This document shows positions 1 to 64,000 of a stretch of DNA of 64,000 nt, piece after piece. The translations under genes were made by a program, and so were the position numbers. Below the pieces are notes generated by a model. It made no database searches and was not told the DNA's origin. It was given only the letters and a program-made list of their open reading frames with translations. Source of the DNA: a virus; IMG/VR virus record IMGVR_UViG_3300027365_000011, positions 19,478 to 83,477 of that record. One strand, 5' to 3'. Each line of letters begins with the position of its first letter. Position 1 is the stretch's first letter.

Positions 1-1
1 C

Positions 2-175
2 AACCACGGCGATGCCGGCTATGTCGCGGCCGACGCCATCACCGCGGTGCCGTTCAAGCACCCGGTCGGCACCGACCTGCGCCACCGCGACACCCTCTAT
101 GAGCTGGCGTACCGGACCATCCACCCCTACAACGGCCGGGCCTGGTTCCGCCGCCTCAAGTTCGTCAAGGCATAA
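2..175 (+). CDS. C-terminal end of an unidentified structural gene (partial)
   Basis: The reading frame is open from the window edge and stops with TAA at 173-175, giving 57 residues. It ends in an aromatic and basic stretch (WFRRLKFVKA). It lies 55 bases before the next gene in the tail cluster and is read in the same direction, so a head-completion or tail protein is likely. No motif identifies it, and the start is outside the window. Confidence 0.6.
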   Translation, partial: NHGDAGYVAADAITAVPFKHPVGTDLRHRDTLYELAYRTIHPYNGRAWFRRLKFVKA

Positions 176-230
176 CCCTCTCGACACGCCGGCCCGCCAG
201 GGCCGGCCCTGACGCAAGGACCAGGCAGCT

Positions 231-599
231 ATGACGCAGACCACTATCGAGATCCACAACCCCACCGGCTCCAGTGTCACCTACCTGAGCCGTGGGGTCC
301 GCCTGCGCGCGCCGAGCGGCCGCAGCCGGCACATCGTCAGCCACGCGGATGCCGACCTGCTGCGCGACCATTTCAAGGCTTACGCGCCGCGCGTGACGGT
401 AACGGGCGTGCCAGCACCGGATGCTCCGGCCGAGACGGCAGACGCCGAGACGGACCCGGCCGAGGATGCCGCGGGCGACGACACCGAAACGACCCAGGCG
501 GACGACGCACAGGCCACCACTCGCAACACCGGCAGGGCACAGCGCGCCCGGCGTTCCGCCAAGGGCAAGACTTCCGGCGATGAAGGCGACAGCGCATGA
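231..599 (+). CDS. Small protein upstream of tail sheath, unknown function
   Basis: This 122-residue protein starts at ATG 231 after an AGGACCAGG-like ribosome site. Residues 1-65 look folded, with beta-type patterns; residues 65-105 are a low-complexity Asp/Glu/Ala/Thr run and the tail is Arg/Lys-rich. Its stop overlaps the start of the sheath gene by 4 bases, so the two are translationally coupled. The position suggests a tail-completion or neck protein. I recognise no family. Confidence 0.7.
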   Translation: MTQTTIEIHNPTGSSVTYLSRGVRLRAPSGRSRHIVSHADADLLRDHFKAYAPRVTVTGVPAPDAPAETADAETDPAEDAAGDDTETTQADDAQATTRNTGRAQRARRSAKGKTSGDEGDSA

Positions 600-2155
600 T
601 TAAGCAGACCATCACCAATGCGGCCGGCGTGAGCGTCCTGCCGCTGATCGACAACACCTACCGCACCTCGACCGGCGGCGTCGGCGTGGCGGCCTGTGCG
701 CTCGAAGCCCCCAAGGGGCCGGTCGGGCGCCCGGTCTATGTCACCGACGCCACCTGGCGCGACGTGTTCGGCAAGCCCTACCATCCCCGCGAGGGCGGCA
801 AGGCGGAAGGCCTGCGCCACCTGGGCGAAGCGGCCAAGGAATGCCAGGGCGTGCAAGTCATGCGCGTGCTGGCCGAGGATGCGCAGTTCCCGAGCATCAC
901 CTTCAACAGCGCCGGGTCCACCGAAGCTGTCACCACCGACGCCCATGCCTATGGCACCAGCCTGACCGCCGGCGCGGGCATCGCCCTGATCGTCTACCCC
1001 AAGGACGGCGATCCCTCGACCCGGCGCAAGCTCAACGTCAGCAAGGTCGACACCGACAAGCAGCGCGTCACCCTGCAGGTGCTCGAGCCCGACAGCCTGG
1101 GCGACGACCAGGTGGTCGAATCGCTGACCTTCGGCTTCGACCCCGACGACGTGGACGACATGGGCGCCCCGGCGTTCGTGGAAGCCGTGTTCGAGAACCA
1201 GTCCACGCGCCTCGAGGCCGTGCTGGGGCCGGACGCCAGCCTGGCGGATTTCACCGCCTCCAGCGCGCCGATTGCCTTCGCCGGCGGCACCAACGGCAGC
1301 GCCCCGACCGCGGCCGATTACATCGCCGCCTGGGACGCCTTCCGCGACATGCGGGTCGACCTGGACTTCATGTTCGCCGCCGGCACCTATGACGAGACCG
1401 TGCTGGGCAACGCCAAGGACATCGCCGATGGCCGCCTGGTGCAGTTCTACTATGACGCGCCGCCGACGATGCGCAACGCCGCGGCCGCCCAGTGGCTCAT
1501 GGATCTCGGCATCAGCTCCCGCCAGATTCAGGCCGCCCACGGCGCCTACAGCTTCATCGACCCCTACTACGGCGGCCGCGCGGTGTGGGGCTATTCCGGG
1601 GCCATGGCCGCAGCGCGGGCACGCAGCAACGCCCGCGTTACCGGCAACGTGCCGGGCGTGCATTACTCGCTGGCCGGCACCAAGCGTGGCTATGTCGATC
1701 GCCGCGGCGCACGCCCCCTGTACGGCGACGACCCGCTCAACAAGGAAGCCCTCTATGACGCGCGGCTCAACCCGATCCTCGCCAACGCGGGCGGCTCCGG
1801 GGTCATCATCGGTGACGACCTGACCACCCACTACGAGGAAAACTACAGCCGCTTCGGCTGGGTCACGAGCATTTCCAACTACATCACCCAGCGCTTCCTG
1901 CTGGCGGCGGCCGCGGCCAAGTTCGAGCCGGACGGCCTGACGCGCGAACTCCTTCACGACCTTCTCAGCGAGATCATGGAGGAAATGGTCACGGCCGGCG
2001 CCCTGGTGCCGCCGCGCAATCCCGAGGTGGACGGCACGTCGCCCTACATTCTCACCATCGAACAGCTCGAAATCGACCTGTGGAAAGCGACTTGGGAAAT
2101 CTGCCCGACCGGGGCGGCCCGTCGCATCGCCGGCCAGCCGGCGCTTATCAAGTAA
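596..2155 (+). CDS. Contractile tail sheath protein
   Basis: The 519-residue product has the usual size of a myovirus tail sheath subunit. Its C-terminal half carries the sheath pattern LYDARLNPILANAGGSGVII followed by an aromatic segment and a final helix-strand unit (EIDLWKATWEICPTGAARRI). It would polymerise around the tail tube and contract on infection. The start at 596 overlaps the stop of the preceding gene, and the next gene follows after 12 bases with its own ribosome site. This gene defines the phage as myovirus-type. The call rests on recognised sequence pattern plus the tube and baseplate genes around it. Confidence 0.85.
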   Translation: MIKQTITNAAGVSVLPLIDNTYRTSTGGVGVAACALEAPKGPVGRPVYVTDATWRDVFGKPYHPREGGKAEGLRHLGEAAKECQGVQVMRVLAEDAQFPSITFNSAGSTEAVTTDAHAYGTSLTAGAGIALIVYPKDGDPSTRRKLNVSKVDTDKQRVTLQVLEPDSLGDDQVVESLTFGFDPDDVDDMGAPAFVEAVFENQSTRLEAVLGPDASLADFTASSAPIAFAGGTNGSAPTAADYIAAWDAFRDMRVDLDFMFAAGTYDETVLGNAKDIADGRLVQFYYDAPPTMRNAAAAQWLMDLGISSRQIQAAHGAYSFIDPYYGGRAVWGYSGAMAAARARSNARVTGNVPGVHYSLAGTKRGYVDRRGARPLYGDDPLNKEALYDARLNPILANAGGSGVIIGDDLTTHYEENYSRFGWVTSISNYITQRFLLAAAAAKFEPDGLTRELLHDLLSEIMEEMVTAGALVPPRNPEVDGTSPYILTIEQLEIDLWKATWEICPTGAARRIAGQPALIK

Positions 2156-2167
2156 CGGAGACCGATC

Positions 2168-2851
2168 ATGCACAACCTGCTGCTGGGGAGCGCCGATGCC
2201 GACGTGTTCGGCGACTTCCGCCCCGGGAATCACCCGGTGCTCGAAAGCGCCGGGCAGCCGCGCAGCGACAGCGAGATGGATGCCCTCATCCTCGAGGCGG
2301 CCGAAACCCAGCTTCGCGCCGCCGCCATGGGCGCGGCGCTGACCTGGATCGACGACGGCGACTGGACCGCCGACACCCTGGACGCCCTCGCCCAAGGGCT
2401 CTCCGCCGGTGACGAGGGTGATGAAGACGACGAAGGCGACATGAGCGATGACGAACAGGCGGAGTACGACGCCCTGCTCGACACGCTCGGCGACGCCTTC
2501 GTCTACCTCGGCGCCGATGAAGACAACGTGGAGCAGGCGATCAACGGCGACGACGACGCCTGCCAGCTACTCGGGCAGCGGCTGTCCGACCGCCTGGACG
2601 AAACGACTCAGGATGACGATGACCTGGTGAGCGAGTTTTCCGTGGGCGGCACGCTGGTCATGGAGAGTCTCAAGAAAGTCATTCGCGACGGCGAAGTGAA
2701 GTGGGTCCGCAAGAAGAAGCGCCGCCGCAAGAAGCGTCTGACCGCGAAGCAGCGGGCCGCGCTCAAGAAGGCGCGCCGCAAGTCCAACAACGCGGCCGCC
2801 AAGCGCTCTCGCAAGCGCTCCATGCGCCGCCGCCGGCAGATGGGGCTGTAA
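2168..2851 (+). CDS. Charge-segregated virion-associated protein
   Basis: The 227-residue protein has two opposite halves. Residues about 75-165 are very acidic (long Asp/Glu runs), while residues about 175-227 are strongly basic, with a KKKRRRKKR run and further Arg/Lys clusters to the end. No enzyme motif is visible. It sits between the sheath and a tail protein, 12 bases after the sheath stop, so a virion role is likely. A basic tail of this type could bind DNA or another acidic protein, but that is inference. Confidence 0.7.
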   Translation: MHNLLLGSADADVFGDFRPGNHPVLESAGQPRSDSEMDALILEAAETQLRAAAMGAALTWIDDGDWTADTLDALAQGLSAGDEGDEDDEGDMSDDEQAEYDALLDTLGDAFVYLGADEDNVEQAINGDDDACQLLGQRLSDRLDETTQDDDDLVSEFSVGGTLVMESLKKVIRDGEVKWVRKKKRRRKKRLTAKQRAALKKARRKSNNAAAKRSRKRSMRRRRQMGL

Positions 2852-2854
2852 GCC

Positions 2855-3430
2855 ATGTCATCGCGTGTCGGCAACAACGACTCGGAACTGTCCGATCATC
2901 TTAAGGCCTTCATCCAGACCCGGGATGCCCTGGTGGTGGGGATCATCGGCGAGGGCTCGAGCCGTGAGCTGACCGCGATGTGGGAAGCGCCGTTCGAGAA
3001 CGAGACGCCCGGGGCGATGCTCTCCAAGACCTCCGGGCTGGCGCAGATGGGCACGGACACGACCTCGAAGACCAAGCTCAACACCACCCAGGTATGGTCC
3101 GGCACCATGCCGCTGGTGTTTTCCCTGGTCCTCGAGCTGTACGCCATCCATGACGCCTACGCCGAAGTGCAGGCCGCCGTGGTGGAGCTGGAAAAGGCCG
3201 CCTCGCCCGAGCTCAACGGCGCGACCCCCATGGGGCGCATCCCCGAGAAGACGATCGCGCTCAACGCCGGGCGCCAGATCATCTACCCGGAGTGCGTCAT
3301 CACCAGTATCAGCCGACAACTCGACGGGCCGATCAGCCACGAAGGCTACCCGCTCCAGGGCCAACTGACCCTGCAGCTCGAGACGGTCGGCACCGTCAAT
3401 CGCTCAGACATACCCAGCACCTTCGGGTAA
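2855..3430 (+). CDS. Tail/baseplate structural protein, tube-junction-like
   Basis: This 191-residue protein starts 3 bases after the previous stop. It has a hydrophobic beta-rich core (VWSGTMPLVFSLVLELYAIHD), then a helical linker with ASPELNG, then a beta-rich end. The pattern and place, between sheath and tube, suggest a tube-baseplate junction protein of the T4 gp48/gp54 type or a second tube-like subunit, but I cannot confirm the family. It is read as part of one tail operon. Confidence 0.7.
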   Translation: MSSRVGNNDSELSDHLKAFIQTRDALVVGIIGEGSSRELTAMWEAPFENETPGAMLSKTSGLAQMGTDTTSKTKLNTTQVWSGTMPLVFSLVLELYAIHDAYAEVQAAVVELEKAASPELNGATPMGRIPEKTIALNAGRQIIYPECVITSISRQLDGPISHEGYPLQGQLTLQLETVGTVNRSDIPSTFG

Positions 3431-3441
3431 AGGAGACCCAC

Positions 3442-3948
3442 ATGGCAAAGATCACCGGGGCGTCCGGCAACACCGAGCTGTTCCAGAAGTCCTACAACAC
3501 GCATGTCGCCAAGGGCGAAGGCCTCATCGGCACCGACTTCCTGCTCGAGATCGAGGGGTTCGAGGATAACGCCACGCTGATTCAGGCCGCCCAGCTCCCG
3601 CCGCTGATGCGCGAGATGATCGAGTCCTACGGCCCGATGGGCGTGCGCGTGCTCCAGCAGGGCAACTACAACAACGCCGCCGAGATCCCGATCACCTTCA
3701 AGGAGGTCATCAAGGGCGACGTGTACAAGATGGTCCGCGATTGGGTCGTCAACAAGCGTTACCTGCGCTGCCGGCTCAAGGCCACCCCGGAGTCGATGAA
3801 CGGCAAGGGCGCCAGCGCCCACAACTTCACCATGCACGACTGCTGGCTGAGCCTCGATGGCGTCGACCTGTCGGTCGAGGACCGTGCCGCCCTGGTCAAG
3901 CCGGCCGGCACGCTCTACGCCAACTACATCGAGCCCGAAGTCGCATAA
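3442..3948 (+). CDS. Tail tube protein (probable)
   Basis: The chosen ATG at 3442 follows an AAGGAG ribosome site and gives 168 residues, the usual tail tube length; the longer frame upstream overlaps the previous gene. The sequence alternates beta-type segments (FLLEIEGFEDNATLIQAAQL, then RVLQQGNYNNAAEIPITFKE) typical of the tube fold that follows the sheath gene in contractile phages. It would form the inner tube through which DNA passes. A tube initiator protein is the alternative, since the 4530 gene has a similar look. Confidence 0.7.
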   Translation: MAKITGASGNTELFQKSYNTHVAKGEGLIGTDFLLEIEGFEDNATLIQAAQLPPLMREMIESYGPMGVRVLQQGNYNNAAEIPITFKEVIKGDVYKMVRDWVVNKRYLRCRLKATPESMNGKGASAHNFTMHDCWLSLDGVDLSVEDRAALVKPAGTLYANYIEPEVA

Positions 3949-3957
3949 GGAGCCCCC

Positions 3958-4527
3958 ATGACCCCGCTGGACCTGCTGGACGACGTGAAAGCCCGCTTCC
4001 CGCTGCTGCTGGTGCAGGACACCGGCCAGCAGCAGCGCCTGCTGCGCCTGGCGCTTCGCACCTACCAGGACAAGGCGGGGCATATCGCGGCGCTGCGTCT
4101 CGACGGCTCGAGCCTGGCGGCCGATCCCGTCGTCACCGCCCCGCCGCACGCCCTCGCCCCGATCGGGGGCGTGGACGCGCGCGGCAAGACCGTGTTTCTC
4201 CACGAACAGGATAGTGTCAGCGGCCCGCAATGGGCGCTGGCACTGGATGCGACCCATGAGCCGCCCTTCACCCTGCGCTACTTCTTCGACTTCGCCGGCC
4301 TGGACCTCGCCGCCGACTCCCTGCCGCACGGCACGGTGGGCCTGATTGGCGACTACCTGTATGCCCTGCTGGACATTCTTAACACCCAGCGCCAGCGCCA
4401 GGTTAACCAGGCCAGCGAGATCCCCGCAGACCACCTGCGCGGCGACGCCGAGCTGCTGCAAGCCAAGGAGAACGTCGAGCTGGCCATGCAGGAGCAACAA
4501 GCCATCATCCCGAGCATCATGGCCTAA
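3958..4527 (+). CDS. Tail-region protein, unknown function
   Basis: This 189-residue protein has a helical N-terminus (DLLDDVKARFP; QQRLLRLALRTYQDKAG), a central beta-rich part and a C-terminal long helix rich in Gln and Glu. It starts at ATG 3958 after an AAGGAG site, 9 bases from the tube gene. The layout resembles head-tail or tail-completion proteins, but no family is recognised. Its stop is 2 bases from the next start. Confidence 0.65.
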   Translation: MTPLDLLDDVKARFPLLLVQDTGQQQRLLRLALRTYQDKAGHIAALRLDGSSLAADPVVTAPPHALAPIGGVDARGKTVFLHEQDSVSGPQWALALDATHEPPFTLRYFFDFAGLDLAADSLPHGTVGLIGDYLYALLDILNTQRQRQVNQASEIPADHLRGDAELLQAKENVELAMQEQQAIIPSIMA

Positions 4528-4529
4528 AC

Positions 4530-5093
4530 ATGGCACTGACCCGACCGCCCCGAGCCGGCACGCCGCGCTCCACGCCCCGCCGCTACGGCGACTCCAACCT
4601 GTCGGCGATGAAGGCCCTCTCGAAGCGGATGGTCAATACGCACTTCCGCGAAGGCTGGCAGTACCGGGTCGAGATCGAGGAGGCCCCGGCCGACTGGGAG
4701 CTGTACTGCAAGGGCGTGTCGTTCACGCCGATCGAGCTGGAGTCCGCCGAGCAGCGGGTCGGCGCCCACTACCTCAACTACCTCAACGGCATCCGCCCGG
4801 TGGCGGTATCGATGACGATGCGGGACAACCAGGACGGGCGCATTGTCGACTGGTTCGAGGCCTGGACGGCGAAAATCGTCTCCCCGGCGGGCACCTGGAG
4901 CCTGCCGGCCGATTACCTGCGCACCCTGCGCCTGTTCCGGCTCGACTACAACGGCGGCGCCACGCTGTACAAGGAGCTGCGCGTCCAGCCGCAAATGTGC
5001 GGCGAGCTGACCGAATCCGTGGAGCCCGGCGGCGGGCTGCTGGAGTTCCCGCTGACGGTCCAGGAGTTCCGCGGCTTCGGCAAGCACTACTGA
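4530..5093 (+). CDS. Tail tube-like or baseplate protein
   Basis: The 187-residue product has a basic, Pro-rich N-terminus followed by beta-rich segments with repeated aromatic residues (GWQYRVEIEEAP, HYLNYLNGIRP, VDWFEAWTAKI). This pattern resembles the tail-tube fold used by tube initiators at the baseplate, so a tube-baseplate junction role is plausible. It is the last gene before a 74-base gap that holds a promoter-like AT-rich segment and a partial family-1 operator at 5106-5122. Confidence 0.6.
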   Translation: MALTRPPRAGTPRSTPRRYGDSNLSAMKALSKRMVNTHFREGWQYRVEIEEAPADWELYCKGVSFTPIELESAEQRVGAHYLNYLNGIRPVAVSMTMRDNQDGRIVDWFEAWTAKIVSPAGTWSLPADYLRTLRLFRLDYNGGATLYKELRVQPQMCGELTESVEPGGGLLEFPLTVQEFRGFGKHY

Positions 5094-5105
5094 CTTTCCT
5101 ATCGA

Positions 5106-5122
5106 GTAACAGTCCGTTACCT
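5106..5122 (+). promoter_or_regulatory. Possible weak family-1 operator before the tail chaperone
   Basis: GTAAC, 5 bases, GTTACCT forms an inverted repeat in the only real gap of the tail cluster. The spacing differs from the main family-1 operators, and only one arm matches TTACCT. An AT-rich TAGAAT lies 9 bases downstream, so a late promoter here is possible. Confidence 0.3.
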
Positions 5123-5167
5123 CAGATGATAGAATCGGCACCATGACACCGCCTCATGGAGCCGCCC

Positions 5168-5947
5168 ATGTCGATCCCCCCTTTCAACCTGCCCTCGGAC
5201 CCCGGCACGACCGTTCACCTGCGCGAAGCGACCGTGGCGGACTGCGAACAGTTTGCCGACACCGAGCCGGGTCACACCGAGCGCGTGGCCAGCACCGTGC
5301 TCAACACCCTGCAGGCCGATCCGGCGGCCTTCACCGATGCCCGCGACTGGACGGCCGACGATCGCATCCTGGCGGCGTTCTGGTATCACGCCCACACCGC
5401 GACGGATACCAGCATCCACCTTCCCTACGGCTGCCCGCACTGTGGCGATGAGCATGACGCCCTGATCCACCTCAACGACCTGGCGGCCGGCTACCGGGCC
5501 ATTCAGGGGCGGGCCTACCGGAACATCGAGCACGACGGCCAGACGCTGGAGGTGCGCCCCCTGGACGGCCACGCCATGGAGGAGATCGAGCAGCTTCGGA
5601 GCGAGGCCGGCGAGCCGGGCACCGCCGATTACGAACGCATCATGGCGCTGATCGAGCGCCACCGGATCGTCGCCGCCCTGACCCCGCCCGACTACCAGGG
5701 CGTTAGAGACTCACGCATTGCCGACATGGAGCGCGTCGTGCGCGGGCTGACCCTGAGCCGCTTCGAGGCCTTGCGCGAAAGCGTCGAGGCCGCCTGGCGT
5801 GACATGGCCCACGGGCTGGAGACGGAGCTGGTCGATGGCGAGTGCCTGCTACTCACGCCGCCGGTGAACTGCGACCAGGAGGCCGGGCACAACACCCGGC
5901 TCAGGTTTCCGGTTCGGTGGGGCGACTATCTTCCGCGACTACGGTAA
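5168..5947 (+). CDS. Tail assembly chaperone (baseplate hub assembly gp26-like)
   Basis: ATG 5168 follows a GGAG ribosome site and gives 259 residues. A CPHCGDEH zinc-type motif lies near residue 91, as in T4 gp26-like baseplate assembly chaperones encoded just before the tape measure gene. The rest is mainly helical. Its stop at 5945-5947 is only 6 bases before the tape measure reading frame. The same leader (CTCATGGAGCCGCC) recurs before the last gene of the window. A frameshifted longer product, listed separately, is likely. The protein should act in tail assembly and be absent from, or minor in, the virion. Confidence 0.7.
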   Translation: MSIPPFNLPSDPGTTVHLREATVADCEQFADTEPGHTERVASTVLNTLQADPAAFTDARDWTADDRILAAFWYHAHTATDTSIHLPYGCPHCGDEHDALIHLNDLAAGYRAIQGRAYRNIEHDGQTLEVRPLDGHAMEEIEQLRSEAGEPGTADYERIMALIERHRIVAALTPPDYQGVRDSRIADMERVVRGLTLSRFEALRESVEAAWRDMAHGLETELVDGECLLLTPPVNCDQEAGHNTRLRFPVRWGDYLPRLR

Positions 5948-6095
5948 GAGCGCATGGCTGACGATCATCAACAACCTGGCCCTGTGGGCGAATCAGGACG
6001 CGGCGAGCGTGCTGGCGCTGCCCAAGACGACCGCCCTGAACCTCGAGCGCGGCCTGCACAAGAAGCTCAAGGAAATGGAAAAGGCGCACCGGTAG
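5168..6095 (+). CDS. Frameshift-extended tail assembly chaperone (predicted -2 shift)
   Basis: Past the slippery run GGGGCGA (5919-5925) another frame stays open to TAG 6093-6095 and encodes a protein-like 57-residue extension: WLTIINNLALWANQDAASVL, then a helix ending KKLKEMEKAHR. A -2 shift on the GGC codon at 5921-5923 joins it to the chaperone for a total of about 309 residues. Phage Mu is known to make its chaperone fusion by a -2 shift at a similar G-run. The frame used by the tape measure over this stretch reads as low-complexity noise, which supports the extension as the real coding content. Confidence 0.65.
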
Positions 6096-9040
6096 TCACA
6101 CCGATCGATCTGTCGCCGTTGGACCCGGCGCGCAACGGCGTGCTCGAGGCCCTGGGGCGCATCGAGCGCAACACCGCCGGCACGCGCCAGGCCGTCCGGC
6201 GTGACGGCGCGACAACGGCTCGGGCCGAGCCTCGCCGGGATGCCCGAGGACGTTTCGTGGCGGACGGGGGGCAAGGCAGCCTGCGCCAGCAGATTACCCG
6301 CGTCCGACGCATCGAACGCAGCGTGGAGCGCTCCCTGCCCGATCGGCCCGCGCCGGCCCCCGCCGAACGTCGAGCCCCCGGCGTGCCGACGACAGAACGG
6401 GGCGCGCCCCCGGCGATAGATACCCGCCCTGCCCCGCGGCGGCGCTCCCCGGCATCCACGTCGGGCACCGATGACACGCCCCAGGCCGCGGCCAAAGCCG
6501 CCGCCCGAGCCACGGCGGAGGCCACCACCCAGGCGGAGTCCGCGCCGGCCGGGCGGGACGTGGATGCCCCGCGACAGGACCAGGCGACGGGCAATGACGC
6601 CCCCGCACGCGAGCGCACCGCCCCCGTGCTGACACCCGCCCAGTTGCGCGCGCTGGCGTTGCGCGATGACAGCGGCCGGTTCCTGTCCCGCGAGGAAAAG
6701 GACCGCATGAGCCCGGCGGAGCTGGCCCAGGCCCGGTTGCGCGAGCAGCGCGACGCCGCCGGCGAGGACAAGCGGGACGGCGACCCGACGCTGCTGAACC
6801 GGACGCTCAAGCTGATCGGCGACAACCTGACCGATGACGGCGATGCCACGGATGCCGCCGGCACCGCGGTCGGTAATGCGTTCTATTCCTCGGCCAAGGA
6901 GTTGGGACAGGCGTACCAGGAGCTGACCGGCGAGGACTCCAACGCCCGCAAGGCCTATGAGTGGGTCCGCAACAAGCGGGCCGCCAGGGCGGGGGCTTCC
7001 GGGCAAGAGGGTTCACGCGGCACGGCCGAGGCGATCGCCGATGCCGACGCCAACCAGGCCCGGCGCGCCGACAACGCGCGGGACGCCCGCCAGGACGACC
7101 AGGAAGCGCGGCAGGCCGCCCGGGTCGAGCAGACCGACGCCCTGACCGACCAGGCCGACGACCGCCACGACGAGACGCTGGAGGCGACCGAATCGCAGAC
7201 CGAGGCGATCGAGGATGGCCTGGATGACGTGGTGGACGCCATCGAGCGCATTCCCCCGCCCGGCGGTGGCGGCGGCGGGTTCTCGCCGCTGGACATGCTG
7301 CGCGGCCGGGAGCGCGGCGGCCGATCGCCGCGGACACGCCCCGGTCGCGGTGGTCGACTGGGCCGGCTGTGGGAGGGGGTTCGCTCGCGCCTGCCCGGGC
7401 TGGGCGGAGCCGCAGCCGAAGCGGCCAGCGGCGGCGGTGCCGCCGGCTGGGGGAGCAAGCTGCTGGCCGGGGGCTCACGCCTGGCCGGGGCCGCAGCGGT
7501 TCCGTTGACGGCCCTGCTGGCCTTCCAGGGCACCAAGGACTCGCTGGGCGACAACCTCAGCGACGGCCAGAAGAACGTCGTCGCCGGCAGCGCGGCGGTG
7601 GGATCGGGCGGCGGTGCCCTGGCCGGGGCTGGCGCCGGTGCAGTGGCCGGGGCCGCCATGGGCTCCGTGGTCCCCGTGCTGGGGACCGGCATCGGTGGCG
7701 TGCTGGGCGGGCTGATCGGCGGCGCCCTGGGGGCCTGGGGCGGCGAGGAAGCCGGCAAGAAGGTCGGCGAGGCCGTGGCCGGCACCATGGACCAGGTGAA
7801 GGACGCCGCCGAGGACACCCTGGACGACCAGGAGAAAGAGCGAGCGCGGCAGGATGGCGGCGCCCGCTGGTACAACCCGCTGTCGTGGTTTTCCGGCCAG
7901 CCGGCCAGCACGCCGACCCGTTCGGCCAGCACCCCGGCCGGGGCATCCGGCGGCCGCGACGAAACGCTGCTGGAAAGCGACGAGCTGGGGCGCGTGTCCG
8001 AGAAGTACGAGTCGGGCGGCCGCGGCGTCGGCACGGTGTCCAGCGGCATCGGGGATGCCGGCGGCGTGTCCTACGGGGAGCACCAGCTTGCCTCGAGGAC
8101 CGGCACCATGCAGGCGTTTCTCGACAGCAAGGAAGGCGAGCCCTACCGCGCCGAGTTCAAGGGGATGCGCGCCGGGTCCGAGGCGTTCAGCAGCAAGTAC
8201 CGCGAGATCGCCCAGCGTGACCCCGAGGGCTTCGAGAAGGCCCAGCAGGACTACATCACCCGCACCCACTACAAGCCGGTGGAGGCGATCGCCAAGGATG
8301 CGGGGATGGACACCAGCAGCGAGGCGATCCAGGAGGCCCTGTACTCGCAGTCGGTCCAGCATAGCCGCCAGGGCAACCGCATCATCATCGAGAATGCGGT
8401 GGAGAAGGCCGGCAAGGACGCCAGCGAGGAGGAGATGGTCAACGCCATCTATGACGCCCGCACGGACTATGCCAGCCGCTACGCCAGCGCGTCGGCCACC
8501 ACCGACCGCTACCGTCGCGAGCGCCGGGACGTGCTGGCCATCGCCGGCGAGGACGACACCCCGGGCGAAACGCCCACCGTGGATGAGTCCGCCGCCCTGG
8601 CCGCCGCCGGGCAGGCCCCGACCAGCGACACGCCCGCGCGCGAGCCGCGAGTCGGCCGGCGCACCACCGCCACCATCGCCGCGGCGACCACCGATGTCAC
8701 CACACCCACCGCGGCGCGCGCCACGGCGTCCGAAGGCTCACGGGCGACCGCCCGCGCCACCCGCCTACCCGAGCCCACCACGGAGCCGGTGGACGATCGC
8801 CAGGCCGCCAAGGCCCTGCATCCGGCGCCGAAGGCCGACGAGTCGTCGCCCTCGTCGCCGCGGCGCAGCCGCCCCGCCCCATCGCCGCAACCGCCGGCCG
8901 TGGCCGCCCGCGATGGCCGTGACGGCAAGGACGGCAGCACCGGCCGCAACGGCAAGGATCGCAAGAGCGAGGGGCTGCGCGACGTGGCCATGGAGTTCGA
9001 TGACACCACGCTGACGCTGATGGCTTACGACAGGGTTTGA
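5954..9040 (+). CDS. Tape measure protein with peptidoglycan hydrolase-like domain
   Basis: The 1028-residue frame has the length, Ala/Gly/Arg bias and position of a tape measure. Residues about 40-430 are polar and helical; about 480-610 are Gly/Ala-rich hydrophobic segments likely to cross the membrane at DNA entry; about 680-865 carry KYESGGRGVGTVSSGIGDAG and VSYGEHQLAS, a signature of tail-borne lysozyme-like domains; the end has a short collagen-like DGRDGKDG stretch. ATG 5954 is the only early canonical start, but residues 1-45 overlap the frameshift extension and look non-coding. A GGAAAAGG ribosome-like site at 6078-6085 has no ATG/GTG behind it, so the true N-terminus is uncertain. 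Confidence 0.8.
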   Translation: MADDHQQPGPVGESGRGERAGAAQDDRPEPRARPAQEAQGNGKGAPVVTPIDLSPLDPARNGVLEALGRIERNTAGTRQAVRRDGATTARAEPRRDARGRFVADGGQGSLRQQITRVRRIERSVERSLPDRPAPAPAERRAPGVPTTERGAPPAIDTRPAPRRRSPASTSGTDDTPQAAAKAAARATAEATTQAESAPAGRDVDAPRQDQATGNDAPARERTAPVLTPAQLRALALRDDSGRFLSREEKDRMSPAELAQARLREQRDAAGEDKRDGDPTLLNRTLKLIGDNLTDDGDATDAAGTAVGNAFYSSAKELGQAYQELTGEDSNARKAYEWVRNKRAARAGASGQEGSRGTAEAIADADANQARRADNARDARQDDQEARQAARVEQTDALTDQADDRHDETLEATESQTEAIEDGLDDVVDAIERIPPPGGGGGGFSPLDMLRGRERGGRSPRTRPGRGGRLGRLWEGVRSRLPGLGGAAAEAASGGGAAGWGSKLLAGGSRLAGAAAVPLTALLAFQGTKDSLGDNLSDGQKNVVAGSAAVGSGGGALAGAGAGAVAGAAMGSVVPVLGTGIGGVLGGLIGGALGAWGGEEAGKKVGEAVAGTMDQVKDAAEDTLDDQEKERARQDGGARWYNPLSWFSGQPASTPTRSASTPAGASGGRDETLLESDELGRVSEKYESGGRGVGTVSSGIGDAGGVSYGEHQLASRTGTMQAFLDSKEGEPYRAEFKGMRAGSEAFSSKYREIAQRDPEGFEKAQQDYITRTHYKPVEAIAKDAGMDTSSEAIQEALYSQSVQHSRQGNRIIIENAVEKAGKDASEEEMVNAIYDARTDYASRYASASATTDRYRRERRDVLAIAGEDDTPGETPTVDESAALAAAGQAPTSDTPAREPRVGRRTTATIAAATTDVTTPTAARATASEGSRATARATRLPEPTTEPVDDRQAAKALHPAPKADESSPSSPRRSRPAPSPQPPAVAARDGRDGKDGSTGRNGKDRKSEGLRDVAMEFDDTTLTLMAYDRV

Positions 9041-9042
9041 GC

Positions 9043-9411
9043 ATGTACGACGAATTGGACCACTACCTGGCCATGGATACGGCCGGGATCAAGCAATACG
9101 CCGGAGGCGCGGGACTCAACAACCGCATCCACGACTGGCTGGCCACCCCCGAGGGAACGGTGGCGGACGATCCGGGCTGGGGGCATCCGCTGCGCCCCCT
9201 GTGGCACGACCCGCAATCCCCAACCCTGTCGCTGCAGATCGAAATGGCCATCGTGCGCAAGCTGCCCGCGGACGTGCGCGACGTGCGCATCCGTCGGATC
9301 GGCGTAGCGTTCACGGCCATCGACCGCTGCGCGGTGGAGGTCGTTCACGACCTGGGCACCTACCAAGACGAGATCACGCTGGGAGAGGACGCATCCCGTG
9401 GCACTATCTGA
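9043..9411 (+). CDS. Baseplate wedge protein, gp25-like
   Basis: ATG 9043 lies behind CAGGG with good spacing; a TTG at 9037 is the alternative. The 122-residue product matches the gp25/lysozyme-like wedge pattern: NNRIHDWLATPEGTVADDPG near residue 26, then LSLQIEMAIVRKLPADVRDV. This subunit joins the baseplate wedge to the sheath in T4 and related tails. It overlaps the next gene by 14 bases, as is common for the gp25-gp6 pair. Confidence 0.8.
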   Translation: MYDELDHYLAMDTAGIKQYAGGAGLNNRIHDWLATPEGTVADDPGWGHPLRPLWHDPQSPTLSLQIEMAIVRKLPADVRDVRIRRIGVAFTAIDRCAVEVVHDLGTYQDEITLGEDASRGTI

Positions 9412-10792
9412 AATGTTCATCGATGAAGACCAGGCGCTGGCGGAGTTCAAGCGCATCCTGACCGGCCTCCCGGGGTACGCCCACCTGGAGAACAGCCAGA
9501 TCATCGAGTCGATGTCGCTGTTCCAGTCGTGGGCGCTGCGCCATGCCAACTGGCGCGCCGAGCGCGTCTATCAGGAGGCGTTCCTGAGCACCGCGCTCAA
9601 TCGCTCGAGCGTGCTCGCCCACGCCGAAGGCCGCCAGTATGTCCCGCGCAAGCCGACCCCCAGCCGCGGCACGGTGGCGCTGGCCAACAATGGCGACCAG
9701 CCGGTGGTGTTCCCGGCCGGGACGCGCTGGATCGGCGCCAACCAGCTCCCCTACCAGAACGTCGATGACGTGGTGGTCCCGGCCGGGGGCGCAACCACGG
9801 CCGAGTTCCGGCAGACGGAGCCGCAGTCGTTCCGCTTCACTGTCGAGGAACGCACCCCCTTCTACGAGGTGGCCCTGGACCGTGGCGCGTCCCGGGAGGT
9901 CGCCGAGATTGGCGTCACGATCGATGGCGAGCCCTGGGTCTATCGCTCGCGCCTGATGAACACCGGGCGCGATGACCACGCCTATGACGAGTTCTACACC
10001 ACCCTGGACGAGATCGGGATTCGCTTCGGCAACGGTATCTTCGGCGCCATGCCGCCCGGCGGGGCGAGCATCGAGGTCGAGGCCAGCATGACCCGCGGGC
10101 AGACCGAGCTGCTGCCCGGGCAGGAGATGCGTTACCTGAGCGGCAGCCCCGATCGCAACGTCGGGATGGTGGAGGCGCGCACCCGGACGGCGATCACCGG
10201 CGGCCGCCCGCGCGAGGACATCGAGGAAATCCGGCGCAATGCGCTGTACTACCCGCTGTATGACGAGCAACTGACCTGGCGCGACGACTACCGCTTCACG
10301 ATCCGCCGCCAGTGGCCCGAAGTGGTATGGGTCAGCGTGTGGGGAGAGCAGGAGCAGGAGCGCGTGCATGGCCCCAGCGTCGACCATATCGGCAAGATAT
10401 ACGTCAGCGCCTATGCCCCCGACAGGCCCGATGTCCTGGACGAGATCGTGACTCGCCTGGAGGCGCCCATCAGCCGCGGCTATGTCGCGGTTCCCCCCAA
10501 GCTCAAGCCGTTCGCCATCCGGCTGCAGGGCACGATTGCCCGCGACATCCCCATGTCCAGCGCCGTCAGCGACGTGAAGCGCGTCCTACATGACGCTTAC
10601 CACCGGGACAGCCCCAAGCGGCGCGAAACGATCAAGCTCAAGGACTTCTACCGGCTGGTCAGCAGCACCGGGCACTTCGAGATGGGCGACTTCACCGTGG
10701 AGCTGTTCGGCGACAAGGAGAGCAACGGGCTCAACGATCTGGTCTACCTGGACTTCACCCAGTCCGAGATCGATGTGGGGTATGACGGATGA
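9398..10792 (+). CDS. Baseplate wedge protein, J/gp6-like
   Basis: The gene starts with GTG 9398 and encodes 464 residues. The N-terminus resembles baseplate J proteins (LALANNGDQPVVFPAGTRWI-like region near residue 95) and the middle carries FYTTLDEIGIRFGNGIFG, a classic gpJ/gp6 motif (residues about 196-215). Together with gp25 it forms the wedge that encircles the hub. Order gp25, J-like, I-like is the same as in P2 and many other contractile tails. Its stop overlaps the next start by 4 bases. Confidence 0.85.
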   Translation: MALSEMFIDEDQALAEFKRILTGLPGYAHLENSQIIESMSLFQSWALRHANWRAERVYQEAFLSTALNRSSVLAHAEGRQYVPRKPTPSRGTVALANNGDQPVVFPAGTRWIGANQLPYQNVDDVVVPAGGATTAEFRQTEPQSFRFTVEERTPFYEVALDRGASREVAEIGVTIDGEPWVYRSRLMNTGRDDHAYDEFYTTLDEIGIRFGNGIFGAMPPGGASIEVEASMTRGQTELLPGQEMRYLSGSPDRNVGMVEARTRTAITGGRPREDIEEIRRNALYYPLYDEQLTWRDDYRFTIRRQWPEVVWVSVWGEQEQERVHGPSVDHIGKIYVSAYAPDRPDVLDEIVTRLEAPISRGYVAVPPKLKPFAIRLQGTIARDIPMSSAVSDVKRVLHDAYHRDSPKRRETIKLKDFYRLVSSTGHFEMGDFTVELFGDKESNGLNDLVYLDFTQSEIDVGYDG

Positions 10793-11928
10793 GCTGGCTA
10801 CTGGAGAGGCTGACCCCCTACAAGCAGTCCCAGCCCCGCTGGGCGGATCTGGCGCGCGCCCTGGAGACCTACTGGGACACCTACAACGCCCCGGCCCTGG
10901 ATCGCATCGAGGCCATGCGGTCGGTGTTTTCCGCTGACGAAGAAGACATCAGGGCGCTGCTGGACGAGGCCGGCATCAAGTTCGAGGTGGCCGTGCCGCT
11001 GGTCCGCGAGAACCGCGCGTTCGCCTATGCGTGGCGCGCCTACGAAGTGCATCGCAAGGATCGCCAGGCCACGCTCGAGCAGATACTGGCTCGCGACTAC
11101 TCGGGGACGTTCGTGCGCTGGATGCCGCTGTATGCCCCGCGCAACCTGCCCTACGGCGATATGTTCCTGGCGGAGCCAGAAGTGACCGCCATGGGGATGA
11201 CCCGCGCCGATGTTCATGACACCTACCGCGGCAAGGTGGCGGCCAACCTGACCGGGCTGACCGCCAGCGGGATTCGCAAGGAGGCCTTTCGCTCCGCGGT
11301 ACGCCGCAAGGTCGAGACCCTGCGCCCGGCGCATATCGTCTACGACGGCGAGATGTTCTTCCAGGTGTTCCGGGCAGAGATCGACCCGTTCCAGTCGGGC
11401 AGCACGACCCGCAAGAGCGCGTCGCACACTCACCTGATGCTGGCGCTGTCTCCCTACCGTTTCGATGACCTGGCCGCGGACGTGGCCATCCTGGATCACC
11501 AGCCCCTGGGCACGCTGCGCCACAAGGACGGCCGCCGTCACCATGTCGAGGCCTGGCCGGCAGGCCAGCCCTGGAGCCTGGACGCCGGCAGCACGGTCGA
11601 CGGCGATTATCTGCCACTCCCCGGTATCGAGGGGGATTCCCGGTCGCGCGTCGGCTCGCTGGGGAAAGGCGCGTCCCAGTCTTTCCTGACAGGAAAAATT
11701 ACCCTTAAAGCTACTGCCGAGACGGCTTTTTCGTTACCATTTGATACGCTGATTAACCACTCATTTACATTGGCTGCCAGTGCCAGCGCGGAAACCAATC
11801 GTGACACGGTGGCCCGGAGCGCCCCCGCCGCCACCCGGCGAGCAGCCATAAGCGGAGGCCCCCGGATGGATGACGTGCCCGCTGACTTCGCCCCACTGGA
11901 CATGATCTACGAGGCTGCCCATGGCTGA
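10789..11928 (+). CDS. Baseplate/tail protein in the gpI position
   Basis: The 379-residue protein starts 4 bases inside the J-like gene. Helical N-terminal segments (ALDRIEAMRSVFSADEEDIR; RWMPLYAPRNLPYGDMF) fit a gpI or gp53-like baseplate protein. Residues about 295-330 come from a distinctly AT-richer patch (about 11690-11780) with a polar beta-type sequence, unlike the rest of the gene. That patch may mark an insertion or recombination join at the tail-fibre end. Confidence 0.6.
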   Translation: MSWLLERLTPYKQSQPRWADLARALETYWDTYNAPALDRIEAMRSVFSADEEDIRALLDEAGIKFEVAVPLVRENRAFAYAWRAYEVHRKDRQATLEQILARDYSGTFVRWMPLYAPRNLPYGDMFLAEPEVTAMGMTRADVHDTYRGKVAANLTGLTASGIRKEAFRSAVRRKVETLRPAHIVYDGEMFFQVFRAEIDPFQSGSTTRKSASHTHLMLALSPYRFDDLAADVAILDHQPLGTLRHKDGRRHHVEAWPAGQPWSLDAGSTVDGDYLPLPGIEGDSRSRVGSLGKGASQSFLTGKITLKATAETAFSLPFDTLINHSFTLAASASAETNRDTVARSAPAATRRAAISGGPRMDDVPADFAPLDMIYEAAHG

Positions 11929-12370
11929 CGATTTGACCTGGAAAAGCGCCAAGCTACTGCCGCGCTTCTACGACAGCATTGCTCGCTCACTTATCGGCGC
12001 GGCGCCCTGCCGGCCCATCGTCAAGTTCAAGGCGGGGCATGGCTATGTGGACGAAAGCGTTGACCCGCCCGTGTTCCTCGAGGTGCCGGACGACCTGATC
12101 GACGTGCCCAACGTCTTCTATGAAGGCACCCCCGAGCTAGCGCACTCGGACGGTCGCATCCTGGCCCGCTGCCATATTCCCAAGGGCAGCGTGACCGACC
12201 CTCGCAAGTACAGCATGACGGGGCTGTACGACGACCAGGGCAGCCTGGTGGCTGTCTGCCTCGATCTTCCCGACTGGCTGGTGCCCAGCGACTGGCACAC
12301 CACGTTCGCCTACATCGACTTCCCCAACGTGGGGGAAAACCCGCCCCAGGTACTTGAGGATGTCGTGTAA
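11921..12370 (+). CDS. Tail-end protein, possible fibre-associated, unknown
   Basis: The 149-residue protein overlaps the previous gene by 8 bases. It has repeated aromatic, Pro and Asp patterns (VDESVDPPVFLEVPDDLIDV; YIDFPNVGENPPQVLEDVV) and no enzyme motif. The place, behind the baseplate genes and before a small beta-rich protein, suggests a fibre attachment protein. Its stop overlaps the next ATG by one base (TAATG). Confidence 0.55.
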   Translation: MADDLTWKSAKLLPRFYDSIARSLIGAAPCRPIVKFKAGHGYVDESVDPPVFLEVPDDLIDVPNVFYEGTPELAHSDGRILARCHIPKGSVTDPRKYSMTGLYDDQGSLVAVCLDLPDWLVPSDWHTTFAYIDFPNVGENPPQVLEDVV

Positions 12371-12894
12371 TGGCTATCCAGGCTGACATTTCCTGGCGAG
12401 AGCAGTATGTCTCGCACGCGCTCAACCGGAAGTTCACCGGCATCATCCCCATCGGGGTCTACCAGGGGTTCGCCTGCACGGTCGACGCTGCCGGCGCTGT
12501 CACCGTGGGCAACGACGGTGTGGCCGGCGTGGCCGTTGCCGAAGTGAACGGCTATTCGGTGACAGTCCGCATGGATGCCCCCGAAACCGTACAGACGGCC
12601 CCGGCTGCGCCCTATGTCGTGCTGGTGCCCTACTACGCCATCGGCGTTGCCACCCGCGTCGACCTGCAAGCCGTCGCCACTCCGGAAAGCCACCACCTGA
12701 TTCTCACGAAAGCGGTCCAGGGCAGCGATGGCGCGTGGCAACTGGACGACAGCGAGCGCCAGGTTGCCACCTGGCGAACCGCCGACAGCGAGACGCTGGC
12801 GCAGATGGCCTCGGCCCAGGTAGAGACGATGGAGCGCCAGCTTGCCCTCCAGGAGCGCGTCTATGCGCTCGAACAAGCCAGTACGACAGGATAG
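12370..12894 (+). CDS. Tail-end beta-rich protein with C-terminal helix, unknown
   Basis: The 174-residue product has an N-terminal beta-rich half (GVYQGFACTVDAAGAVTVGN) and ends in a long amphipathic helix (SETLAQMASAQVETMERQLA) likely to form a trimeric or dimeric coiled coil. This is the design of short fibre or tail-tip proteins. It is the last recognisable tail gene before the dar-type block. No family is identified. Confidence 0.55.
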   Translation: MAIQADISWREQYVSHALNRKFTGIIPIGVYQGFACTVDAAGAVTVGNDGVAGVAVAEVNGYSVTVRMDAPETVQTAPAAPYVVLVPYYAIGVATRVDLQAVATPESHHLILTKAVQGSDGAWQLDDSERQVATWRTADSETLAQMASAQVETMERQLALQERVYALEQASTTG

Positions 12895-12899
12895 TCACC

Positions 12900-13451
12900 A
12901 TGCGACAGAACTATGCGACATTCGACTTTGCCAACTTCGACGAGAAGGGCTTGTCGGGCGTCAAGGAGGCGTTCGAGCGCGCCGGCGTCACGGTCATCGA
13001 CCTCGAGGCCAGCAACCGCTCCCGCCGCATGTCCGGCTTCGCCACCAAGTCCGCCACGTTCTATTTCGAGGATGGCCAGACCATCACCCTGCGCATCAAG
13101 GGCGACGGCGACGTGTTCCAGGTGAAGCTCAACAGCCGCGTCGTGCCGATCCGCAACGTCCACAGCATGAAAGAGGCCGTGGGCGAGATGGCCCGCTACC
13201 TGCAGGCCAATGCGCCGGCGTGGAAGAAGGCCCAGCGGCGCAAGCAGCAGCGCGCCAAGGTTGACGAAAAGGACATGAAGGCCAAGCCGCTGCCCCGCGC
13301 CAAGAAGATCGAGGCGCTGGAAGCCGATGTGGCCGAGCTGGATTCGTCGCTGTCCGACCTCGCCAGCGAGAAGGACGACCTTACCAAGCAGCTCGATGAG
13401 CGCCAGCAGACCATCCAGACCCTGGAGCAGCAGATCCAGGACGCCGCATAA
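12900..13451 (+). CDS. DarA N-domain-like protein with C-terminal coiled coil
   Basis: ATG 12900 gives 183 residues. The first 105 follow the pattern of the DarA N-terminal domain of the next gene: ATFYFEDGQTITLRIKGDGD matches VTFTFSDGQTVSILFHSPGS there, and both continue into a conserved helix. Residues 110-183 form a Lys-rich linker and a coiled coil (LASEKDDLTKQLDERQQTIQ). In P1, DarA is an internal head protein needed for anti-restriction; this is probably a duplicated, shortened version. An AAGGAG site in its stop region serves the next gene. Confidence 0.6.
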   Translation: MRQNYATFDFANFDEKGLSGVKEAFERAGVTVIDLEASNRSRRMSGFATKSATFYFEDGQTITLRIKGDGDVFQVKLNSRVVPIRNVHSMKEAVGEMARYLQANAPAWKKAQRRKQQRAKVDEKDMKAKPLPRAKKIEALEADVAELDSSLSDLASEKDDLTKQLDERQQTIQTLEQQIQDAA

Positions 13452-13461
13452 GGAGCCCCCA

Positions 13462-15951
13462 ATGACCCCGATCAACGATGGCATCGCCATCCGCGACGTG
13501 GTGCTGCCCGCCCAGGGCTTCACCGATGCCCAGCTACGCTCGGCCTTCTACGACCTGACCGCCAGCCCCGAGCAAGCGGACCTGCTGCTCGAGGACTGTA
13601 CCCCGGAAGATGCCGACGCCATTCTCAATCCCGGCCAGGATCTCGTCACCGAGGCCGTGTCGACGGTCAAGAACCGCATCGACCGCACCATGTCGGCCGT
13701 CGCGCGCGTGCTCAAGCGCTACGCCAGCGATGACGTGACGCCCTATGACATGCCCAGCATCGGCCCCGATCGCAAGAACAGCCTGTTCGCCTACAAGACG
13801 GTGACATTCACGTTCAGCGACGGGCAAACGGTCTCGATCCTGTTCCACTCCCCGGGCAGCGACCCGATGAAGCTGCGCGCCGACGACACCCTGATCGCCT
13901 ATCGCTGGATGCTCAACAAGCGCGACATCACCGCCACGGTTTCCCCGGAAGGCGGCCGCGACATCGACATCAACACCATGGGCAAGCGGATCATGCAGTT
14001 GGTGTCGGCGAACAGCGAGAAGTTCAAGGCCAACAACGCCAAGCGCCAGGAACAGCAGGCGAAGCTGGACGACCTGCAGAGCCAGCAGGCCGAGAAAAGC
14101 CAGCGCGTCGATGCGCTGACCCAGGAGAACGCCGACCTGACGAAGCAGGTCGAGGCGGCCGACGCTCGCATCGAGAAGCTGCGCGACAAGCTCGCCGACC
14201 TGGGCGAAGGCAGCCGCGACGGTAGCGGTGCCGGGGCGGGTAGCGGGCGGGCCACGCGCGAGGCTGAACAGTCGGCCAACAGTCCTGAGCAGGTCGACAC
14301 CGTGGACGGCTGGCAAGTCAGCACCGGGCCGTTTGTCGACTTCACACTGACCGCGCAATCCGCGCTGGGCGTCGACTCCACGCTAGTCAACGTCACGTCG
14401 ACCGACGGGACCGCCATCGGGACCATCGACCGCTCGGACCTCGACGCCTTCATCCGCGGCGATGTCGCCGTTTTCACGCCGGTCGATAACTGGGAAGCGA
14501 AGTTCTCGCAGTCGCTGAAAGAAAAGATGGGGCTGGCCGAGCCGTCAGGCGGCGAACCCACCCCGCCGTCCGATCTCGCCGCGCTTGACCAGCGGCTGGC
14601 GCGCGACATCGCCGGCAGCATTGGCATGGTCATGCGGATTGACAACGGGGAGGAGCCGGGCATGAACCGCTCCGCGTTCACGTCCAGCATCGCCGGCAAG
14701 ATCAAGACTCAGGCCCGGAACGGCAACACCGAAATCGTCGATGCCATCCTGCTGAAAGTCGCCAAGGCCTCGCTCGAGCATTCCAAGCCGGTGCTGGCCG
14801 CCCGCAACGCCGCCTGGAAGGCCAACGGCCACGACATGGATTACTACCTGGAGATGGCCAAGGGCCAGGCTGGCGGCGGCGAAGGCACCACATGGGGCGA
14901 TGAGAAAACCAGTGGTAGCGAATCCGGCGAGACAACGGACCCCAACATCGGTCGCGAATGGGGCTCTGAGTGGGGGCGTCAGCGCATTGTCGAGCGCGAA
15001 CAGCACCCGACTGGCGATATGTACCTGGTCGAGACCGTTGATGGCGAGAAGATTGGCCAGCAGCGGAAGTACCCCGTCGAAGGTATCGACGAGACGATTC
15101 GCCGCCAGGAATACAAGCTGACCGACGCCTATCAGGATGAGCAGCGCCAAGCCGAGGAAGATCGACGCCTCCGCGAAGAACGCGATCAGCGCCAGGCCGC
15201 CGAGCGTGACGCACAGAACGCGGAAATCCAGGCGTTTGCCGACTCTCGCGGCATGTCCACCCCCGGCGCAGCCAAGGCGCGCGATGCGCTCCTGGTCAAG
15301 ATGAGATTCGACGGCTCTGTCATGACTCGGAAGAAAGCCATTGAAGGCGTGGTGGCTGATGGCGGCACGATCACCGGCGAAGGCGCGGAGCGACGCCTGA
15401 TGATGGGTGATGGCTCGTTCTACGAGCAAAAGACCATCACCAAGACAGGTATGGACTATGCCGAATACCTGATTTCTCAGCGCACCACCGGCGAGGAAAC
15501 CACCGTGACCGACACCGACCGCGGCTCATCGAAGGCGCGCCGAGAGGCTGCGAAAGAAACCATTGCGCCCTGGAGAAAAGCGATTGAGTCGGGCGTCTCC
15601 CCCTCTGCTGACGAAGCGGCGGCTTGGGCCGAGTTTCAGCGGGCCTACCCTATCGAAGCCGCCGGAGTGAAAAACGAGCTTTCCGAGGCCATCGGCTGGG
15701 AGAGGTTTGTAGAGCTTGCCGAAGGTGGCAAGGAAGGCGGCGAGAGCGGCACCGAAACCGACCGCATCCGGGGAGAACTGCAGTCGTTGATCGACAGCGA
15801 GACGGATACCGGCGTGTTCGACCAGCGCCTGGATGAACTGGCCGACGAGGCGGAGAAGGCTGACGCCATGGACGAGCTGGACGACGTTCTGAACGCCGCC
15901 GCTGACCGCCTGACCGAGCTGCTGAACCAGGAGGCCGCCAATGTCGCTTGA
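13462..15951 (+). CDS. DarA-like anti-restriction / internal head protein
   Basis: The ATG at 13462 sits behind AAGGAG, giving 829 residues. Residues about 1-200 match the 'defence against restriction A' N-terminal domain from memory (VTFTFSDGQTVSILFHSPGS; AYRWMLNKRDITATVSPEGG; INTMGKRIMQLVSANSEKF). A coiled coil follows (about 195-255), then polar, repeat-poor sequence with many Glu and Arg. In phage P1, DarA is carried in the head and protects incoming DNA from type I restriction. The neighbouring DdrB- and DarB-like genes support the call. The long C-terminal part has no recognised domain. Confidence 0.75.
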   Translation: MTPINDGIAIRDVVLPAQGFTDAQLRSAFYDLTASPEQADLLLEDCTPEDADAILNPGQDLVTEAVSTVKNRIDRTMSAVARVLKRYASDDVTPYDMPSIGPDRKNSLFAYKTVTFTFSDGQTVSILFHSPGSDPMKLRADDTLIAYRWMLNKRDITATVSPEGGRDIDINTMGKRIMQLVSANSEKFKANNAKRQEQQAKLDDLQSQQAEKSQRVDALTQENADLTKQVEAADARIEKLRDKLADLGEGSRDGSGAGAGSGRATREAEQSANSPEQVDTVDGWQVSTGPFVDFTLTAQSALGVDSTLVNVTSTDGTAIGTIDRSDLDAFIRGDVAVFTPVDNWEAKFSQSLKEKMGLAEPSGGEPTPPSDLAALDQRLARDIAGSIGMVMRIDNGEEPGMNRSAFTSSIAGKIKTQARNGNTEIVDAILLKVAKASLEHSKPVLAARNAAWKANGHDMDYYLEMAKGQAGGGEGTTWGDEKTSGSESGETTDPNIGREWGSEWGRQRIVEREQHPTGDMYLVETVDGEKIGQQRKYPVEGIDETIRRQEYKLTDAYQDEQRQAEEDRRLREERDQRQAAERDAQNAEIQAFADSRGMSTPGAAKARDALLVKMRFDGSVMTRKKAIEGVVADGGTITGEGAERRLMMGDGSFYEQKTITKTGMDYAEYLISQRTTGEETTVTDTDRGSSKARREAAKETIAPWRKAIESGVSPSADEAAAWAEFQRAYPIEAAGVKNELSEAIGWERFVELAEGGKEGGESGTETDRIRGELQSLIDSETDTGVFDQRLDELADEAEKADAMDELDDVLNAAADRLTELLNQEAANVA

Positions 15952-16798
15952 TTTCCGTGAAAAACGCCGCTTGCAGAAGGTCGTTGCCGAGAAGCAGGCC
16001 GCCCTCCGGGGCGGCGACCTGGGCTTCAAGGCCAAGCGGGAAGCGCAGAAGGCCATGCGCGACGCCCTGACCAAGCTGGGGGCCGGTGGCAAGGCGCCAG
16101 CACCCGCTGGCCCCTCCCCCATCGACCCGGCCAAGCTGAGCCCCGGCGATCCCGTCGAATGGCGCAACGAGATGGGCACAATCCGCGGCAACTACCGCGG
16201 CGTGACCGACGACGGCCGCCATGCGGTGATTGTCCATGACGGCGGCAAGCAGACCTCCGCCCCGGTCGGCGAGGTGTTCCCGGTGGAGGAGCGTGCCCCG
16301 GAGATTCCGCCCCGTGCGCGCAAGGCCTTTGATCGACTCGTACTTCCCCTGACCGGCGTGGCCGAGGGGCTGGAGAGCGCCCGCGCGACCGACCGCAAGT
16401 TCAACGGCGACGGCCGCTATGCCGGCGAGTTCATGGCCAAGGAAGAAACCCGGGGGCGCCTTGCGGATGCGGAGAAGGCTATCAGCGAGCGATTGGGACG
16501 GATCGAGGATCAGTCCATGCTGGAAGCGGCGCGCGCCTATATCGACGCCCAGCGCCCGGACCTGACGCTGACCCAGGCCGAGCAAGAATGGCGCGACAGC
16601 ATCGCCAATGACGAGCCGGTGGCCGGCAATGTCACCCTCACCGCCCAGGCCGTGCGCGGTGACTTCAATGACCTGGCCCTGCCCGAGTTCATCAACAAGC
16701 TGAAAGAAGCCTACGGCGCGGATGAAGACCTCGACGGCGCGAAGAATGCGGCCGTGGGCTACCTGGAAGCCAACCGGGACGAGCTGGAGGCCGCCTGA
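15941..16798 (+). CDS. Dar-block protein, unknown function
   Basis: The 285-residue protein starts 11 bases inside the DarA-like gene and its stop overlaps the DdrB-like start, so all three are translationally coupled. The N-terminus is a basic helix (REKRRLQKVVAEKQAALRGG), followed by a Pro/Ala linker, a short beta unit resembling an SH3/KOW fold (SPGDPVEWRNEMGTIRGNYR) and a helical C-terminal half. It is probably ejected with DNA or used in head assembly like its neighbours. No homologue is named with confidence. Confidence 0.6.
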   Translation: MSLDFREKRRLQKVVAEKQAALRGGDLGFKAKREAQKAMRDALTKLGAGGKAPAPAGPSPIDPAKLSPGDPVEWRNEMGTIRGNYRGVTDDGRHAVIVHDGGKQTSAPVGEVFPVEERAPEIPPRARKAFDRLVLPLTGVAEGLESARATDRKFNGDGRYAGEFMAKEETRGRLADAEKAISERLGRIEDQSMLEAARAYIDAQRPDLTLTQAEQEWRDSIANDEPVAGNVTLTAQAVRGDFNDLALPEFINKLKEAYGADEDLDGAKNAAVGYLEANRDELEAA

Positions 16799-19569
16799 TG
16801 AACATTGACGGCATGATGAAGGCCGTCCGTGATGCCGCCACCATGGATGCCGTGGTGGCGGCGTTGCGTGGCGGAGCAGCCGACGCCACCTTCGAGCAAC
16901 GCCTGGCAGCCGCCGGCCTGCAATCCCAGGAGCTGCCCACCGGCCTCAAGCGCGACAAGCGCTTCATGGTCAGCCGGTCCGATGGCGGCCAGGACGCCGC
17001 CGTGGTGGCGCAGTCCGGCAGCGCTTACCGCCTGCTGCAGCCGGCCAGCGATGATGGCCTGACGGCCGACGTGCGCGCGGTGGTGGACGCCATGAACGGC
17101 GCCGTGGCCGACAAGCTGGGCAAGGCCGCTGCCGAAAGCGGGAATGCCGACGACTACGCAGCCGCCCCGGCGCTGGTGCTCCCCGCCAGCGTGGCCGACC
17201 AGCCGCTGTCCGCCTTCGAGGGGCAGGATCTGGCCACGGTGCGCGGCAATGCGTCCGGTGGCGGCACCTTCACCGGCACGCTGCGCCTCAAGCGCCTGAC
17301 CGGCGAGCGCCGCGAAATGTTCGACGTGTTGGTCAAGATCCCCAAGGTGCGCCCGGAATCGCTGACCCGCGTGTCGGAAAGCATGACGGTCAAGGCGCTG
17401 GCGGACCTGCTGGCGGTCGACATGGACCACCTCAAGCTGGATTTTTCGCGGCTGGCGCCCGACGACGCCCTGCTGTCCACCTACTCGGAAGCCGAGCTGG
17501 CCGAGCGTGACAAGGCGCGCCGCGATGCCGAGGCCGCCGCCCAGGTGCAGCGCGATGCGGAGGAACGCCGCGCCCAGGCCGATCGCGAGCGCGATGACTT
17601 CCGCCTGTCCGGCAGCGACAGCGCCAGCGACGTGGCCGCCAGCTACGGCCAGGCCGACATGCTGGGCGCCAGCGCACCGCCGGATGACGCCGGCCAGCGT
17701 GAGCCCGACGACTTCCCCGGCCCCAGGGGCAAGGAAATGACCGTCAAGACCGCCAAGGGGACCAAGGTGGATACCCGGTTCACCATCCTCGAGGCCGACG
17801 ACCTGATCGCCAGCCACACCGCCGACGGCCGCGAGAATCCCGCCTTTCCCCAGGCGTTGCAGCCGCGCGACCGCTCCCGGGACGCCAGCCGGGCATGGAT
17901 TCAGAAGACCGCCAAGGATCTCGACCCGGGCCTGCTGGGCAAGACCAAGAAGGCCGACAGCGGCGCGCCGATCATCGGCAAGGATCGCGTGGTCGAGTCG
18001 GGCAACGGGCGTACCCTGGCGATCATGGAGGCCTATCGGCTGGGCACCGCGGACGAGTACAGGCAATGGCTGGTCGAGGACGCCGACAGCTACGGGCTCG
18101 ACTCGGCCAGGGTCGCCGCGATGAAGGCCCCGGTGCTGGTGCGGGTGCGGACCAGCGACATCGACCGCGAGGCCTTCGCGGTGGAGGCCAACCAGGACGA
18201 TAAGCTGTCGATGAGCGCAACGGAAAAGGCCCGCGCCGACGCCAACCGCCTGACGCCCGAGCTGATGGCCAAGTTCGACCCCGGCGCGGATGGCGACCTG
18301 CTGGTGGCCAGCAACCGCGGCTTCATTCAAGGGTTTCTGCAGTCGCTGGGCGATGCCGAGGCCGCCCAGTACCTGACCAGCACCGGCGACTTCACCGGGC
18401 CGCTGATCGCCCGCATCCAGGCCGCGGTGTTCGCCAAGGCGTACCAGGATGAGCGCCTGCTGGAGCTGATGGCGGACAGCGCCAAGCCCGAGAACCGCAA
18501 CATCATCGCCGCCCTGTCCGCCGCCGCCCCGGAGTTCATCCAGGCGCGCACCGCCAACGAAAGCGCCGCCCAGGGCACCGCCGAGCAACTGGCGTCGTCG
18601 GTCGAAATGTCGCTGGACAGCGAGGCGGTCAAGTCGCTGATCGACGCCACCAACGTTGTGCGCCAGGCCAAGCGCGATGGCATGGACGTGGCCGAATACG
18701 TGTCGCAGATGGGGCTGTTCGGCGACGTGGACCCCGGCGTGGCGGCCATGGCCGTGTTCATCGCGCAGAACAACCGCAGCGCCAAGCGCATGAGCACCGC
18801 GTTCAAGGCGATGGCGGCGTTCGTGCGCCAGGAGCTGGAGCGCGACAACGCCGCCGGGGGCGATATGTTCGGCGAGGCGCCGGTATCCATGAGCGACGTG
18901 GTGGAAGCCGCCAACCGGGTCATGGAGCGCGAGTACGGCGAAGGCCAGTACCGCATCGACGCCTCACCCCCGTCGGGCGGCCTGTTCGAGAGCGTGGCCA
19001 GCGAGAACCTGCAGCGCATCGACATCGACGCCGCCGCGGCGACCACGGACCCGTCGCCCTCCCCCGCCCAGGCGGCGGCCGGCAACTACCGCAAGGGCAA
19101 GGTCAGCATTCACGGGCTGACCATCGCCATCGAGAACCCCAAGGGGACGGTACGCCGCGGCGTCGACCCGGACGGCACCGAATGGGCGAACGAGCTGGCC
19201 TGTCACTACGGCGACATCAAGGGCGCCCGGGGCGCGGACGGCGACAACCTGGACGTGTTCCTGGGCGACAACCCGGCGTCGCGCGTCGTCTACGTGGTCG
19301 ACCAGATGACGCCTGACGGTGCCTTCGATGAGCACAAGATCATGCTCGGCTTCGACTCCCTCGAGGCCGCCAGGGCCGGCTATCTGGCCAGCTATGAGGA
19401 CGGCTGGCAGGGGCTCGGCGACATCACCCGCGCCTCGCTGCCGGGCTTCAAGGCCTGGCTGCGCCGTGGCGACCCGAGCCGGCCGTTTCATGCCCAGGGC
19501 AACGCCGGCATCTTCGAGTCCGCCGCGGCGATCCGCCGCCGGGCCTTGCAGGACTACCTGCTGGGCTGA
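16798..19569 (+). CDS. DdrB-like polyvalent protein (ParB-like + pyrophosphatase-like domains)
   Basis: The 923-residue product matches P1 DdrB-type polyvalent proteins. Residues about 305-600 form the DdrB ParB-superfamily domain: IGKDRVVESGNGRTLAIMEA holds the nuclease-like GNGR core, followed by VLVRVRTSDIDREAF and EANQDDKLSMSATEKA. Residues about 760-905 match the inorganic-pyrophosphatase-like domain of polyvalent proteins (RKGKVSIHGLTIAIENPKGT; DGDNLDVFLGDNP). In P1 the Dar proteins travel in the head. A strong terminator follows at 19599. Function here is inferred from family and context; the catalytic state of either domain is untested. Confidence 0.8.
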   Translation: MNIDGMMKAVRDAATMDAVVAALRGGAADATFEQRLAAAGLQSQELPTGLKRDKRFMVSRSDGGQDAAVVAQSGSAYRLLQPASDDGLTADVRAVVDAMNGAVADKLGKAAAESGNADDYAAAPALVLPASVADQPLSAFEGQDLATVRGNASGGGTFTGTLRLKRLTGERREMFDVLVKIPKVRPESLTRVSESMTVKALADLLAVDMDHLKLDFSRLAPDDALLSTYSEAELAERDKARRDAEAAAQVQRDAEERRAQADRERDDFRLSGSDSASDVAASYGQADMLGASAPPDDAGQREPDDFPGPRGKEMTVKTAKGTKVDTRFTILEADDLIASHTADGRENPAFPQALQPRDRSRDASRAWIQKTAKDLDPGLLGKTKKADSGAPIIGKDRVVESGNGRTLAIMEAYRLGTADEYRQWLVEDADSYGLDSARVAAMKAPVLVRVRTSDIDREAFAVEANQDDKLSMSATEKARADANRLTPELMAKFDPGADGDLLVASNRGFIQGFLQSLGDAEAAQYLTSTGDFTGPLIARIQAAVFAKAYQDERLLELMADSAKPENRNIIAALSAAAPEFIQARTANESAAQGTAEQLASSVEMSLDSEAVKSLIDATNVVRQAKRDGMDVAEYVSQMGLFGDVDPGVAAMAVFIAQNNRSAKRMSTAFKAMAAFVRQELERDNAAGGDMFGEAPVSMSDVVEAANRVMEREYGEGQYRIDASPPSGGLFESVASENLQRIDIDAAAATTDPSPSPAQAAAGNYRKGKVSIHGLTIAIENPKGTVRRGVDPDGTEWANELACHYGDIKGARGADGDNLDVFLGDNPASRVVYVVDQMTPDGAFDEHKIMLGFDSLEAARAGYLASYEDGWQGLGDITRASLPGFKAWLRRGDPSRPFHAQGNAGIFESAAAIRRRALQDYLLG

Positions 19570-19598
19570 CACCGCCCTGTCCCCTGAGCCCGCCCCTG

Positions 19599-19625
19599 AG
19601 CCCGCCGCGACTGGCGGGCTTTTTT
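19599..19625 (+). terminator. Rho-independent terminator after the DdrB-like gene
   Basis: AGCCCGCC and GGCGGGCT form an 8-bp stem with a 6-base loop, followed by TTTTTT. It ends the tail-to-DdrB transcription unit, so the next small genes need their own promoter. Confidence 0.85.
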
Positions 19626-19633
19626 GTTCGCTA

Positions 19634-19652
19634 TATTGCGCCGCATGAAATG
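19634..19652. promoter_or_regulatory. Near-match to family-2 operator
   Basis: TATTGCG, 5 bases, TGAAATG differs from the TATTNCA-N5-TGNAATA consensus at one base in each arm. It lies between the terminator at 19599 and the gene at 19698, where a promoter is needed. Confidence 0.35.
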
Positions 19653-19697
19653 CGTGGATAGGGTGAAACTGCCCATGCTCACTCCCCCGGAGACCCC

Positions 19698-20090
19698 ATG
19701 CACGCCATCGCACTGACCCGTGAGGAATCCCGCTTGTTCGAGGAAGCGCTGGACGCCGCTGTCCGTCTCTACCAGCACCGCGCCAAGGTCGCGACCCAGG
19801 CGGCCGACATGGTAACGGCATCCGCCCTGAAAGCGACTTTTGTGGCCTTGCGCACTACCGCGGGAGACTTGCGAGGGACACGGATCGGCAGCCAACAGCG
19901 TGGCCCCTTGGCCCTGAGCTGGCGCTGGGCCGATGAGGGCGACGAAAACAGCATGGAGACGGTTATCACGATCCACCGGGGCGACCCGGATACCACCGGC
20001 TACGCGATGCTGGCCGCCATTCTCAGCGCGAATCGTCAGGGCGAGGCACCCCACGAGATTATCGCCTTGCTGGAGCGCCTGACATCCTGA
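19698..20090 (+). CDS. Small acidic protein, paralogue of the 20212 gene
   Basis: The 130-residue protein begins LTREESRLFEEALDAAVRLY and ends with AILSANRQGEAPHEIIALLE. Both ends line up with the 20212 product, and both share a helical head, a middle segment with LALSWRWADEGDE-type sequence, and a C-terminal helix, so they are an old tandem duplication. The gene stands alone between a terminator and a family-2 operator. Function is unknown; small paralogous proteins beside anti-CRISPR and dar genes are candidates for further anti-defence factors. Confidence 0.6.
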   Translation: MHAIALTREESRLFEEALDAAVRLYQHRAKVATQAADMVTASALKATFVALRTTAGDLRGTRIGSQQRGPLALSWRWADEGDENSMETVITIHRGDPDTTGYAMLAAILSANRQGEAPHEIIALLERLTS

Positions 20091-20103
20091 CTCCGTTGGC
20101 CGG

Positions 20104-20122
20104 TATTGCATCTTGTGAAATA
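20104..20122. promoter_or_regulatory. Family-2 operator (TATTGCA-N5-TGAAATA)
   Basis: Seven-base arms TATTGCA and TGAAATA with a 5-base spacer lie 90 bases before the ATG at 20212. A second short palindrome, GATAC-ATTA-GTATC, follows at 20133-20146. The segment is AT-rich in a GC-rich genome, so a regulated promoter is likely. Confidence 0.55.
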
Positions 20123-20211
20123 TCAAAAGGGCTGATACATTAGTATCCAGAGTCGCACGACAGCGGCTCGCCGCGCCGGCGAAATCCGGTAAATCTCGAC
20201 AGGAGATCATC

Positions 20212-20667
20212 ATGAAAACCATCCAGCGCACCACCGAAGGGCTGACGCTTCGTGAAACCGACTTGTTCCGGGAGGCGGTTCAGGTGGCAATCGGCGCCTA
20301 CCATAGCCAGCTCCCCGACACGACGCCGGCCTTCGGCGTGGATGACCAGCCTTCCCGGCGCCCCGACCCGGATGCCGACACCCTGATGCGCGCCAGCGCC
20401 ACCCTGGCCATGATCGCCGGCCTCAAGACGCTGCTGGATGACATCGGCCGCGCCGACCGTGGACTGGCCCCGAACGGCCCCATCGAGTTCCTGTTTTTTG
20501 CCGACGATGGCGACCCGGCAGACCGTGACAGCCTCGAGGTCACGCTGGCCTATGATGGCAGCCCCACGTCACCGGCTCACCTGATCCTGCTGGCCATCTT
20601 CAACGCCAATCTGGCGCAGGCGGAACGCCATGTCCCGACCATGACGCTGCTGGGACGGCTGCTGTAA
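20212..20667 (+). CDS. Small protein, paralogue of the 19698 gene
   Basis: The 151-residue protein starts behind an AGGAGATC ribosome site. The segments LTLRETDLFREAVQVAIGAY and ILLAIFNANLAQAERHVPTM match the two ends of the 19698 product. It carries an extra Pro/Asp-rich insert near residues 40-55. It heads a short unit with its own family-2 operator and is followed by two weak terminator-like hairpins, at 20675 and 20733. Function is unknown. Confidence 0.6.
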   Translation: MKTIQRTTEGLTLRETDLFREAVQVAIGAYHSQLPDTTPAFGVDDQPSRRPDPDADTLMRASATLAMIAGLKTLLDDIGRADRGLAPNGPIEFLFFADDGDPADRDSLEVTLAYDGSPTSPAHLILLAIFNANLAQAERHVPTMTLLGRLL

Positions 20668-20732
20668 CAGCCATGGTCCGCCTTCGGGCGGGCCTGTTTC
20701 CCGTTGTCGCTGCCGGACAGGTAGCCCACCCA

Positions 20733-20755
20733 GCCCCGGTCGTCGGGGCCTTTTC
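20733..20755 (+). terminator. Probable terminator before the DUF1456-like gene
   Basis: GCCCCG and CGGGGC form a 6-bp stem with a 5-base loop followed by CTTTTC. A second hairpin with GGTCCGCC/GGCGGGCC arms lies at 20675-20694. Both sit between two co-directional genes. Confidence 0.5.
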
Positions 20756-20770
20756 GTGAAGGGAAGGAGC

Positions 20771-21040
20771 ATGGACAACAACCGCCGCTTGAAGCTGATC
20801 CACGGCGCGCTGCGCCTGAATGACAAGGACGTGGCCCGGGCCGTCACCCTGGGCGGCGTCGAGGTCAGCCGGCACAAGGCCAAGTCATGGCTTCGCCTGA
20901 AATCCACCAGCCGATTGCGCGAGGGACGCCGCCAGCAGCGCTACATCGACATGACGCAGGAACAGTTCGACGCTTTCCTGATCGGCCTGAAACCGATGCT
21001 GGATGAAATCGACGCCGAGGAATCCCCGAATGACGAGTAA
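20771..21040 (+). CDS. DUF1456 (YehS)-like small protein
   Basis: ATG 20771 follows AAGGAG and gives 89 residues; an upstream GTG at 20756 is less well placed. LKLIHGALRLNDKDVARAVT followed by LGGVEVSRHKAKSWLR matches one DUF1456 repeat (host YehS has two). It ends with a helix and an acidic tail. The stop overlaps the AcrVA2-like start by 11 bases, so the two are co-translated. Host members are of unknown function; a small regulatory or RNA/protein-binding role is possible. Confidence 0.6.
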   Translation: MDNNRRLKLIHGALRLNDKDVARAVTLGGVEVSRHKAKSWLRLKSTSRLREGRRQQRYIDMTQEQFDAFLIGLKPMLDEIDAEESPNDE

Positions 21041-22097
21041 CGCCCCTCGCCCCAAACAGCACCTGGCCGCCGCCGGCAAGCTGTACAAGGGCGCCTGGAA
21101 GCAGATCGACGGCTTCCGCGCCGAACGCGGCACCCACGTCCCCGACTGGCCCGACTGGTGCTTCATCCCCATCGCCGCCACTCAGGCCATCGTCGCCGAG
21201 GATGCGGGCGTCGACGGCGCGCAACTGGCCTTCACCCACCCCGAGCGCCTGGCTGACGCGGCGCGCCTGGCGGCACTGGCGACATGGCGCGTCACCCAGG
21301 GCATCTATCGCTTCGACCCGACGCTGTACGCCAGCGTGATCGACACCCCCGTCGAGCGCGACATTCCCGCGGACGTGCTTTATCGGCTGCCCGAGTGGTG
21401 CGTCTACGTCGAGACGCCGGGGCTCGGCTGGCTGGGCGACACGCTCCACGGCTACTGGGCGCACCTCGAGCACGACATCAATACCGGCCGGGCGGAGCTG
21501 CGCCTGCTGCTGGACACCGAGGGCGCGCTCGAGCCGCTGCCTCTGCACCTGGGCGACTGGCCGCTGATCGAGGCCGTCGAGCGCATGGTCGGCGAGGCCT
21601 CCCGGCAGACGATCATCCACGGGCTGACGCGCTGGACCGAGGGGCTGGCCCGGGATGACCTGGCCCCCGGCATTGCGGGCGATGTCGCCCCGCTGCTCTC
21701 GCTGCTGCTGTACCTGTGCAGCCAGTCCGACGAGATCGGCGCGCCCGGCCATCGCCCGGCCTATCCCCGGCCCAAGCGCACCAAGCGCGGCTGGCGCCTG
21801 TTCCCGGCCGACAAGCCCTCGACATGGAATGTCGGCGTGCGCATCGGCAGCGCGTTGAGACGTGCCCAGGGCCAAGGCGAGTCCGGTGAGCGGCCGGTGG
21901 CCGGCGCGGATCGGGCGCGCCCGCGGGCGCATATCCGCCGCGCGCACTGGCACGGCTACTGGACGGGGCCACGCGATCCCGAGCGGGTCGATGAACGCCG
22001 CTTCCAGCTACGCTGGCAGCCGCCCATCCCGGTCAACGTGAGCGACGTTGACGACCTGCCGGCGACCGTGCGGCCAATCCAGCAATCGGACGAGTAA
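21030..22097 (+). CDS. AcrVA2-like anti-CRISPR (Cas12a) homologue
   Basis: ATG 21030 gives 355 residues. Several segments match Moraxella AcrVA2 as I remember it: LPEWCVYVETPGLGW (residues about 120-135), a GYWAHLEHDIN segment, and the C-terminal block HIRRAHWHGYWTG followed by FQLRWQPPIPVN. AcrVA2 is known to bind the nascent N-terminus of Cas12a and to cause loss of its mRNA; relatives occur in many phages and plasmids, including those of hosts without known Cas12a. It lies inside the dar block, coupled to the DUF1456-like gene. The target in this host is unknown. Alignment to the AcrVA2 family would settle the call. Confidence 0.75.
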   Translation: MTSNAPRPKQHLAAAGKLYKGAWKQIDGFRAERGTHVPDWPDWCFIPIAATQAIVAEDAGVDGAQLAFTHPERLADAARLAALATWRVTQGIYRFDPTLYASVIDTPVERDIPADVLYRLPEWCVYVETPGLGWLGDTLHGYWAHLEHDINTGRAELRLLLDTEGALEPLPLHLGDWPLIEAVERMVGEASRQTIIHGLTRWTEGLARDDLAPGIAGDVAPLLSLLLYLCSQSDEIGAPGHRPAYPRPKRTKRGWRLFPADKPSTWNVGVRIGSALRRAQGQGESGERPVAGADRARPRAHIRRAHWHGYWTGPRDPERVDERRFQLRWQPPIPVNVSDVDDLPATVRPIQQSDE

Positions 22098-22125
22098 CGA
22101 AGCGCTTACCTTTCGTGACCGAATG

Positions 22126-22140
22126 TTACCCCTCGGGTAA
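22126..22140. promoter_or_regulatory. Family-1 operator before the DarB-like gene
   Basis: TTACCC-CTC-GGGTAA is a perfect 6-3-6 palindrome 35 bases upstream of the DarB-like ATG. The right arm runs into TAAAAT (22138-22143), a good -10 hexamer, so a repressor bound here would block the promoter. A half-site CGCTTACC lies at 22103-22110. Confidence 0.65.
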
Positions 22141-22174
22141 AATGTGGCGATCGCCCATCCTCAAGGGGTAACTC

Positions 22175-25100
22175 ATGACGCAACAGATTCTCGAGCGGGC
22201 CACCCAGGGGCCGCTCGACGCCGCGCTGGGCTCGGCTCGGCAGGCTTCGACCTTCGGCCAGCTTATCGGCGCTCTCTCCACCCTGGCCGACGCGCTCGGC
22301 GACACCGATACCGCCGACGCCCTGCAGGGGCAGATGCAGTACGGGCTGCGCAAGCGCGGCCAGCAGGCCCGCAAGGCCATCAATGCCAAGACCCGCGAGA
22401 TACTGGCGCGGGTCGACGGCGACCCCGACGCCCTGAGCGACGCCGACCGCGACGTGTTGCGCCAGTACAGCGGCCGCGGCGGCATCGCCGATGACAACAG
22501 CCTCTCCGAATACTACACGCCGCAGCCGATCGCCGAAGGCGTGTGGGATGCGCTCAAGGCCAACGGCTTCGAGAACGGTAATGTCCTGGAGCCATCCACC
22601 GGCGCCGGCGTGTTCCTCGCCACCAAGCCCGCCGGCACGAAGGTCAGCGGCGCGGAGATCGACCCCACCAGCTCCAGCGTGGCCGCCCTGCTCCACCCCG
22701 ACGACGACGTGAGCAATCAGTCCTTCGAGCAACTGTGCGCCACCGCCAAGGACAACACCTATGACAGCGTGGTCGGCAACGTGCCGTTCGGGGATGCCCG
22801 GGGCAAGTGGGCGAAGTTCGACCCCGAGTACCAGGACATCAAGGAGATGGAGCGTTATTTTATAACGCGCGCCATCGACAAGGTGCGTTTCGGCGGCCTG
22901 CTGTGCCTGATCGTGCCGCCCAACATCGTCAGCAAGCGCTCCAAGACCTTCACCCGCTGGCGCCGCGACATTTCCCGCAAGGCCGAGTTCCTGGGCGCCC
23001 ACAAGCTGCCCAGCGGCACCTTCGGCGGGGCCAACGGCAACGGCACCGACACCGTGGTCGACGTGCTGGTGATGCGCAAGCACAGCCGCGAGCTGACCAA
23101 CCGGATTCCCGACCTGACCACCGACGCCCTGACCGGGGCCAACGTCTACTGGGACCAGTTCATCGAGGGCCGCTGGTTCGAGCGTGACGGCAAGCGCTTC
23201 GTGCATGGCGAGATCGTGGAGGGCTTCCGCACCCAGGTGAAGTCCGAGATCGACAACGCCGGGCTCAAGCGCCTGCTGGCGCGCAAGTTCGACAGCCGCA
23301 TCGACTTCGCCGCCCTGGACAGCGCCGAGACGGTGACGCGCAACTACCAGGACGGCGACCGCCGGGTCATCGGGATGCAGATGCACGAGTTGGCCGGCGG
23401 CGAATGGGTCAAGGTCGACGCCGCCGACGGCGTGTATCGTGACGGCGCCCTCGATGCCGAGCGCTACGGTGCGGCCAGCCAGGAAGAACTGACCGGCATC
23501 CTGGGCGGCGAGCCGGCCGGGGCGCTGGCGCTGTCCCACCGTCAGGCGGCCAATGCCGTCAACGGGCGCTTCGCGGACGCGGCCAGCGGCGCCATCCGCA
23601 ACGCCGTGCGCCTGGCCGACCAGGCCGACGAGGGCGTGCGCGAGCGGGTCTACCGGGCGGCACTGGTCGGCAACGAGGTCAACCGCTACGCCCGCGCGGT
23701 CTCGGAAACCGGCCAGGCCGACGACGCCGCCCGCGAGCGCCTGCAACGGCTCGTCACCGCCGAGGTCGAGCAGTACGGCAACCCGTCACGCAGCACCGCG
23801 CTGCGCCAGGTGAGCGGCCCCGGCGCCAGCGATGTCGGCGCCTTCATGCGCTCAGTGCGCCGCGATGGCGGCTTCTCCGACCTGCTGACCGGCAAGCGCG
23901 ACGGCTCCCGCGGCGAGGCGGTCGACACCACGGACCCGGCGGACGTGCTGCGCTTCCTGGCCGCCAGCCAGGGCAACGGCGCCGTCACCCTGGACGACGT
24001 GAAGGCGATGTACAGCGGCGACCGGGCGCTGACCATCGAGTCGCTGGCCGAAAGCGACGCCATCGCGGTCACGGCCGATGGCCACCTCCAGCCCATGGAG
24101 CATTTCGCCAGCGGCAACGTGGTGAGCAAGATCGCCCGCCTGCGCGAAGCCCTCGCCGGCGAGCTCTCCCCGGCCCTGGCCGACAAGTTCCGCGGCCAGA
24201 TTGACGAGATGAACCGCCGGCGCACCTTCACCGATGTCGATGACATCGACTTCTCGCTGCGCGGCAAGTGGTTCGATCGCGAGCTGGTGGCGGAATTTCT
24301 CAACGCGCGCGGCTATGACTTCGTGCGCTATGACGCCACCCGGGGGCAGTTCACCAACGGCCGCTTCGGCACCAAGCCCGAGCGCTTCAACAAGCAACTG
24401 CTCAACTTCCTGAACGGCCAGACCGTGCGCTCCAAGGACGCTCAGGCGACCGCCGAGTACAAGCAACAGATCCGCGACCTGGCCGACGAGTTCGGCACCT
24501 GGATGCGCCAGCGCGACGACATCGATGAGCTGGTCGCCCGCTACAACGACGCCTTCAACGATCATGTGCCGGTGGAATACGACGGCTCCGACCTGGGGCT
24601 CGAGAACGTCGCCGACTGGATCACCCCGCACGACTACCAGGCCGCCGGGGTGCGCCGCCTGAGCGACGAAGGCCGCGGCGTGCTGGCCTTCGACGTGGGG
24701 CTGGGTAAAGCTCAGCCCATGGATGCCAAGATTCTTACGCCGGATGGCTGGCGCCGCATGGGCGATATTGCTGCGGGTGACATGGTGATGGCCGCTGACG
24801 GAACACCGACACGGGTTACCGGCGTGTTTCCCCAGGGCGAAAAGGAAATCTTCGAGGTCGTTTTCAGCGACGGGGCTGTGACGCGCTGCTGTGACGAGCA
24901 CCTGTGGCTGACGCAGACCGAGAAGGACCGCAAGAAGGAACGCTATTCTCGCCGCAAGGGGCTGGAGCGCTCCGAGCCCGGCACCGTCAAGCCCCTCAGC
25001 GAGATTCGCGACACGCTGGTCTACCAGACACAGAAGAACCACCGCATTCCCATGGCGGCACCGGCTCAGATGCCTGAGCGAGACGTGCTCATCGACCCCT

Positions 25101-28100
25101 ATGTCATGGGCGTGCTGATCGGGGATGGCGCCCTTTCGCACACTGCCATCACCTTCACGCCCGGGGATGACGAGATTGCCGAGCGAGTCAGCCGCATCAT
25201 TGCCAACGCCGGCACTCCGGTCGAGGTCCGCCAGCGTGCCAAGCAAGCAGGCAAGGCCACCACCTACGGCATTTCCCGTCTCAGCAACACGATACCCAAC
25301 GTCTATCACGACGAGCTGCAGCGACTGGCGCTCATGGGGTCCATGTCGCATGAGAAGTTCATCCCCGACGAGTACAAACTGGGGTCGATTGAGCAGCGCA
25401 CCGAGCTGCTGCGCGGCCTCATGGATACGGACGGCTATGTCAGCAAGGACGGGGTGACGGTACAGTTTTCCAGCACCAGCGCCGCCCTCGCAGGCGATGT
25501 GCGGGAGCTGGCGCAGAGTCTTGGTGGCATCGCGTGGACCAGCAGCAGGGAGCCGACCTACACCCACAATGGCGAGAAGCGCCAAGGGCGGACCTCCTAC
25601 ACCGTGTCAATGCGCCTTCCGGCTGCGCTCAACCCGTTCTGGCTGGCCCGCAAGGCAGAGCGCGTTCGCCCCAGGACCAAGTACCAGCCGGTGCGCTACA
25701 TCACCGAGGTCAATCCGGTCGGGCGCGAACTGGCGCAGTGCATCAGCGTTGAGCACTCCGAGCACCTGTATGTGACCGACGACTATATCGTCACTCACAA
25801 CACGCTCTCCGCCCTGTCGCTGGCCCAGTACAACGCACAGAAGGGGCGCGCCAAGCGGACCTGCATCACCGTGCCCAAGGCGGTGCTGGAAAACTGGTAT
25901 CACGAGTCTCGCCAGTTCCATAAGTCCATGGGCCATGTGCTGTTCGTCGGCTTCACGCCCAAGATGAAGGGCGGCGAGGTCGAGCGCGAGCCGGTGCTGG
26001 ATGCCGAGGGCAACCCCAAGGTCGGCCGCAACGGCGAGGTGCAGTACCGCGACGTGCTCCTCGAGGACAGCGCCGAGACCATCTTCGAGAAGATGAACGA
26101 CATCCCGCAGACCAGCAAGACGCTGGTGGTCATGTCGCGGGAGCGCTTCGGCATGATTCCCATGCGCCCGGAGTCCCGCGAGGCCTATGCCGACAAGATG
26201 GTCAGCAAGAACCTGCTGCGCGACAGCGAGGCCGCCAGTCTCGCCCAGGGCGAGGACGTGAAGCTGGGCCGCGGCGGGTCGTATGACGAGGCGAAGCAGA
26301 CCGAGCGCTACCAGCAGAAGTTCAACGACGACGGCACCCGCAAGCAGGACGCCTACCCGTTCTTCGAGGACATGGGCTTCGATTCGGTCATCGTCGACGA
26401 GGGCCACGAGTACAAGAACACCTATCAGGCCGGCGGCGACACCCAGCGCCTGGCCTACCTGCCGACGCCGCAGCCGTCCAAGCGCGCGCTCGACATGGCA
26501 ATGAAGATGGACCACCTGCGCGGCCGCAACCAGGGCGCGGGGCCGGTCATGCTCACGGCCACCCCGGTGACGAACAGCCCGGTGGAGGTCTACAACATGC
26601 TCAGTCACATCGTGCCGTCCGAGCAGTTCGAGCAGATGGGGATCAGCAACGTCGATGACTTCGTGGACACCTTCTGCGAAGTCACCGAGGTTCAGCGCAC
26701 CAAGCTGTCCGGGGAGGTCGTCACCGAGGAAGGCGTGGCGGGCTTCAAGAACCTCGACGGGCTGCGCTCGATCTTCCACCGCTATACCAACATGAAGTCC
26801 GCCCAGGACGTGAACGACGAGGCCAACAGCCTCAAGATTCCCGACCACACCGAAGTTCACGCCTCCGTCGACATGACCGCCGAGCAGGCGCGGATCTATG
26901 AGCAGCTTCGCGAGGAAGCCGACAATGCCAACCAGGAGGTGGTGAAGCAGGCCGAGGATGGCAGCGTCACGCTCGAGGATGCCCGCCCGGTGTTCGCGAT
27001 CATCCGCGACATGGACCGCATCACCACGGACATGGACCTGTACCTGCACACCATGACCTTCACCCTGCCCGCCGGGCAGCGCGAGGCCGTGGACCGGCTG
27101 GTGGCCGACCTCCCCGCGCGCATCAATCGCCGCCTGCGCGACGAGGAAACCGGCGAGATGGAGACCGTGCCGGTCGAGCTGGACGAGACCCTGAGCCTGA
27201 CGGAAGACGGCGACACCCTGACGCTGGTGGTGCATGAACTCTACGAGTCCGAGGTGGTCAAGCGGCTCAAGAAGGTCGGCATCGATGAGAAGGACGTGGC
27301 CCACCCGGTCATGCCCAAGTACGCCAAGCTGCTGGAGAACCTGCGCAGCGACCACGAGAACGGCGGCAAGCAGATCGTGTTCACGGAGGAAAAGAGCCAG
27401 CACGACAAGCTCAAGCGCATCATCGTCCACCACCTGCCGATCGAGGCCAAGGAAATCGGCATCATCAACGCCGACACCGCCGGCGGCGACAAGCTCGAGA
27501 AGATCAGCAGCGACTACAACACCGGCAAGGTGCGCATCGTGCTCGCCAACCGCAAGGCGGAAGTGGGCGTGAACCTGCAGAAAGGCACAACGGCGATTCA
27601 CCACCTCACCCTGCCCTGGACCCCGGCGAGCATCCAGCAGCGCAACGGCCGCGGCGTGCGCCAGGGCAACACGGTGTCGAACGTCAACGTCATCTACTAC
27701 ATGGGCAAGGGCAGCTTCGACGGCTACCGCCTCGACATGCTCAAGCGCAAGGCCAACTGGATCAACGACCTGTTCTTCGGCGACGCGGCCCGCGCCGACA
27801 ACGCCAACGCCGGCAGCGACGAGGACGTGTCGGTGATGCTGGCGGCCAACCCCGAGGAACAGCGCCGCCGCATCGCCGAGGCCCGCGAACAGAAGGAACA
27901 GCAGGCCCGCGAGCGCGCCAACAAGCGCGCCACCATCGACCTGACCAACTACCAGAAGCACAAGGCGTTCCTGGCCGGGTACGACGCGGCCGAGCAACGC
28001 GCCGTGGACAACGCCCGCGAGCGCGGCCGCAGCGAGGACGACGCCCGCGCGCGGATGCAGAAGAAGCGCGACAAGGCCCAGGGCGAGCTGCGCCAGATCG

Positions 28101-29539
28101 AGGGCCGCCTGACCACCGCCCAGGAGAAGGGGCGCATCGACATCGACGCCAAGCGGCTGATGCAGGGCGGCGAGTACCTGACCACGCTCGACGGCCAGGT
28201 GATTGAAGCCGGTCAGTGTTACGAGACGCCCCGCGGGATGCTGATGAAGGTCAGCGCCATCGATACCGCCTCGGGTTCTGTCACGCTCAAGTCGATCGAC
28301 ATGCCCAACGTGCCGGCCTCCCGGGAGGCGGCGAACAAGCTGGGCGGCTACAAGCGCGTCGAGATGAGCGAGGAAGCCATCGACCAGCGCATCCTGAGCC
28401 GTGGCGGCTGGCGCTACCATGAGCTGGCCAACTACCGCGTCGATGCCGCCTTCCTCCGCGAGAACGCCGGCCGACTGGTGCGCCAGTGTGTCGATCGCCG
28501 CCTGCTGATGGTCGATGACGACGGCGAGCTGCACGCCATGGAGCTGGGCGACGCCGAAAAGGCCGCCGAGGCCGGCATGGGCATCGCCAAGCCCCGCCCG
28601 AGCGATGCCGAATGGCACCGCCGCGCCAGCGCCGCACTGTTCGCGGGCCACCGCCAGGCCCCCAGCTTCGGGCGCTCGGCCATCGATCGCTTCGGCCGCG
28701 CCCTGCTGGGTGATGACTGGCTCAAGGCGGCCACCGACGCCTTCGGCAACCCGCCCAGTGATGCCGATGTGGCGGCCACGTTCGGCGAGATCGCCAGCCA
28801 GGAATGGCAGGCCTACCAGGACAACAAGCTGGACGTGCTGGCCGACATCATGGAGCGCGTGCAGGGCGACGCCGGCGCCAGCATCATCGACAGCGAGATC
28901 CAGCGCGCCGTGTCTCGGGCCACCGCCAACTACAGCCGCTACCGGACCAAGCACCGCCTGAGCAGTGCCGCCCGTCAGTCGCTGGTCGAGGCCGGCTATG
29001 ACGTGACCGACGCCACGCTGGAGGACGCCGCCCGGTCCCATGCCGAGCAGCTCGACCAGCGGGTCGAGGGCGACGCCCAGACCGTGGCCGACAACATCAA
29101 GGCGATGCGCGACAAGCGGGCCGAACAGGCCGCCGCCGACCGCGAGGCCGCCGCGGCCGAGGGCGCACAGATGGCCGCCGATGCGGTCCCCGAGACGCTG
29201 CGAGAGCGGCTGGACGAGCTGGGCATCGAGGTCAAGGTGAACACCCAGCCGATGAGCTGGAAGCCCAAGGGCGGCGGCAAGCGCCCGGCGAAGGGCATGT
29301 CGATCGAATCCGAGGCCGGATCGCGGCTGATGCTGTTCGACCCCCAGGGCTACGGCGGCCCCTTGTCCCAGGCGCTTTCGGGACGCAACAATCCGTTACA
29401 GAAGCGATACAATGCGGTCTGGACGATCTTTGAACCCGGCACCGTTCGCATGAACCTGATCCCCGGCAAGGGCGATCTGTGGTGGCACATGCCGCTGGAC
29501 GGGCTCGACTTCGACGCACTGATGGAGGCCTTCGAGTGA
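22175..29539 (+). CDS. DarB-like giant methyltransferase-helicase with intein
   Basis: The 2454-residue precursor becomes about 2090 residues after intein removal, close to P1 DarB. Residues about 110-310 form an adenine-type methyltransferase: VLEPSTGAGVFLA is motif I and NVPFG (202-206) is the motif IV tetrapeptide. The helicase begins near 830 with HDYQAAGVRRLSDEGRG and Walker A GLGK/T, which the intein (846-1209) interrupts. VDEGHEYKN is motif II; LTATPVTNSP is motif III; QQRNGRGVRQGN is motif VI. A long charged C-terminal region follows. P1 DarB is packaged and protects DNA from type I restriction. The start follows AAGGGG; the stop overlaps the next GTG start. Confidence 0.85.
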   Translation: MTQQILERATQGPLDAALGSARQASTFGQLIGALSTLADALGDTDTADALQGQMQYGLRKRGQQARKAINAKTREILARVDGDPDALSDADRDVLRQYSGRGGIADDNSLSEYYTPQPIAEGVWDALKANGFENGNVLEPSTGAGVFLATKPAGTKVSGAEIDPTSSSVAALLHPDDDVSNQSFEQLCATAKDNTYDSVVGNVPFGDARGKWAKFDPEYQDIKEMERYFITRAIDKVRFGGLLCLIVPPNIVSKRSKTFTRWRRDISRKAEFLGAHKLPSGTFGGANGNGTDTVVDVLVMRKHSRELTNRIPDLTTDALTGANVYWDQFIEGRWFERDGKRFVHGEIVEGFRTQVKSEIDNAGLKRLLARKFDSRIDFAALDSAETVTRNYQDGDRRVIGMQMHELAGGEWVKVDAADGVYRDGALDAERYGAASQEELTGILGGEPAGALALSHRQAANAVNGRFADAASGAIRNAVRLADQADEGVRERVYRAALVGNEVNRYARAVSETGQADDAARERLQRLVTAEVEQYGNPSRSTALRQVSGPGASDVGAFMRSVRRDGGFSDLLTGKRDGSRGEAVDTTDPADVLRFLAASQGNGAVTLDDVKAMYSGDRALTIESLAESDAIAVTADGHLQPMEHFASGNVVSKIARLREALAGELSPALADKFRGQIDEMNRRRTFTDVDDIDFSLRGKWFDRELVAEFLNARGYDFVRYDATRGQFTNGRFGTKPERFNKQLLNFLNGQTVRSKDAQATAEYKQQIRDLADEFGTWMRQRDDIDELVARYNDAFNDHVPVEYDGSDLGLENVADWITPHDYQAAGVRRLSDEGRGVLAFDVGLGKAQPMDAKILTPDGWRRMGDIAAGDMVMAADGTPTRVTGVFPQGEKEIFEVVFSDGAVTRCCDEHLWLTQTEKDRKKERYSRRKGLERSEPGTVKPLSEIRDTLVYQTQKNHRIPMAAPAQMPERDVLIDPYVMGVLIGDGALSHTAITFTPGDDEIAERVSRIIANAGTPVEVRQRAKQAGKATTYGISRLSNTIPNVYHDELQRLALMGSMSHEKFIPDEYKLGSIEQRTELLRGLMDTDGYVSKDGVTVQFSSTSAALAGDVRELAQSLGGIAWTSSREPTYTHNGEKRQGRTSYTVSMRLPAALNPFWLARKAERVRPRTKYQPVRYITEVNPVGRELAQCISVEHSEHLYVTDDYIVTHNTLSALSLAQYNAQKGRAKRTCITVPKAVLENWYHESRQFHKSMGHVLFVGFTPKMKGGEVEREPVLDAEGNPKVGRNGEVQYRDVLLEDSAETIFEKMNDIPQTSKTLVVMSRERFGMIPMRPESREAYADKMVSKNLLRDSEAASLAQGEDVKLGRGGSYDEAKQTERYQQKFNDDGTRKQDAYPFFEDMGFDSVIVDEGHEYKNTYQAGGDTQRLAYLPTPQPSKRALDMAMKMDHLRGRNQGAGPVMLTATPVTNSPVEVYNMLSHIVPSEQFEQMGISNVDDFVDTFCEVTEVQRTKLSGEVVTEEGVAGFKNLDGLRSIFHRYTNMKSAQDVNDEANSLKIPDHTEVHASVDMTAEQARIYEQLREEADNANQEVVKQAEDGSVTLEDARPVFAIIRDMDRITTDMDLYLHTMTFTLPAGQREAVDRLVADLPARINRRLRDEETGEMETVPVELDETLSLTEDGDTLTLVVHELYESEVVKRLKKVGIDEKDVAHPVMPKYAKLLENLRSDHENGGKQIVFTEEKSQHDKLKRIIVHHLPIEAKEIGIINADTAGGDKLEKISSDYNTGKVRIVLANRKAEVGVNLQKGTTAIHHLTLPWTPASIQQRNGRGVRQGNTVSNVNVIYYMGKGSFDGYRLDMLKRKANWINDLFFGDAARADNANAGSDEDVSVMLAANPEEQRRRIAEAREQKEQQARERANKRATIDLTNYQKHKAFLAGYDAAEQRAVDNARERGRSEDDARARMQKKRDKAQGELRQIEGRLTTAQEKGRIDIDAKRLMQGGEYLTTLDGQVIEAGQCYETPRGMLMKVSAIDTASGSVTLKSIDMPNVPASREAANKLGGYKRVEMSEEAIDQRILSRGGWRYHELANYRVDAAFLRENAGRLVRQCVDRRLLMVDDDGELHAMELGDAEKAAEAGMGIAKPRPSDAEWHRRASAALFAGHRQAPSFGRSAIDRFGRALLGDDWLKAATDAFGNPPSDADVAATFGEIASQEWQAYQDNKLDVLADIMERVQGDAGASIIDSEIQRAVSRATANYSRYRTKHRLSSAARQSLVEAGYDVTDATLEDAARSHAEQLDQRVEGDAQTVADNIKAMRDKRAEQAAADREAAAAEGAQMAADAVPETLRERLDELGIEVKVNTQPMSWKPKGGGKRPAKGMSIESEAGSRLMLFDPQGYGGPLSQALSGRNNPLQKRYNAVWTIFEPGTVRMNLIPGKGDLWWHMPLDGLDFDALMEAFE
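24710..25801 (+). other. Class 3 (WCT) intein with LAGLIDADG endonuclease
   Basis: The insert is residues 846-1209 (364 residues), placed between Lys and Thr of Walker A (GLGK|T). It begins AQPMDAKILTPDGWRRMGDI, with Ala where ordinary inteins have Cys or Ser, and ends YIVTHN before Thr. It has the class 3 triad: Trp911 in CCDEHLW (block B), Cys1189 in AQCISV (block F) and Thr1210 at +1. In class 3 inteins the block F Cys starts splicing. VMGVLIGDGA and LLRGLMDTDGYV are the two LAGLIDADG motifs, so homing may be active. Helicase function depends on splicing, because the ATP-binding loop is split. Confidence 0.88.
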
Positions 29540-29976
29540 CCATTTCCCGCTTTGACCCTGCCGACCTCGAGCGCCTGATTGCCGAGGAAGTCGGCAGCGA
29601 GGATTTCCTGACCGACTACCTGGACGGCGTGGCCCGCACCCTGGACGCCCAGCCGGAGACCTATCGGGGCTTCGGCCCCTACTGGTGGCCGCTCAAGCGG
29701 CTGCTGATCGACGCCGGGCACTCCCAGTTCGGCGACACCGTGGACGATGCCGAGACGGCCGACGCGCTGACCTACGACCGCCCTGCCCTGACCGCGGCGG
29801 CGGCCTACACGTTCGCCGAGCACGCCCGGGGCGCGGGGATGCAGTTCAGCCCCGCGCACACGATTGCCCGCGAGGATGGGGAGCTGGACACCTACCTGAT
29901 CGCCGATGAAGACATCGAGGGGCCGGTCATCGCCCGGCAGCTCGTCCAGCAAGGGGGCACCGATGGCGCGGACTAA
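29536..29976 (+). CDS. Small protein between DarB-like gene and portal
   Basis: The likely start is GTG 29536, overlapping the DarB-like stop, for 146 residues. It is acidic, with SEDFLTDYLDGVARTLDAQP and GPYWWPLKRLLIDAG near the N-terminus and an acidic tail. It overlaps the portal start by 14 bases. The tight coupling to portal suggests a head-morphogenesis or packaged protein. No family is recognised. Confidence 0.6.
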   Translation: MTISRFDPADLERLIAEEVGSEDFLTDYLDGVARTLDAQPETYRGFGPYWWPLKRLLIDAGHSQFGDTVDDAETADALTYDRPALTAAAAYTFAEHARGAGMQFSPAHTIAREDGELDTYLIADEDIEGPVIARQLVQQGGTDGAD

Positions 29977-31726
29977 GCGCAAGGCCAAGGGCAGCGTCTG
30001 GAGCCAGATTTTCGGGGCGAGCCGCCCCGATGACATGGACACCAGCCCGCTGTCCGTGCAATCCGGCGGCACCGCCAGCACCACGCCCGGCGCCGGGGCC
30101 AACTCGCTGCTCGATGATGTCGAGAAGGGCCTGGAGAGCCAGCGGGAGGCGGTGAAGTCCGCCCCCGATGGCAACCTGCTGATCCGGCGGATGCCGGTCT
30201 ACCGGCTGGAGAAGTACGCCACGCTGCGCACCATGGCGAAAGACCCGACGATCGACAGCGCGCTCAAGATGCACATTTCCCAGGCGCTCGCCGCCAAGCC
30301 GGACACCGGCGAGATCGTCACCATCGAGAGCCGCGACGGCAAGGACGACGATGCGGTCGTCCAGGACCTTCGCGAAACCTTCAAGTCGATGCTCAACAAC
30401 AACCTGGAGAAGTGGGCCTACGGCGCCGCCCTGCTGGGCTGGCAGCCGTTGCGGGTCTACGGCAAGGAAGGCGTGGGCGTCACCCAGGTTCGCCACGACT
30501 ACTACACCCTGCCCGACTTCACCAGCCGCTTCGAGCGTGTCGGCAACCTGGCCGGCTTCGCCAGCGCCTGGCAGCAGCTCACCGGGCAGGAGAAGTCCAA
30601 GGGGATGCTCCGGCTCATGCCGCCCTGGTCCTACGTCGAGATCAAGATGCCCAACTGGGGCCTGGACCACTTCAACCGCGAGCCCCACCGCCACAACGGC
30701 GACGTGTTCAGCATCGACAACGAGGACTGGGAAAACGAGGGCTATATCGAGTCCCAGGACTACGGCACCAGCCTGGTCGAAACCGCGTATGAGCCGTGGG
30801 TCGACCTGCAGGAAGCCATCCTCTCGCTCAACATGAGCCGCAAGAACGCCGCCAACGTCGAACGCCTGATCGGCGTGCAGACCGGCAAGCTCAACCCGCA
30901 GAAGGCCGCCCAGTACCTCAACACGATCGGCGAGCAGATGCGCAAGACCAGCCAGGCCCAGGCCGAGCACAGCTTGCGCAAGGGCTACGTCCAGACCGTG
31001 TGGAACCACATCATCCCGATTTTCTCGACCGGCCAGGGCCAGCTCGACATTTCCACCGTCGAGGGCAAGCCGGACATCGCCGAGATCGAGGACATCAAGT
31101 TCCACGTCAACCGGCTGGGCAGCGCGGTGGGCGTGGAGCCCTCGCTGCTGGGCTTCGGCGAGCAGATGAGCGGCGGGCTGGGCGACGGCGGCTTCTTCCG
31201 CATGTCGGTCATGGCGGCGATGAAGTCGGCGATGATCCGCACCGCGGTCGAGAACATGATTCACCGGCTGTTCGAGATCCATGTCGCCTACAAGTACGGC
31301 AAGGTCTACAGCGATGCCGAGCGCCCTTGGAAAATCAACTTCCACTCGCTCAACACCGCCATCGCCCGGGAGCAGTCCGAGGAAGCCGAGCGCCATGCGC
31401 AGCTCGCGACCACCATCACCAGCCTGTTGCAGATGATCGACCCGATGCTGGGCAACGTCGAGCCCAACGCCTACCAGCGCTGGCTGCTGGCGGACCTCAT
31501 CAAGATCGATGACGCCAAGGTCGAGGAAATGCTGGCCAAGATCGACAAGGCCAAGGGCGACCCGAACGCCGGCCAGGGTCCGGGTGGCGGCCCGCCCGGG
31601 GCCGGTGGAGCCCCTGGGGGGCCGCCGGGGGCGATCAACGAAGACGCCCGCGACACGCACGATGACCACTTCAAGGCCGCCGTCTACGAAGCCGTTTCCG
31701 AATTTCTGATGGAGAATGCCGCATGA
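29963..31726 (+). CDS. Portal protein
   Basis: The start at ATG 29963 is behind AAGGGGG and gives 587 residues, a normal portal length. The product has portal-type features: LEKYATLRTMAKDPTIDSAL and ISQALAAKP near residues 85-115, a wing with GAALLGWQPLRVYGKEG, a central segment IGVQTGKLNPQKAAQYLNTI, and a long helix-rich crown (QLATTITSLLQMIDPMLGNV) with a Gly/Pro-rich tail. It forms the dodecameric vertex for DNA packaging and ejection. The next gene overlaps by 4 bases and looks like the prohead protease, the usual partner. Confidence 0.8.
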   Translation: MARTKRKAKGSVWSQIFGASRPDDMDTSPLSVQSGGTASTTPGAGANSLLDDVEKGLESQREAVKSAPDGNLLIRRMPVYRLEKYATLRTMAKDPTIDSALKMHISQALAAKPDTGEIVTIESRDGKDDDAVVQDLRETFKSMLNNNLEKWAYGAALLGWQPLRVYGKEGVGVTQVRHDYYTLPDFTSRFERVGNLAGFASAWQQLTGQEKSKGMLRLMPPWSYVEIKMPNWGLDHFNREPHRHNGDVFSIDNEDWENEGYIESQDYGTSLVETAYEPWVDLQEAILSLNMSRKNAANVERLIGVQTGKLNPQKAAQYLNTIGEQMRKTSQAQAEHSLRKGYVQTVWNHIIPIFSTGQGQLDISTVEGKPDIAEIEDIKFHVNRLGSAVGVEPSLLGFGEQMSGGLGDGGFFRMSVMAAMKSAMIRTAVENMIHRLFEIHVAYKYGKVYSDAERPWKINFHSLNTAIAREQSEEAERHAQLATTITSLLQMIDPMLGNVEPNAYQRWLLADLIKIDDAKVEEMLAKIDKAKGDPNAGQGPGGGPPGAGGAPGGPPGAINEDARDTHDDHFKAAVYEAVSEFLMENAA

Positions 31727-32712
31727 CCCAGCAAGTCACCCTGTCCTTCAACCTGTTCGACTACGGGCGCCACGTCGAGGGCAACTTCCGCAAGTACGAC
31801 GTGGACAACGTGCGCCAGACACTCGCCTCCCCCGCGACGCGCGAGCGCCTGCGCCTGCGCGAAGCGGTCGGCTACCTGGGCCACGGCCGCCGCCAGATCG
31901 CCGGCAAGCTCGACGTGGGCGAGGTCGAGACGATCCAGACCCCGAGCGGTGCCATCGTGGTCGAGAACGTCCCCGCCTGCGTGACGACGGACGTGTCGAT
32001 CGAGGATGACGGCACCATCCACCACACCCAGGACGTGCTCGACACCGACCCGGGCAAGGTCGTCCAGGCGCTCATGGAGTCCAAGGTGGGCGGCTTTTCG
32101 TGGGCCACCGGCGGCCGCGACGGGCGCCGCGGCGGCACGACGCTGCTCAACTCGTTTCACGGCTTCGACTACGTGATGACGCCGGGCTACGCGACCAATC
32201 GCAGCTACGCGATTCTCGAGTCCGCCAACCAGGTGGCCGATGAGCGCGAGCAGATTTTCGAGGCCATGCGGTCCTGCGGGCTGGACGCGGAAAAGGCCCG
32301 GCTCTACACCGACACCTTCACCAGCCCGTACCTGGCGGCGGCCGACATGCAGGCACGCCACGACGAGATTCTGGAGGCCCTGGGCAGCCGGGAAGGCCGC
32401 ATCGCCGAGCTGGAGGCCGAGCTGGAGGCCGCCCGCCAGGCGGATGACGTGCGCGCCGCGCGGCTCACGGAATGGGCCAAGGAGTACCACGTCGCGGTGC
32501 CGGATCATGTCCTCGAGGCGATCAAGGGCGGGGATTTCAGTGCCGAACGGGCCTTCTTCGAGTCCGTGGCCCGGGTCGAGCGCCACAAGGCCGGCGGCCT
32601 GCCCCTGGGCGGCAATCCGGAGCGTCCCGAAGCGCCCCGCCCGCGCGGGATGCGCCGCCACGACGACCCGCCGGTGTACGGGTCCGTCGCGGCCGCCCCG
32701 ACCTTCGACTGA
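31723..32712 (+). CDS. Prohead protease/scaffold candidate
   Basis: The 329-residue protein directly follows portal. Residues about 40-130 have a conserved beta-rich core (REAVGYLGHGRRQIAGKLDV; AIVVENVPACVTTDVSIEDD; SKVGGFSWATGG) with a His and Ser that could be the serine-protease pair of gp21-type prohead proteases. Residues about 210-265 are a strong coiled coil, and the C-terminus is Pro/Arg-rich, as in proteases fused to scaffold. It would process the capsid and core proteins, perhaps including the Dar proteins. A terminator follows. The catalytic residues are inferred, not proven. Confidence 0.55.
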   Translation: MTQQVTLSFNLFDYGRHVEGNFRKYDVDNVRQTLASPATRERLRLREAVGYLGHGRRQIAGKLDVGEVETIQTPSGAIVVENVPACVTTDVSIEDDGTIHHTQDVLDTDPGKVVQALMESKVGGFSWATGGRDGRRGGTTLLNSFHGFDYVMTPGYATNRSYAILESANQVADEREQIFEAMRSCGLDAEKARLYTDTFTSPYLAAADMQARHDEILEALGSREGRIAELEAELEAARQADDVRAARLTEWAKEYHVAVPDHVLEAIKGGDFSAERAFFESVARVERHKAGGLPLGGNPERPEAPRPRGMRRHDDPPVYGSVAAAPTFD

Positions 32713-32730
32713 GCGCCCTGCCCCACCACG

Positions 32731-32755
32731 AAACCCCGGCCAGGTGCCGGGGTTT
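32731..32755. terminator. Strong bidirectional terminator
   Basis: AAACCCCGGC and GCCGGGGTTT form a perfect 10-bp stem with a 5-base loop. It closes the portal-protease unit from the left and the cargo gene at 32775 from the right, at a convergent junction. Confidence 0.85.
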
Positions 32756-32774
32756 GCTATGCTCCAGCGAGGGC

Positions 32775-33398
32775 TTACCCTCCGGGTTTCGGTTGAAGGC
32801 GGATTGCTAATGCGTGCCCGATACTTGAAGGAACTCCGGTTAGGCGGATTGTGTCAACAGCCTCCTCGCCTTCAATCTCGCTTTCAATAGGCTCAGGCTT
32901 TCCTTTCCAGCACCACTCGCCGCTACCCTTGTCCATTAGGGCCGAAAACCCCTCTCCAAGAAGCAAGTCAATAAATCCTTCAGCCCACCTCATAATGCAC
33001 TCGTCAAGCGATCCAGAAAAGCTTTGGAAACTGCCGGCCACCTTCATATCCCGAAGTTCATCTTCGGCATCATTGGCCCCAAAAGTTGCGGGAGGGACAA
33101 AAGGCCGATCTTTAACCTCATGGACGTATGAAGTTATGTCGCCTACAAGCCACCCCTCTCTCAGTTTAACTCTCTCATTCCCGTGATTCTGGTAAGTCTC
33201 AGAAAAAACCTGGATTCCGATAACAGGCAGCTTTGACCTTCCCTCAAAAACGCTTTCGCACTCGCCACACCTAATTACGTACGCATCCATCCCATTGTCC
33301 GAAAACGCTTTGCTGCGAACAACAGAAAGCATTTGCTCGCCGCAATCAGGGCACGGCTTATCTTCTTCACCAAGTATTTCTCTGAAAGCGTAACTCAT
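32775..33398 (-). CDS. AT-richer cargo gene with N-terminal zinc ribbon
   Basis: The 207-residue product starts with two CxxC pairs (CPDCGEQ near 16; CGECESVF near 45) that make a zinc ribbon, then an acidic beta/alpha domain (FQSFSGSLDECIMRWAEGFI). The gene is clearly lower in G+C than the surrounding phage genes, a sign of recent transfer. It lies alone upstream of a terminator, with a family-1 half-site at 33425-33434 in its promoter region, so it behaves as an accessory cargo gene. Function is unknown. Confidence 0.65.
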   Translation of the reverse strand: MSYAFREILGEEDKPCPDCGEQMLSVVRSKAFSDNGMDAYVIRCGECESVFEGRSKLPVIGIQVFSETYQNHGNERVKLREGWLVGDITSYVHEVKDRPFVPPATFGANDAEDELRDMKVAGSFQSFSGSLDECIMRWAEGFIDLLLGEGFSALMDKGSGEWCWKGKPEPIESEIEGEEAVDTIRLTGVPSSIGHALAIRLQPKPGG

Positions 33399-33428
33399 AT
33401 CTCCACTCCTTCACTTATTTGCGAGCGC

Positions 33429-33845
33429 TTACCCGTCCCACTTTTCTACAAGCCTCTTGGCGTCTGCGCCGCTGGACTCGCTCGGCCAGCAACCATGCTT
33501 TTTGAAGAAAGCCGACCTCTCATGCTCTCGCTTTCTCCATGCCATGGTTCGGCATTCGATACATGCGTCGTCTGTATTTCTCTCATTCCTGATGGCCTTC
33601 GTACTCCTGGCCTCATAGGCGCCACACACGCAGCGTACCAGCCACTTTTTGGGTATATCTCTTAGAAGGCCGATAACCCTTAGCTTTCCAAAGGTGTGTC
33701 CCCTCAAGTCAGGAATGTTTGGCGCGTTCGCAGGGAGCCCCCTAGTTGGCTGCGGAGTTGCCCAATGGCGTCGGTGTTCAGTCTTTTTCTGATAGTCCAG
33801 AAAGCTGTATGAAAAACCCTTACTGGCCACCCTTCGAGCAGTCAT
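33429..33845 (-). CDS. Zinc-binding phage protein, AT-richer cargo
   Basis: From ATG 33845 the protein has 138 residues; the frame is open further upstream and a GTG near 33890 is possible. IPDLRGHTFGKLRVIGLLRD begins a domain common in phage zinc-ribbon/HNH-associated proteins, followed by CVCGAYEARSTKAIRN and DDACIEC as zinc ligands. The C-terminus is basic. Base composition matches the gene at 32775, so the pair probably arrived together. DNA binding is likely; nuclease activity is not shown, since no HNH core is seen. Confidence 0.55.
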   Translation of the reverse strand: MTARRVASKGFSYSFLDYQKKTEHRRHWATPQPTRGLPANAPNIPDLRGHTFGKLRVIGLLRDIPKKWLVRCVCGAYEARSTKAIRNERNTDDACIECRTMAWRKREHERSAFFKKHGCWPSESSGADAKRLVEKWDG

Positions 33846-33934
33846 GTTGACAGGGATTGCTAGAATTGGAGATTCTTTCGGCACCCAGATCACCTTGATT
33901 TCATCTGTCGAGCATGTTTTTAATGATTCTAGGG

Positions 33935-34135
33935 CTACTCCTTTCCACCCGCCTGCCTTCGCTCCAGTGCATCGACGGTCAGCAGCCAGCCGGCAGCGTG
34001 AATATCGCCGGCATCGGCCGCTTCGCGCAGGGTGCGGCGGTATTCGCGCAGCCGCGCGGGGCTGGGAAGGGCATTCTTCGAGCCTTTGGGTCGGCCACGG
34101 CCGGGCGGCGGAGTGATGGGGGTAGGGTTGGCCAT
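33935..34135 (-). CDS. Small basic AT-hook-like protein
   Basis: The 66-residue product has an N-terminal GRGRPKGSKN, a classic AT-hook, then a helix-rich segment (RLREYRRTLREAADAGDIHA) seen in many small phage proteins. It starts behind GAGGTG and is driven by the promoter at 34169-34197, which contains a perfect family-1 operator. It is the only gene here with a full consensus promoter plus internal operator, so expression should be strong once repression is lifted. Minor-groove DNA binding is inferred. Confidence 0.7.
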   Translation of the reverse strand: MANPTPITPPPGRGRPKGSKNALPSPARLREYRRTLREAADAGDIHAAGWLLTVDALERRQAGGKE

Positions 34136-34168
34136 AAAGCGACACCTCAGTGCGTGTATGTCCGGGAG

Positions 34169-34197
34169 AAATTACCTCGCAGGTAATAAATTGTCAA
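34169..34197 (-). promoter_or_regulatory. Sigma-70 promoter with embedded family-1 operator
   Basis: On the minus strand TTGACA (34192-34197) and TAATTT (34169-34174) are separated by exactly 17 bases. Between them, and overlapping the -10, lies the perfect palindrome ATTACCT-CGC-AGGTAAT (34171-34187). This is the clearest promoter-operator unit in the window and fixes how family-1 sites are likely used. Confidence 0.8.
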
Positions 34198-34263
34198 AAA
34201 AATGGCATTCCCCAGGCAAATAGATTGCTTTACTGGCTTTCGCTACTAGGTGAGCGCCCACGA

Positions 34264-34289
34264 AAAACCCCGCCGGATGGCGGGGTTTT
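34264..34289. terminator. Bidirectional terminator
   Basis: AAAACCCCGCC and GGCGGGGTTTT form an 11-bp stem with a GGAT loop. It ends the minus-strand gene at 34307. Confidence 0.85.
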
Positions 34290-34306
34290 CAGGTCGCTCG
34301 AGAGTG

Positions 34307-34618
34307 TCAGCCATTCAGGCCAACCCGGATCAGCGTGACGCCTTCGCCATCGGCGATCAGATCGTTCCAGGTCAGGTCGACCGCATCACCACGCAGCCCG
34401 CAGTGCTCATCGAGGGCGTCCTTCTCGATGAGCGTGAACTCATCGTGACCGAAGGCGCACTCACCCGGCATGAGGTCAAGCTGCACGACTTCCTCGGCAG
34501 CCGCCTCTTTCTCCCACTCGCTCAAGAGGGCGTCGCGCCGGCCTTCGGTATCCGCGACGATGGCGACATCGGCAAAAGAGAACTTGGAAGCGGTTGTGGT
34601 GGTCCAGATACGGCTCAT
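34307..34618 (-). CDS. Small acidic protein downstream of partition operon
   Basis: The start at ATG 34618 follows GGGAGA and gives 103 residues. It is acidic (DALLSEWEKEAAAEEVVQLD; DEHCGLRGDAVDLTWNDLIA) with no recognised domain. It lies 70 bases after the ParA-type gene, separated by a hairpin, and ends at a strong terminator. It may be read through from the partition operon. Function is unknown. Confidence 0.6.
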   Translation of the reverse strand: MSRIWTTTTASKFSFADVAIVADTEGRRDALLSEWEKEAAAEEVVQLDLMPGECAFGHDEFTLIEKDALDEHCGLRGDAVDLTWNDLIADGEGVTLIRVGLNG

Positions 34619-34647
34619 GGGTCTTCTCCCGCGATGGTGAGTCCGAG

Positions 34648-34671
34648 CCCCGGCTGTCACCGGGGCTCTCT
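34648..34671 (-). terminator. Hairpin after the ParA-type gene
   Basis: GAGCCCCGG and CCGGGGCTC form a 9-bp stem with a 6-base loop but no T run on the minus strand. It may attenuate transcription or protect the mRNA end rather than terminate fully. Confidence 0.45.
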
Positions 34672-34688
34672 GCTGCGTTGTGCGGCCG

Positions 34689-35537
34689 TCAGGCGTCCGC
34701 CTTGGCCTTCCCCTTCCCTTGGGCGCTATCGGCGTCCTTGCCACCCTTGGCGGCCTGTGTGATGGCACGCAGATCGAGAATCTTGTCCAGGTTCTCGAAT
34801 TGGGTGCTCAGGTAGTCGCGCATCTTGAGCGAATCGGACACCACGCTGTTGAGCATGGCCATTTCCTCCCGGCGGCCGGCATCGCCGCGGGTCTTCTTCA
34901 TCGCCTCGCGAAGCTGGCCCTTCAAGTCCTCGCCCTGCTGGGCAATCTCCCACACGCTCATTTTCAGCGTGCGCGACAGCGGGAAGGCGTTGTCGGTGGG
35001 CAGGATGATCGGGCCGTCCAGCTTCTCGCGATCGAGCAGCGCGAAGGCGTCGGGCATCCGGCGGCGCACGGTGCGAACGTCGGTGCTGGTGGTGCGGGTC
35101 ATGACCATCAGGATCTTGCCGGCGTAGTCCGGCATCAGCTCGCGCACATGGTCGAGCGTCTTCTTGGCGTTGAGCACGTCCTGACCGGGGCCGCTGACCG
35201 GGACGACGATCATGTCGATGAAGGCATCATAGCCGCGGGCGCCGATGTGCTGCAGGGCCATGGCGCTGGTGCGGTTGCCGCCGATGTCGGCGACGACATA
35301 GGCATCGTCCGTCCGGGCCATCAGCTCATCGATGGCGAACTCGGCATCCACTTCCTGACCGACCCGAACGCGCTCGGAATGGATGGCGCTATCGGTGAAA
35401 TCGGCGCTATCGTGATTCTCGTCATCCAGCTCGACCACCGCCGCCTTGCCGGTGCGCTCCAGCACCCAGGGCGCCAGCAGTTGCATGGACGTGGTGGACT
35501 TGCCGCTGCCGCCTTTCGTGTTGATAACCAGGATCAT
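34689..35537 (-). CDS. parA: ParA-family partition ATPase
   Basis: The 282-residue protein begins with the deviant Walker A KGGSGKST at residues about 8-15, diagnostic of the ParA/MinD/Soj class. VADIGG carries the Walker B position (about 82-87) and VVPVSGPGQDVLNAKKTL follows. No N-terminal HTH is present, so it is of the short (type Ib-like) kind. ParA ATPases move plasmids along the nucleoid, so this gene argues for plasmid maintenance of the prophage. It is translated 3 bases after the upstream 158-residue gene. An acidic/Lys C-terminal tail is unusual. Confidence 0.85.
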   Translation of the reverse strand: MILVINTKGGSGKSTTSMQLLAPWVLERTGKAAVVELDDENHDSADFTDSAIHSERVRVGQEVDAEFAIDELMARTDDAYVVADIGGNRTSAMALQHIGARGYDAFIDMIVVPVSGPGQDVLNAKKTLDHVRELMPDYAGKILMVMTRTTSTDVRTVRRRMPDAFALLDREKLDGPIILPTDNAFPLSRTLKMSVWEIAQQGEDLKGQLREAMKKTRGDAGRREEMAMLNSVVSDSLKMRDYLSTQFENLDKILDLRAITQAAKGGKDADSAQGKGKAKADA

Positions 35538-35540
35538 GGG

Positions 35541-36017
35541 TCAGTCTCCGCTCTCGTTTGTTTCTAACGCCTTCCCGTTCGAGAAGTCGCTCATGCTTTT
35601 GGCCATGTCATCGATATTCAGGCGCTTTGCCTGACGATTCGCGTCATCCTTTCGGACGGTTTCTGCCGTTTCCAGCGTGGGGTTGATCGGCACCCTTTCC
35701 GGCTTTTTCCGCGCCGCTTCCGGTGGCGATCCCCCCACATCATCCCCGCTCATGATGCGTTCCGCCGTGACCTTCTTCGCGTAGTAGCGGGCATATTCCT
35801 CGGGGAACTCATCAATCAGGAACTGCCTGACCGTCTCCCGGCGCCGCGTGATTTCCAGCGGCTCAAGCAACCGCAACAGGTGCTTGATCGGGATTCCCTT
35901 TTCGATCAGCGGCGCCAGGTCTTCCCGGATATAGCGCAGCTTCACGCTTGCCCAGCTCGACACGCCGTTGATCTCGGCTTTACGGGGCAGCAAATGCTCA
36001 AGGTTTTCGTCGGTCAT
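35541..36017 (-). CDS. Putative centromere-binding/partition partner
   Basis: The 158-residue protein starts behind AAGGGGG and is coupled to the ParA gene. Its helical core (YIREDLAPLIEKGIPIKHLL; RRETVRQFLIDEFPEEYARY) resembles a HTH-type DNA-binding unit; the C-terminal half is a polar linker and an amphipathic helix. It is the first gene after a repeat array (36085-36335) and a family-2 operator. By position it should bind the array and regulate the operon, like ParB/ParG-type partners. No true ParB domain is visible; other plasmid functions are possible. Confidence 0.55.
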   Translation of the reverse strand: MTDENLEHLLPRKAEINGVSSWASVKLRYIREDLAPLIEKGIPIKHLLRLLEPLEITRRRETVRQFLIDEFPEEYARYYAKKVTAERIMSGDDVGGSPPEAARKKPERVPINPTLETAETVRKDDANRQAKRLNIDDMAKSMSDFSNGKALETNESGD

Positions 36018-36064
36018 CGCGACCCCCTTTGTCGACTGCCCATGCAGTCTAGCTCACCTTTTCA

Positions 36065-36083
36065 TATTGCATCAAGTGTAATA
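36065..36083. promoter_or_regulatory. Family-2 operator before the partition operon
   Basis: TATTGCA-TCAAG-TGTAATA lies 48 bases upstream of the ATG at 36017, at the promoter-proximal end of the repeat array. It is one of five family-2 sites. Confidence 0.55.
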
Positions 36084-36084
36084 T

Positions 36085-36335
36085 CGCGCAAACCGCGCAC
36101 GAAACCCGAGCAAAACCCGAGCGAAAGCCGCGCATCGCCCAAAACGCGCGCAAAAGGCGTGCAAAAGGCGTGCAAAAGGCGAGCAAAACCCGAGCCATAG
36201 CGTTGAAAGCGGGCGCGCAAAATCCGCGCAAAGGGCGAGCGAAACCCGAGGTGCCGCCCATTGCACGCGCAAAACCCGAGCAAAAGGCGAGCAACCGGGC
36301 AGGGCAGGGGCGAGCAAAACCCGAGCAAACCACGC
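36085..36335. repeat. Array of 11-bp repeats (centromere or iteron candidate)
   Basis: About 250 bases are filled with degenerate copies of an 11-bp unit, GCAAAAGGCGA or GCAAAACCCGA. The clearest run (36150-36193) has four units in perfect 11-bp register; further copies lie at 36100-36125, 36216-36250, 36269-36293 and 36312-36328. The 11-bp period places each copy on the same DNA face. It stands directly upstream of the partition operon, so a ParA-partner binding centromere is likely; a replication iteron set is the alternative. Open frames across it are only repeat translations. Confidence 0.75.
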
Positions 36336-36360
36336 GCCACCGCCGAGCGAGCGCCCACGA

Positions 36361-36385
36361 AAAAGGGCTCCCGAAGGAGCCCCTT
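36361..36385 (-). terminator. Terminator of the 36405 gene
   Basis: GGGCTCC and GGAGCCC form a stem with a short CGAA loop, followed on the minus strand by CTTTTTCG. Confidence 0.8.
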
Positions 36386-36404
36386 GTGACGATTCGCTGG
36401 TCGA

Positions 36405-36626
36405 TCAGCGACAGGCCGTGTCGGCAATGTCACGCCAATCTGGCGTCCCTGTGCGCTGATTCATGGGGACATTATGGCGCTGTTCATACTGCCATTGGGC
36501 CACGTCCTGACAATACTGGTCGGCCTGAATTTCATGCAATTCCGGCCCCTTTTGCCCGGCGAGTGCCAGGCCGATCAGGCTGGCGGACAGGGCGGCGGCG
36601 ATGGCGATGGCAATCAGCTTTTTCAT
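36405..36626 (-). CDS. Small exported protein with signal peptide
   Basis: The 73-residue protein starts with a signal peptide, MKKLIAIAIAAALSASLIGL, followed by ALAG as a likely cleavage site. The mature part is short and polar with two Cys. It starts 47 bases downstream of a near-perfect family-2 operator (36673-36691) and ends at its own terminator, so it is a single-gene unit on the prophage. A role at the envelope, such as exclusion or protection of the lysogen, is possible but not shown. Confidence 0.65.
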   Translation of the reverse strand: MKKLIAIAIAAALSASLIGLALAGQKGPELHEIQADQYCQDVAQWQYEQRHNVPMNQRTGTPDWRDIADTACR

Positions 36627-36672
36627 GGGGTGGCTCCTTGTGTGCGTTTCGATGCCTCACAAGATAGCCCGG

Positions 36673-36691
36673 TATTACATTTAATGCAATA
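36673..36691. promoter_or_regulatory. Family-2 operator, near-perfect palindrome
   Basis: TATTACA-TTTAA-TGCAATA, extended by GG and CC on the flanks, is symmetric except for one base pair. It lies between the genes at 36405 and 36720. Confidence 0.6.
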
Positions 36692-36719
36692 CCCTGTTTC
36701 CGATTGCCACCACCTGACG

Positions 36720-36974
36720 CTACACCAGGGGCTGGGGCTGCATGTTCCCCGGCCATTCGGCCAGCCTCATCGCGAGGATTCCCGCGGGCTTTTCCAGGGG
36801 CGAGTAGAACACCACCGGCGCCCCGGACAGCGAACCCCGTCCCCGGGCCACGGCCTCCACCCGGTAGGTGATTCCGCTGTCGGGGCAATGCCAGGCGCGG
36901 TGAATCAGCGCCTCGAGGTCGCGGCCTTCGGGCAGGGAGTGGCCCGGATCAGGCTGTCGTTGCAATGCGGTCAT
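36720..36974 (-). CDS. Small protein after SSB, unknown
   Basis: The 84-residue product (SLPEGRDLEALIHRAWHCPD; VVFYSPLEKPAGILAMRLAE) looks folded but belongs to no family I know. It follows the SSB gene by 17 bases and ends the recombination operon before the family-2 operator at 36673. Confidence 0.55.
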   Translation of the reverse strand: MTALQRQPDPGHSLPEGRDLEALIHRAWHCPDSGITYRVEAVARGRGSLSGAPVVFYSPLEKPAGILAMRLAEWPGNMQPQPLV

Positions 36975-36991
36975 GGAGCCTCCAGTCGTCC

Positions 36992-37534
36992 TTAGAACGG
37001 TATTTCGTCATCTCCGAAGTCGCCATCGAAGCCGCCCTGGGCTGGCGCCTGGGGCGCCGGCGTTGGGGGCTGTGCCGGCGGCGCCTGACGAGTCGGCTGC
37101 TGGGCCGGCTGCGAATAGCCCGGGCCGCCCTGGGGGGCACCATTCGGCGGTGCGCCCGGGGGCTGCCCGGCCGGGCGGGACTGACCGCCGCCGGTGCCGC
37201 CATCACCGAGCATCTGCATGTCGTTGGCAACGATCTCCGTGGAGTAGCGGTCCTGGCCGTTCTGGTCCTGCCACTTGCGGGTCTGCAGGCGCCCCTCGAT
37301 GTAGACCTTGGCGCCTTTCTTGAGATACTGCTGGGCGACTTCGGCCTGTTTGTTGAACAGCACCACGCGGTGCCACTCGGTGCGCTCCTGGCGCTGGCCG
37401 GATTGCTTGTCCATCCAGCTATCGCTGGTGGCCACGCTCAAGTTGGCCACCGCCGTGCCGCCGGGCGTGAAGCGCACCTCGGGGTCTTGCCCGAGGTTGC
37501 CAATCAGAATCACCTTGTTGATGCCGCGTGCCAT
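36992..37534 (-). CDS. ssb: Single-stranded DNA-binding protein
   Basis: The 180-residue protein has the bacterial OB fold: [20 protein letters not shown], then [20 protein letters not shown] and [17 protein letters not shown] Gly/Pro/Gln-rich linker (about 115-165) ends in the acidic tip DDEIPF, the docking peptide for host replication and repair proteins. It coats single strands during phage replication and recombination. The gene is 1 base from the preceding stop in the recE-ATPase operon. It is probably of host origin in evolution. Confidence 0.95.
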
Positions 37535-38065
37535 TTAGTCGGCCTCCTGGGCCAGTTGATCGAGGGTGGCGTGGTGTTCGTCCACCACGTTCGCGAGGGT
37601 TTCGGGGAGCTGGTCGGCGGCGAGAATCCCGCTCATCAGCCGGTCGCGTTCGTTCCAGCCGGTGTCGGTATTCGCGAAGGCCATGCTCAGGGCGCTTTGC
37701 ACGCCCCGGTACTGCGTGACCAGCCGGATCGCCGGCGCTTCATCGTCGTTGGTGTCGGCGACCAGCAGCACCTGGCGGCTGTTGCGCTCGAAGACGCGGG
37801 CGAAGCGCTCGCCGGGGTCCGCCAGCGTGATGCGGCTGACCCGCTGCGTGCCTTCCTCTTGGACCTCGAGCCAGCGATGGCTCTTGCCGTCATCCACCCA
37901 GGTCATCGGAAAGACCGGCGCCAGCTCTGTTTCGGGGTGATCTTCCACCGTTTGCTTGGCGGCCTGCAGGATGCCGGCGATCTCGCTCAGGCACAGCGGG
38001 ATGCGCGCGGCCGGCACCTTGTCGTACACGTCCTGCAAGGTGGTCAGGTCGTAATGCGGGCTCAT
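37535..38065 (-). CDS. Recombination-operon protein, unknown
   Basis: The 176-residue acidic protein overlaps the gene upstream by 4 bases and is directly followed by ssb. Segments such as TWVDDGKSHRWLEVQEEGTQ and FERNSRQVLLVADTNDDEAP suggest an alpha/beta fold, with a long final helix. No motif is recognised. Tight coupling to ssb suggests a role in phage replication or recombination. Confidence 0.6.
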   Translation of the reverse strand: MSPHYDLTTLQDVYDKVPAARIPLCLSEIAGILQAAKQTVEDHPETELAPVFPMTWVDDGKSHRWLEVQEEGTQRVSRITLADPGERFARVFERNSRQVLLVADTNDDEAPAIRLVTQYRGVQSALSMAFANTDTGWNERDRLMSGILAADQLPETLANVVDEHHATLDQLAQEAD

Positions 38066-38790
38066 GCGGCGGCCTCGGGAGCGGGGTAGGGGAGGGTGTA
38101 GACCAGCCAGTAGTCGGGCTGGCGCTCGTCATTCAGGGGCAGCCTGGCGGTCCAGGCATCGCTGCCCAGCCAGTCCCGCACGGCATCGACCTCGTTTTCT
38201 CGGCACAGCCACCAGGCGGTTGCCTCGCGGATGACGGGGAGGGCCGATTCGCGGGCTTGGAACAGGGCGCGCTCGGCGGCGCGGCTACGCGGCAGATCCG
38301 CGGGGAGCCCGAAACGCGCCGGGTGGCGCAGGGTGAGCTTGTACAGGTTGAGCTCCACCACGTCGCCCAGGGACAGCCCCAGCCGTTCGGCGATGGCGTC
38401 GATGGCGGAGAGGATCTTGTGAGCCTCGTGCCAGATGCCGGGGCGCATCATCGGCTCCGGCCGGCCATCGGCATAGGTGGCCTTGACCACGCCCTGCAGG
38501 CGCAGCGCCGCGACCACGATGTCATAGGGCGTCACGCTGTCGTCGTCGCGTTCGCCGGCCAGGTAGCGCGTGAACAGTTCGCCGCGGGTGTCCTTGTCGA
38601 TCAGTGCGCAGTACCACAGCAGGTCGCCCAGCTCCTCGAGCATTTCGGCGCCGGTCTTGGCGTCCAGCAGCTTGGCGGATTCCGCGCACAGGCCCTGGAG
38701 GGCGTGGATCAGGTCCGCGCTGACGCCATTGCCGCCGGTGATGCTGGCGGCGGTCTTCATCGCTTCGGCGGGGTAGTCGGTCAGGTTCAT
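38062..38790 (-). CDS. MazG-like nucleotide pyrophosphohydrolase
   Basis: From ATG 38790 the protein has 242 residues. Residues about 25-70 carry the all-alpha NTP pyrophosphatase pattern: LQGLCAESAKLLD, then EMLEELGDLLWYCALI, where the ExxE-12-ExxD-type acidic residues bind magnesium. The C-terminal half is longer than in plain MazG proteins and unrecognised (LPVIREATAWWLCRENEVDA). Phage MazG-like enzymes change the nucleotide or alarmone pool during infection. The upstream extension of the frame overlaps the next gene and is not used. Confidence 0.65.
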   Translation of the reverse strand: MNLTDYPAEAMKTAASITGGNGVSADLIHALQGLCAESAKLLDAKTGAEMLEELGDLLWYCALIDKDTRGELFTRYLAGERDDDSVTPYDIVVAALRLQGVVKATYADGRPEPMMRPGIWHEAHKILSAIDAIAERLGLSLGDVVELNLYKLTLRHPARFGLPADLPRSRAAERALFQARESALPVIREATAWWLCRENEVDAVRDWLGSDAWTARLPLNDERQPDYWLVYTLPYPAPEAAA

Positions 38791-38996
38791 GCCCGCATCC
38801 CCCGTTTCATGAGTCGATCCCAGCCCCGCGCGCAGTCGGCATCGCAGAACAGCCGGGGGCTCTCGACGGGTTCGCCGCAGTGATGGCACTCGCCGGACGG
38901 CTTGGGCGAAGCCGGGACGGGGGCGCGCGCAGCGCCCAGGGCGGCTTCCTGGAAGGCTTCATTGCGTTCGTTGGCCTGGTCGGCTAGATCAGCCAT
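38787..38996 (-). CDS. Small zinc-finger protein (DksA/TraR-like)
   Basis: The 69-residue protein ends with CHHCGEPVESPRLFCDADC, four Cys spaced as a treble-clef/TraR-type finger, preceded by a short helix. It overlaps both neighbours by 4 to 13 bases. Small DksA/TraR-like fingers may act on RNA polymerase, but this one is shorter than DksA and lacks a long coiled coil, so binding of nucleic acid or protein in general is all that can be said. Confidence 0.6.
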   Translation of the reverse strand: MADLADQANERNEAFQEAALGAARAPVPASPKPSGECHHCGEPVESPRLFCDADCARGWDRLMKRGMRA

Positions 38997-39196
38997 TGGC
39001 GTTCTACCTCGGTGGTGACTGTCAGGATGGTGTCGCGAGCCGCCCGCCAGGCCTCGCAGCCGGTGCGGTGACAGCCAATGACCAGGGCGTCACCGTCGAC
39101 ATAGATCCGGTAATGGAAGGGCACCTCGAAGCGCTGGCGCCCTCCATCGCGCCGCCAGATACAGGCGACGCGCCGCTGACGGGCGGGCAGGGTCAT
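38984..39196 (-). CDS. Small basic protein, unknown
   Basis: The 70-residue product (RVACIWRRDGGRQRFEVPFH; IYVDGDALVIGCHRTGCEAW) overlaps both neighbouring genes. It is beta-rich with two Cys near the end. No family is recognised; coupling places it in the recombination operon. Confidence 0.55.
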   Translation of the reverse strand: MTLPARQRRVACIWRRDGGRQRFEVPFHYRIYVDGDALVIGCHRTGCEAWRAARDTILTVTTEVERQWLI

Positions 39197-40221
39197 ACTT
39201 CGGGCTGTTCCGCGGCCGGGGCGGCCGCCGTCTCGTCAGCCGGGGCGGCCTCGTCAATGAGCCCGGCGATTTCCGCGTGACTGGAGCTGCCGCCGGCGGT
39301 CTGCCGCTGCGACTGGCGGTGCTCGTCATGCGCCCGCGCGCTGGCGAGGACCGTCTGCAGGAAGTCGTCGCCCAGAGCCTCGCGCACCTTCTCGGGGGTC
39401 TGGTTCCAGGCGTCGCGCACGTACTGTTCGCCGTGTTCGGTGATTGACTGCAGGCGGTGGCGCCACTTCTCCAGGGTCTGGCTGCCGCCGGCACCGTCGA
39501 TCCAGCGACGCAGGGCCTGGCCATCGGCCGCGCCGATATAGCCCTCGCCGCGGCCGAGGATGCCTTTCAACTCGGACGGGCACTTGAGCACCTGCTGGTG
39601 GTAGCCCTCGTTCCACATCATCAGGCTGGCCGTCATCTCGAACATGAAGTTCTTTTCCTGAATCGGCTGGATGCCCAGGCTCACCGGCTTCTTGGGATCG
39701 GCGAAGTCCATTTTCTCGCGGGCGCGGATGCAGAAGATGACGTGCATGTCGCACTGCAGGACCGCGTTCATGAAGCGCTTGTGTTCGGCCTTGGCCTTCT
39801 TCCAGTCCGCCATTCGCGAGCTGGTGATGGTGGCGATTTCCTCGCAGCCGCCGGTGCCTTCCCATTCGTGGGTCACGGAGTCGATGACCAGCACCTCGAC
39901 GCCGGCCTGCTGGAACGCCTGAATGGCGTCGATGTAGCGCTGGGGCGAGAACGGCGCGTAAAGGTCGCCGATCAGGAAGGGGGAGGGCAGTTCCTGCATT
40001 CCCATCGACTGGGCGACCATCCGGTAGGTGTCGTCGCTGGCGTACAGCGAGCCGCGGCGGTTTTCGGTGTCGAGGAAGCCGACCTTGTTGCCCTGGCCGT
40101 TGGTCAGGCCGTAGGCAAGCTGCAGGGCGGTGAAGGTCTTGCCCGACCCGGAAATACCGGACAGGCCGATGACCATGCGGGCGCCGCGGCGTTCGGCCTG
40201 GCGGATCTCGATGACTGACAT
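39193..40221 (-). CDS. RecA-like recombination ATPase (Sak4-like, AAA_24 type)
   Basis: ATG 40221 gives 342 residues. GLSGISGSGKTFTALQLAYG holds the Walker A at about residues 19-28, and VLVIDSVTHEWEG is Walker B (about 108-120), in the compact RecA-like core of phage Sak4/AAA_24 ATPases. The C-terminal third is helical and Ala/Gln-rich. Such ATPases work with an exonuclease and SSB in phage homologous recombination; here the RecE-type gene is 14 bases upstream and ssb is downstream. No separate annealing protein is seen, so this protein may take that role. Confidence 0.8.
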   Translation of the reverse strand: MSVIEIRQAERRGARMVIGLSGISGSGKTFTALQLAYGLTNGQGNKVGFLDTENRRGSLYASDDTYRMVAQSMGMQELPSPFLIGDLYAPFSPQRYIDAIQAFQQAGVEVLVIDSVTHEWEGTGGCEEIATITSSRMADWKKAKAEHKRFMNAVLQCDMHVIFCIRAREKMDFADPKKPVSLGIQPIQEKNFMFEMTASLMMWNEGYHQQVLKCPSELKGILGRGEGYIGAADGQALRRWIDGAGGSQTLEKWRHRLQSITEHGEQYVRDAWNQTPEKVREALGDDFLQTVLASARAHDEHRQSQRQTAGGSSSHAEIAGLIDEAAPADETAAAPAAEQPEV

Positions 40222-40235
40222 GCGTGCTCCTTGGA

Positions 40236-41588
40236 TCAGGGGGCGGCGGTGGCGGGCAGTTGCCGGCGCACGTACCACTCGGGAAGGGAAAGGGTCTGGA
40301 TGCCGTCGCCGTAGCCCGGCCAGTGGTCATCCCGACGGGCATCGGCATAGGCGGCCAGATCGGCGCGGTACTCGAGGCGGCCGATCGCGATGGAGTCGTC
40401 GTCCAGGACGTAGACGGCGACGTTGTAGGGGGGCTGCTTTTCCACCACCACGAAGGCGAACAGCCGCTGTTCGGGCCAGTCGAGCCCGGCCTGGCGGATG
40501 GCGGCATTGCAGCCGTCGAGGTACATGGGGTGCTGGACGTGGTAGCGCCACTTCATGATCGACCGCGCGAAGGCCTCCGGGCCGGCGTTGTCGGTGGTCT
40601 TGAGATCGACCAGCAGGCCTTTCTGCGGCACCCAGTAGTCGGGGCGGCAGCGGCACAGCTCGCCGGTTTCCTCGTCCTGCCAGTAGACGCTGCGTTCGGC
40701 GATGCCCTGGCGCAGCAGGGCGGCCGCAGCCGGGTGGCGGGCAACGGCGTCGCGCATCGCCAGCACCTGGTCGTACTCGGCATCCTTGAGCACGGTGCGA
40801 TGGCCGTTGTTCTCGAGCCATTCGGCCTGCACGTCGGACCACAGCGTCACATCGACGCCGTTGGCGTTGAGCCATTCGGCCATGGCGTGACGGCTGACGT
40901 TGGTGCCCAGCGTGTAGGTGAAACCGTGCTCGGCCTCGAAGGAGTCACAGATTTCCGACCACAGCTCGACCGTTTCGCCGTTGTCGCGCAGCAGCGCAGC
41001 CAGCGCCTTGCGGTCGCCGCTGGTGGACAGCAGCCCCGAGCGGTTCTCGTTCTCGGCCTGGATGATGGCCTTGAGCTCGCCGACCTTCATGGCCTCCAGC
41101 TCGTGCGCCGCATCGCCGTCGCCACCGTGAATCTCGTCCACGATCCGCGCGATCAGTTCCTCTTTCTTGCCGGCGATGGAGAGCTTGGGCATCCGATCCT
41201 TGTTCAGCTCCTGAATCCGGGCGACCAGCTCGTCAGTGCCCCGGATGGCGTGGGGGTGGGCGGCGATGCGCTCCTGGTTCAGCTTCTCGACCATGGCCAC
41301 CAGCTCGTCACGATCCTCGACGGCCTCGGGCACGTCCTGGCGGCGCAGCGCGCGGCAGTAGTCCCGCGTGAATGCTTCCGGCTCCAGCACCGCGGCGTGC
41401 AACGCGCTGCCGATGCGCTGATCGGGGGTCTCGCTGCGCTCGGACGGCGTGGTGACGACGTGGCGATAGGTCGCGAGGTTGCGATTGACGAGATCCAGCC
41501 CGGATTTCGAGATGCCCGGGCCGGTGTGGTAGTCGGCATTCGGAATATCGGCATAGACGCCGGGCGAGGGCGGTGCGGAAGGCTCCAT
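40236..41588 (-). CDS. RecE-type exonuclease (exodeoxyribonuclease VIII family)
   Basis: ATG 41588 follows TGGGG and gives 450 residues; ATG 41606 would add six. The N-terminal part (HTGPGISKSGLDLVNRNLAT; PDQRIGSALHAAVLEPEAF) is the usual start of RecE/PDDEXK phage exonucleases. The catalytic core is CRCRPDYWVPQKGLLVDLKT (about 308-327), with the D..DxK residues. Between them lies a helical SAP-like insert (AMKVGELKAIIQAENENRSG), unusual in short RecE proteins. It digests one strand to give 3' tails for recombination. A 21-base family-1 operator lies just upstream. Confidence 0.85.
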   Translation of the reverse strand: MEPSAPPSPGVYADIPNADYHTGPGISKSGLDLVNRNLATYRHVVTTPSERSETPDQRIGSALHAAVLEPEAFTRDYCRALRRQDVPEAVEDRDELVAMVEKLNQERIAAHPHAIRGTDELVARIQELNKDRMPKLSIAGKKEELIARIVDEIHGGDGDAAHELEAMKVGELKAIIQAENENRSGLLSTSGDRKALAALLRDNGETVELWSEICDSFEAEHGFTYTLGTNVSRHAMAEWLNANGVDVTLWSDVQAEWLENNGHRTVLKDAEYDQVLAMRDAVARHPAAAALLRQGIAERSVYWQDEETGELCRCRPDYWVPQKGLLVDLKTTDNAGPEAFARSIMKWRYHVQHPMYLDGCNAAIRQAGLDWPEQRLFAFVVVEKQPPYNVAVYVLDDDSIAIGRLEYRADLAAYADARRDDHWPGYGDGIQTLSLPEWYVRRQLPATAAP

Positions 41589-41619
41589 TTTTACCCCACA
41601 TGGCATAAAGGTGAGTCAG

Positions 41620-41640
41620 CGCTTACCTGTCAGGTAAGCG
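41620..41640. promoter_or_regulatory. Family-1 operator before the recombination operon
   Basis: Nine-base arms CGCTTACCT and AGGTAAGCG with a GTC spacer form a perfect palindrome, the longest in the window. It lies 32 bases upstream of the recE-type start, so it should control the whole recE-ssb operon. Confidence 0.75.
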
Positions 41641-41678
41641 AGAAAGCCAAAAAAGGGCAGCCGTCAGGCCGCCCGGTG

Positions 41679-41693
41679 TTACTTGAAAGGTAA
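41679..41693. promoter_or_regulatory. Second family-1 operator in the recE-repressor gap
   Basis: TTACTT-GAA-AGGTAA has one mismatch between the arms. It lies between the repressor stop at 41719 and the operator at 41620, so the two sites may act together. Confidence 0.6.
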
Positions 41694-41718
41694 TGCTATG
41701 GGGTTTTTCTCATCCTAG

Positions 41719-42309
41719 TCAAGCTCGGCTGCCGATCCAGACTACCCTCCCGGTAACGGGAAACGCGCTTTCCGGCCGATCATCGAAATTCGGGTAATCC
41801 TCATTGTCTGTTAATATGCTAATTGAGTTATCGGTCAATCCGGGCATGACGCGGCGGATTCGCGGGCTGCTCGCCTCCGAGGCGCTGACGTACAACCCGG
41901 GTTTCTTCACCCGCTCGCATGGCTCGATCAATACAATGTCCCCGGGGTTCAATGTCGCCGACATCGCATCGTCCTCGACAATGAGCGCGGCCAGCTCCGA
42001 GGCCTTGGTCCCCGTGATAGTCGCCAGATACCGATTGTCGAAGGGCAGATCGGCGGCGCCTTCCATCAGGTTGCGCACCGTCACGATCGTCGGCGTCCGT
42101 CGGGCATATTCTATCGAGCTCGAGGGAGTGATGAGAGCCTGCGGGGGGACGCCCAGCACCTCGGCGATGCGCGTCAGCGTGACCAGGTTGATCCGCTGCG
42201 GGTCGCGCTCCCAACGACTCACATTGGCCGCCGACGTATCCAGGCGGCGCGCCAGTTCGGTAATGCTCATGCCCTGCCGTGACCGGATTTCACGAATTGC
42301 CAGTTCCAT
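41719..42309 (-). CDS. CI-like repressor with degenerate S24 domain
   Basis: The 196-residue protein has an N-terminal XRE-type HTH (MSITELARRLDTSAANVSRW, residues 14-33) and a C-terminal LexA/CI-like S24 fold (ELAALIVEDDAMSATLNPGD; ISILTDNEDYPNF). In active S24 proteins the motif reads GDSM and a Lys follows later. Here Ala115 stands in place of Ser, and the later strand (RIRRVMPG) has no Lys, so self-cleavage under SOS should be lost. It is divergent from the HTH gene at 42650 and surrounded by family-1 operators, so it is the likely master repressor. Release from lysogeny may instead need the antirepressor. Confidence 0.85.
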   Translation of the reverse strand: MELAIREIRSRQGMSITELARRLDTSAANVSRWERDPQRINLVTLTRIAEVLGVPPQALITPSSSIEYARRTPTIVTVRNLMEGAADLPFDNRYLATITGTKASELAALIVEDDAMSATLNPGDIVLIEPCERVKKPGLYVSASEASSPRIRRVMPGLTDNSISILTDNEDYPNFDDRPESAFPVTGRVVWIGSRA

Positions 42310-42600
42310 ACCCTCTCCCTAATTTTGCGAAGGGCGTGACGCTCTCATGTCATGCCGAAATCGACGCATCAGTCGCCATCGCCAAAGAACACAACGTGGC
42401 TTCCCTGCCGGGCACGCCTTTTATCTTATCGTGAGACATTCGGCATTTACTTAGGACGCCCCATCGTTGCGAATCGTGCCAAAGCGTTTCTTTTAAAGTT
42501 ACACCGCATAATACTTTACCCTAAATTAAATATCCTGTCGCCAACACCCGCCGCAACGTCCCGCCAACGGTAACGGGCGGCCTACGCCTTGCCCCCTTCG

Positions 42601-42615
42601 TTACTTTTAAGGTAA
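42601..42615. promoter_or_regulatory. Family-1 operator upstream of the replication unit (1)
   Basis: TTACTT-TTA-AGGTAA, flanked by G and C, is a perfect 7-3-7 palindrome 35 bases before the ATG at 42650. The right arm again runs into a possible -10 (TAACTT). Confidence 0.7.
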
Positions 42616-42623
42616 CTTCTCGC

Positions 42624-42638
42624 CTACTTTTCAGGTAA
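42624..42638. promoter_or_regulatory. Family-1 operator upstream of the replication unit (2)
   Basis: CTACTT-TTC-AGGTAA has one mismatch and is spaced 23 bases centre to centre from the first, so two dimers could bind on nearby DNA faces. Confidence 0.6.
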
Positions 42639-42649
42639 CGGAGACGGCC

Positions 42650-42883
42650 ATGACACTGATCGAATACCGGCGGCACGTCACGGGCATGTCCGGACACGAA
42701 ACCGCGCGCTGGCTGGGCGTGAAGCCGGCGATCTACTGGCGCTGGGAGCAGGGCCAGATGCCCAGCCCCGCCAACATGCGCGCGATCTATCGCTTCACCT
42801 GCGGGGCCGTGACGCCCAACTGCCTGGCCGGCATGGGCGAGCGCGCCAGCCATCCGCTGTTCGACGTGGGCGAGGCGGCATGA
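42650..42883 (+). CDS. Small HTH regulator (Cro-like position)
   Basis: The 77-residue protein has a HTH (HETARWLGVKPAIYWRWEQG) and a conserved tail RFTCGAVTPNCL, a pattern shared with the 65-residue protein at 54357 (YWRWETG and GQVTPN). It is the first gene opposite the repressor and controlled by two family-1 operators, the place of Cro in lambdoid phages. It overlaps the helicase start by 4 bases. It may regulate the replication unit. Confidence 0.7.
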   Translation: MTLIEYRRHVTGMSGHETARWLGVKPAIYWRWEQGQMPSPANMRAIYRFTCGAVTPNCLAGMGERASHPLFDVGEAA

Positions 42884-45522
42884 GTCACATTCAGGCGATG
42901 ACGATTCCGGTCGAGCGCCCGGACGACAATGCCAACTGGCACCACCTGCGCGGCTACCAGCAGCACACCGTCAACGGCGTGCGCGTGGCCTTTTCCCAGG
43001 GCAGCCGGGCGCCGCTGCTGGTGCTCCCGGCCGGGGGCGGCAAGACGTTCACCTCGTGCTACATGATCGACCAGGCCCAGGGGCAGGGGCGCAACGTGCT
43101 GATCCTGGTGCATCGCCAGGAGCTGGCGCGGCAGTTCTCTCAGGCCCTGACGGCCTACGGGGTGGCCCACGGGCTCATCATGGCCCACGAACGCCCCGAT
43201 CTCGCCAGGCGGGTCCAGGTCGCCAGCGTCCAGACCTATGCCAAGCGCATGGGCAAGATGAGCTGGCGCCCGCATCTCATCATCAGCGACGAAGCTCACC
43301 ACGTTACGGAAGGCAGCCTGTGGGGCCGGGTGCTCGAGAACCATGCCGGCGCGCTGCGCATGGGGCTGACCGCGACGCCGATCCGGCTCGACGGCAAGGG
43401 GCTCGGCCAGGGCCACGGCGGCTATTTCGACGCGATCGTGGAAGGCCCGTCGCCGGCCGAGCTCATGGCGCTGGGCAACCTGTGCGACTACAAGATGTTC
43501 GCCCCCGGCCAGGCGGTGGACATGAAGGGCGTGCGCCGTACCGCCGGGGACTACAACCGCAAGGATGCCGAGGAGCGCATCAACAAGCCCACCATCACCG
43601 GCAACGCCATCGAGCACTACCGTCAGCACGCGGACGGCAAGCCCGCGGTGGTGTTCTGCATGTCCCGGCGCCACGCCGAGGACGTGTGCCAGCGCTTCAA
43701 TGACGCGGGCTACCGCTTCGCGGTGCTCGACGGGACGCTGCGTGGCAAGGGGCGCGACGACGCCGGCAACGATCTGGTCGCCCAGCGCGTCGCGGCGCTG
43801 GCGGATGGCCGCCTGCACGGCCTGGTGACGGTGGATCTGGTCAGCGAGGGATTCGATTTGCCTGCTATCGAAGTGTGCATATCGCTCAGGGCCACTCAGT
43901 CGGAATCCCTCTGGATTCAGCAGTGTCTGGACGAGAAAACGGAAATACTCACTCAGCGCGGATGGGTTGGGCGTGAAGATATTAGCGATGACGACATCGT
44001 TGCGGCCTTTGATACCTCCATCGAGTCCATCCAATGGGAGCCGATTCTGAGTCGCGTGGATAGGCCGCTTGCCTCGGGCGAAGCCATGTATGCCGTTTCC
44101 GGCCCCCATCTCAACATTCGCGTCACTGACGGCCACCAGATGATCGTCAGGGGGAGGTCAGGCACTTCTAAGCGCTGGATCAAGGAAGATGCCCAGGCAG
44201 CGGCGCTGCGCCGGAGCATGTTTACCGTCCCTGTTTCCGCCACGCAGGAGCCAGGCCACCCTGCACGCCTGGCCGATGACGAGCTGCGTTTTCTTGGCTG
44301 GTTCCTTTCTGATGGCACTCACGACAAATCGAACAATGTGGTCAGGATTGGGCAGTCGTCAGCCAAACATCGCCACCTTGACTCTATTCGCCGCACGCTG
44401 CGCGGTTGCGGGTTCAAGTTCAGCGAATACCGCATCAAGCGAAAAGGCGATCAATCCCACTGCCCGGACCTCGTTCAGTTTCAGGTGTCTCGCGGACAGC
44501 CTCGCGGGCGAGACAAGCACCTTAGCGGCTGGGCGCGACTCGCGCCCTGGATCAATAAGTCGCTGCCGGAAGTTTACGAGTCCCTGACCCGCCGCCAGTT
44601 AGGCATTTTGCTGGAAACGCTCAATCTTGGTGACGGCGCGAACGGGCACAAGTCGCGCCAGGGAAAGAAGGCCATGTTCATCACATGCGGCGACAACTCA
44701 GTTATGGCCGAGCGCCTGCAGTCCCTGCTGGTGCGGAGAGGCTATCGCTGCAACCTAAGCATCTACCAGAAAGGCGACAAAGGCCCTTGGTGGTCGCTCC
44801 AGATAAATGACACGCAACACGCCACCATCGCCGGCACGTCAGTCAAGGACGGCCGTATCGGTGCCGGAAGGCAGTATCGACGCTCACGCTTCACGGAGGT
44901 CGATCACGCCCCCGGTGAGCGCGTCTGGTGCGTGGAGAATGCGCTGGGAACGCTGGTCACGCGCCGCAACGGCAAGGTCGCCATTGTCGGCAACTGCGCT
45001 CGGTCCCTCCGCCCCGCCGACGGCAAGCCCTACGCGGTCATCCTCGATCATGTCGGCAACTCCCGGCGCCACGGCCTGCCCGACGACGACCGCGACTGGT
45101 CGCTGGCCGGCAAGAAGAAGGGCAAGAAGGCCGGTGACAGCGAATCGGCGGCGCCGATCAAGCAATGCGAGGCCTGCGGCCACGTCCACCGCCCGGGGCC
45201 GCCCCAGTGTCCCGAGTGTGGCGAGGCCTACGAGACCCAGGCCCGCAAGGTGGAGGAGGTCGACGGCCAGCTCGAGGAAGTCAAGCGCCGCGCCGACGAA
45301 AAGCGCCAGCGCAAGAAGGAGATCGAGCAAGCCCAATCGCTGCCCGAGCTGCTGTATCTGGCCGAGAAGTACGGCTACAAGCCCAATTGGGCGCATATCA
45401 AGTACCGGCAGAAGCTGGCCGCCCAGCAGGGCAAGTACCGCGGCGGCAAGCCCCCGCGCCACCTGCCGCCGATTCCGCCGGTGGAAGTCTACGACCGTGA
45501 CAACCAGGGAGCCGCCCAATGA
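42880..45522 (+). CDS. DEAH-box superfamily 2 helicase with intein
   Basis: The 880-residue precursor yields a 523-residue helicase. LPAGGGKTFTS (about 50-60) is Walker A, ISDEAHH (about 135-141) motif II, GLTATPIRLDG motif III, and WIQQ/CARSLRP motif VI, where the intein sits. After the helicase core come two zinc-type pairs (CEACGHVHRPGPPQCPEC) and a charged helix. Family members open duplex DNA in replication or repair. The gene is coupled to the HTH gene and to the VRR-NUC gene, both by 4-base overlaps. Activity should depend on intein splicing. Confidence 0.88.
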   Translation: MSHIQAMTIPVERPDDNANWHHLRGYQQHTVNGVRVAFSQGSRAPLLVLPAGGGKTFTSCYMIDQAQGQGRNVLILVHRQELARQFSQALTAYGVAHGLIMAHERPDLARRVQVASVQTYAKRMGKMSWRPHLIISDEAHHVTEGSLWGRVLENHAGALRMGLTATPIRLDGKGLGQGHGGYFDAIVEGPSPAELMALGNLCDYKMFAPGQAVDMKGVRRTAGDYNRKDAEERINKPTITGNAIEHYRQHADGKPAVVFCMSRRHAEDVCQRFNDAGYRFAVLDGTLRGKGRDDAGNDLVAQRVAALADGRLHGLVTVDLVSEGFDLPAIEVCISLRATQSESLWIQQCLDEKTEILTQRGWVGREDISDDDIVAAFDTSIESIQWEPILSRVDRPLASGEAMYAVSGPHLNIRVTDGHQMIVRGRSGTSKRWIKEDAQAAALRRSMFTVPVSATQEPGHPARLADDELRFLGWFLSDGTHDKSNNVVRIGQSSAKHRHLDSIRRTLRGCGFKFSEYRIKRKGDQSHCPDLVQFQVSRGQPRGRDKHLSGWARLAPWINKSLPEVYESLTRRQLGILLETLNLGDGANGHKSRQGKKAMFITCGDNSVMAERLQSLLVRRGYRCNLSIYQKGDKGPWWSLQINDTQHATIAGTSVKDGRIGAGRQYRRSRFTEVDHAPGERVWCVENALGTLVTRRNGKVAIVGNCARSLRPADGKPYAVILDHVGNSRRHGLPDDDRDWSLAGKKKGKKAGDSESAAPIKQCEACGHVHRPGPPQCPECGEAYETQARKVEEVDGQLEEVKRRADEKRQRKKEIEQAQSLPELLYLAEKYGYKPNWAHIKYRQKLAAQQGKYRGGKPPRHLPPIPPVEVYDRDNQGAAQ
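43924..44994 (+). other. Intein in helicase motif VI (class 1, LAGLIDADG)
   Basis: Residues 349-705 (357 residues) form the insert. It starts CLDEKTEILTQRGW and ends RNGKVAIVGN before Cys, so it has the standard Cys1, terminal Asn and Cys+1. VTDGHQM is the block B region (His). FLGWFLSDGTHD and LLETLNLGDGANG look like the two LAGLIDADG helices. The insertion splits the arginine-finger motif QxxxRxxR of the helicase. The insert has lower G+C than the flanking gene. Confidence 0.88.
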
Positions 45523-45917
45523 GCGAGCACAAGATCCAGAATGAGTGCCGGCTGGCGCTGAGTCAGCACAAGCGCGGCGTCTACTGGCGGGCCAACGTGG
45601 GCCAGGCCTGGACGGGCAACCGGATCGTGCGCAACCGCGACGGCAGCCTCACCATTTACGAGCCGCGGCCGTTCCAGACCGGGCTGCCCAAGGGCTTTCC
45701 CGACCTGTTCGGCATGACCGATGTGACCATTACCCCGGAAATGGTCGGGCACACCTTGCCGGTCTACACCGGCCTCGAGGTCAAGCGCCCCGGCAAGAAA
45801 CCCTCCGAACAGCAGGCCAAGCACCTGAGCCTGCTGCAACGTCGCGGCGCCCTGGCCGGCGTCGTCACCAGCCCTGACGACGCGCTGGCGCTGACCGCCC
45901 AGTACGACAAGGGCTGA
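45519..45917 (+). CDS. VRR-NUC domain nuclease
   Basis: The 132-residue protein is close to the size of a stand-alone VRR-NUC nuclease. GLPKGFPDLFGMTDV holds the catalytic Asp and GLEVKRPGKKPSEQQ the ExK...Q residues of the PD-(D/E)XK fold. Such nucleases are found next to phage helicases and primases and may cut branched DNA. It overlaps the helicase by 4 bases and is 6 bases before the primase-helicase. Confidence 0.85.
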   Translation: MSEHKIQNECRLALSQHKRGVYWRANVGQAWTGNRIVRNRDGSLTIYEPRPFQTGLPKGFPDLFGMTDVTITPEMVGHTLPVYTGLEVKRPGKKPSEQQAKHLSLLQRRGALAGVVTSPDDALALTAQYDKG

Positions 45918-45923
45918 CCCTCC

Positions 45924-48470
45924 ATGGCAGGCAGAAAAAGCAAGTTCGCCCACTTCGTCGCCGGGCTCACGTTCTGCGAGCCGGCCGACATGATCCAGCA
46001 TTTCTGGCCCGAACTGATGGAGCACGCCGCGCGCGTCGAGGCCAGCCTGGATGGCGTCGAGATCGTCACCGACGGCCAGCGCCACTACCTGCGCAACCTG
46101 AAAGGGGAGGACGACCAGCGCCAGTATTACATCGCCAACCTGGTCACGGACGGCGACGACACGGTATGGCCGTCCGTGACCTTCGGCAGCTTCAAGCAAC
46201 GCCTGGACAACGTGTATTTCAAGCCGCGCGACCTGGTGTGGCGCTCGTTCGAGAGCCACAAGGACGACGTGGTGGTCGACCTCGACCGCCACGCCGCGTA
46301 TCGCGAGCGCATCAAGGAAGCCCGTCAGGAAGCGCAGCGCCAGGCGATCGCCAACGAGACCATCAAGCGCGAAGCCCAGGAGGCCGCCGCCGAGGCTGCG
46401 GCCCAGGCCTGGCAGGCCGCCCAGGGCGTCGACCCCGCCGAATCCCACGCCTACCTGCTCAACAAGGGGCTGTCGATTCAGGGGCGGGTCCGGGTCGCGG
46501 CACACCGCCTGAGCGGCCGGCTGTACAGCCATACCTACCGCCAGTGGTACCCCCAGGCCACCATCGTCGACACCGGCGACCTGCTGCTGCCGGTGTACTC
46601 CGCCGACCCGACGACCCCCGGGCTCATCAACGTCCAGCGCATCGCCCGCGACGGCAGCAAGCGATTCCTGATGGGCGGCCAGAAAAAACTGGGCTACATG
46701 CCGGTCATGCCGGACGGCTGGAGCGGCGGTGCTCCCGACGCCCTGGTCATCGTGGAGGGCTATGCGACCGGGGCGAGCCTGCTGCATACGCGCGCCTTCG
46801 GCGAACGCCGGGTGGCGATCATCGTCGCCTTCGACAGCGGCAACGTGGCCGGCGTGGCGGCGGCGCTGATGGAGAAATACCCCGGCACGCCGGTCATCCT
46901 GGCCGCGGACAACGACCAGTCGACCCCCGGCAACCCGGGCATGACGCTGGCCGCCAACCTCAAGACCGACCCGGCCCTGCGGTTGCCGTTCATCGCCCCG
47001 ACGCTCCCGGACGGCGACACCCGCAAGGTCGACTTCGATGACCTGCGCCAGTGGTCGGGCGAGGCCGAAGTTACCCGCCAGGTGGCCGACCAGTTCGACG
47101 GCGCGGTGCATTTCTGGCGGCTGCACCATGACCCGGAATACCGCCAGAAGGTCGAGAGCGGCGAGGAAGGGGAGGGGCGCCCGGCGCTCAATATCCGCGA
47201 CCACTCGGAAGTGGTGGACGATTTTTCCTGGCCGAACCAGAAGCGCGGCTCGGTCGGCAAGCCGCTGCCCACGGAGGAAAACCTCGAGTGGATGACCCGC
47301 CAGTACGGCATCACCATGCGCTACAACGAAATCACCAAGGACGTGGAGATCGACGTACCCGGCGAGAATTTCAGCATCGACAACCGCAACAACGTCTCGC
47401 TGTCGAAGATCCGCGACCTGTGCGCGCGCAATGAGCTGCCCCGCGAGGACGTGGAATCCAAGGTCAAGGCGATCGCCGATCGTCAACGCTTCAACCCGAT
47501 CGTCGCCTGGATCAAGTCGCGCCCCTGGGACGGCCACGACTACCTGACGGACCTGTTCAACACCCTGACGCTGGCGCCCGATGTCGACCCCAAGCTGGCC
47601 AAGCTGCTGCTGGTCAAGTGGATGCTCGGCGCCGTGGCGCTGGCCGACAATCAGGGCCATATCTGGTCGAAATCGGTACTGGTGTTCACCGGCGAACAGT
47701 CCCAGGGCAAGACGAGCTGGTTTCGCGCCCTGGTCCCGGAGTCGACCGGCCTGACGAGCTGCATTGCCGACGGCCTGCACCTGGACCCCGCGGACAAGGA
47801 CACCGTGGCCACGGTGCTGTCGCACTGGCTGGTCGAGCTGGGCGAGCTGGACGCGACATTCCGCAAGGCGGACATCGCCCGCCTCAAGGCGTTCATCACC
47901 AAGAAGACCGACAAGCTGCGCCGCCCCTATGATCGTCAGGACAGCGAATACCCGCGGCGCACGGCGCTGTTCGCGTCGGTCAACGAAGACCGCTTCATGC
48001 AGGACCAGACCGGCAACTCACGCTGGTGGGCAATCGAGGTGCTGGCGCTCGATCACGAGCACGACATCGACATGCAGCAGGCCTGGGCGCAGTGCCATCA
48101 CCTGCTCGAGCAGGGCATGAAGCACTACCTGAGCCCGGCCGAGGAAGCCATGCTTGCCGGGTCGAATACCCGCTTCGAGCAGGTCGACCCGCTCGAGGAA
48201 ATGATCCTCAGCAGCTTCGAGGTCGAGGTGGGCTATGACGCCAACGGCTCGCCGGTCTACCGTTACGATCCACACTCGACCGTCGACATGACGGCGACTC
48301 AGGTGCTGATTCACGCGGGCATCGACAAGCCCACACGCAGCCAGGCCACCACGGCGGGGGCGTTCCTGCGCAAGCTGACCGGGGCCAAGGCGCGCCGGGC
48401 GGCCGCGGGCAATGTCTACCGGATGCCGGCGCCGAAGCAGCGGGGTGGCCAGGGGCCGGGGGGAGCGTGA
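45924..48470 (+). CDS. Primase-helicase (Toprim + VapE-type ATPase)
   Basis: The 848-residue protein combines a Toprim domain (ALVIVEGYATGASLLHTRAF near residues 271-290, with DNDQS further on) with a C-terminal VapE/virulence-associated E ATPase: VLVFTGEQSQGKTSWFRAL (Walker A, about 585-603), VELGELDATFRKADIARLK and RRTALFASVNEDRFMQDQTG. It should prime and unwind at the phage or plasmid origin. It is the last gene of the replication unit; a convergent terminator follows. The nearest origin candidate is the repeat region at 54.8-55.1 kb. Confidence 0.85.
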   Translation: MAGRKSKFAHFVAGLTFCEPADMIQHFWPELMEHAARVEASLDGVEIVTDGQRHYLRNLKGEDDQRQYYIANLVTDGDDTVWPSVTFGSFKQRLDNVYFKPRDLVWRSFESHKDDVVVDLDRHAAYRERIKEARQEAQRQAIANETIKREAQEAAAEAAAQAWQAAQGVDPAESHAYLLNKGLSIQGRVRVAAHRLSGRLYSHTYRQWYPQATIVDTGDLLLPVYSADPTTPGLINVQRIARDGSKRFLMGGQKKLGYMPVMPDGWSGGAPDALVIVEGYATGASLLHTRAFGERRVAIIVAFDSGNVAGVAAALMEKYPGTPVILAADNDQSTPGNPGMTLAANLKTDPALRLPFIAPTLPDGDTRKVDFDDLRQWSGEAEVTRQVADQFDGAVHFWRLHHDPEYRQKVESGEEGEGRPALNIRDHSEVVDDFSWPNQKRGSVGKPLPTEENLEWMTRQYGITMRYNEITKDVEIDVPGENFSIDNRNNVSLSKIRDLCARNELPREDVESKVKAIADRQRFNPIVAWIKSRPWDGHDYLTDLFNTLTLAPDVDPKLAKLLLVKWMLGAVALADNQGHIWSKSVLVFTGEQSQGKTSWFRALVPESTGLTSCIADGLHLDPADKDTVATVLSHWLVELGELDATFRKADIARLKAFITKKTDKLRRPYDRQDSEYPRRTALFASVNEDRFMQDQTGNSRWWAIEVLALDHEHDIDMQQAWAQCHHLLEQGMKHYLSPAEEAMLAGSNTRFEQVDPLEEMILSSFEVEVGYDANGSPVYRYDPHSTVDMTATQVLIHAGIDKPTRSQATTAGAFLRKLTGAKARRAAAGNVYRMPAPKQRGGQGPGGA

Positions 48471-48502
48471 CAGGGAATCGGGAAAGCGGGGGAGGAAATG
48501 AA

Positions 48503-48527
48503 GAAGGGCTGCTTAGTGCAGCCCTTC
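48503..48527. terminator. Convergent terminator after the primase
   Basis: GAAGGGCTGC and GCAGCCCTTC form a 10-bp stem with a 5-base loop between convergent genes. The T run is short, but stem strength and place support termination. Confidence 0.7.
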
Positions 48528-48530
48528 GTG

Positions 48531-48767
48531 CTATTTACCGTCTGTGTCCAGCAGATCGGTTAGGGTTTCCAGCTCGAACTCCTGGTTCTCGATGACCGCC
48601 TCGGCATGCACGCTCCCCGTCCGCGCCAGCCGAATCATTTGCTGAGTGTCGGGGTTTTCCTTGGCCCCTTCGCTGATGATGGCCTGCATCACCGACTGCG
48701 ATTCCCGCACACACTCCAGCGCGCTCTCGACCGCATCAATCGCACGCTTGCTGTCACTAGAACCCAT
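48531..48767 (-). CDS. Small helical acidic protein, unknown
   Basis: ATG 48767 behind AGAGGAAG gives 78 residues. It is all helical (AIDAVESALECVRESQSVMQ; NQEFELETLTDLLDTDGK) with an acidic end. It is transcribed alone towards the terminator at 48503. No family is assigned. Confidence 0.6.
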   Translation of the reverse strand: MGSSDSKRAIDAVESALECVRESQSVMQAIISEGAKENPDTQQMIRLARTGSVHAEAVIENQEFELETLTDLLDTDGK

Positions 48768-49258
48768 TTGACTTCCTCTTTCCCTTCGGGCATTCCGCCG
48801 CGTGTTATGGTTCAACCAGGTTTATTGGGATAGCCCGTTCAACGAAATACTCGCGATTTATAGGCTGAAACCTGCTGAAAAATTCCGTCTCGCAACGGCG
48901 CTGGGGCCGGCGATCGGAAAGGTTATGAATTGGCGCGGAGTCCCTTCATGGCGCTTGTCGCTTGCGAGATACGCCCGTCCTTGGGCGGTGTCGACTGGGA
49001 TACGGGGCAACCTGTATGGTATGGCGGCACATTTTTGTCTCTATGGTTTGTGCCACCCAAATGATTACTTTTAAGGAAAACTTATGGCGGGTAATTTACC
49101 CTAGATGCCTTTTTTTGTCTACGCTTTAAAAGGCATTACACCATTACTTTAATACGCTCGTTTCGAAAAATAAGCCTCATTCGACACGCACCCAATAAAT
49201 GCACGGTTTGTCGTTGTTCTCATGCCAATAACCGACACGCTTTTCGATACAAGCGGGC
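48768..49258. other. Gene-poor, AT-rich regulatory gap
   Basis: No convincing gene is seen in these 490 bases. The segment holds a family-1-like site at 49065, a perfect GGGTAA-T-TTACCC palindrome at 49089-49101, and an AT-rich inverted repeat, ATGCCTTTT (49105-49113) with AAAAGGCAT (49128-49136), that could end transcription in both directions. It probably separates the minus-strand accessory operon from the 48531 gene. Confidence 0.5.
49065..49079. promoter_or_regulatory. Family-1-like operator
   Basis: TTACTT-TTA-AGGAAA differs from consensus by one base in the right arm. It is followed by the GGGTAA-T-TTACCC palindrome, which has the half-sites in the opposite order. Confidence 0.45.
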
Positions 49259-49420
49259 TCAGGCGGCCGGCACCAGCCGGACCAACTCCGACTCCCGAAA
49301 CGGCCGTTCCGTGCCATCGACCAGACGCACCCACCACGATCGGCCGTTGCCGCCCGGGCAGCGGTCCATGAGCTCGCCCACGCCGACAGGCGACAGCACC
49401 GGGGCTCCCGTGAATAACAT
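49259..49420 (-). CDS. Short protein, SH3/KOW-like, end of accessory operon
   Basis: This 53-residue frame starts at ATG 49420 and ends at TGA 49259-49261. GVGELMDRCPGGNGRSWWVR followed by DGTERPFRESELVRL has the look of a small beta-barrel, as in many short phage proteins. It follows the 49424 gene by 3 bases. No function is assigned. Confidence 0.6.
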   Translation of the reverse strand: MLFTGAPVLSPVGVGELMDRCPGGNGRSWWVRLVDGTERPFRESELVRLVPAA

Positions 49421-49423
49421 GGC

Positions 49424-49783
49424 TCACTCCACTTCCAGGGCGGCGGGCTGCGCCGGCAGCTCGCCGACATCGAAGTACACCGGCAGCCCCAGCTCCTCGG
49501 CCCGCGCGATCTCCGCGCGCGTGCCGTCGCTGGCCTGCCAGTTGGGCGCCACCACCACCACGTCGCATTTCTCCATGACGTTCAGGGTCAACGCCAGCCA
49601 GAAGTCGTCATCGCCGACGTGCTCGAGGCCGGTGGACAGGTTATGCGGCACGATGGGGTGCCAGCCGCGCTCGGCGACCAGCACGCCCACCTGGCGGGCG
49701 CGGTTGACGTTGACGGTGACGCCCAGCGGCGTGGCGGCGCGGTACGGGCCGGCCACATAGGCCAGCGGGGGATTACTCGGCAT
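49424..49783 (-). CDS. Nucleoside deoxyribosyltransferase-like protein (DUF4406)
   Basis: The 119-residue protein matches the DUF4406/nucleoside 2-deoxyribosyltransferase-like pattern: YVAGPYRAATPLGVTVNVNR at the start, then WLALTLNVMEKCDVVVVAPN and DGTRAEIARAEELGLPVYF. These have a small Rossmann-like fold; many phage members are of unproven activity but may handle nucleotides or nucleobases. It overlaps the upstream gene by 11 bases in the accessory operon. Confidence 0.75.
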   Translation of the reverse strand: MPSNPPLAYVAGPYRAATPLGVTVNVNRARQVGVLVAERGWHPIVPHNLSTGLEHVGDDDFWLALTLNVMEKCDVVVVAPNWQASDGTRAEIARAEELGLPVYFDVGELPAQPAALEVE

Positions 49784-50318
49784 TGATGATGTCCTCGATG
49801 GCTTGATCGGTCAGGTCCAGGTCGTGCTGGTGGCGGTACAGGATCGGCGCCATGCCCGGGGAGCCTTTCGCCCAGGGCTTCATGATGGTCACGCGGTCGA
49901 CCAGGTGATTGGGGTTGCCGCGGGCCTCGGCAGCCTCCATGGCAGCCTCAAGGAACGGCACGATGCCCTGACCGACGGCGGTGAACGCCTGGTCGGTGCG
50001 GATCTCCACCGAATCCAGGTACTCCTTGCCGCCGTCCGGGTTGCGGAAGTACGCGATGGCCAGCACGCTCCACTGCATCGGCACGCAGATGGTCATGTCG
50101 TGCAGGTCGTCGCGGCTGACATCGAGCGGCAATGGCACCGAAAAGCCCCAGTGCAGGAACCCGCTCTGGCGTCGAACCTCATAGAAGGTCCGGGCGTAGC
50201 GGTTCGTTGTCCGCCGCAGGTACTTGGCCCGCTTCGCCGAAACGGCGGCCTTCTTCTCGGCAGCGCGGCGCTCACGACGGTTGGCCGGGGCCTGGCGATC
50301 ATTAGCGGCGTGCGACAT
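49773..50318 (-). CDS. Accessory-operon protein, unknown
   Basis: The 181-residue protein has a Lys/Arg-rich N-terminus (NRRERRAAEKKAAVSAKRAK), a beta-rich middle (FLHWGFSVPLPLDVSRDDLH) and a helical end. It overlaps both neighbours. No family is recognised. Confidence 0.6.
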   Translation of the reverse strand: MSHAANDRQAPANRRERRAAEKKAAVSAKRAKYLRRTTNRYARTFYEVRRQSGFLHWGFSVPLPLDVSRDDLHDMTICVPMQWSVLAIAYFRNPDGGKEYLDSVEIRTDQAFTAVGQGIVPFLEAAMEAAEARGNPNHLVDRVTIMKPWAKGSPGMAPILYRHQHDLDLTDQAIEDIINAE

Positions 50319-50505
50319 GCTGGATTCTCCGGTTCACTTCGCGGCTGTCCCGTGAGCCGCAGCGTTTGCAGTAGTCGAGTTCGATGCGCTCGAACGTCTC
50401 GGGGTCAAGGTCGGTCTTGTCGCTGGCGCCGACGTGGCGGCAACAGCCCGGGCACCAGTAGTCCAGGCCGCGACCGCGGCGCAGGGCAGGGCGGTGGCGA
50501 ATCAT
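50302..50505 (-). CDS. Small zinc-ribbon protein
   Basis: ATG 50505 overlaps the upstream stop (TGATG) and gives 67 residues. Two CxxC pairs (CPGCCRHVG; CKRCGSRD) form a zinc ribbon. It may bind nucleic acid or protein; nothing more specific is visible. Confidence 0.6.
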   Translation of the reverse strand: MIRHRPALRRGRGLDYWCPGCCRHVGASDKTDLDPETFERIELDYCKRCGSRDSREVNRRIQHVARR

Positions 50506-50897
50506 CACTCGCCTTCCTTGGCCTGGCGGTGCAGCTTCTTGGCGTGCAGGCGCAGCCAGTCGGCGGTCCACTCGTCATCCCGAGCAATCACCTCGGCCAT
50601 TTCCTCCAGCCCTTCGGCTTTCACTCGTGCATCGCGGCGGGCGAGGCTGGCGGCGGGCGAGCTATTCCTTACCTCGTCCAGCTCGAAAGTCCAGTCGTCA
50701 TCGGCCAGCGCCTCCTCGCTGGTGGCCTCAAGAAACCGCCATACATGCGCCGCCAGCTCGTCACGCTCGCGGGCAATCGGATTCTTCGGGCAGATCCAGT
50801 CGTGCTCGATCAGCGCCCGATAGGCGTCCTTCTGGAGCACGCCGTAGCGGGCGCCATGGCGCACCTGGTAGTCGCAGTAGATGCAGGTGGCAGTCAT
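50505..50897 (-). CDS. Accessory-operon protein with N-terminal zinc site
   Basis: The 130-residue protein starts CIYCDYQVRHGARYG and has HDWICPKNP later, a possible CxxC...HxxxC zinc site. The rest is helical and acidic (ELAAHVWRFLEATSEEALAD). It is coupled to both neighbours by short overlaps. Unknown function. Confidence 0.6.
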   Translation of the reverse strand: MTATCIYCDYQVRHGARYGVLQKDAYRALIEHDWICPKNPIARERDELAAHVWRFLEATSEEALADDDWTFELDEVRNSSPAASLARRDARVKAEGLEEMAEVIARDDEWTADWLRLHAKKLHRQAKEGE

Positions 50898-51253
50898 GAC
50901 TCCCCCCGCTGAATCACGTCGCCCGACATGGTGCTGGCGCTGCCGCCGATACTCCCGCTGACCTCCACGTCGCCGCTCATGGTGCGGACATCGCCGGCCA
51001 CGTCGTGGCAGATAATGTCCCCGCTGGAGCTTTTGACCTCCCTGCAGGAACCGTCTACCCGGACATTCCCGGAAGTCGTCTCCACGGACTCGGCATCGCC
51101 CTGCACCGTCACGTAGACCGGGCCGACCAGGGAGCCGTCCTGCACTTCGCCGTCGACCACCACCTTGTCGCCGTTGATAGTGATGTTGCGGCCCTCGAAG
51201 TCGCGGCCGTCGATCGTGACGCGGCCCCGCTGGCCGCCCAGGTGGATCTTCAT
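50894..51253 (-). CDS. Repetitive beta-helix-like protein
   Basis: The 119-residue product is built of short beta repeats of the type GDVxxxSGxV (for example VKSSSGDIICHDVAGDVRTM and SGDVEVSGSIGGSASTMSGD), as in DUF4097/bactofilin-like solenoids. It lacks a signal peptide. Such small beta-solenoids can polymerise. It sits between an ArsR-type regulator and zinc-protein genes, with 4-base overlaps. Its role in a phage is unclear. Confidence 0.65.
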   Translation of the reverse strand: MKIHLGGQRGRVTIDGRDFEGRNITINGDKVVVDGEVQDGSLVGPVYVTVQGDAESVETTSGNVRVDGSCREVKSSSGDIICHDVAGDVRTMSGDVEVSGSIGGSASTMSGDVIQRGES

Positions 51254-51555
51254 GCGGTCTCTCCCAAGTCGTCGTCGCGGGCGATCAGCCCAAGGGTGGC
51301 CATCAATGACCGGGCTTCCTCGCTGGCCAGCGAGTAGTACACGGTCTGGCTCTCGCGGCGTGTGTCGACCAGCCCGGTGCGGCGAAGCATGGCCAGGTGC
51401 TGGGACAGGGCGGACTGGCTCAGGGCGATGCGACGGTTCAGGGCCGTGACCGACATTTCGCGTGAGCTGGCCAGCAGCACCAGGGCGGACAGCCGGAAGG
51501 GGTTGCTCATGGCGCGCAGGATCTCGGCATTGCGAGCCAGGGTGGTGTCATTCAT
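51250..51555 (-). CDS. ArsR-family transcription regulator
   Basis: The 101-residue protein is a compact winged HTH: ILRAMSNPFRLSALVLLASS, then LNRRIALSQSALSQHLAMLR as recognition helix and wing DTRRESQTVYYSLASEE. This is the ArsR/SmtB pattern. No Cys-based metal motif (such as ELCVCDL) is present, so it is probably not metal-responsive. It may control the accessory operon or host genes. Confidence 0.85.
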   Translation of the reverse strand: MNDTTLARNAEILRAMSNPFRLSALVLLASSREMSVTALNRRIALSQSALSQHLAMLRRTGLVDTRRESQTVYYSLASEEARSLMATLGLIARDDDLGETA

Positions 51556-51576
51556 GGTTCGTTCCTTGCGGTTCGG

Positions 51577-51738
51577 TCAGCGGACCAGGTGTTCGAGGGT
51601 GCAGTAGCAGCGGGATTCGCCGCCCGCGCGGCACTCCCGGTATTGTTCGAGGGCCTTCCAGTACGAGAGGGCCACCAGGGCCAGGCAGCCGGTGTAGACG
51701 ATGGCCTTCTTCAAGCGGCGTTCGGTGCGGCGTCTCAT
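51577..51738 (-). CDS. Single-pass small membrane protein
   Basis: The 53-residue protein (ATG 51738, stop TGA 51577-51579) has a basic start (MRRRTERRLKK), one transmembrane segment (AIVYTGCLALVALSYW) and a Cys-containing tail (CRAGGESRCYC). It overlaps the upstream gene by 4 bases. Function is unknown; superinfection exclusion is a possible guess. Confidence 0.6.
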   Translation of the reverse strand: MRRRTERRLKKAIVYTGCLALVALSYWKALEQYRECRAGGESRCYCTLEHLVR

Positions 51739-52379
51739 TCGCCCGTCACCTCGCGTAGCAGGCGGGCGTTATCGGCTTCGAGGTGGTCGACACGCGCCCA
51801 CAGCGTCTTGACGCCCGCCCGGGCGCCGGCGGTCAGGCCCACCAGATTGAGCTCGGCATACCAGCGGTGCTCATCGGTCGCGGCCAGGCGCACGCGCCAG
51901 TCGCGGCGACCGTTCACCTTGCCGTCCACGGCGTCGATGATGCCCAGCCCGGCCGGGGTCATTACCGGGTCGCCCAGGGCGATGCCGTAGCCCGCGGCGG
52001 CATCGTCCAGGTCGTCAGCGTCGGGCTCCGGGGCGGCGATCGGGCCGGCCCACTCGAGCGGGCGCCAGCCCCGCCCGAAGCGCCAGGCGTCGCCCTCGCG
52101 GGTCCGGTGCTCGGCTTCCAGTTGGGGCGCCAGGTCGCTCTCCCACATCAGCGGATGGCGCGGGTCCATGTCGCCGCCAAGGATCGAGTAGTTCAGCTCG
52201 GGGGCGAAGCGGTTGCCGTCCCGGCGCCGCAGGCCCATCGTCACGCGGCAGATCACCGGCCGGTTGAAACCCCAGCCGCGGACCCAGTAGAACCGCTCGT
52301 CCAGGGCTTTCAGGCCCATGGCCTCGAAGTCAGCCAGCCGCGGGGGCGTGGCCTGCCAGACGGCGGGCAGGTCGATCAT
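51735..52379 (-). CDS. Accessory-operon protein, unknown
   Basis: ATG 52379 gives 214 residues; the long upstream frame overlaps the next gene. Segments such as RFYWVRGWGFNRPVICRVTM and WRFGRGWRPLEWAGPIAAPE are rich in Trp and Arg. A short beta unit (YGIALGDPVMTPAGLGIIDA) resembles an SH3/KOW fold near the C-terminus. No family is named. Confidence 0.6.
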   Translation of the reverse strand: MIDLPAVWQATPPRLADFEAMGLKALDERFYWVRGWGFNRPVICRVTMGLRRRDGNRFAPELNYSILGGDMDPRHPLMWESDLAPQLEAEHRTREGDAWRFGRGWRPLEWAGPIAAPEPDADDLDDAAAGYGIALGDPVMTPAGLGIIDAVDGKVNGRRDWRVRLAATDEHRWYAELNLVGLTAGARAGVKTLWARVDHLEADNARLLREVTGE

Positions 52380-52381
52380 TG

Positions 52382-52600
52382 TCACGCCAGCGCTCCCCGG
52401 GCCACGGTGGCGGCCCGCCGACGGCGATGTTCGGCTTGCTCGAACAGATGGCGGGCGCGCTGGCGCAGGTGATGCGCCGCCTCGGGGAAGTCGCCAGCCA
52501 GTTGCCCGGCCAGGCTCTCCAGCTCCCGGGCCGCGGCCGAATCCTGCAGGTTCTCGACCACCAGCCGCAGGTCGCGCGGCATGTCCATGGCGTCGCTCAT
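52382..52600 (-). CDS. Small helical protein after RdgC-FtsK gamma
   Basis: The 72-residue, all-helical, Arg-rich product ([40 protein letters not shown]) overlaps the RdgC-FtsK gamma stop by 4 bases. It may act with that protein. No family is assigned. Confidence 0.6.
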
Positions 52601-53754
52601 GCCGCACCCCCGAGGACTGTCCGCTGGCCGTTGGTATCCATGGGCGACACCACGCCGGCGGCCTCCATGGATTCGATCAGCCGCGCCGCCCGGTTGTAGC
52701 CGAGCTTGAGCGCACGCTGCAGGCCCGAGACGCTGGCGCGCCGGGTCGATGTCACCAGTGCCACGGCATCCCCGTAGAGCGGGTCCGCGTCGTCGTCGGC
52801 GGCGGGCGCAGGCATGTCGGGGGCCTCGCCGTCGGCCAGGGCCGGTGTGGCTTCGCCGCCCAGCGCGTCGATGAGTTGTTCGACGGCCCGCGCCAGCACC
52901 TGGGTCATCAGCAGGAAGTCGCTTTCGAGGCGGGCGATCGGGTCATCGCCGCTTTCGTCCTGAGCCGCCTCATCGAGCACCGCGTCGGCGAAGCGCAGCG
53001 ACTTGAGCGACAGGTCATCGCCCAGCACCAGCGAGACCGATTCGTTGACCCGGAAGGCCAGCTTGGACGCCTGACGGCCGGCCTCGAGGGCGGCCTGCAC
53101 TTCCTCGCCGTCGAGGTCCACCTGGCGCGCCCGGATGATGCCGTCATCGCCGGTGGTCGACTTCAACTCCACCTGGTCGCCCAGTTCCAGCCAACCGGGG
53201 CGGCTGCTGGAGCGGTTGAGCCATTCGGTCATGGCGCGGGTCGGCGTCACCTGGGTGGCCAGCGGCGTGACCTTGAGCGAGCCCAGCGTCTGGCGCAGCA
53301 GGTCCAGCGTGTCTTCGGCCCGGGCACGGCTCGAGGCGTTGACGACGATGCGCGAGCGCACGGTGTCCCACCACACGTCAATCCGCTGACTGCGCACGAA
53401 GGCCCGCGGCAGCAGCTCCTCGTACACCTGTTCCTTGAGCGCCTGCTTTTCCTGACGGCGCAACGGGCGGCCTTCGGCGGCTTCCCGGTCGGCGGCGCGC
53501 TCCTCGACTTCCTCGGCGACCACGCTGGGCGGCAGCATCCGTTCCTGGCGCAGCACGGTCAGCAGGCGCTGGCCGTTGATGCTGTGGAGGCGAACCTGGC
53601 TTCCCGGGCCGCCGGGCTTGGTCCAGCCCAGGCGCTTTTTCTCCGAATCGCCCAGGGGGCGATGGGCGTGTTCCTCCAGCATCCCGGTCAGCGCGTCGTC
53701 GGTCAGCGGCGGGGCATCATGCAGGGCGTAAACATGGGCGTTCTTGAAGAACAT
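52597..53754 (-). CDS. RdgC-FtsK gamma fusion protein
   Basis: ATG 53754 behind AGAGG gives 385 residues. The N-terminus [13 protein letters not shown] is the RdgC opening, and residues 1-300 follow RdgC ([37 protein letters not shown]). RdgC is a ring-shaped DNA-binding protein that limits RecA. Residues about 322-382 are a FtsK gamma winged-helix: [20 protein letters not shown] followed by [20 protein letters not shown], the domain that reads KOPS and activates XerCD. The linker is acidic and Pro-rich. I know of no standard protein with this pair. It heads the accessory operon. Confidence 0.85.
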
Positions 53755-53764
53755 GGGCGGCCTC

Positions 53765-53800
53765 TGTTCCATTTCAGGTAATAGACGGCCACTTTATTTC
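53765..53800 (-). promoter_or_regulatory. Promoter of the RdgC-FtsK gamma operon
   Basis: On the minus strand TTGCAA, a 17-base spacer and TAAAGT lie about 45 bases before ATG 53754. The start of the transcript runs through ATTACCTGAAATGG, a family-1 half-site (AGGTAAT at 53775-53781 on the plus strand). Confidence 0.55.
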
Positions 53801-53827
53801 CTAATGAGTAATGTTGCAAGCAAAGAA

Positions 53828-53857
53828 ATACCCCGCAGGAAATATCCGGCGGGGTAT
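53828..53857 (-). terminator. Terminator of the 53904 gene
   Basis: ATACCCCGC and GCGGGGTAT form a 9-bp stem. On the minus strand it is followed by TTCTTTGC. Confidence 0.65.
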
Positions 53858-53903
53858 GGGGAAGGGTGGCCGCGCTGGCGCTTGGCGTTAGATTCTCACG
53901 CCA

Positions 53904-54281
53904 TCAGGCGGTGTCGTCGCGCTGGCGCCACACGAAGCGCCGTTGACGGATGCGGCCCTGCAGGCGCTTCCACGCCGCGGCGTCGACCCAGCGCTCCGCC
54001 CAGGCCAGCAGCATGTCGGCTTGCCGGCGCGGCGGGTAGTCCTCGGGGTAGTTGGTGAAGTCCGATGCCAGCGCCAGCAGTTCAGCCCGGCCCAGGCGAG
54101 CGCTCCAGCCACCCCCGGCCGATCGGGGCGGGGCATCGCGATTCATCGCTTCGGCCCGGGCGGCGAGGTTGAGCGTCTGCGAGGTCGGGTCGAAGGTGGC
54201 GTCCAACAGGATGCCCAGCCACAAGGCGGCTTCCCCGGCGTCGATCCGGCGCTTCGAGGGCTTCAAAGGGCTCGATGGCAT
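53904..54281 (-). CDS. Small protein, unknown
   Basis: ATG 54281 gives 125 residues; an upstream ATG at 54356 overlaps the HTH gene. It is helical (AGEAALWLGILLDATFDPTS; RAELLALASDFTNYPEDYPP) and Trp/Arg-rich at the C-terminus. It follows the HTH gene and ends at a terminator. No family is assigned. Confidence 0.55.
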   Translation of the reverse strand: MPSSPLKPSKRRIDAGEAALWLGILLDATFDPTSQTLNLAARAEAMNRDAPPRSAGGGWSARLGRAELLALASDFTNYPEDYPPRRQADMLLAWAERWVDAAAWKRLQGRIRQRRFVWRQRDDTA

Positions 54282-54356
54282 GGCGGCGGCACCTCCGGCA
54301 AAAGCCAACCCCGCACCCCTCCGCCATGCGGCGAGTGGCGCACGGTTCGCGGGCAC

Positions 54357-54554
54357 TCAGACAAAATCGTTGGGCGTGACCTGGCCGTCGCTCCAGTCAC
54401 GAATCCGGCGCAACCCCTTGGCGTTGGGCGTGCTGGCGCCGGTTTCCCATCGCCAGTAGCGGATATAGCTGACCTCCAGCTCGCGGGCGGCCTCGACGGG
54501 TCCGATGCGGCGGACGGTTTCCCGGTATTCCTTGAGCTTCACCCTGGTCTCCAA
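54357..54554 (-). CDS. Small HTH regulator, probable reader of family-2 operators
   Basis: The 65-residue protein has a HTH (VEAARELEVSYIRYWRWETG) and tail DWSDGQVTPNDFV, related to the 42650 protein. Its promoter (TTGCCT, 17 bases, TACCAT on the minus strand) contains a perfect TATTTCA-N5-TGAAATA palindrome at 54578-54596, so it may repress itself and act at the other family-2 sites. This is inference from position. A family-1 half-site pair lies further upstream (54614-54645). Confidence 0.65.
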   Translation of the reverse strand: METRVKLKEYRETVRRIGPVEAARELEVSYIRYWRWETGASTPNAKGLRRIRDWSDGQVTPNDFV

Positions 54555-54577
54555 TCGGTCGTAAGTCAGGGGAATGG

Positions 54578-54596
54578 TATTTCACGCCATGAAATA
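54578..54596. promoter_or_regulatory. Family-2 operator, perfect palindrome
   Basis: TATTTCA-CGCCA-TGAAATA has fully matching 7-base arms and overlaps the spacer and -10 of the promoter of the HTH gene at 54357. It is the best-formed member of family 2. Confidence 0.7.
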
Positions 54597-54817
54597 AGGC
54601 AAACGGAGGCAGGTAAGGGTCTGTCACGCGACAGGTAAGGCACCAGGGGAGTCGGCAAGCGTCCGGGCCTCAATCGGGGACGCACACGCCCCCGGGCTGT
54701 ATTTCCACAAGGGTCTTGTATTTCAGCCTCTCGACCCGGACGCGGCAAAGCCTACACGTCGCGCCCGACCAGCGCCACCCACGGCGGGGAGCCGGGCCGG
54801 TTTCGCGAGGCCCCAGC

Positions 54818-55130
54818 ACCGTAACCACCGTAACCTTTTGGAACCTTGCGCGGGGAGGTTACACACCGCTGGAGGCCGCGCCACGCAAGGCTTTCAGCCA
54901 TTCTACCGTAACCACCGTAACCTTTTTATAGTCAGCAGACTTGAGAGAGTTGGAAATAATAGAAGGGGGCTAAATAGGGGCTATTATTTCGCGAAAGGAA
55001 AAGTCCTATGGGGAGGTTGCACAGGTTACAAAAAACGCCCCTGCGACATCGCTGAAAGCCCCGCCATCCGTGGCCTGCGGCTGACCATGTAACCTTCACC
55101 GCAACCTTGCCGAAGGTTACACACCCGCCC
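54818..55130. repeat. GTAACC repeat array (origin candidate)
   Basis: A 22-base direct repeat with two GTAACC cores occurs at 54818-54839 and 54905-54926. Further copies of GTAACC or its complement lie at about 54857, 55023, 55088 and 55115, with near copies GCAACC and GGTTGC between. An AT-rich segment (about 54945-54990) separates two groups. Short spaced repeats beside an AT-rich block resemble an iteron-type replication origin. Which protein binds is unknown; the primase-helicase is a candidate user. Confidence 0.6.
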
Positions 55131-55247
55131 GATAGGGAGGCGCATGACAGCCGTCCTGCCTCACGGTTAACGCTCCACCCCAAGCCCGCGAAAAATTCTC
55201 GCCTCGGGTCCGAAAAATCCCCTTACACCGTTACAATGAGCGTGAAC

Positions 55248-55262
55248 TTACCTGTGGGGTAA
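55248..55262. promoter_or_regulatory. Family-1 operator before the lysis unit
   Basis: TTACCT-GTG-GGGTAA has one mismatch. It lies just before the TTG start at 55267 and downstream of TTACAATG (55210-55217), so it may block both transcription start and initiation. Confidence 0.6.
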
Positions 55263-55266
55263 AACC

Positions 55267-55437
55267 TTGTTCACGCAATCCCTGTTCTCTCTGCTCATGT
55301 TCGCCCTGCTTGCCTTCGGTGTCGGCGCTTTCACCGCGCTGACGATCGACCCCAGCGCCTGGCCCTTGTGGCTGCGCCTGGCTTCGTCCCTCGGAGCCCT
55401 GGGCGCATGGCTCTGGGACGTGGCGCGGCACGGGTGA
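55267..55437 (+). CDS. Small membrane protein at head of lysis unit
   Basis: The likely start is TTG 55267 after GTGGGGT, giving 56 residues with two membrane segments (SLFSLLMFALLAFGVGAFTA; WLRLASSLGALGAWLWDVA). It sits directly before the holin candidate, so a lysis role such as pinholin or antiholin is possible. The start codon choice rests on the ribosome site alone. Confidence 0.55.
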   Translation: MFTQSLFSLLMFALLAFGVGAFTALTIDPSAWPLWLRLASSLGALGAWLWDVARHG

Positions 55438-55467
55438 TTCAGCAACCCAACGACGACGCGAGGCGTT

Positions 55468-55812
55468 ATGACCGAAAACGACCCCCAATATTGGGCCACG
55501 CTCCTGCAGAACGCCTGGATGGTGGTTCTCGCGATATGGGGCGGGATGGTGGCCTATTACCAACGATTCCGCTCCCAGCGTGAGCCGTTCTCCTGGCTCG
55601 TGCTGCTGGGCGAACTGGCCACCTGCTCCCTGACGGGCGTGCTGGCGCTGTATGCCTGCATGGAAATGGACCTGTCGTGGCCCATGACCGCCATCGTGGT
55701 CGCGCTGTCCGGTCATGCCGGAGGCAGCCTGTTGAAGATGGCGGACAGCATGCTCCGGCGTCGTTTCGGCTTGATCCTCGGCAGCGATCAAAATGGAGGC
55801 GACCGCGGATGA
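55468..55812 (+). CDS. Holin candidate
   Basis: The 114-residue protein has three membrane segments (AWMVVLAIWGGMVAYY; WLVLLGELATCSLTGVLALY; MTAIVVALSGHAGGSLLKMA) and a basic C-terminus (MLRRRF). This fits class I phage holins of the HP1/LydA kind. It is two genes before the endolysin and overlaps the next gene by 4 bases. It would open the inner membrane to release the endolysin. Confidence 0.7.
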   Translation: MTENDPQYWATLLQNAWMVVLAIWGGMVAYYQRFRSQREPFSWLVLLGELATCSLTGVLALYACMEMDLSWPMTAIVVALSGHAGGSLLKMADSMLRRRFGLILGSDQNGGDRG

Positions 55813-56054
55813 GCGCCATTTACCTGTTCAGCCTGGGCGGGGTGGCGCTGGCCACCTTGACCCTGGTGCATGCCCTGTACCTGAGAAATCGACCTGCCCG
55901 CTATCTGATGCCGGCCTTGCTGGCGCTGACTGTGTTCATCGCCACCGCCGCCGCCCCCTTCCTGCCTCTCGACGTGGCCCGCGTCATCGCATCCATGGTG
56001 CTCATCTGCGTGGCCGTCGATCACTCCCATCACGACGGAGGCCAGCATGCCTGA
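55809..56054 (+). CDS. Lysis-unit membrane protein
   Basis: ATG 55809 gives 81 residues with three hydrophobic segments (YLFSLGGVALATLTLVHALY; MPALLALTVFIATAAAPFL; VIASMVLICVAV) and a His-rich end. It overlaps both the holin candidate and the endolysin. It may be a second holin or an antiholin. Confidence 0.6.
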   Translation: MSAIYLFSLGGVALATLTLVHALYLRNRPARYLMPALLALTVFIATAAAPFLPLDVARVIASMVLICVAVDHSHHDGGQHA

Positions 56055-56886
56055 CACGAACTGGTACGACGCCGCGGATCTCAAGACCGCGGTGGTCAAG
56101 CCGTCGTCGCCGGTGCCCGACGTGATGCGCTTGCAGCAGGCCCTGGATGACGCGGGGTATGCGATCAGCGTCGACGGCATCTATGGGGACGGCACCAACC
56201 GCGTGCTTCGGGCCGCGCAACGACAGATGGGGCTGGTGGCCGACGGGATCGCCGGCCCCAAGACCTTCGCGGCCCTGGAAGGCCTCGACGTGGCCGCGCT
56301 GCTGGGGCAGGACGACATCGAGCGGGCCGCCGACGCCCTGGGCGTGTCGGTCCCGGCGGTGATGGCGGTCAACGAAGTCGAGTCCCGAGGGCATGGCTTC
56401 CTGGACTGCGGACTGCCGGTGATTCTGTTCGAGCGTCACTGGATGCGCCGCCAGCTCGAGGACGCCGGCATCGACCCGGCCCCCTGGGCTGCCAAGCACC
56501 CCGGCATCGTCAGCACCCGGCCCGGTGGCTACCAGGGCGGGCGACAGGAACACGACCGGCTGGCCGTGGCGCGAGCCATCAATGAGCCGGCGGCCCTGCA
56601 ATCCGCATCGTGGGGCCTGTTCCAGATCATGGGCTTTCACTATGCGTCGCTGGGCTTCGACACACCCGAGGCCATGGAAAGGGCGGCGTCGCATTCCGAG
56701 GGGCGCCAACTCGATATGTTCGTGGCGTTCATCCGTGCCGACGCGGACCTGCATCGCGCCCTGGAAGGCCACGACTGGGCGGACTTCGCCGAGCGCTACA
56801 ACGGCCCCGCCTACGCCAAGAACCAGTACGACGCCCGCCTGAGTCGTGCCTTTGCCCGGCACGCGCGAGCCCTTGCGGCCGCGTGA
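56047..56886 (+). CDS. Endolysin: N-acetylmuramidase with PG-binding domain
   Basis: The 279-residue protein has an N-terminal peptidoglycan-binding domain (MRLQQALDDAGYAISVDGIY; LVADGIAGPKTFAALEG, residues about 25-75) and a C-terminal N-acetylmuramidase (DUF3380) domain: VNEVESRGHGF with the catalytic Glu, VILFERHWMRR, and SASWGLFQIMGFHY. It hydrolyses the glycan backbone at lysis. No signal peptide is seen, so it needs the holin. Confidence 0.9.
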   Translation: MPDTNWYDAADLKTAVVKPSSPVPDVMRLQQALDDAGYAISVDGIYGDGTNRVLRAAQRQMGLVADGIAGPKTFAALEGLDVAALLGQDDIERAADALGVSVPAVMAVNEVESRGHGFLDCGLPVILFERHWMRRQLEDAGIDPAPWAAKHPGIVSTRPGGYQGGRQEHDRLAVARAINEPAALQSASWGLFQIMGFHYASLGFDTPEAMERAASHSEGRQLDMFVAFIRADADLHRALEGHDWADFAERYNGPAYAKNQYDARLSRAFARHARALAAA

Positions 56887-56908
56887 CTTCAACCTGCGAG
56901 GAAACCTC

Positions 56909-57148
56909 ATGAGAAAGCGCATCATCCTGCTGTCCATCGCCGGCACGTTCGCCCTGGGCGGCTGCTCGAACCTCGTCACCCCGGCCGATGACGACTACCA
57001 CTTCGGCGACACGACCCGGACCTACTGCGAGACCACCGACCCACGCCTGCGGGATGCCGGGCGTGAAGCGGCAAGCGTCGCCGGGGTCAGGCTGTTCGAC
57101 CTGTGCCGAGCCATCGGCATCGAGTTCAAGGAGGACATTGATGGGTAA
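56909..57148 (+). CDS. Small lipoprotein, possible outer-membrane spanin
   Basis: ATG 56909 after CGAGGAAA gives 79 residues. MRKRIILLSIAGTFALGGCS holds a lipobox (LGGC), so the mature protein is a lipoprotein. It follows the endolysin, the place of an o-spanin, but it is not Pro-rich like Rz1 and no i-spanin partner is evident. Its stop overlaps the next gene by 8 bases. Confidence 0.6.
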   Translation: MRKRIILLSIAGTFALGGCSNLVTPADDDYHFGDTTRTYCETTDPRLRDAGREAASVAGVRLFDLCRAIGIEFKEDIDG

Positions 57149-57626
57149 GGCGCTGGCCAAGGTCCACGCCATCAAGGTGCCGGGGGTCGTGCCGTACTAC
57201 GGCTCCCGGCCGCCCTGGATCGGCGAGGGTCGACCGATGTTCATTACCACGGCCGAAGGCCAGTATCGCGCCCGGGATGGCGTCACCGTCACCGTGCCTC
57301 GCGGCTTCGTGACCGACCTGGCGAGTACGCCGCGGTGGCTGTGGTCGCTGCTGCCCCCGCATGGCGGCCTCGCACTGGCCAGCCTGCCGCATGACTGGGG
57401 CTATGCCCAGGGCGGCAAACATGGGCTGCTGCCCAAGCCGTGGTGGGATGCGCTGTTCCGCGACCTGCTGGCCATCACCCCGGACGTGCCGCGCTGGAAG
57501 GCGGCCATCGCCTACCTGGGGGTGCGCTATGGCGGCAAGGGCGGCTGGGTCAACGGCTGGCATCCGTTCACACCGGGCACGGTGCCCGACTGGAAATCAT
57601 TGGGGGAGGAAGCCGCGCATGGCTGA
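57141..57626 (+). CDS. DUF1353 protein
   Basis: ATG 57141 behind AAGGAGG gives 161 residues. VTVPRGFVTDLASTPRWLWS, GGLALASLPHDWGYAQG and WWDALFRDLL are the conserved DUF1353 blocks, with the HDWGY core. This family is frequent beside lysis and packaging genes in phages; its function is not known, though a virion or cell-envelope role has been suggested by context. It overlaps the next gene by 8 bases. Confidence 0.85.
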   Translation: MGKALAKVHAIKVPGVVPYYGSRPPWIGEGRPMFITTAEGQYRARDGVTVTVPRGFVTDLASTPRWLWSLLPPHGGLALASLPHDWGYAQGGKHGLLPKPWWDALFRDLLAITPDVPRWKAAIAYLGVRYGGKGGWVNGWHPFTPGTVPDWKSLGEEAAHG

Positions 57627-58692
57627 GAAGAAGCGAGGGCGGGACTACTGGCTCACGCTGCTGCGCGAACATGCCCGGTCAGGGGAAACCCTGGCCGCGT
57701 TCTGCAAGCGTCGGCGAGTCAGCTACAAGACGGCACGCAACTGGCGGTCCCGGTTCGGGGATGACGAGATCGGGGGCAATGGGGGCACTGTCCCTGTCCC
57801 TGACGAATCGGGACAGGGACACCAAGGCTTTTCGGGGGAGGGCGACTCGGGCTCTGGTGCCGATGAGCCGGGCGATGGAGAAAAAAGCGAGCCACGCACG
57901 CCACCCCTGGAGGGCGACACCCTCCCCGGGGGCGGGAAACATGCCGGCGGCAGCGACAAGCCTGCCCGCAAGCCGCACCCCGGCTGGGCCAACCTGATTC
58001 CGGCCGAGCCCGGCAACCAGCGCGCCCGCAAGCACGGCGGCTACTCCAAGTACCTGCCCCCCGAGGTGCAGGACGAGGTGAACACCTATGGGCGCAACGA
58101 CCTGCTGAGTGTCATCGAGGAGATCCGGCTGACCAAGGGCCGGCTGATTATGGTCACGCGCAGCCGCGCTGCCTGGGATGCCAAGGTCGACTATGCCGAG
58201 CTGACGGACACCGACTACCAGGTGGATGAGATCGCCGAGAAGAAGACCCCGGACGGCCGGGAGCGATCGGTGAAGCGCACCCGGCCCAAGTTCGAGGATC
58301 TGGAAGACCAGCTCACTCGCCGCCTGGCCTGGCTCCAGCAAGTGCATGACACGCTCTCGCGCCGGGTCAGCTACACCGCCGACGAAGCTGCCCGGCTGCG
58401 CTCGGACATCATGACCCGCGCCGACGACGAAGGCTGGACGGCGATCGAGACCGGCTGGGAGATCGAGAAGCTGGGGCTCGAACTGCCGTTCACCCTGCAG
58501 CAGCGCATCCGCTCCGAGCTGGCGCTCATGGAGCCGGAAGAACCCGAGGGCGGCATGACCGACGACGAACTCGAGGCGCTGTCCGTCGAGTACGAACGCA
58601 AGATGAGCGGCGAACCCCAATGGCTGGCCGAGCGCCGCTCGGAGGTGAAAGAGATCCACGAAGCCAAGGATGCCGAGAGGAAGGGAGAATGA
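57619..58692 (+). CDS. Terminase small subunit-like protein with N-terminal HTH
   Basis: ATG 57619 gives 357 residues; the frame extends upstream but overlaps DUF1353. Residues about 20-45 form a HTH (LAAFCKRRRVSYKTARNWRS). A Gly/Glu/Asp linker follows, then PGNQRARKHGGYSKYLPPEV, a terminase-small-subunit type motif (GNxxAxKHG). The C-terminal half is helical (DQLTRRLAWLQQVHDTLSRR) and could form the oligomer. It should bind the packaging site. No large terminase follows; it is presumably elsewhere in the genome. Confidence 0.6.
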   Translation: MAEKKRGRDYWLTLLREHARSGETLAAFCKRRRVSYKTARNWRSRFGDDEIGGNGGTVPVPDESGQGHQGFSGEGDSGSGADEPGDGEKSEPRTPPLEGDTLPGGGKHAGGSDKPARKPHPGWANLIPAEPGNQRARKHGGYSKYLPPEVQDEVNTYGRNDLLSVIEEIRLTKGRLIMVTRSRAAWDAKVDYAELTDTDYQVDEIAEKKTPDGRERSVKRTRPKFEDLEDQLTRRLAWLQQVHDTLSRRVSYTADEAARLRSDIMTRADDEGWTAIETGWEIEKLGLELPFTLQQRIRSELALMEPEEPEGGMTDDELEALSVEYERKMSGEPQWLAERRSEVKEIHEAKDAERKGE

Positions 58693-58736
58693 CCATCGAG
58701 AAGGCCCTGACACCGGCCGCGTAGCGTGTCGAAACG

Positions 58737-58837
58737 GGTATATCTCAGCGAAAACGCCCCACCGGCCACCGTGGGGCGTTTTTATTATTGCCATATCAGA
58801 CCCTAACCGCTACATTGGTTTTCGCTACACCATATCG
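58737..58837. other. Candidate resolution site (res) before the resolvase
   Basis: The segment 58737-58756 (GGTATATCTCAGCGAAAACG) and the complement of 58817-58837 (CGATATGGTGTAGCGAAAAC) are similar over about 20 bases and lie in opposite orientation. TCGAAACG also occurs twice nearby (58729-58736, 58834-58842). Serine resolvases bind two or three such subsites directly upstream of their own gene. The terminator at 58753 lies within the block. Confidence 0.45.
58753..58784 (+). terminator. Terminator after the terminase-small gene
   Basis: AACGCCCCAC and GTGGGGCGTT form a 10-bp stem with an 8-base loop, followed by TTTTATTATT. Confidence 0.9.
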
Positions 58838-58865
58838 AAACGCACACAACCCACCGAGGTAGCCG

Positions 58866-59486
58866 ATGAAAACCGCTCGCATCTACATGCGCGTCTCGAC
58901 CGATCAACAGGATCTCGAGCGCCAGCGCCAGTTGATCGACCAGGCCCGCGCCGAGGGCTACTACATCGCCGGCACTTACACGGACAAGGCCAGCGGCACC
59001 CACACCAACCGCCCAGGGCTGCAACGGATGATTGACGAGATCCAGCCCGGCGACGTGGTGATTGCCGAGAAGATCGACCGCATCACCCGCGCGCCGCTGG
59101 CCGATGCCGAAGCGCTGGTGCGCGCGATCGAGGACAAGGGCGCCCGGCTGGCCGTCCCCGGAATGCTCGACCTGACCGAGATCGAGGCCGAGGGCATGGC
59201 GCGCATCGTGCTCGACACCATGCAGACGATGATTCTGCGCATCACGTTGCAGATGGCCCGCGACGACTATGAGACGCGCCGCGCCCGTCAGGCCCAGGGC
59301 ATCGCCCGCGCCAAGCGCAACGGCGTCTACAAAGGGCGACCCAAGAACCTCGAGAAACGCGAGAAGATTGCCGAGCTGCTGGAGGCCGGTTTCAGCGTGC
59401 GCCGGGTCGCCAAGCTGGCCGGCGCCAGCACCAGCACCGTGCAGAATGTGAAGAATGCCATGAAATCGGGGGAGGGCGAGGACTAG
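58866..59486 (+). CDS. Serine resolvase/invertase
   Basis: The 206-residue protein has the full small-serine-recombinase layout: ARIYMRVSTDQQDLERQRQL with catalytic Ser (about residue 10), VVIAEKIDRITR with the conserved Arg/Asp, ELTRLGR-like segment replaced by EKIDRITRAPLADAEAL, an E-helix (QMARDDYETRRARQAQGIAR) and a C-terminal HTH (AELLEAGFSVRRVAKLAGAS). In a phage-plasmid it would resolve dimers; P1 uses the tyrosine recombinase Cre for this. No invertible segment is evident next to it. Confidence 0.88.
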   Translation: MKTARIYMRVSTDQQDLERQRQLIDQARAEGYYIAGTYTDKASGTHTNRPGLQRMIDEIQPGDVVIAEKIDRITRAPLADAEALVRAIEDKGARLAVPGMLDLTEIEAEGMARIVLDTMQTMILRITLQMARDDYETRRARQAQGIARAKRNGVYKGRPKNLEKREKIAELLEAGFSVRRVAKLAGASTSTVQNVKNAMKSGEGED

Positions 59487-59499
59487 CCGGCCCTGCCCG

Positions 59500-59592
59500 A
59501 GTAGGGGTAGCATCCCCGTGGGCGGCTAGGGTAGCTCCCGAAAGGCCGGACTTCGCACCCGGCTTGCCGCCCACCTTCCTGCCCGTGCGAGC
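59500..59592 (+). ncRNA. Probable C4-type antisense RNA
   Basis: The 59504-59574 segment is highly structured: GGGG/CCCC hairpin (59504-59517), a 9-bp closing stem GTGGGCGGC (59518-59526) with GCCGCCCAC (59566-59574), and an inner GCCGG/CCGGC hairpin with an ACTTCGCAC loop (59545-59563). The core AGCTCCCGAAAGGCCGGACT resembles, from memory, the C4 antisense RNA family found upstream of phage antirepressor genes. In P1 and P7, C4 blocks translation of the antirepressor. A Rha-family antirepressor starts 35 bases downstream. A covariance search is needed. Confidence 0.65.
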
Positions 59593-59608
59593 ACTTGCGA
59601 GGTGTGAC

Positions 59609-60367
59609 ATGCAGCAAGCCTCCCTTCCCGTCGATACCATCGTCACCCTGGACGACACCGGCTGCCCGGTTACTACGTCCAAGGCGATTGCCGATGGCGT
59701 CGGCAATCCGCACAAGACGGTTATTCAGCTTGTGCGCCAGAACGTCAGTGATTTAGAGGACTTCGGAGGGGTCGCATTTGAAATGCGACCCTTTGAAACC
59801 CGGGGTGGCACCCAGCATCGAGAGGTCGCCATACTGAATGAGCCGCAGTCCACGCTGCTGATGACCTACATGCGCAACAATGCAGTGGTGCGGGAGTTCA
59901 AGAAACGGCTGGTCCGCGCGTTCTTTGAAATGGCCCGGGAGCGCCAGCAAGCCCCGGAGCCCGCTGCCCGCGCCTTTGGCTCCACCGGCGACGCCGATCT
60001 GGACCGCCGCCTGGACGTTGAGCAGGGCATCCTCGAGCGCGCCGGCATCCCGAAGGGCGAGCACATGGCCCGCCTGCTACGCGCCGCCGTGGCCCCCAGC
60101 GAGCCCCAGGCGCCAGCCGAGCCGATGGTCGACGGCCCCCCGGCGCATCGCATGGCCGCCCTGATCGGCCGCCACTTCGACTTCACGCATCCCCCGGTAG
60201 TGCGCATGACCGCCACGGAGGTGCTGCAGGCGTGCGGCATTGCCGAGCCCACGCGCGCCCAGGCCACGGCGGCAGGCGTCGCCATCGCCAGACTAAGCGG
60301 CCGGGAGCCGATGCGCGGCGGCCATGGCAACCTTCACGCGATGCCGAGGCCCTTGGCCAAGCACTGA
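59609..60367 (+). CDS. Rha-family phage regulatory protein (antirepressor-type)
   Basis: ATG 59609 behind GAGG gives 252 residues. Residues about 20-115 are the Rha domain: SKAIADGVGNPHKTVIQLVR, a segment FEMRPFETRGGTQHREVAIL and LLMTYMRNNAVVREFKKRLV. The C-terminal part is helical with a second small domain (MTATEVLQACGIAEPTRAQA) like that at the end of the primase-helicase (MTATQVLIHAGIDKPTRSQA), an unexpected shared module. Rha proteins act as antirepressors or lysogeny regulators. The C4-like RNA upstream fits this. Confidence 0.8.
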   Translation: MQQASLPVDTIVTLDDTGCPVTTSKAIADGVGNPHKTVIQLVRQNVSDLEDFGGVAFEMRPFETRGGTQHREVAILNEPQSTLLMTYMRNNAVVREFKKRLVRAFFEMARERQQAPEPAARAFGSTGDADLDRRLDVEQGILERAGIPKGEHMARLLRAAVAPSEPQAPAEPMVDGPPAHRMAALIGRHFDFTHPPVVRMTATEVLQACGIAEPTRAQATAAGVAIARLSGREPMRGGHGNLHAMPRPLAKH

Positions 60368-60394
60368 GCCGACGACCCGAGCCCGCCGCACCGA

Positions 60395-60418
60395 AGCCGC
60401 CCCTCGAGGCGGCTTTTT
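60395..60418 (+). terminator. Terminator after Rha gene (1)
   Basis: AAGCCGCC and GGCGGCTT form an 8-bp stem followed by TTTTCG. Confidence 0.85.
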
Positions 60419-60476
60419 CGTGCCCGCGGCCTGCTTCGCATAACACACATTATGTTAAATATCAACAACTTGCAGC

Positions 60477-60502
60477 AGCCGCCCACGGCCGGGCGGCTTT
60501 TT
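60477..60502 (+). terminator. Terminator after Rha gene (2)
   Basis: AGCCGCCC and GGGCGGCT form an 8-bp stem followed by TTTTTC. Two terminators in a row isolate the next, separately controlled unit. Confidence 0.85.
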
Positions 60503-60513
60503 CTTGGGCGCAT

Positions 60514-60544
60514 TATTGCATCCTTTGAAATACGCTCCTATTAT
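60514..60544 (+). promoter_or_regulatory. Promoter with family-2 operator
   Basis: TATTGCA-TCCTT-TGAAATA (60514-60532) covers the -35 hexamer TTGCAT (60517-60522); the -10 TATTAT follows 16 bases later (60539-60544). A protein bound to the palindrome would block the -35. It drives the small-gene operon from 60579. Confidence 0.75.
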
Positions 60545-60578
60545 GGGAGCCATCACCAACGCACACGAGGACGCTCCG

Positions 60579-61001
60579 ATGACCACCACCAACTGCACCG
60601 CCCTCGCCGCGAGTGAAGCCGAAGCCGATCAAGGTCGCCGCGCCAAGCCAGGCGGCGAGACTGGTTTGAACGGCGAGCACTATGAGGGCGGCCAGTTCAT
60701 GCCGGCTAGCGCCTTCACCGTCAAGGGAAAGCACAACGGAGACGGCCGCAAAGCAGGCAACCGCAAGCCCGGCCGTAGCCTTGTCGAGCCCGGCAAGCGG
60801 GAGGTGGCACCCGAGGGCCAGCGCGCCATCTTCCAAACCATCATGCTCCTGGTCGATGTGGACGATGACGGCCGCTTGTCCCCCAACGGCGCAGCGCATC
60901 GTGTCAACGCCAATGATGCCTGGGAATATCACCCGATCGAGTCAATGGGGGCCCTGCAGGCGATGATCGAGGCCTACAACCGCGGAGAGAGATTCGCATG
61001 A
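60579..61001 (+). CDS. Early small protein, unknown
   Basis: ATG 60579 behind GAGGAC gives 140 residues; ATG 60543 overlaps the -10 and is unlikely. The middle is a Gly/Lys/Arg-rich linker (GKHNGDGRKAGNRKPGR), the C-terminal half a small alpha/beta unit (QRAIFQTIMLLVDVDDDGRL). It is the first gene after the family-2 promoter. No family is recognised. Confidence 0.6.
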   Translation: MTTTNCTALAASEAEADQGRRAKPGGETGLNGEHYEGGQFMPASAFTVKGKHNGDGRKAGNRKPGRSLVEPGKREVAPEGQRAIFQTIMLLVDVDDDGRLSPNGAAHRVNANDAWEYHPIESMGALQAMIEAYNRGERFA

Positions 61002-61183
61002 CTGACACCCTAAGCCGCAAAGAGGCCGAAGCCATCGGCCAGGCCATCAACAAGCCCGTCAGCACCATCTATCGCTGGCGCAAGGACAACCCGCCGCTGT
61101 TCGCGGCGGTGCGGGAGTATGCCGGCCGCCACGCCGGCACCCCGTCCGGCGATCAAGACTCAGCGCCCCAGCGCACCGAATAA
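60998..61183 (+). CDS. Small HTH-like protein
   Basis: The 61-residue protein (ATG overlaps the previous stop) begins LSRKEAEAIGQAINKPVSTI followed by YRWRKDNPP, a simple HTH with a YRW recognition helix like the other small regulators here. Its tail is polar. It probably regulates the operon. Confidence 0.6.
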   Translation: MTDTLSRKEAEAIGQAINKPVSTIYRWRKDNPPLFAAVREYAGRHAGTPSGDQDSAPQRTE

Positions 61184-61208
61184 CCACCCGCAACCCGAGG
61201 ACATGACC

Positions 61209-61694
61209 ATGAGCCGCCAACTGCCCTACACCGCCACCCGGCTGGGAACCGTCGAAAAGCTCGGCAAGCTGTTCACCACTCTGGTCGTCAGGCGCCATGC
61301 TGATGACCGGCTGATCGAGGTCATCGCCGCCTGGCGGCCGGAATGGGAAGGCGCCCGCGTCTTCGCCTGCCCGGTAGACGAGCCCGAGCACTCCCGGTGC
61401 ATCGGGGAAGTCACGGTCTACGGCTATATGGGCGAGTATCTGGCCCGCCGCCTGACGCCGCTGATCGAGCGCCAGCTAGTCGCGGAATACGCGAGCCACG
61501 TCAGCCGGGGGATGGGCGCGCTGGTCTGGCCGGTCATGGACCGCCACGAACTGGCCGCGTCAGGGCGTGCCCGGGGCGACGACATGGCCGAGCTGACCGC
61601 AAGCGTCAGGGCCGAGCTCAAGGATCGCGGGCTGGACTTCGGCGCCGACAACCTGGCCGCCCTTGGCGACCGCCGCTACATGGCCGCCGCCTGA
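61209..61694 (+). CDS. Early-operon protein, unknown
   Basis: ATG 61209 is 8 bases after GAGG; ATG 61203 is too close. The product has 161 residues, beta-rich at the start (ATRLGTVEKLGKLFTTLVVR; WRPEWEGARVFACPVDEPEH) and helical later. No family is assigned. Confidence 0.6.
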   Translation: MSRQLPYTATRLGTVEKLGKLFTTLVVRRHADDRLIEVIAAWRPEWEGARVFACPVDEPEHSRCIGEVTVYGYMGEYLARRLTPLIERQLVAEYASHVSRGMGALVWPVMDRHELAASGRARGDDMAELTASVRAELKDRGLDFGADNLAALGDRRYMAAA

Positions 61695-61710
61695 CCAGCG
61701 AGGTAATCCC

Positions 61711-62208
61711 ATGCCCGAAGTCATCTACAACATCGAGCGCCCGGCAACGCCGGGCACCATCGAAGTCTACGGCGAGGCCGCGGTCGATTTCGCCTGGTAC
61801 GAGTGGCGCATCATCGAGCACGGCCTGCCCATCCGTGATTCGGGCACGATGGACGGCGACGGCCTGCAATACGGCTCCCCCGGCATCGCCCTGCGTGACG
61901 CCCTGGTGCATGACACCGGCGCTGGCGCGGTCGTGCCGATCCGCTGGACGGGCGATGACGACTCGCTGACCGAGAACCTGGCGCAGCTCCATCACGCCAT
62001 CCAGACGCTGGCCGACATGGCCGACGCCCTGGAGCACGAAAGCGCCGACGCCAAGGCCATGCGCCGCTTCCTGAACCCGGACCACGCCAACGGCCGCCGC
62101 GGGATGATCTACACGGACGCCCGGACAGCCTCCACCGATCGCCTGGCCGAAGCCCTGAGAGGGATGATTCACCGCCTGGAGAGGATGACCGACGATGAGA
62201 GCCGCTGA
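61711..62208 (+). CDS. Early-operon protein, unknown
   Basis: The 165-residue protein starts behind GAGG. The N-terminal half is beta-rich (YEWRIIEHGLPIRDSGTMDG) and the C-terminal half is two helices (LTENLAQLHHAIQTLADMAD). It overlaps the next gene by 14 bases. No family is recognised. Confidence 0.6.
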   Translation: MPEVIYNIERPATPGTIEVYGEAAVDFAWYEWRIIEHGLPIRDSGTMDGDGLQYGSPGIALRDALVHDTGAGAVVPIRWTGDDDSLTENLAQLHHAIQTLADMADALEHESADAKAMRRFLNPDHANGRRGMIYTDARTASTDRLAEALRGMIHRLERMTDDESR

Positions 62209-62413
62209 CATTGCCGAGGAACTGGGCGCCCCCATCGCGGGGGCTGCCGAGGAAACCCGTTACGCCCTGGCCAAGCAAGTGGGGAGCATGGCCGCCACCA
62301 TCGACACCAACTACGGCCCCCTGCGCCTGACGCCTGACGAGGCGGTCGAGCTGGAAGCCTTCACGCGGTGCCTGCTGGAGCGCCGCCTGGCCACCCTGGA
62401 GGCCCACCGATGA
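62195..62413 (+). CDS. Small early protein, unknown
   Basis: The 72-residue protein (LGAPIAGAAEETRYALAKQV; NYGPLRLTPDEAVELEAFTR) is mostly helical and overlaps both neighbours. No family is assigned. Confidence 0.55.
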   Translation: MRAADIAEELGAPIAGAAEETRYALAKQVGSMAATIDTNYGPLRLTPDEAVELEAFTRCLLERRLATLEAHR

Positions 62414-62688
62414 CCACCGTGTTGATCCACCACGACCCCGAGCGCTTCGCCCAGGAGCTGGCCGTGCTCACCAGCAAGGGCAAGGTGCTCGACTACATCG
62501 ACGTGGTGAGCCGTGACGGCCGCCCTGGCGAGCTGCTGGCCGCGGTACGCAGCTACGCCCATGACGACAACTGGTACAGCAACGGCAAGGTCTACCGGAC
62601 TTACCAGCACGCCTTTGCCGCCATTGGTGCCGCCATCGACCGCGCGAACCCGGACCATGCCCCGCTCAACGACCGCTGGGACGCCTGA
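62410..62688 (+). CDS. Small early protein, unknown
   Basis: ATG 62410 gives 92 residues (VLIHHDPERFAQELAVLTSK; AAVRSYAHDDNWYSNGKVYR). It is a compact alpha/beta protein at the end of the operon. No family is assigned. Confidence 0.55.
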   Translation: MTTVLIHHDPERFAQELAVLTSKGKVLDYIDVVSRDGRPGELLAAVRSYAHDDNWYSNGKVYRTYQHAFAAIGAAIDRANPDHAPLNDRWDA

Positions 62689-62727
62689 CTCCCCATCCCC
62701 TTCCCGAGCCCGGCCATCGCGCCGGGC

Positions 62728-62742
62728 TTACTTTTCAGGAAA
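62728..62742. promoter_or_regulatory. Family-1-like operator
   Basis: TTACTT-TTC-AGGAAA differs from consensus by one base in the right arm. Confidence 0.45.
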
Positions 62743-62761
62743 CCGATATACGCGCCCGGTG

Positions 62762-62776
62762 TTGCTTTTGGGGTAA
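62762..62776. promoter_or_regulatory. Family-1-like operator
   Basis: TTGCTT-TTG-GGGTAA is a weaker copy 34 bases from the previous site. A half-site GATTACCC follows at 62778-62785. Confidence 0.45.
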
Positions 62777-62789
62777 CGATTACCCATAA

Positions 62790-62975
62790 TCAGCCCCGCT
62801 CGCCACACGGCGGGCATTCGACTATCAATCCATACAGGTTGCCGACGGTCGAAAAAACGGGCGCGGGTCGCAGCGCGTAATCTGCGGCACCAGGCCAGGG
62901 CAAGAGCTGAATGATCTCGAGCCCCGCGTAAGGTCGCCGGACGCTGTAACCGGCCGCTTTCCCATCGGGGCGCAT
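62790..62975 (-). CDS. Possible small protein (weak)
   Basis: The 61-residue frame (LEIIQLLPWPGAADYALRPA; ending VECPPCGERG) has plausible composition, including a C-terminal CxxC, but no clear ribosome site. It lies between operators and the hairpin. It may be a chance frame. Confidence 0.25.
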   Translation of the reverse strand: MRPDGKAAGYSVRRPYAGLEIIQLLPWPGAADYALRPAPVFSTVGNLYGLIVECPPCGERG

Positions 62976-62982
62976 CCGGTGG

Positions 62983-63056
62983 GCATCGGGAAGGGTTCGT
63001 GGTCCTGCGGGTGGTCACGGCAAAGGCAGGACAGGGCCTCGAGCCCTTCCCGATGC
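62983..63056 (+). ncRNA. Long two-tier hairpin next to the tRNA-like element
   Basis: A perfect 13-bp stem, GCATCGGGAAGGG (62983-62995) with CCCTTCCCGATGC (63044-63056), encloses a second perfect 7-bp stem, GTCCTGC (63002-63008) with GCAGGAC (63026-63032). The 3' arm overlaps the first three bases of the tRNA-like acceptor. There is no T run, so it is not a simple terminator. It may be a small RNA, a processing signal, or a DNA site. Confidence 0.55.
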
Positions 63057-63125
63057 GGCGTAGCTCAACGGTCAGAGCCTGTGCTTGAAGGCGCGATGGT
63101 TGCCGGTTCGAGTCCGGCCGCCGCA
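63054..63125 (+). tRNA. tRNA-like element, anticodon uncertain
   Basis: Acceptor TGCGGCG/CGCCGCA (7 bp, perfect), D arm GCTC/GAGC with GG in the loop, and T arm GCCGG/CCGGC with TTCGAGT are canonical, and total length is 72. The anticodon arm is not: in standard register TGTGC and CGCGA do not pair. Shifted by one base, TGTGC pairs with GCGCG and leaves a 6-base loop TTGAAG. The anticodon could be GAA or TGA. CCA is not encoded. It may be a degenerate or unusual tRNA. Confidence 0.55.
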
Positions 63126-63162
63126 TTCCCCATCTCTCTCCCCACGACGCAAAGGATTCCGC

Positions 63163-63603
63163 ATGTTCGGTCTGTTCAACAAGCGCATGAAGAAAGCCCA
63201 GCAGAACCTCAAGAAAGTCGAGAACCGCGACCTCATGGAAGCGATCGTGGGCGGCTGCCTGCTGATTGCCGCGGCCGATGGCGAGATCGAGAAGGAAGAA
63301 ACCGACAAGCTCGACCAGCTCCTGCGCTCCAACCCGCGGCTCCAGGGCTTCGGCAACGAGATCAGCCAGACTATCCAGCGCTTCCGTGACCAGCTCGACG
63401 CCGGCTTCCAGGTTGGCCGCCTGCATATCCTCCGCGAGCTGCAGGACATCGCCGACGATCGCGCGCACGCCGAGGAAGTGCTGGTGAACATGATTACGAT
63501 CGCTGGCGCGGATGGCGAGTTCGAGGATGATGAAGTCGCCGTCATCAAGGAAGTCGCCGGCACCCTGGGCCTCAACGCCAGCGACTACGGCCTGCCGGCA
63601 TGA
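63163..63603 (+). CDS. TerB-like protein
   Basis: The 146-residue protein has two related acidic helical units, LMEAIVGGCLLIAAADGEIE and LVNMITIAGADGEFEDDEVA, each with an A(A/G)ADGE metal-binding motif, as in TerB/tellurite-resistance family proteins. TerB-type domains occur in phages and stress systems and bind metals at the membrane. The next gene encodes a short membrane protein and overlaps by 4 bases, so they may work together. No other ter genes are near. Confidence 0.85.
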   Translation: MFGLFNKRMKKAQQNLKKVENRDLMEAIVGGCLLIAAADGEIEKEETDKLDQLLRSNPRLQGFGNEISQTIQRFRDQLDAGFQVGRLHILRELQDIADDRAHAEEVLVNMITIAGADGEFEDDEVAVIKEVAGTLGLNASDYGLPA

Positions 63604-63755
63604 TCGACCGGCTCAAGCGTCTCAGCAGCAAGGCCCGGCGTTACACCATCGCCGGGTCCGCCCTGGGCATCATCGTCCTGCCGTCCTTCGTCCTGGACGC
63701 GGGCCTGTCGGCGATCATCCTCGCCCTGACCCTGCTCGGCAACGACGACCGCTAG
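63600..63755 (+). CDS. Short membrane protein paired with TerB-like gene
   Basis: ATG 63600 overlaps the TerB-like stop and gives 51 residues: a basic start (MIDRLKRLSSKARR) and one or two membrane segments (YTIAGSALGIIVLPSF; LSAIILALTLLG). A membrane anchor for the TerB-like protein is plausible. A terminator follows. Confidence 0.65.
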   Translation: MIDRLKRLSSKARRYTIAGSALGIIVLPSFVLDAGLSAIILALTLLGNDDR

Positions 63756-63795
63756 ACTCTCCAGACCCTGTGTAGTGCCTTCAACTCCAGCTTTT

Positions 63796-63820
63796 GCCCG
63801 GCCTTGTGCCGGGCTTTTTT
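63796..63820 (+). terminator. Terminator after the TerB-like unit
   Basis: GCCCGGC and GCCGGGC form a 7-bp stem with a 5-base loop, followed by TTTTTT. Confidence 0.9.
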
Positions 63821-63837
63821 CCTCTCAGGTAAGCTGA

Positions 63838-63854
63838 TTACCTATAAGGTACAA
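63838..63854 (+). promoter_or_regulatory. Family-1 operator with -10 for the last gene
   Basis: TTACCT-ATA-AGGTAC overlaps TACAAT, a good -10 hexamer (63850-63855). A half-site CAGGTAA lies upstream at 63826-63832. Confidence 0.6.
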
Positions 63855-63887
63855 TGGCCCCGTATTCTTCCCTCATGGAGCCGCCTG

Positions 63888-64000
63888 ATGGCACGCCACT
63901 ACCGCACCGGACACGAGCTGCGCGCCCGGCTGGAAGGCCAGGGCCTGGCCCCCCTGGGCGACGACCTGCGCTTCCTGCTGTGCTGCCTCGAGCGCATCCC
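63888..64000 (+). CDS. Start of an unidentified gene (partial)
   Basis: ATG 63888 follows a GGAG site and the leader CTCATGGAGCCGCC, also found before the gene at 5168. The visible 37 residues (MARHYRTGHELRARLEGQGL; DDLRFLLCCLERI) are helical and run off the window. Confidence 0.6.
   Translation, partial: MARHYRTGHELRARLEGQGLAPLGDDLRFLLCCLERI

Follow-up and report, generated by a model that had tools for sequence, protein, structure and literature searches.

The window analysed here is 64 kb long and comprises bases 19478–83477 of an 83,477-base virus record, reaching the end of that record. From its sequence the phage is P1-like; its tail sheath protein is 33% identical to P1 gp22 and 44% identical to Vibrio/Alteromonas plasmid-borne relatives, and a DarA_N domain is present among the phage proteins. 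The gene of interest, referred to here as tciA, encodes a 146-residue protein of the TerB family (Pfam TerB, E 2.6e-17) that matches phrog_632 (tellurite resistance), and shares 66% amino acid identity with P1 TciA and 87–88% with copies in Halomonas caseinilytica. The small membrane protein gene that follows is tciB-like by its place and size class, as in P1 and D6 tciB (Table 1). Upstream of tciA and on the same strand is an untranslated gap of 474 nt (62689–63162), and the hairpin and tRNA-like element described below sit within it, bounded by a stop codon at 62688 and by the tciA start at 63163, so that a coding reading of this stretch was rejected. A putative promoter is placed in the gap by eye, although an automatic promoter scan lists nothing at the same position, and it is a guess backed mainly by the operator-like palindrome within its spacer. 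Sites of the form GGTAA-N2-6-TTACC occur only twice in the 83-kb record, where 0.01 are expected in the window, and both are close to these genes. Because the candidate promoter and one palindrome are upstream and the other palindrome lies just after tciB, the tciA–tciB pair is apparently separately controlled, and looks like an accessory unit.

Table 1. Features of the tciA leader and its surroundings, in window coordinates unless a locus is named.
Feature	Position	Strand	Remarks
Putative weak sigma-70-like promoter	62762–62790	+	TTGCTT - 17 nt - CATAAT; assigned by eye
Operator-like palindrome	62772–62784	none	GGTAACGATTACC; inside promoter spacer
Leader helix H1	62962–62982	+	8 bp; from minimum-energy fold; ends exactly at H2 start
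Two-tier hairpin H2	62983–63056	+	outer stem 13 bp, inner stem 7 bp
GATGC strand	63052–63056	+	partners GCATC 62983–62987 upstream (H2) or GCAT 63123–63126 downstream
tRNA-like element	63054–63126	+	Rfam tRNA and ARAGORN; no encoded CCA
Acceptor stem	63054–63060/63119–63125		7/7 pairs
D stem	63063–63066/63075–63078		4/4 pairs
Anticodon stem	63080–63084/63091–63095		loop 63085–63090 (6 nt)
T stem	63102–63106/63114–63118		5/5 pairs
tciA/terB-like gene	63163–63603	+	146 aa; tellurite/colicin-resistance type
tciB-like gene	63600–63755	+	small membrane protein; ATGA overlap with tciA; frame read from sequence
Second operator-like palindrome	63828–63842	none	GGTAAGCTGATTACC; downstream of tciA–tciB unit
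Pseudomonas-type terB hairpin	about 15–75 nt upstream of terB		L142–L173 and L219
Extra copies of that hairpin, e.g.	L142 3603–3661 and 4044–4100; L144 2689–2748; L168 2471–2530		

Elsewhere in the window, an int-alpA RNA (RF02996, 42.1 bits) is located at 59519–59587, flanked by the genes of a serine recombinase and of a Rha-like regulator. A 2454-residue methylase-helicase (22175–29539), DarB-like by its Eco57I and SNF2/Helicase_C domains, contains mid-way a LAGLIDADG/Hom_end domain that is probably an intein. Outside the window, locus L224 (G000:C1:11393–14240) contains a reverse transcriptase gene (13047–14240) and a 115-nt repeat whose copies, at 12272–12386 and 13001–13115, are 88% identical. 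The first copy overlaps the 3′-terminal part of a gene that matches Lcl_C (lectin-like) weakly, and the arrangement resembles that of a diversity-generating retroelement, here within a P1-like phage.

The hairpin H2 is built in two tiers. The preliminary description of this DNA had reported a perfect 13-bp stem enclosing a perfect 7-bp stem, and both are found: 13 of 13 outer pairs (62983–62995 with 63044–63056) are Watson-Crick, and the inner stem (63002–63008 with 63026–63032) makes 7 of 7. H2 ranks first among the inverted repeats of the window. Perfect stems of at least 13 bp within 80 nt number two in the window, compared to an average of 0.09 over 100 dinucleotide-shuffled sequences, and with an inner stem of at least 7 bp there is one in the window and none in the 100 shuffles. 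The H2 sequence is present as a single copy in the 83-kb record. It is not a common phage repeat, as its pattern found only 14 unrelated matches in 2.9 million viral contigs, all without a tRNA; and with no T run after the hairpin it is not an intrinsic terminator. The only known RNA family that Rfam gives for this stretch is tRNA, at the neighbouring element; the window has no match to STnc100 (RF02076) or YrlA. We note separately that an unrelated phage hairpin (L140, 182–261) has identical GCATCGGGA/TCCCGATGC arms, extended outwards by 10 further pairs, among whose bases is an AGGAGG directly 5′ of a start codon.

The tRNA-like element is the sole tRNA of the 83-kb record, and scores 45.7 bits against RF00005 (cut-off 29). 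Its acceptor, D and T arms are ideal, as had been described, and the core residues U8, A14, G18–G19 and A21 and a TTCRA loop can be read from the sequence. The anticodon arm (UGUGC/GCGCG) forms five pairs, two of them G-U, closing a 6-nt loop, UUGAAG, whereas by eye the normal 5+7+5 register leaves a single pair; the earlier remark that this arm pairs only out of register is thus correct. The arm is 16 nt long rather than 17, and the alternative is a 4-bp stem with an 8-nt loop. Because the loop has 6 nt, or 8 nt with the shorter stem, the element should be unable to decode normally. The score, the three arms and the core are accordingly those of RF00005, and the in-register 5-bp anticodon stem with its 7-nt loop is missing. 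ARAGORN names the element tRNA-??? with a two-base anticodon ‘ga’, giving neither an amino acid nor a full anticodon. TTCC follows the 3′ end. No close parent tRNA emerged, the best tRNA matches being to generic T arms or at 73–81%.

Were the 4-bp stem and 8-nt loop (CUUGAAGG) used, the element could be a working, unorthodox tRNA that reads a four-base or UGA-containing codon as a frameshift or opal suppressor. Anticodon loops of 8 nt are known from frameshift suppressors, and this loop resembles the CUUGAAA of Ser(UGA)-type tRNAs in phage D6 and in L179 (see below). Such decoding is nonetheless very unlikely: C31-G39 would close the loop to 6 nt, the short variable arm means that this is not a Ser or Sec tRNA, the discriminator U together with U1-A72 does not correspond to any of the usual acceptor identities known, and no gene is shown to need it. 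Integrases often use tRNA genes, and a former attachment site had also been suggested. An origin as the attachment site of an integrative element we consider most improbable, since the tRNA is full-length and inside the operon leader of a P1-like phage, and no tyrosine integrase is found among the proteins scanned, which are part of the gene set. In the one Halomonas genome with a close tciA, which may not be the host's, DNA comparison gives no significant match to H2 or to the tRNA-like element; this also speaks against an attachment site, and in that genome the hairpin is not the common host repeat that the preliminary description had considered.

The hairpin and the tRNA-like element overlap at 63054–63056, as previously noted, these being the last three bases of the former and the first three of the latter. 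On paper, a full cloverleaf and a full hairpin would be mutually exclusive. The calculated energies are −61.5 kcal/mol for the full hairpin with a 4-bp acceptor and −59.9 kcal/mol for the full cloverleaf with a 10-bp hairpin, a difference of 1.6 kcal/mol. In the fold of lowest overall energy the hairpin is complete and there is no canonical cloverleaf; for the isolated tRNA the cloverleaf is 1.5 kcal/mol worse than the minimum-energy fold. The competition for these bases that had been proposed is thus borne out on paper, with near-equal energies and with relatives that use the GATGC strand twice (see below), and the processing switch that had been suggested is plausible.

The closest TerB relatives found (86–88% identity) are encoded by loci L039–L041 in viral contigs and by the same prophage copies in a Halomonas caseinilytica genome (L109 and L110); a close tciA is present in 1 of 275 Halomonadaceae genomes. 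No relatives were obtained from viral contigs through the upstream 106-residue protein or the tail sheath. The L109 and L110 leaders are similar to that of the window in the span, arm sequence and place of the large hairpin, which extends over 73 nt from CATCGGGA to TCCCGATGC in all three, and in the 8-bp helix directly 5′ of it. Two pairs of the hairpin differ on both sides in a compensatory manner: 62992/63047 is A-U in the window and U-A in L109/L110, and 62994/63045 is G-C in the window and A-U or G-U in L109/L110. The sequence of the hairpin interior is unlike that of the window, and the distance from the hairpin to the start codon is 68 nt shorter. ARAGORN finds no tRNA in L109 or L110, and the hairpin is thus kept in leaders that lack the tRNA.

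At the place of the tRNA, L109/L110 have instead a mini-hairpin, GATGC-ATCC-GCATC, where L039 has GATGC-AGGC-GCATC and the window GATGC-[tRNA core]-GCATT. The GATGC strand of L109/L110 can pair with either an upstream CATC or the downstream GCATC, and since these relatives have no tRNA, the double use of this strand is not peculiar to the tRNA. It appears, as far as sequence comparison goes, that the tRNA core sits in the loop of this mini-hairpin and that the shared strand is older than the tRNA; the outer acceptor pairs would therefore be leader sequence. The simplest account, for which the three short matches are moderate evidence, is that the tRNA core took the place of a loop of four bases, or else that the mini-hairpin is what a deletion left behind.

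tRNAs recur in tciA/terB leaders. P1 has tRNA-Asn and tRNA-Thr upstream of tciA, and D6 has both together with an odd Ser/Sec-like UGA tRNA, 268–354 nt before tciA. As in the window, these tRNAs accompany a long, untranslated, hairpin-rich leader 5′ of a tciA homologue. There are two differences: the Asn and Thr tRNAs of P1 and D6 are intact and lie about 0.8–1.1 kb upstream, whereas the one defective tRNA of the window is 37 nt before the start; and the P1 and D6 hairpins match STnc100 weakly, whereas the window hairpin has no match. In both phages a series of long hairpins precedes tciA (L113, 2575–3370, in P1; L114, 2690–3370, in D6), some of which enclose T-arm-like loops (AGGGTTCGAATCCCT, GGGTTCATATCCC), with alternative CACAAC/GTTGTG pairings. 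L179 comes from a contig of 60 kb whose only three tRNAs are in the terB leader. One of them (2284–2370) is tRNA-like with an anticodon arm GCGGT-GAAA-ACCGT and a 4-nt loop, 3 nt shorter than that of its neighbour, a Ser(UGA) tRNA (2406–2493) with the normal arm GCGGT-CTTGAAA-ACCGC. Among 37 viral loci picked by T-arm pattern, 1 of 140 tRNA calls was unassignable. Two cases of a faulty anticodon arm among the few tRNAs of terB leaders are suggestive, although this was noticed afterwards.

The main rival to a retained, functional element is a simple tRNA pseudogene: a tRNA carried as cargo at the tciA locus would have lost one anticodon-loop base, simplest from a GAA, Phe-type loop UUGAANG, and would now be decaying without function. 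We regard this as quite possible: tRNAs are ordinary cargo at this locus, a single missing base accounts for the whole abnormality, and ARAGORN is unable to assign the element. However, the other arms and the core contacts are all perfect, which is unexpected for a long-decaying gene, and the second terB leader, in L179, has a different anticodon-loop defect. An intact core with a non-decoding anticodon arm also fits the tRNA mimic that had been suggested, in the form of a decoy that would either occupy enzymes acting on tRNAs or withstand them (anticodon nucleases, colicin-type RNases or tRNA-modifying enzymes) beside a gene of a tellurite/colicin-tolerance family. The fold is intact and the cleavage loop altered, as also in the 4-nt GAAA loop of L179 beside its normal Ser(UGA) neighbour, and for phage tRNAs it has been proposed that mutations in the anticodon loop serve to escape the tRNA nucleases of the host (PMC10264068), with changes likewise confined to the anticodon arm. 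The cases published there are, however, substitutions in tRNAs that still decode, and the passages found make no mention of a shortened loop, whereas the window element has a shortened loop and should not decode. No nuclease or target emerged here, and a decoy is unlikely.

We favour, with a probability of about 0.45, the reading in which a non-decoding phage tRNA has been kept as part of the structured tciA leader, and possibly as a processing signal in it. Perfect acceptor, D and T arms together with a faulty anticodon arm suggest selection for the fold rather than for decoding. When a transcript contains a tRNA fold, RNase P normally cuts its 5′ end and a 3′ nuclease the other. The stretch would be the 3′ part of a long untranslated leader of the tciA–tciB operon in a P1-related phage, with the hairpin as an inherited leader helix and with a small conserved GATGC/GCAT helix, directly ahead of the gene, whose loop accommodates the tRNA core. 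Through the tRNA fold the leader transcript would gain a processing site of the tRNA type, with cuts by RNase P at 63053/63054 and by a 3′ tRNA nuclease near 63126. The tciA message so released would begin with a short 5′ end of little structure, and the upstream fragment would be capped at its 3′ end by the hairpin. Formation of the cloverleaf would take the last three pairs from the hairpin, so that the two could exclude each other. We infer transcription as one unit, the processing, the switch and any effect on tciA. Several points count against this reading. First, neither for the tRNA in isolation nor for the entire leader is the minimum-energy fold a cloverleaf. Secondly, the same tRNA is found in none of the relatives identified. 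Thirdly, the L109/L110 hairpin has an interior of unlike sequence. Fourthly, an otherwise useful tRNA that had recently lost a single base would have the same appearance. A broader proposal, that phage tciA/terB leaders repeatedly recruit non-decoding tRNA folds, either for processing or sensing in cis against an older hairpin or as decoys in trans, is rather unlikely.

The bacterial YrlA RNAs are Y RNAs with a tRNA-like domain, and similarly join a tRNA-like module to a long helix, although the window element has no YrlA match in Rfam. A parallel in mechanism to the processing proposed here is a tRNA-like fold that directs RNase P cutting of a longer RNA, as in the mascRNA and menRNA 3′ processing signals of human MALAT1 and MENβ (PMC11693755); these are eukaryotic and unrelated, and the likeness is one of mechanism only. 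The new detail is that a non-decoding tRNA is nested within a conserved helix of the leader, in the known neighbourhood of P1 tciA. Should the element function without decoding, bacterial phages would offer an instance of a tRNA fold employed within the leader of a messenger, and the tRNAs next to P1 tciA, long unexplained, would be linked to the control or protection of that operon; none of the papers found describes how this accessory gene is controlled. If instead it is only a tRNA in decay, the observation is unremarkable, although the conserved hairpin would remain the mark of a structured leader, that of an accessory gene which is widespread.

Many Pseudomonas-type phage contigs also have a 60-nt two-tier hairpin right before terB. 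In an alignment of 22 sequences, 8 of its 11 pairs change on both sides with all cells paired, and slid controls collapse. At several loci one, two or three additional copies lie no more than a few kilobases away. The hairpin has no Rfam match at E 0.5, and the one genome checked does not contain it as a host repeat; it looks like an undescribed, dispersed cis RNA element. A covariance model of it built in this analysis, R1, does not match 62983–63056 with filters off, so that kinship with H2 is not supported; the two hairpins may be considered analogous in form and place. Finally, we note that CTCTTTAAC, the core of rRNA boxA antitermination sites, is absent from the leaders of the window and L110 and is present in seven leaders (L142, L151, L158, L171, L176, L039 and L109). 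This boxA-like motif lies between the promoter and the structured leader of terB/tciA, which suggests antitermination of the untranslated leader.
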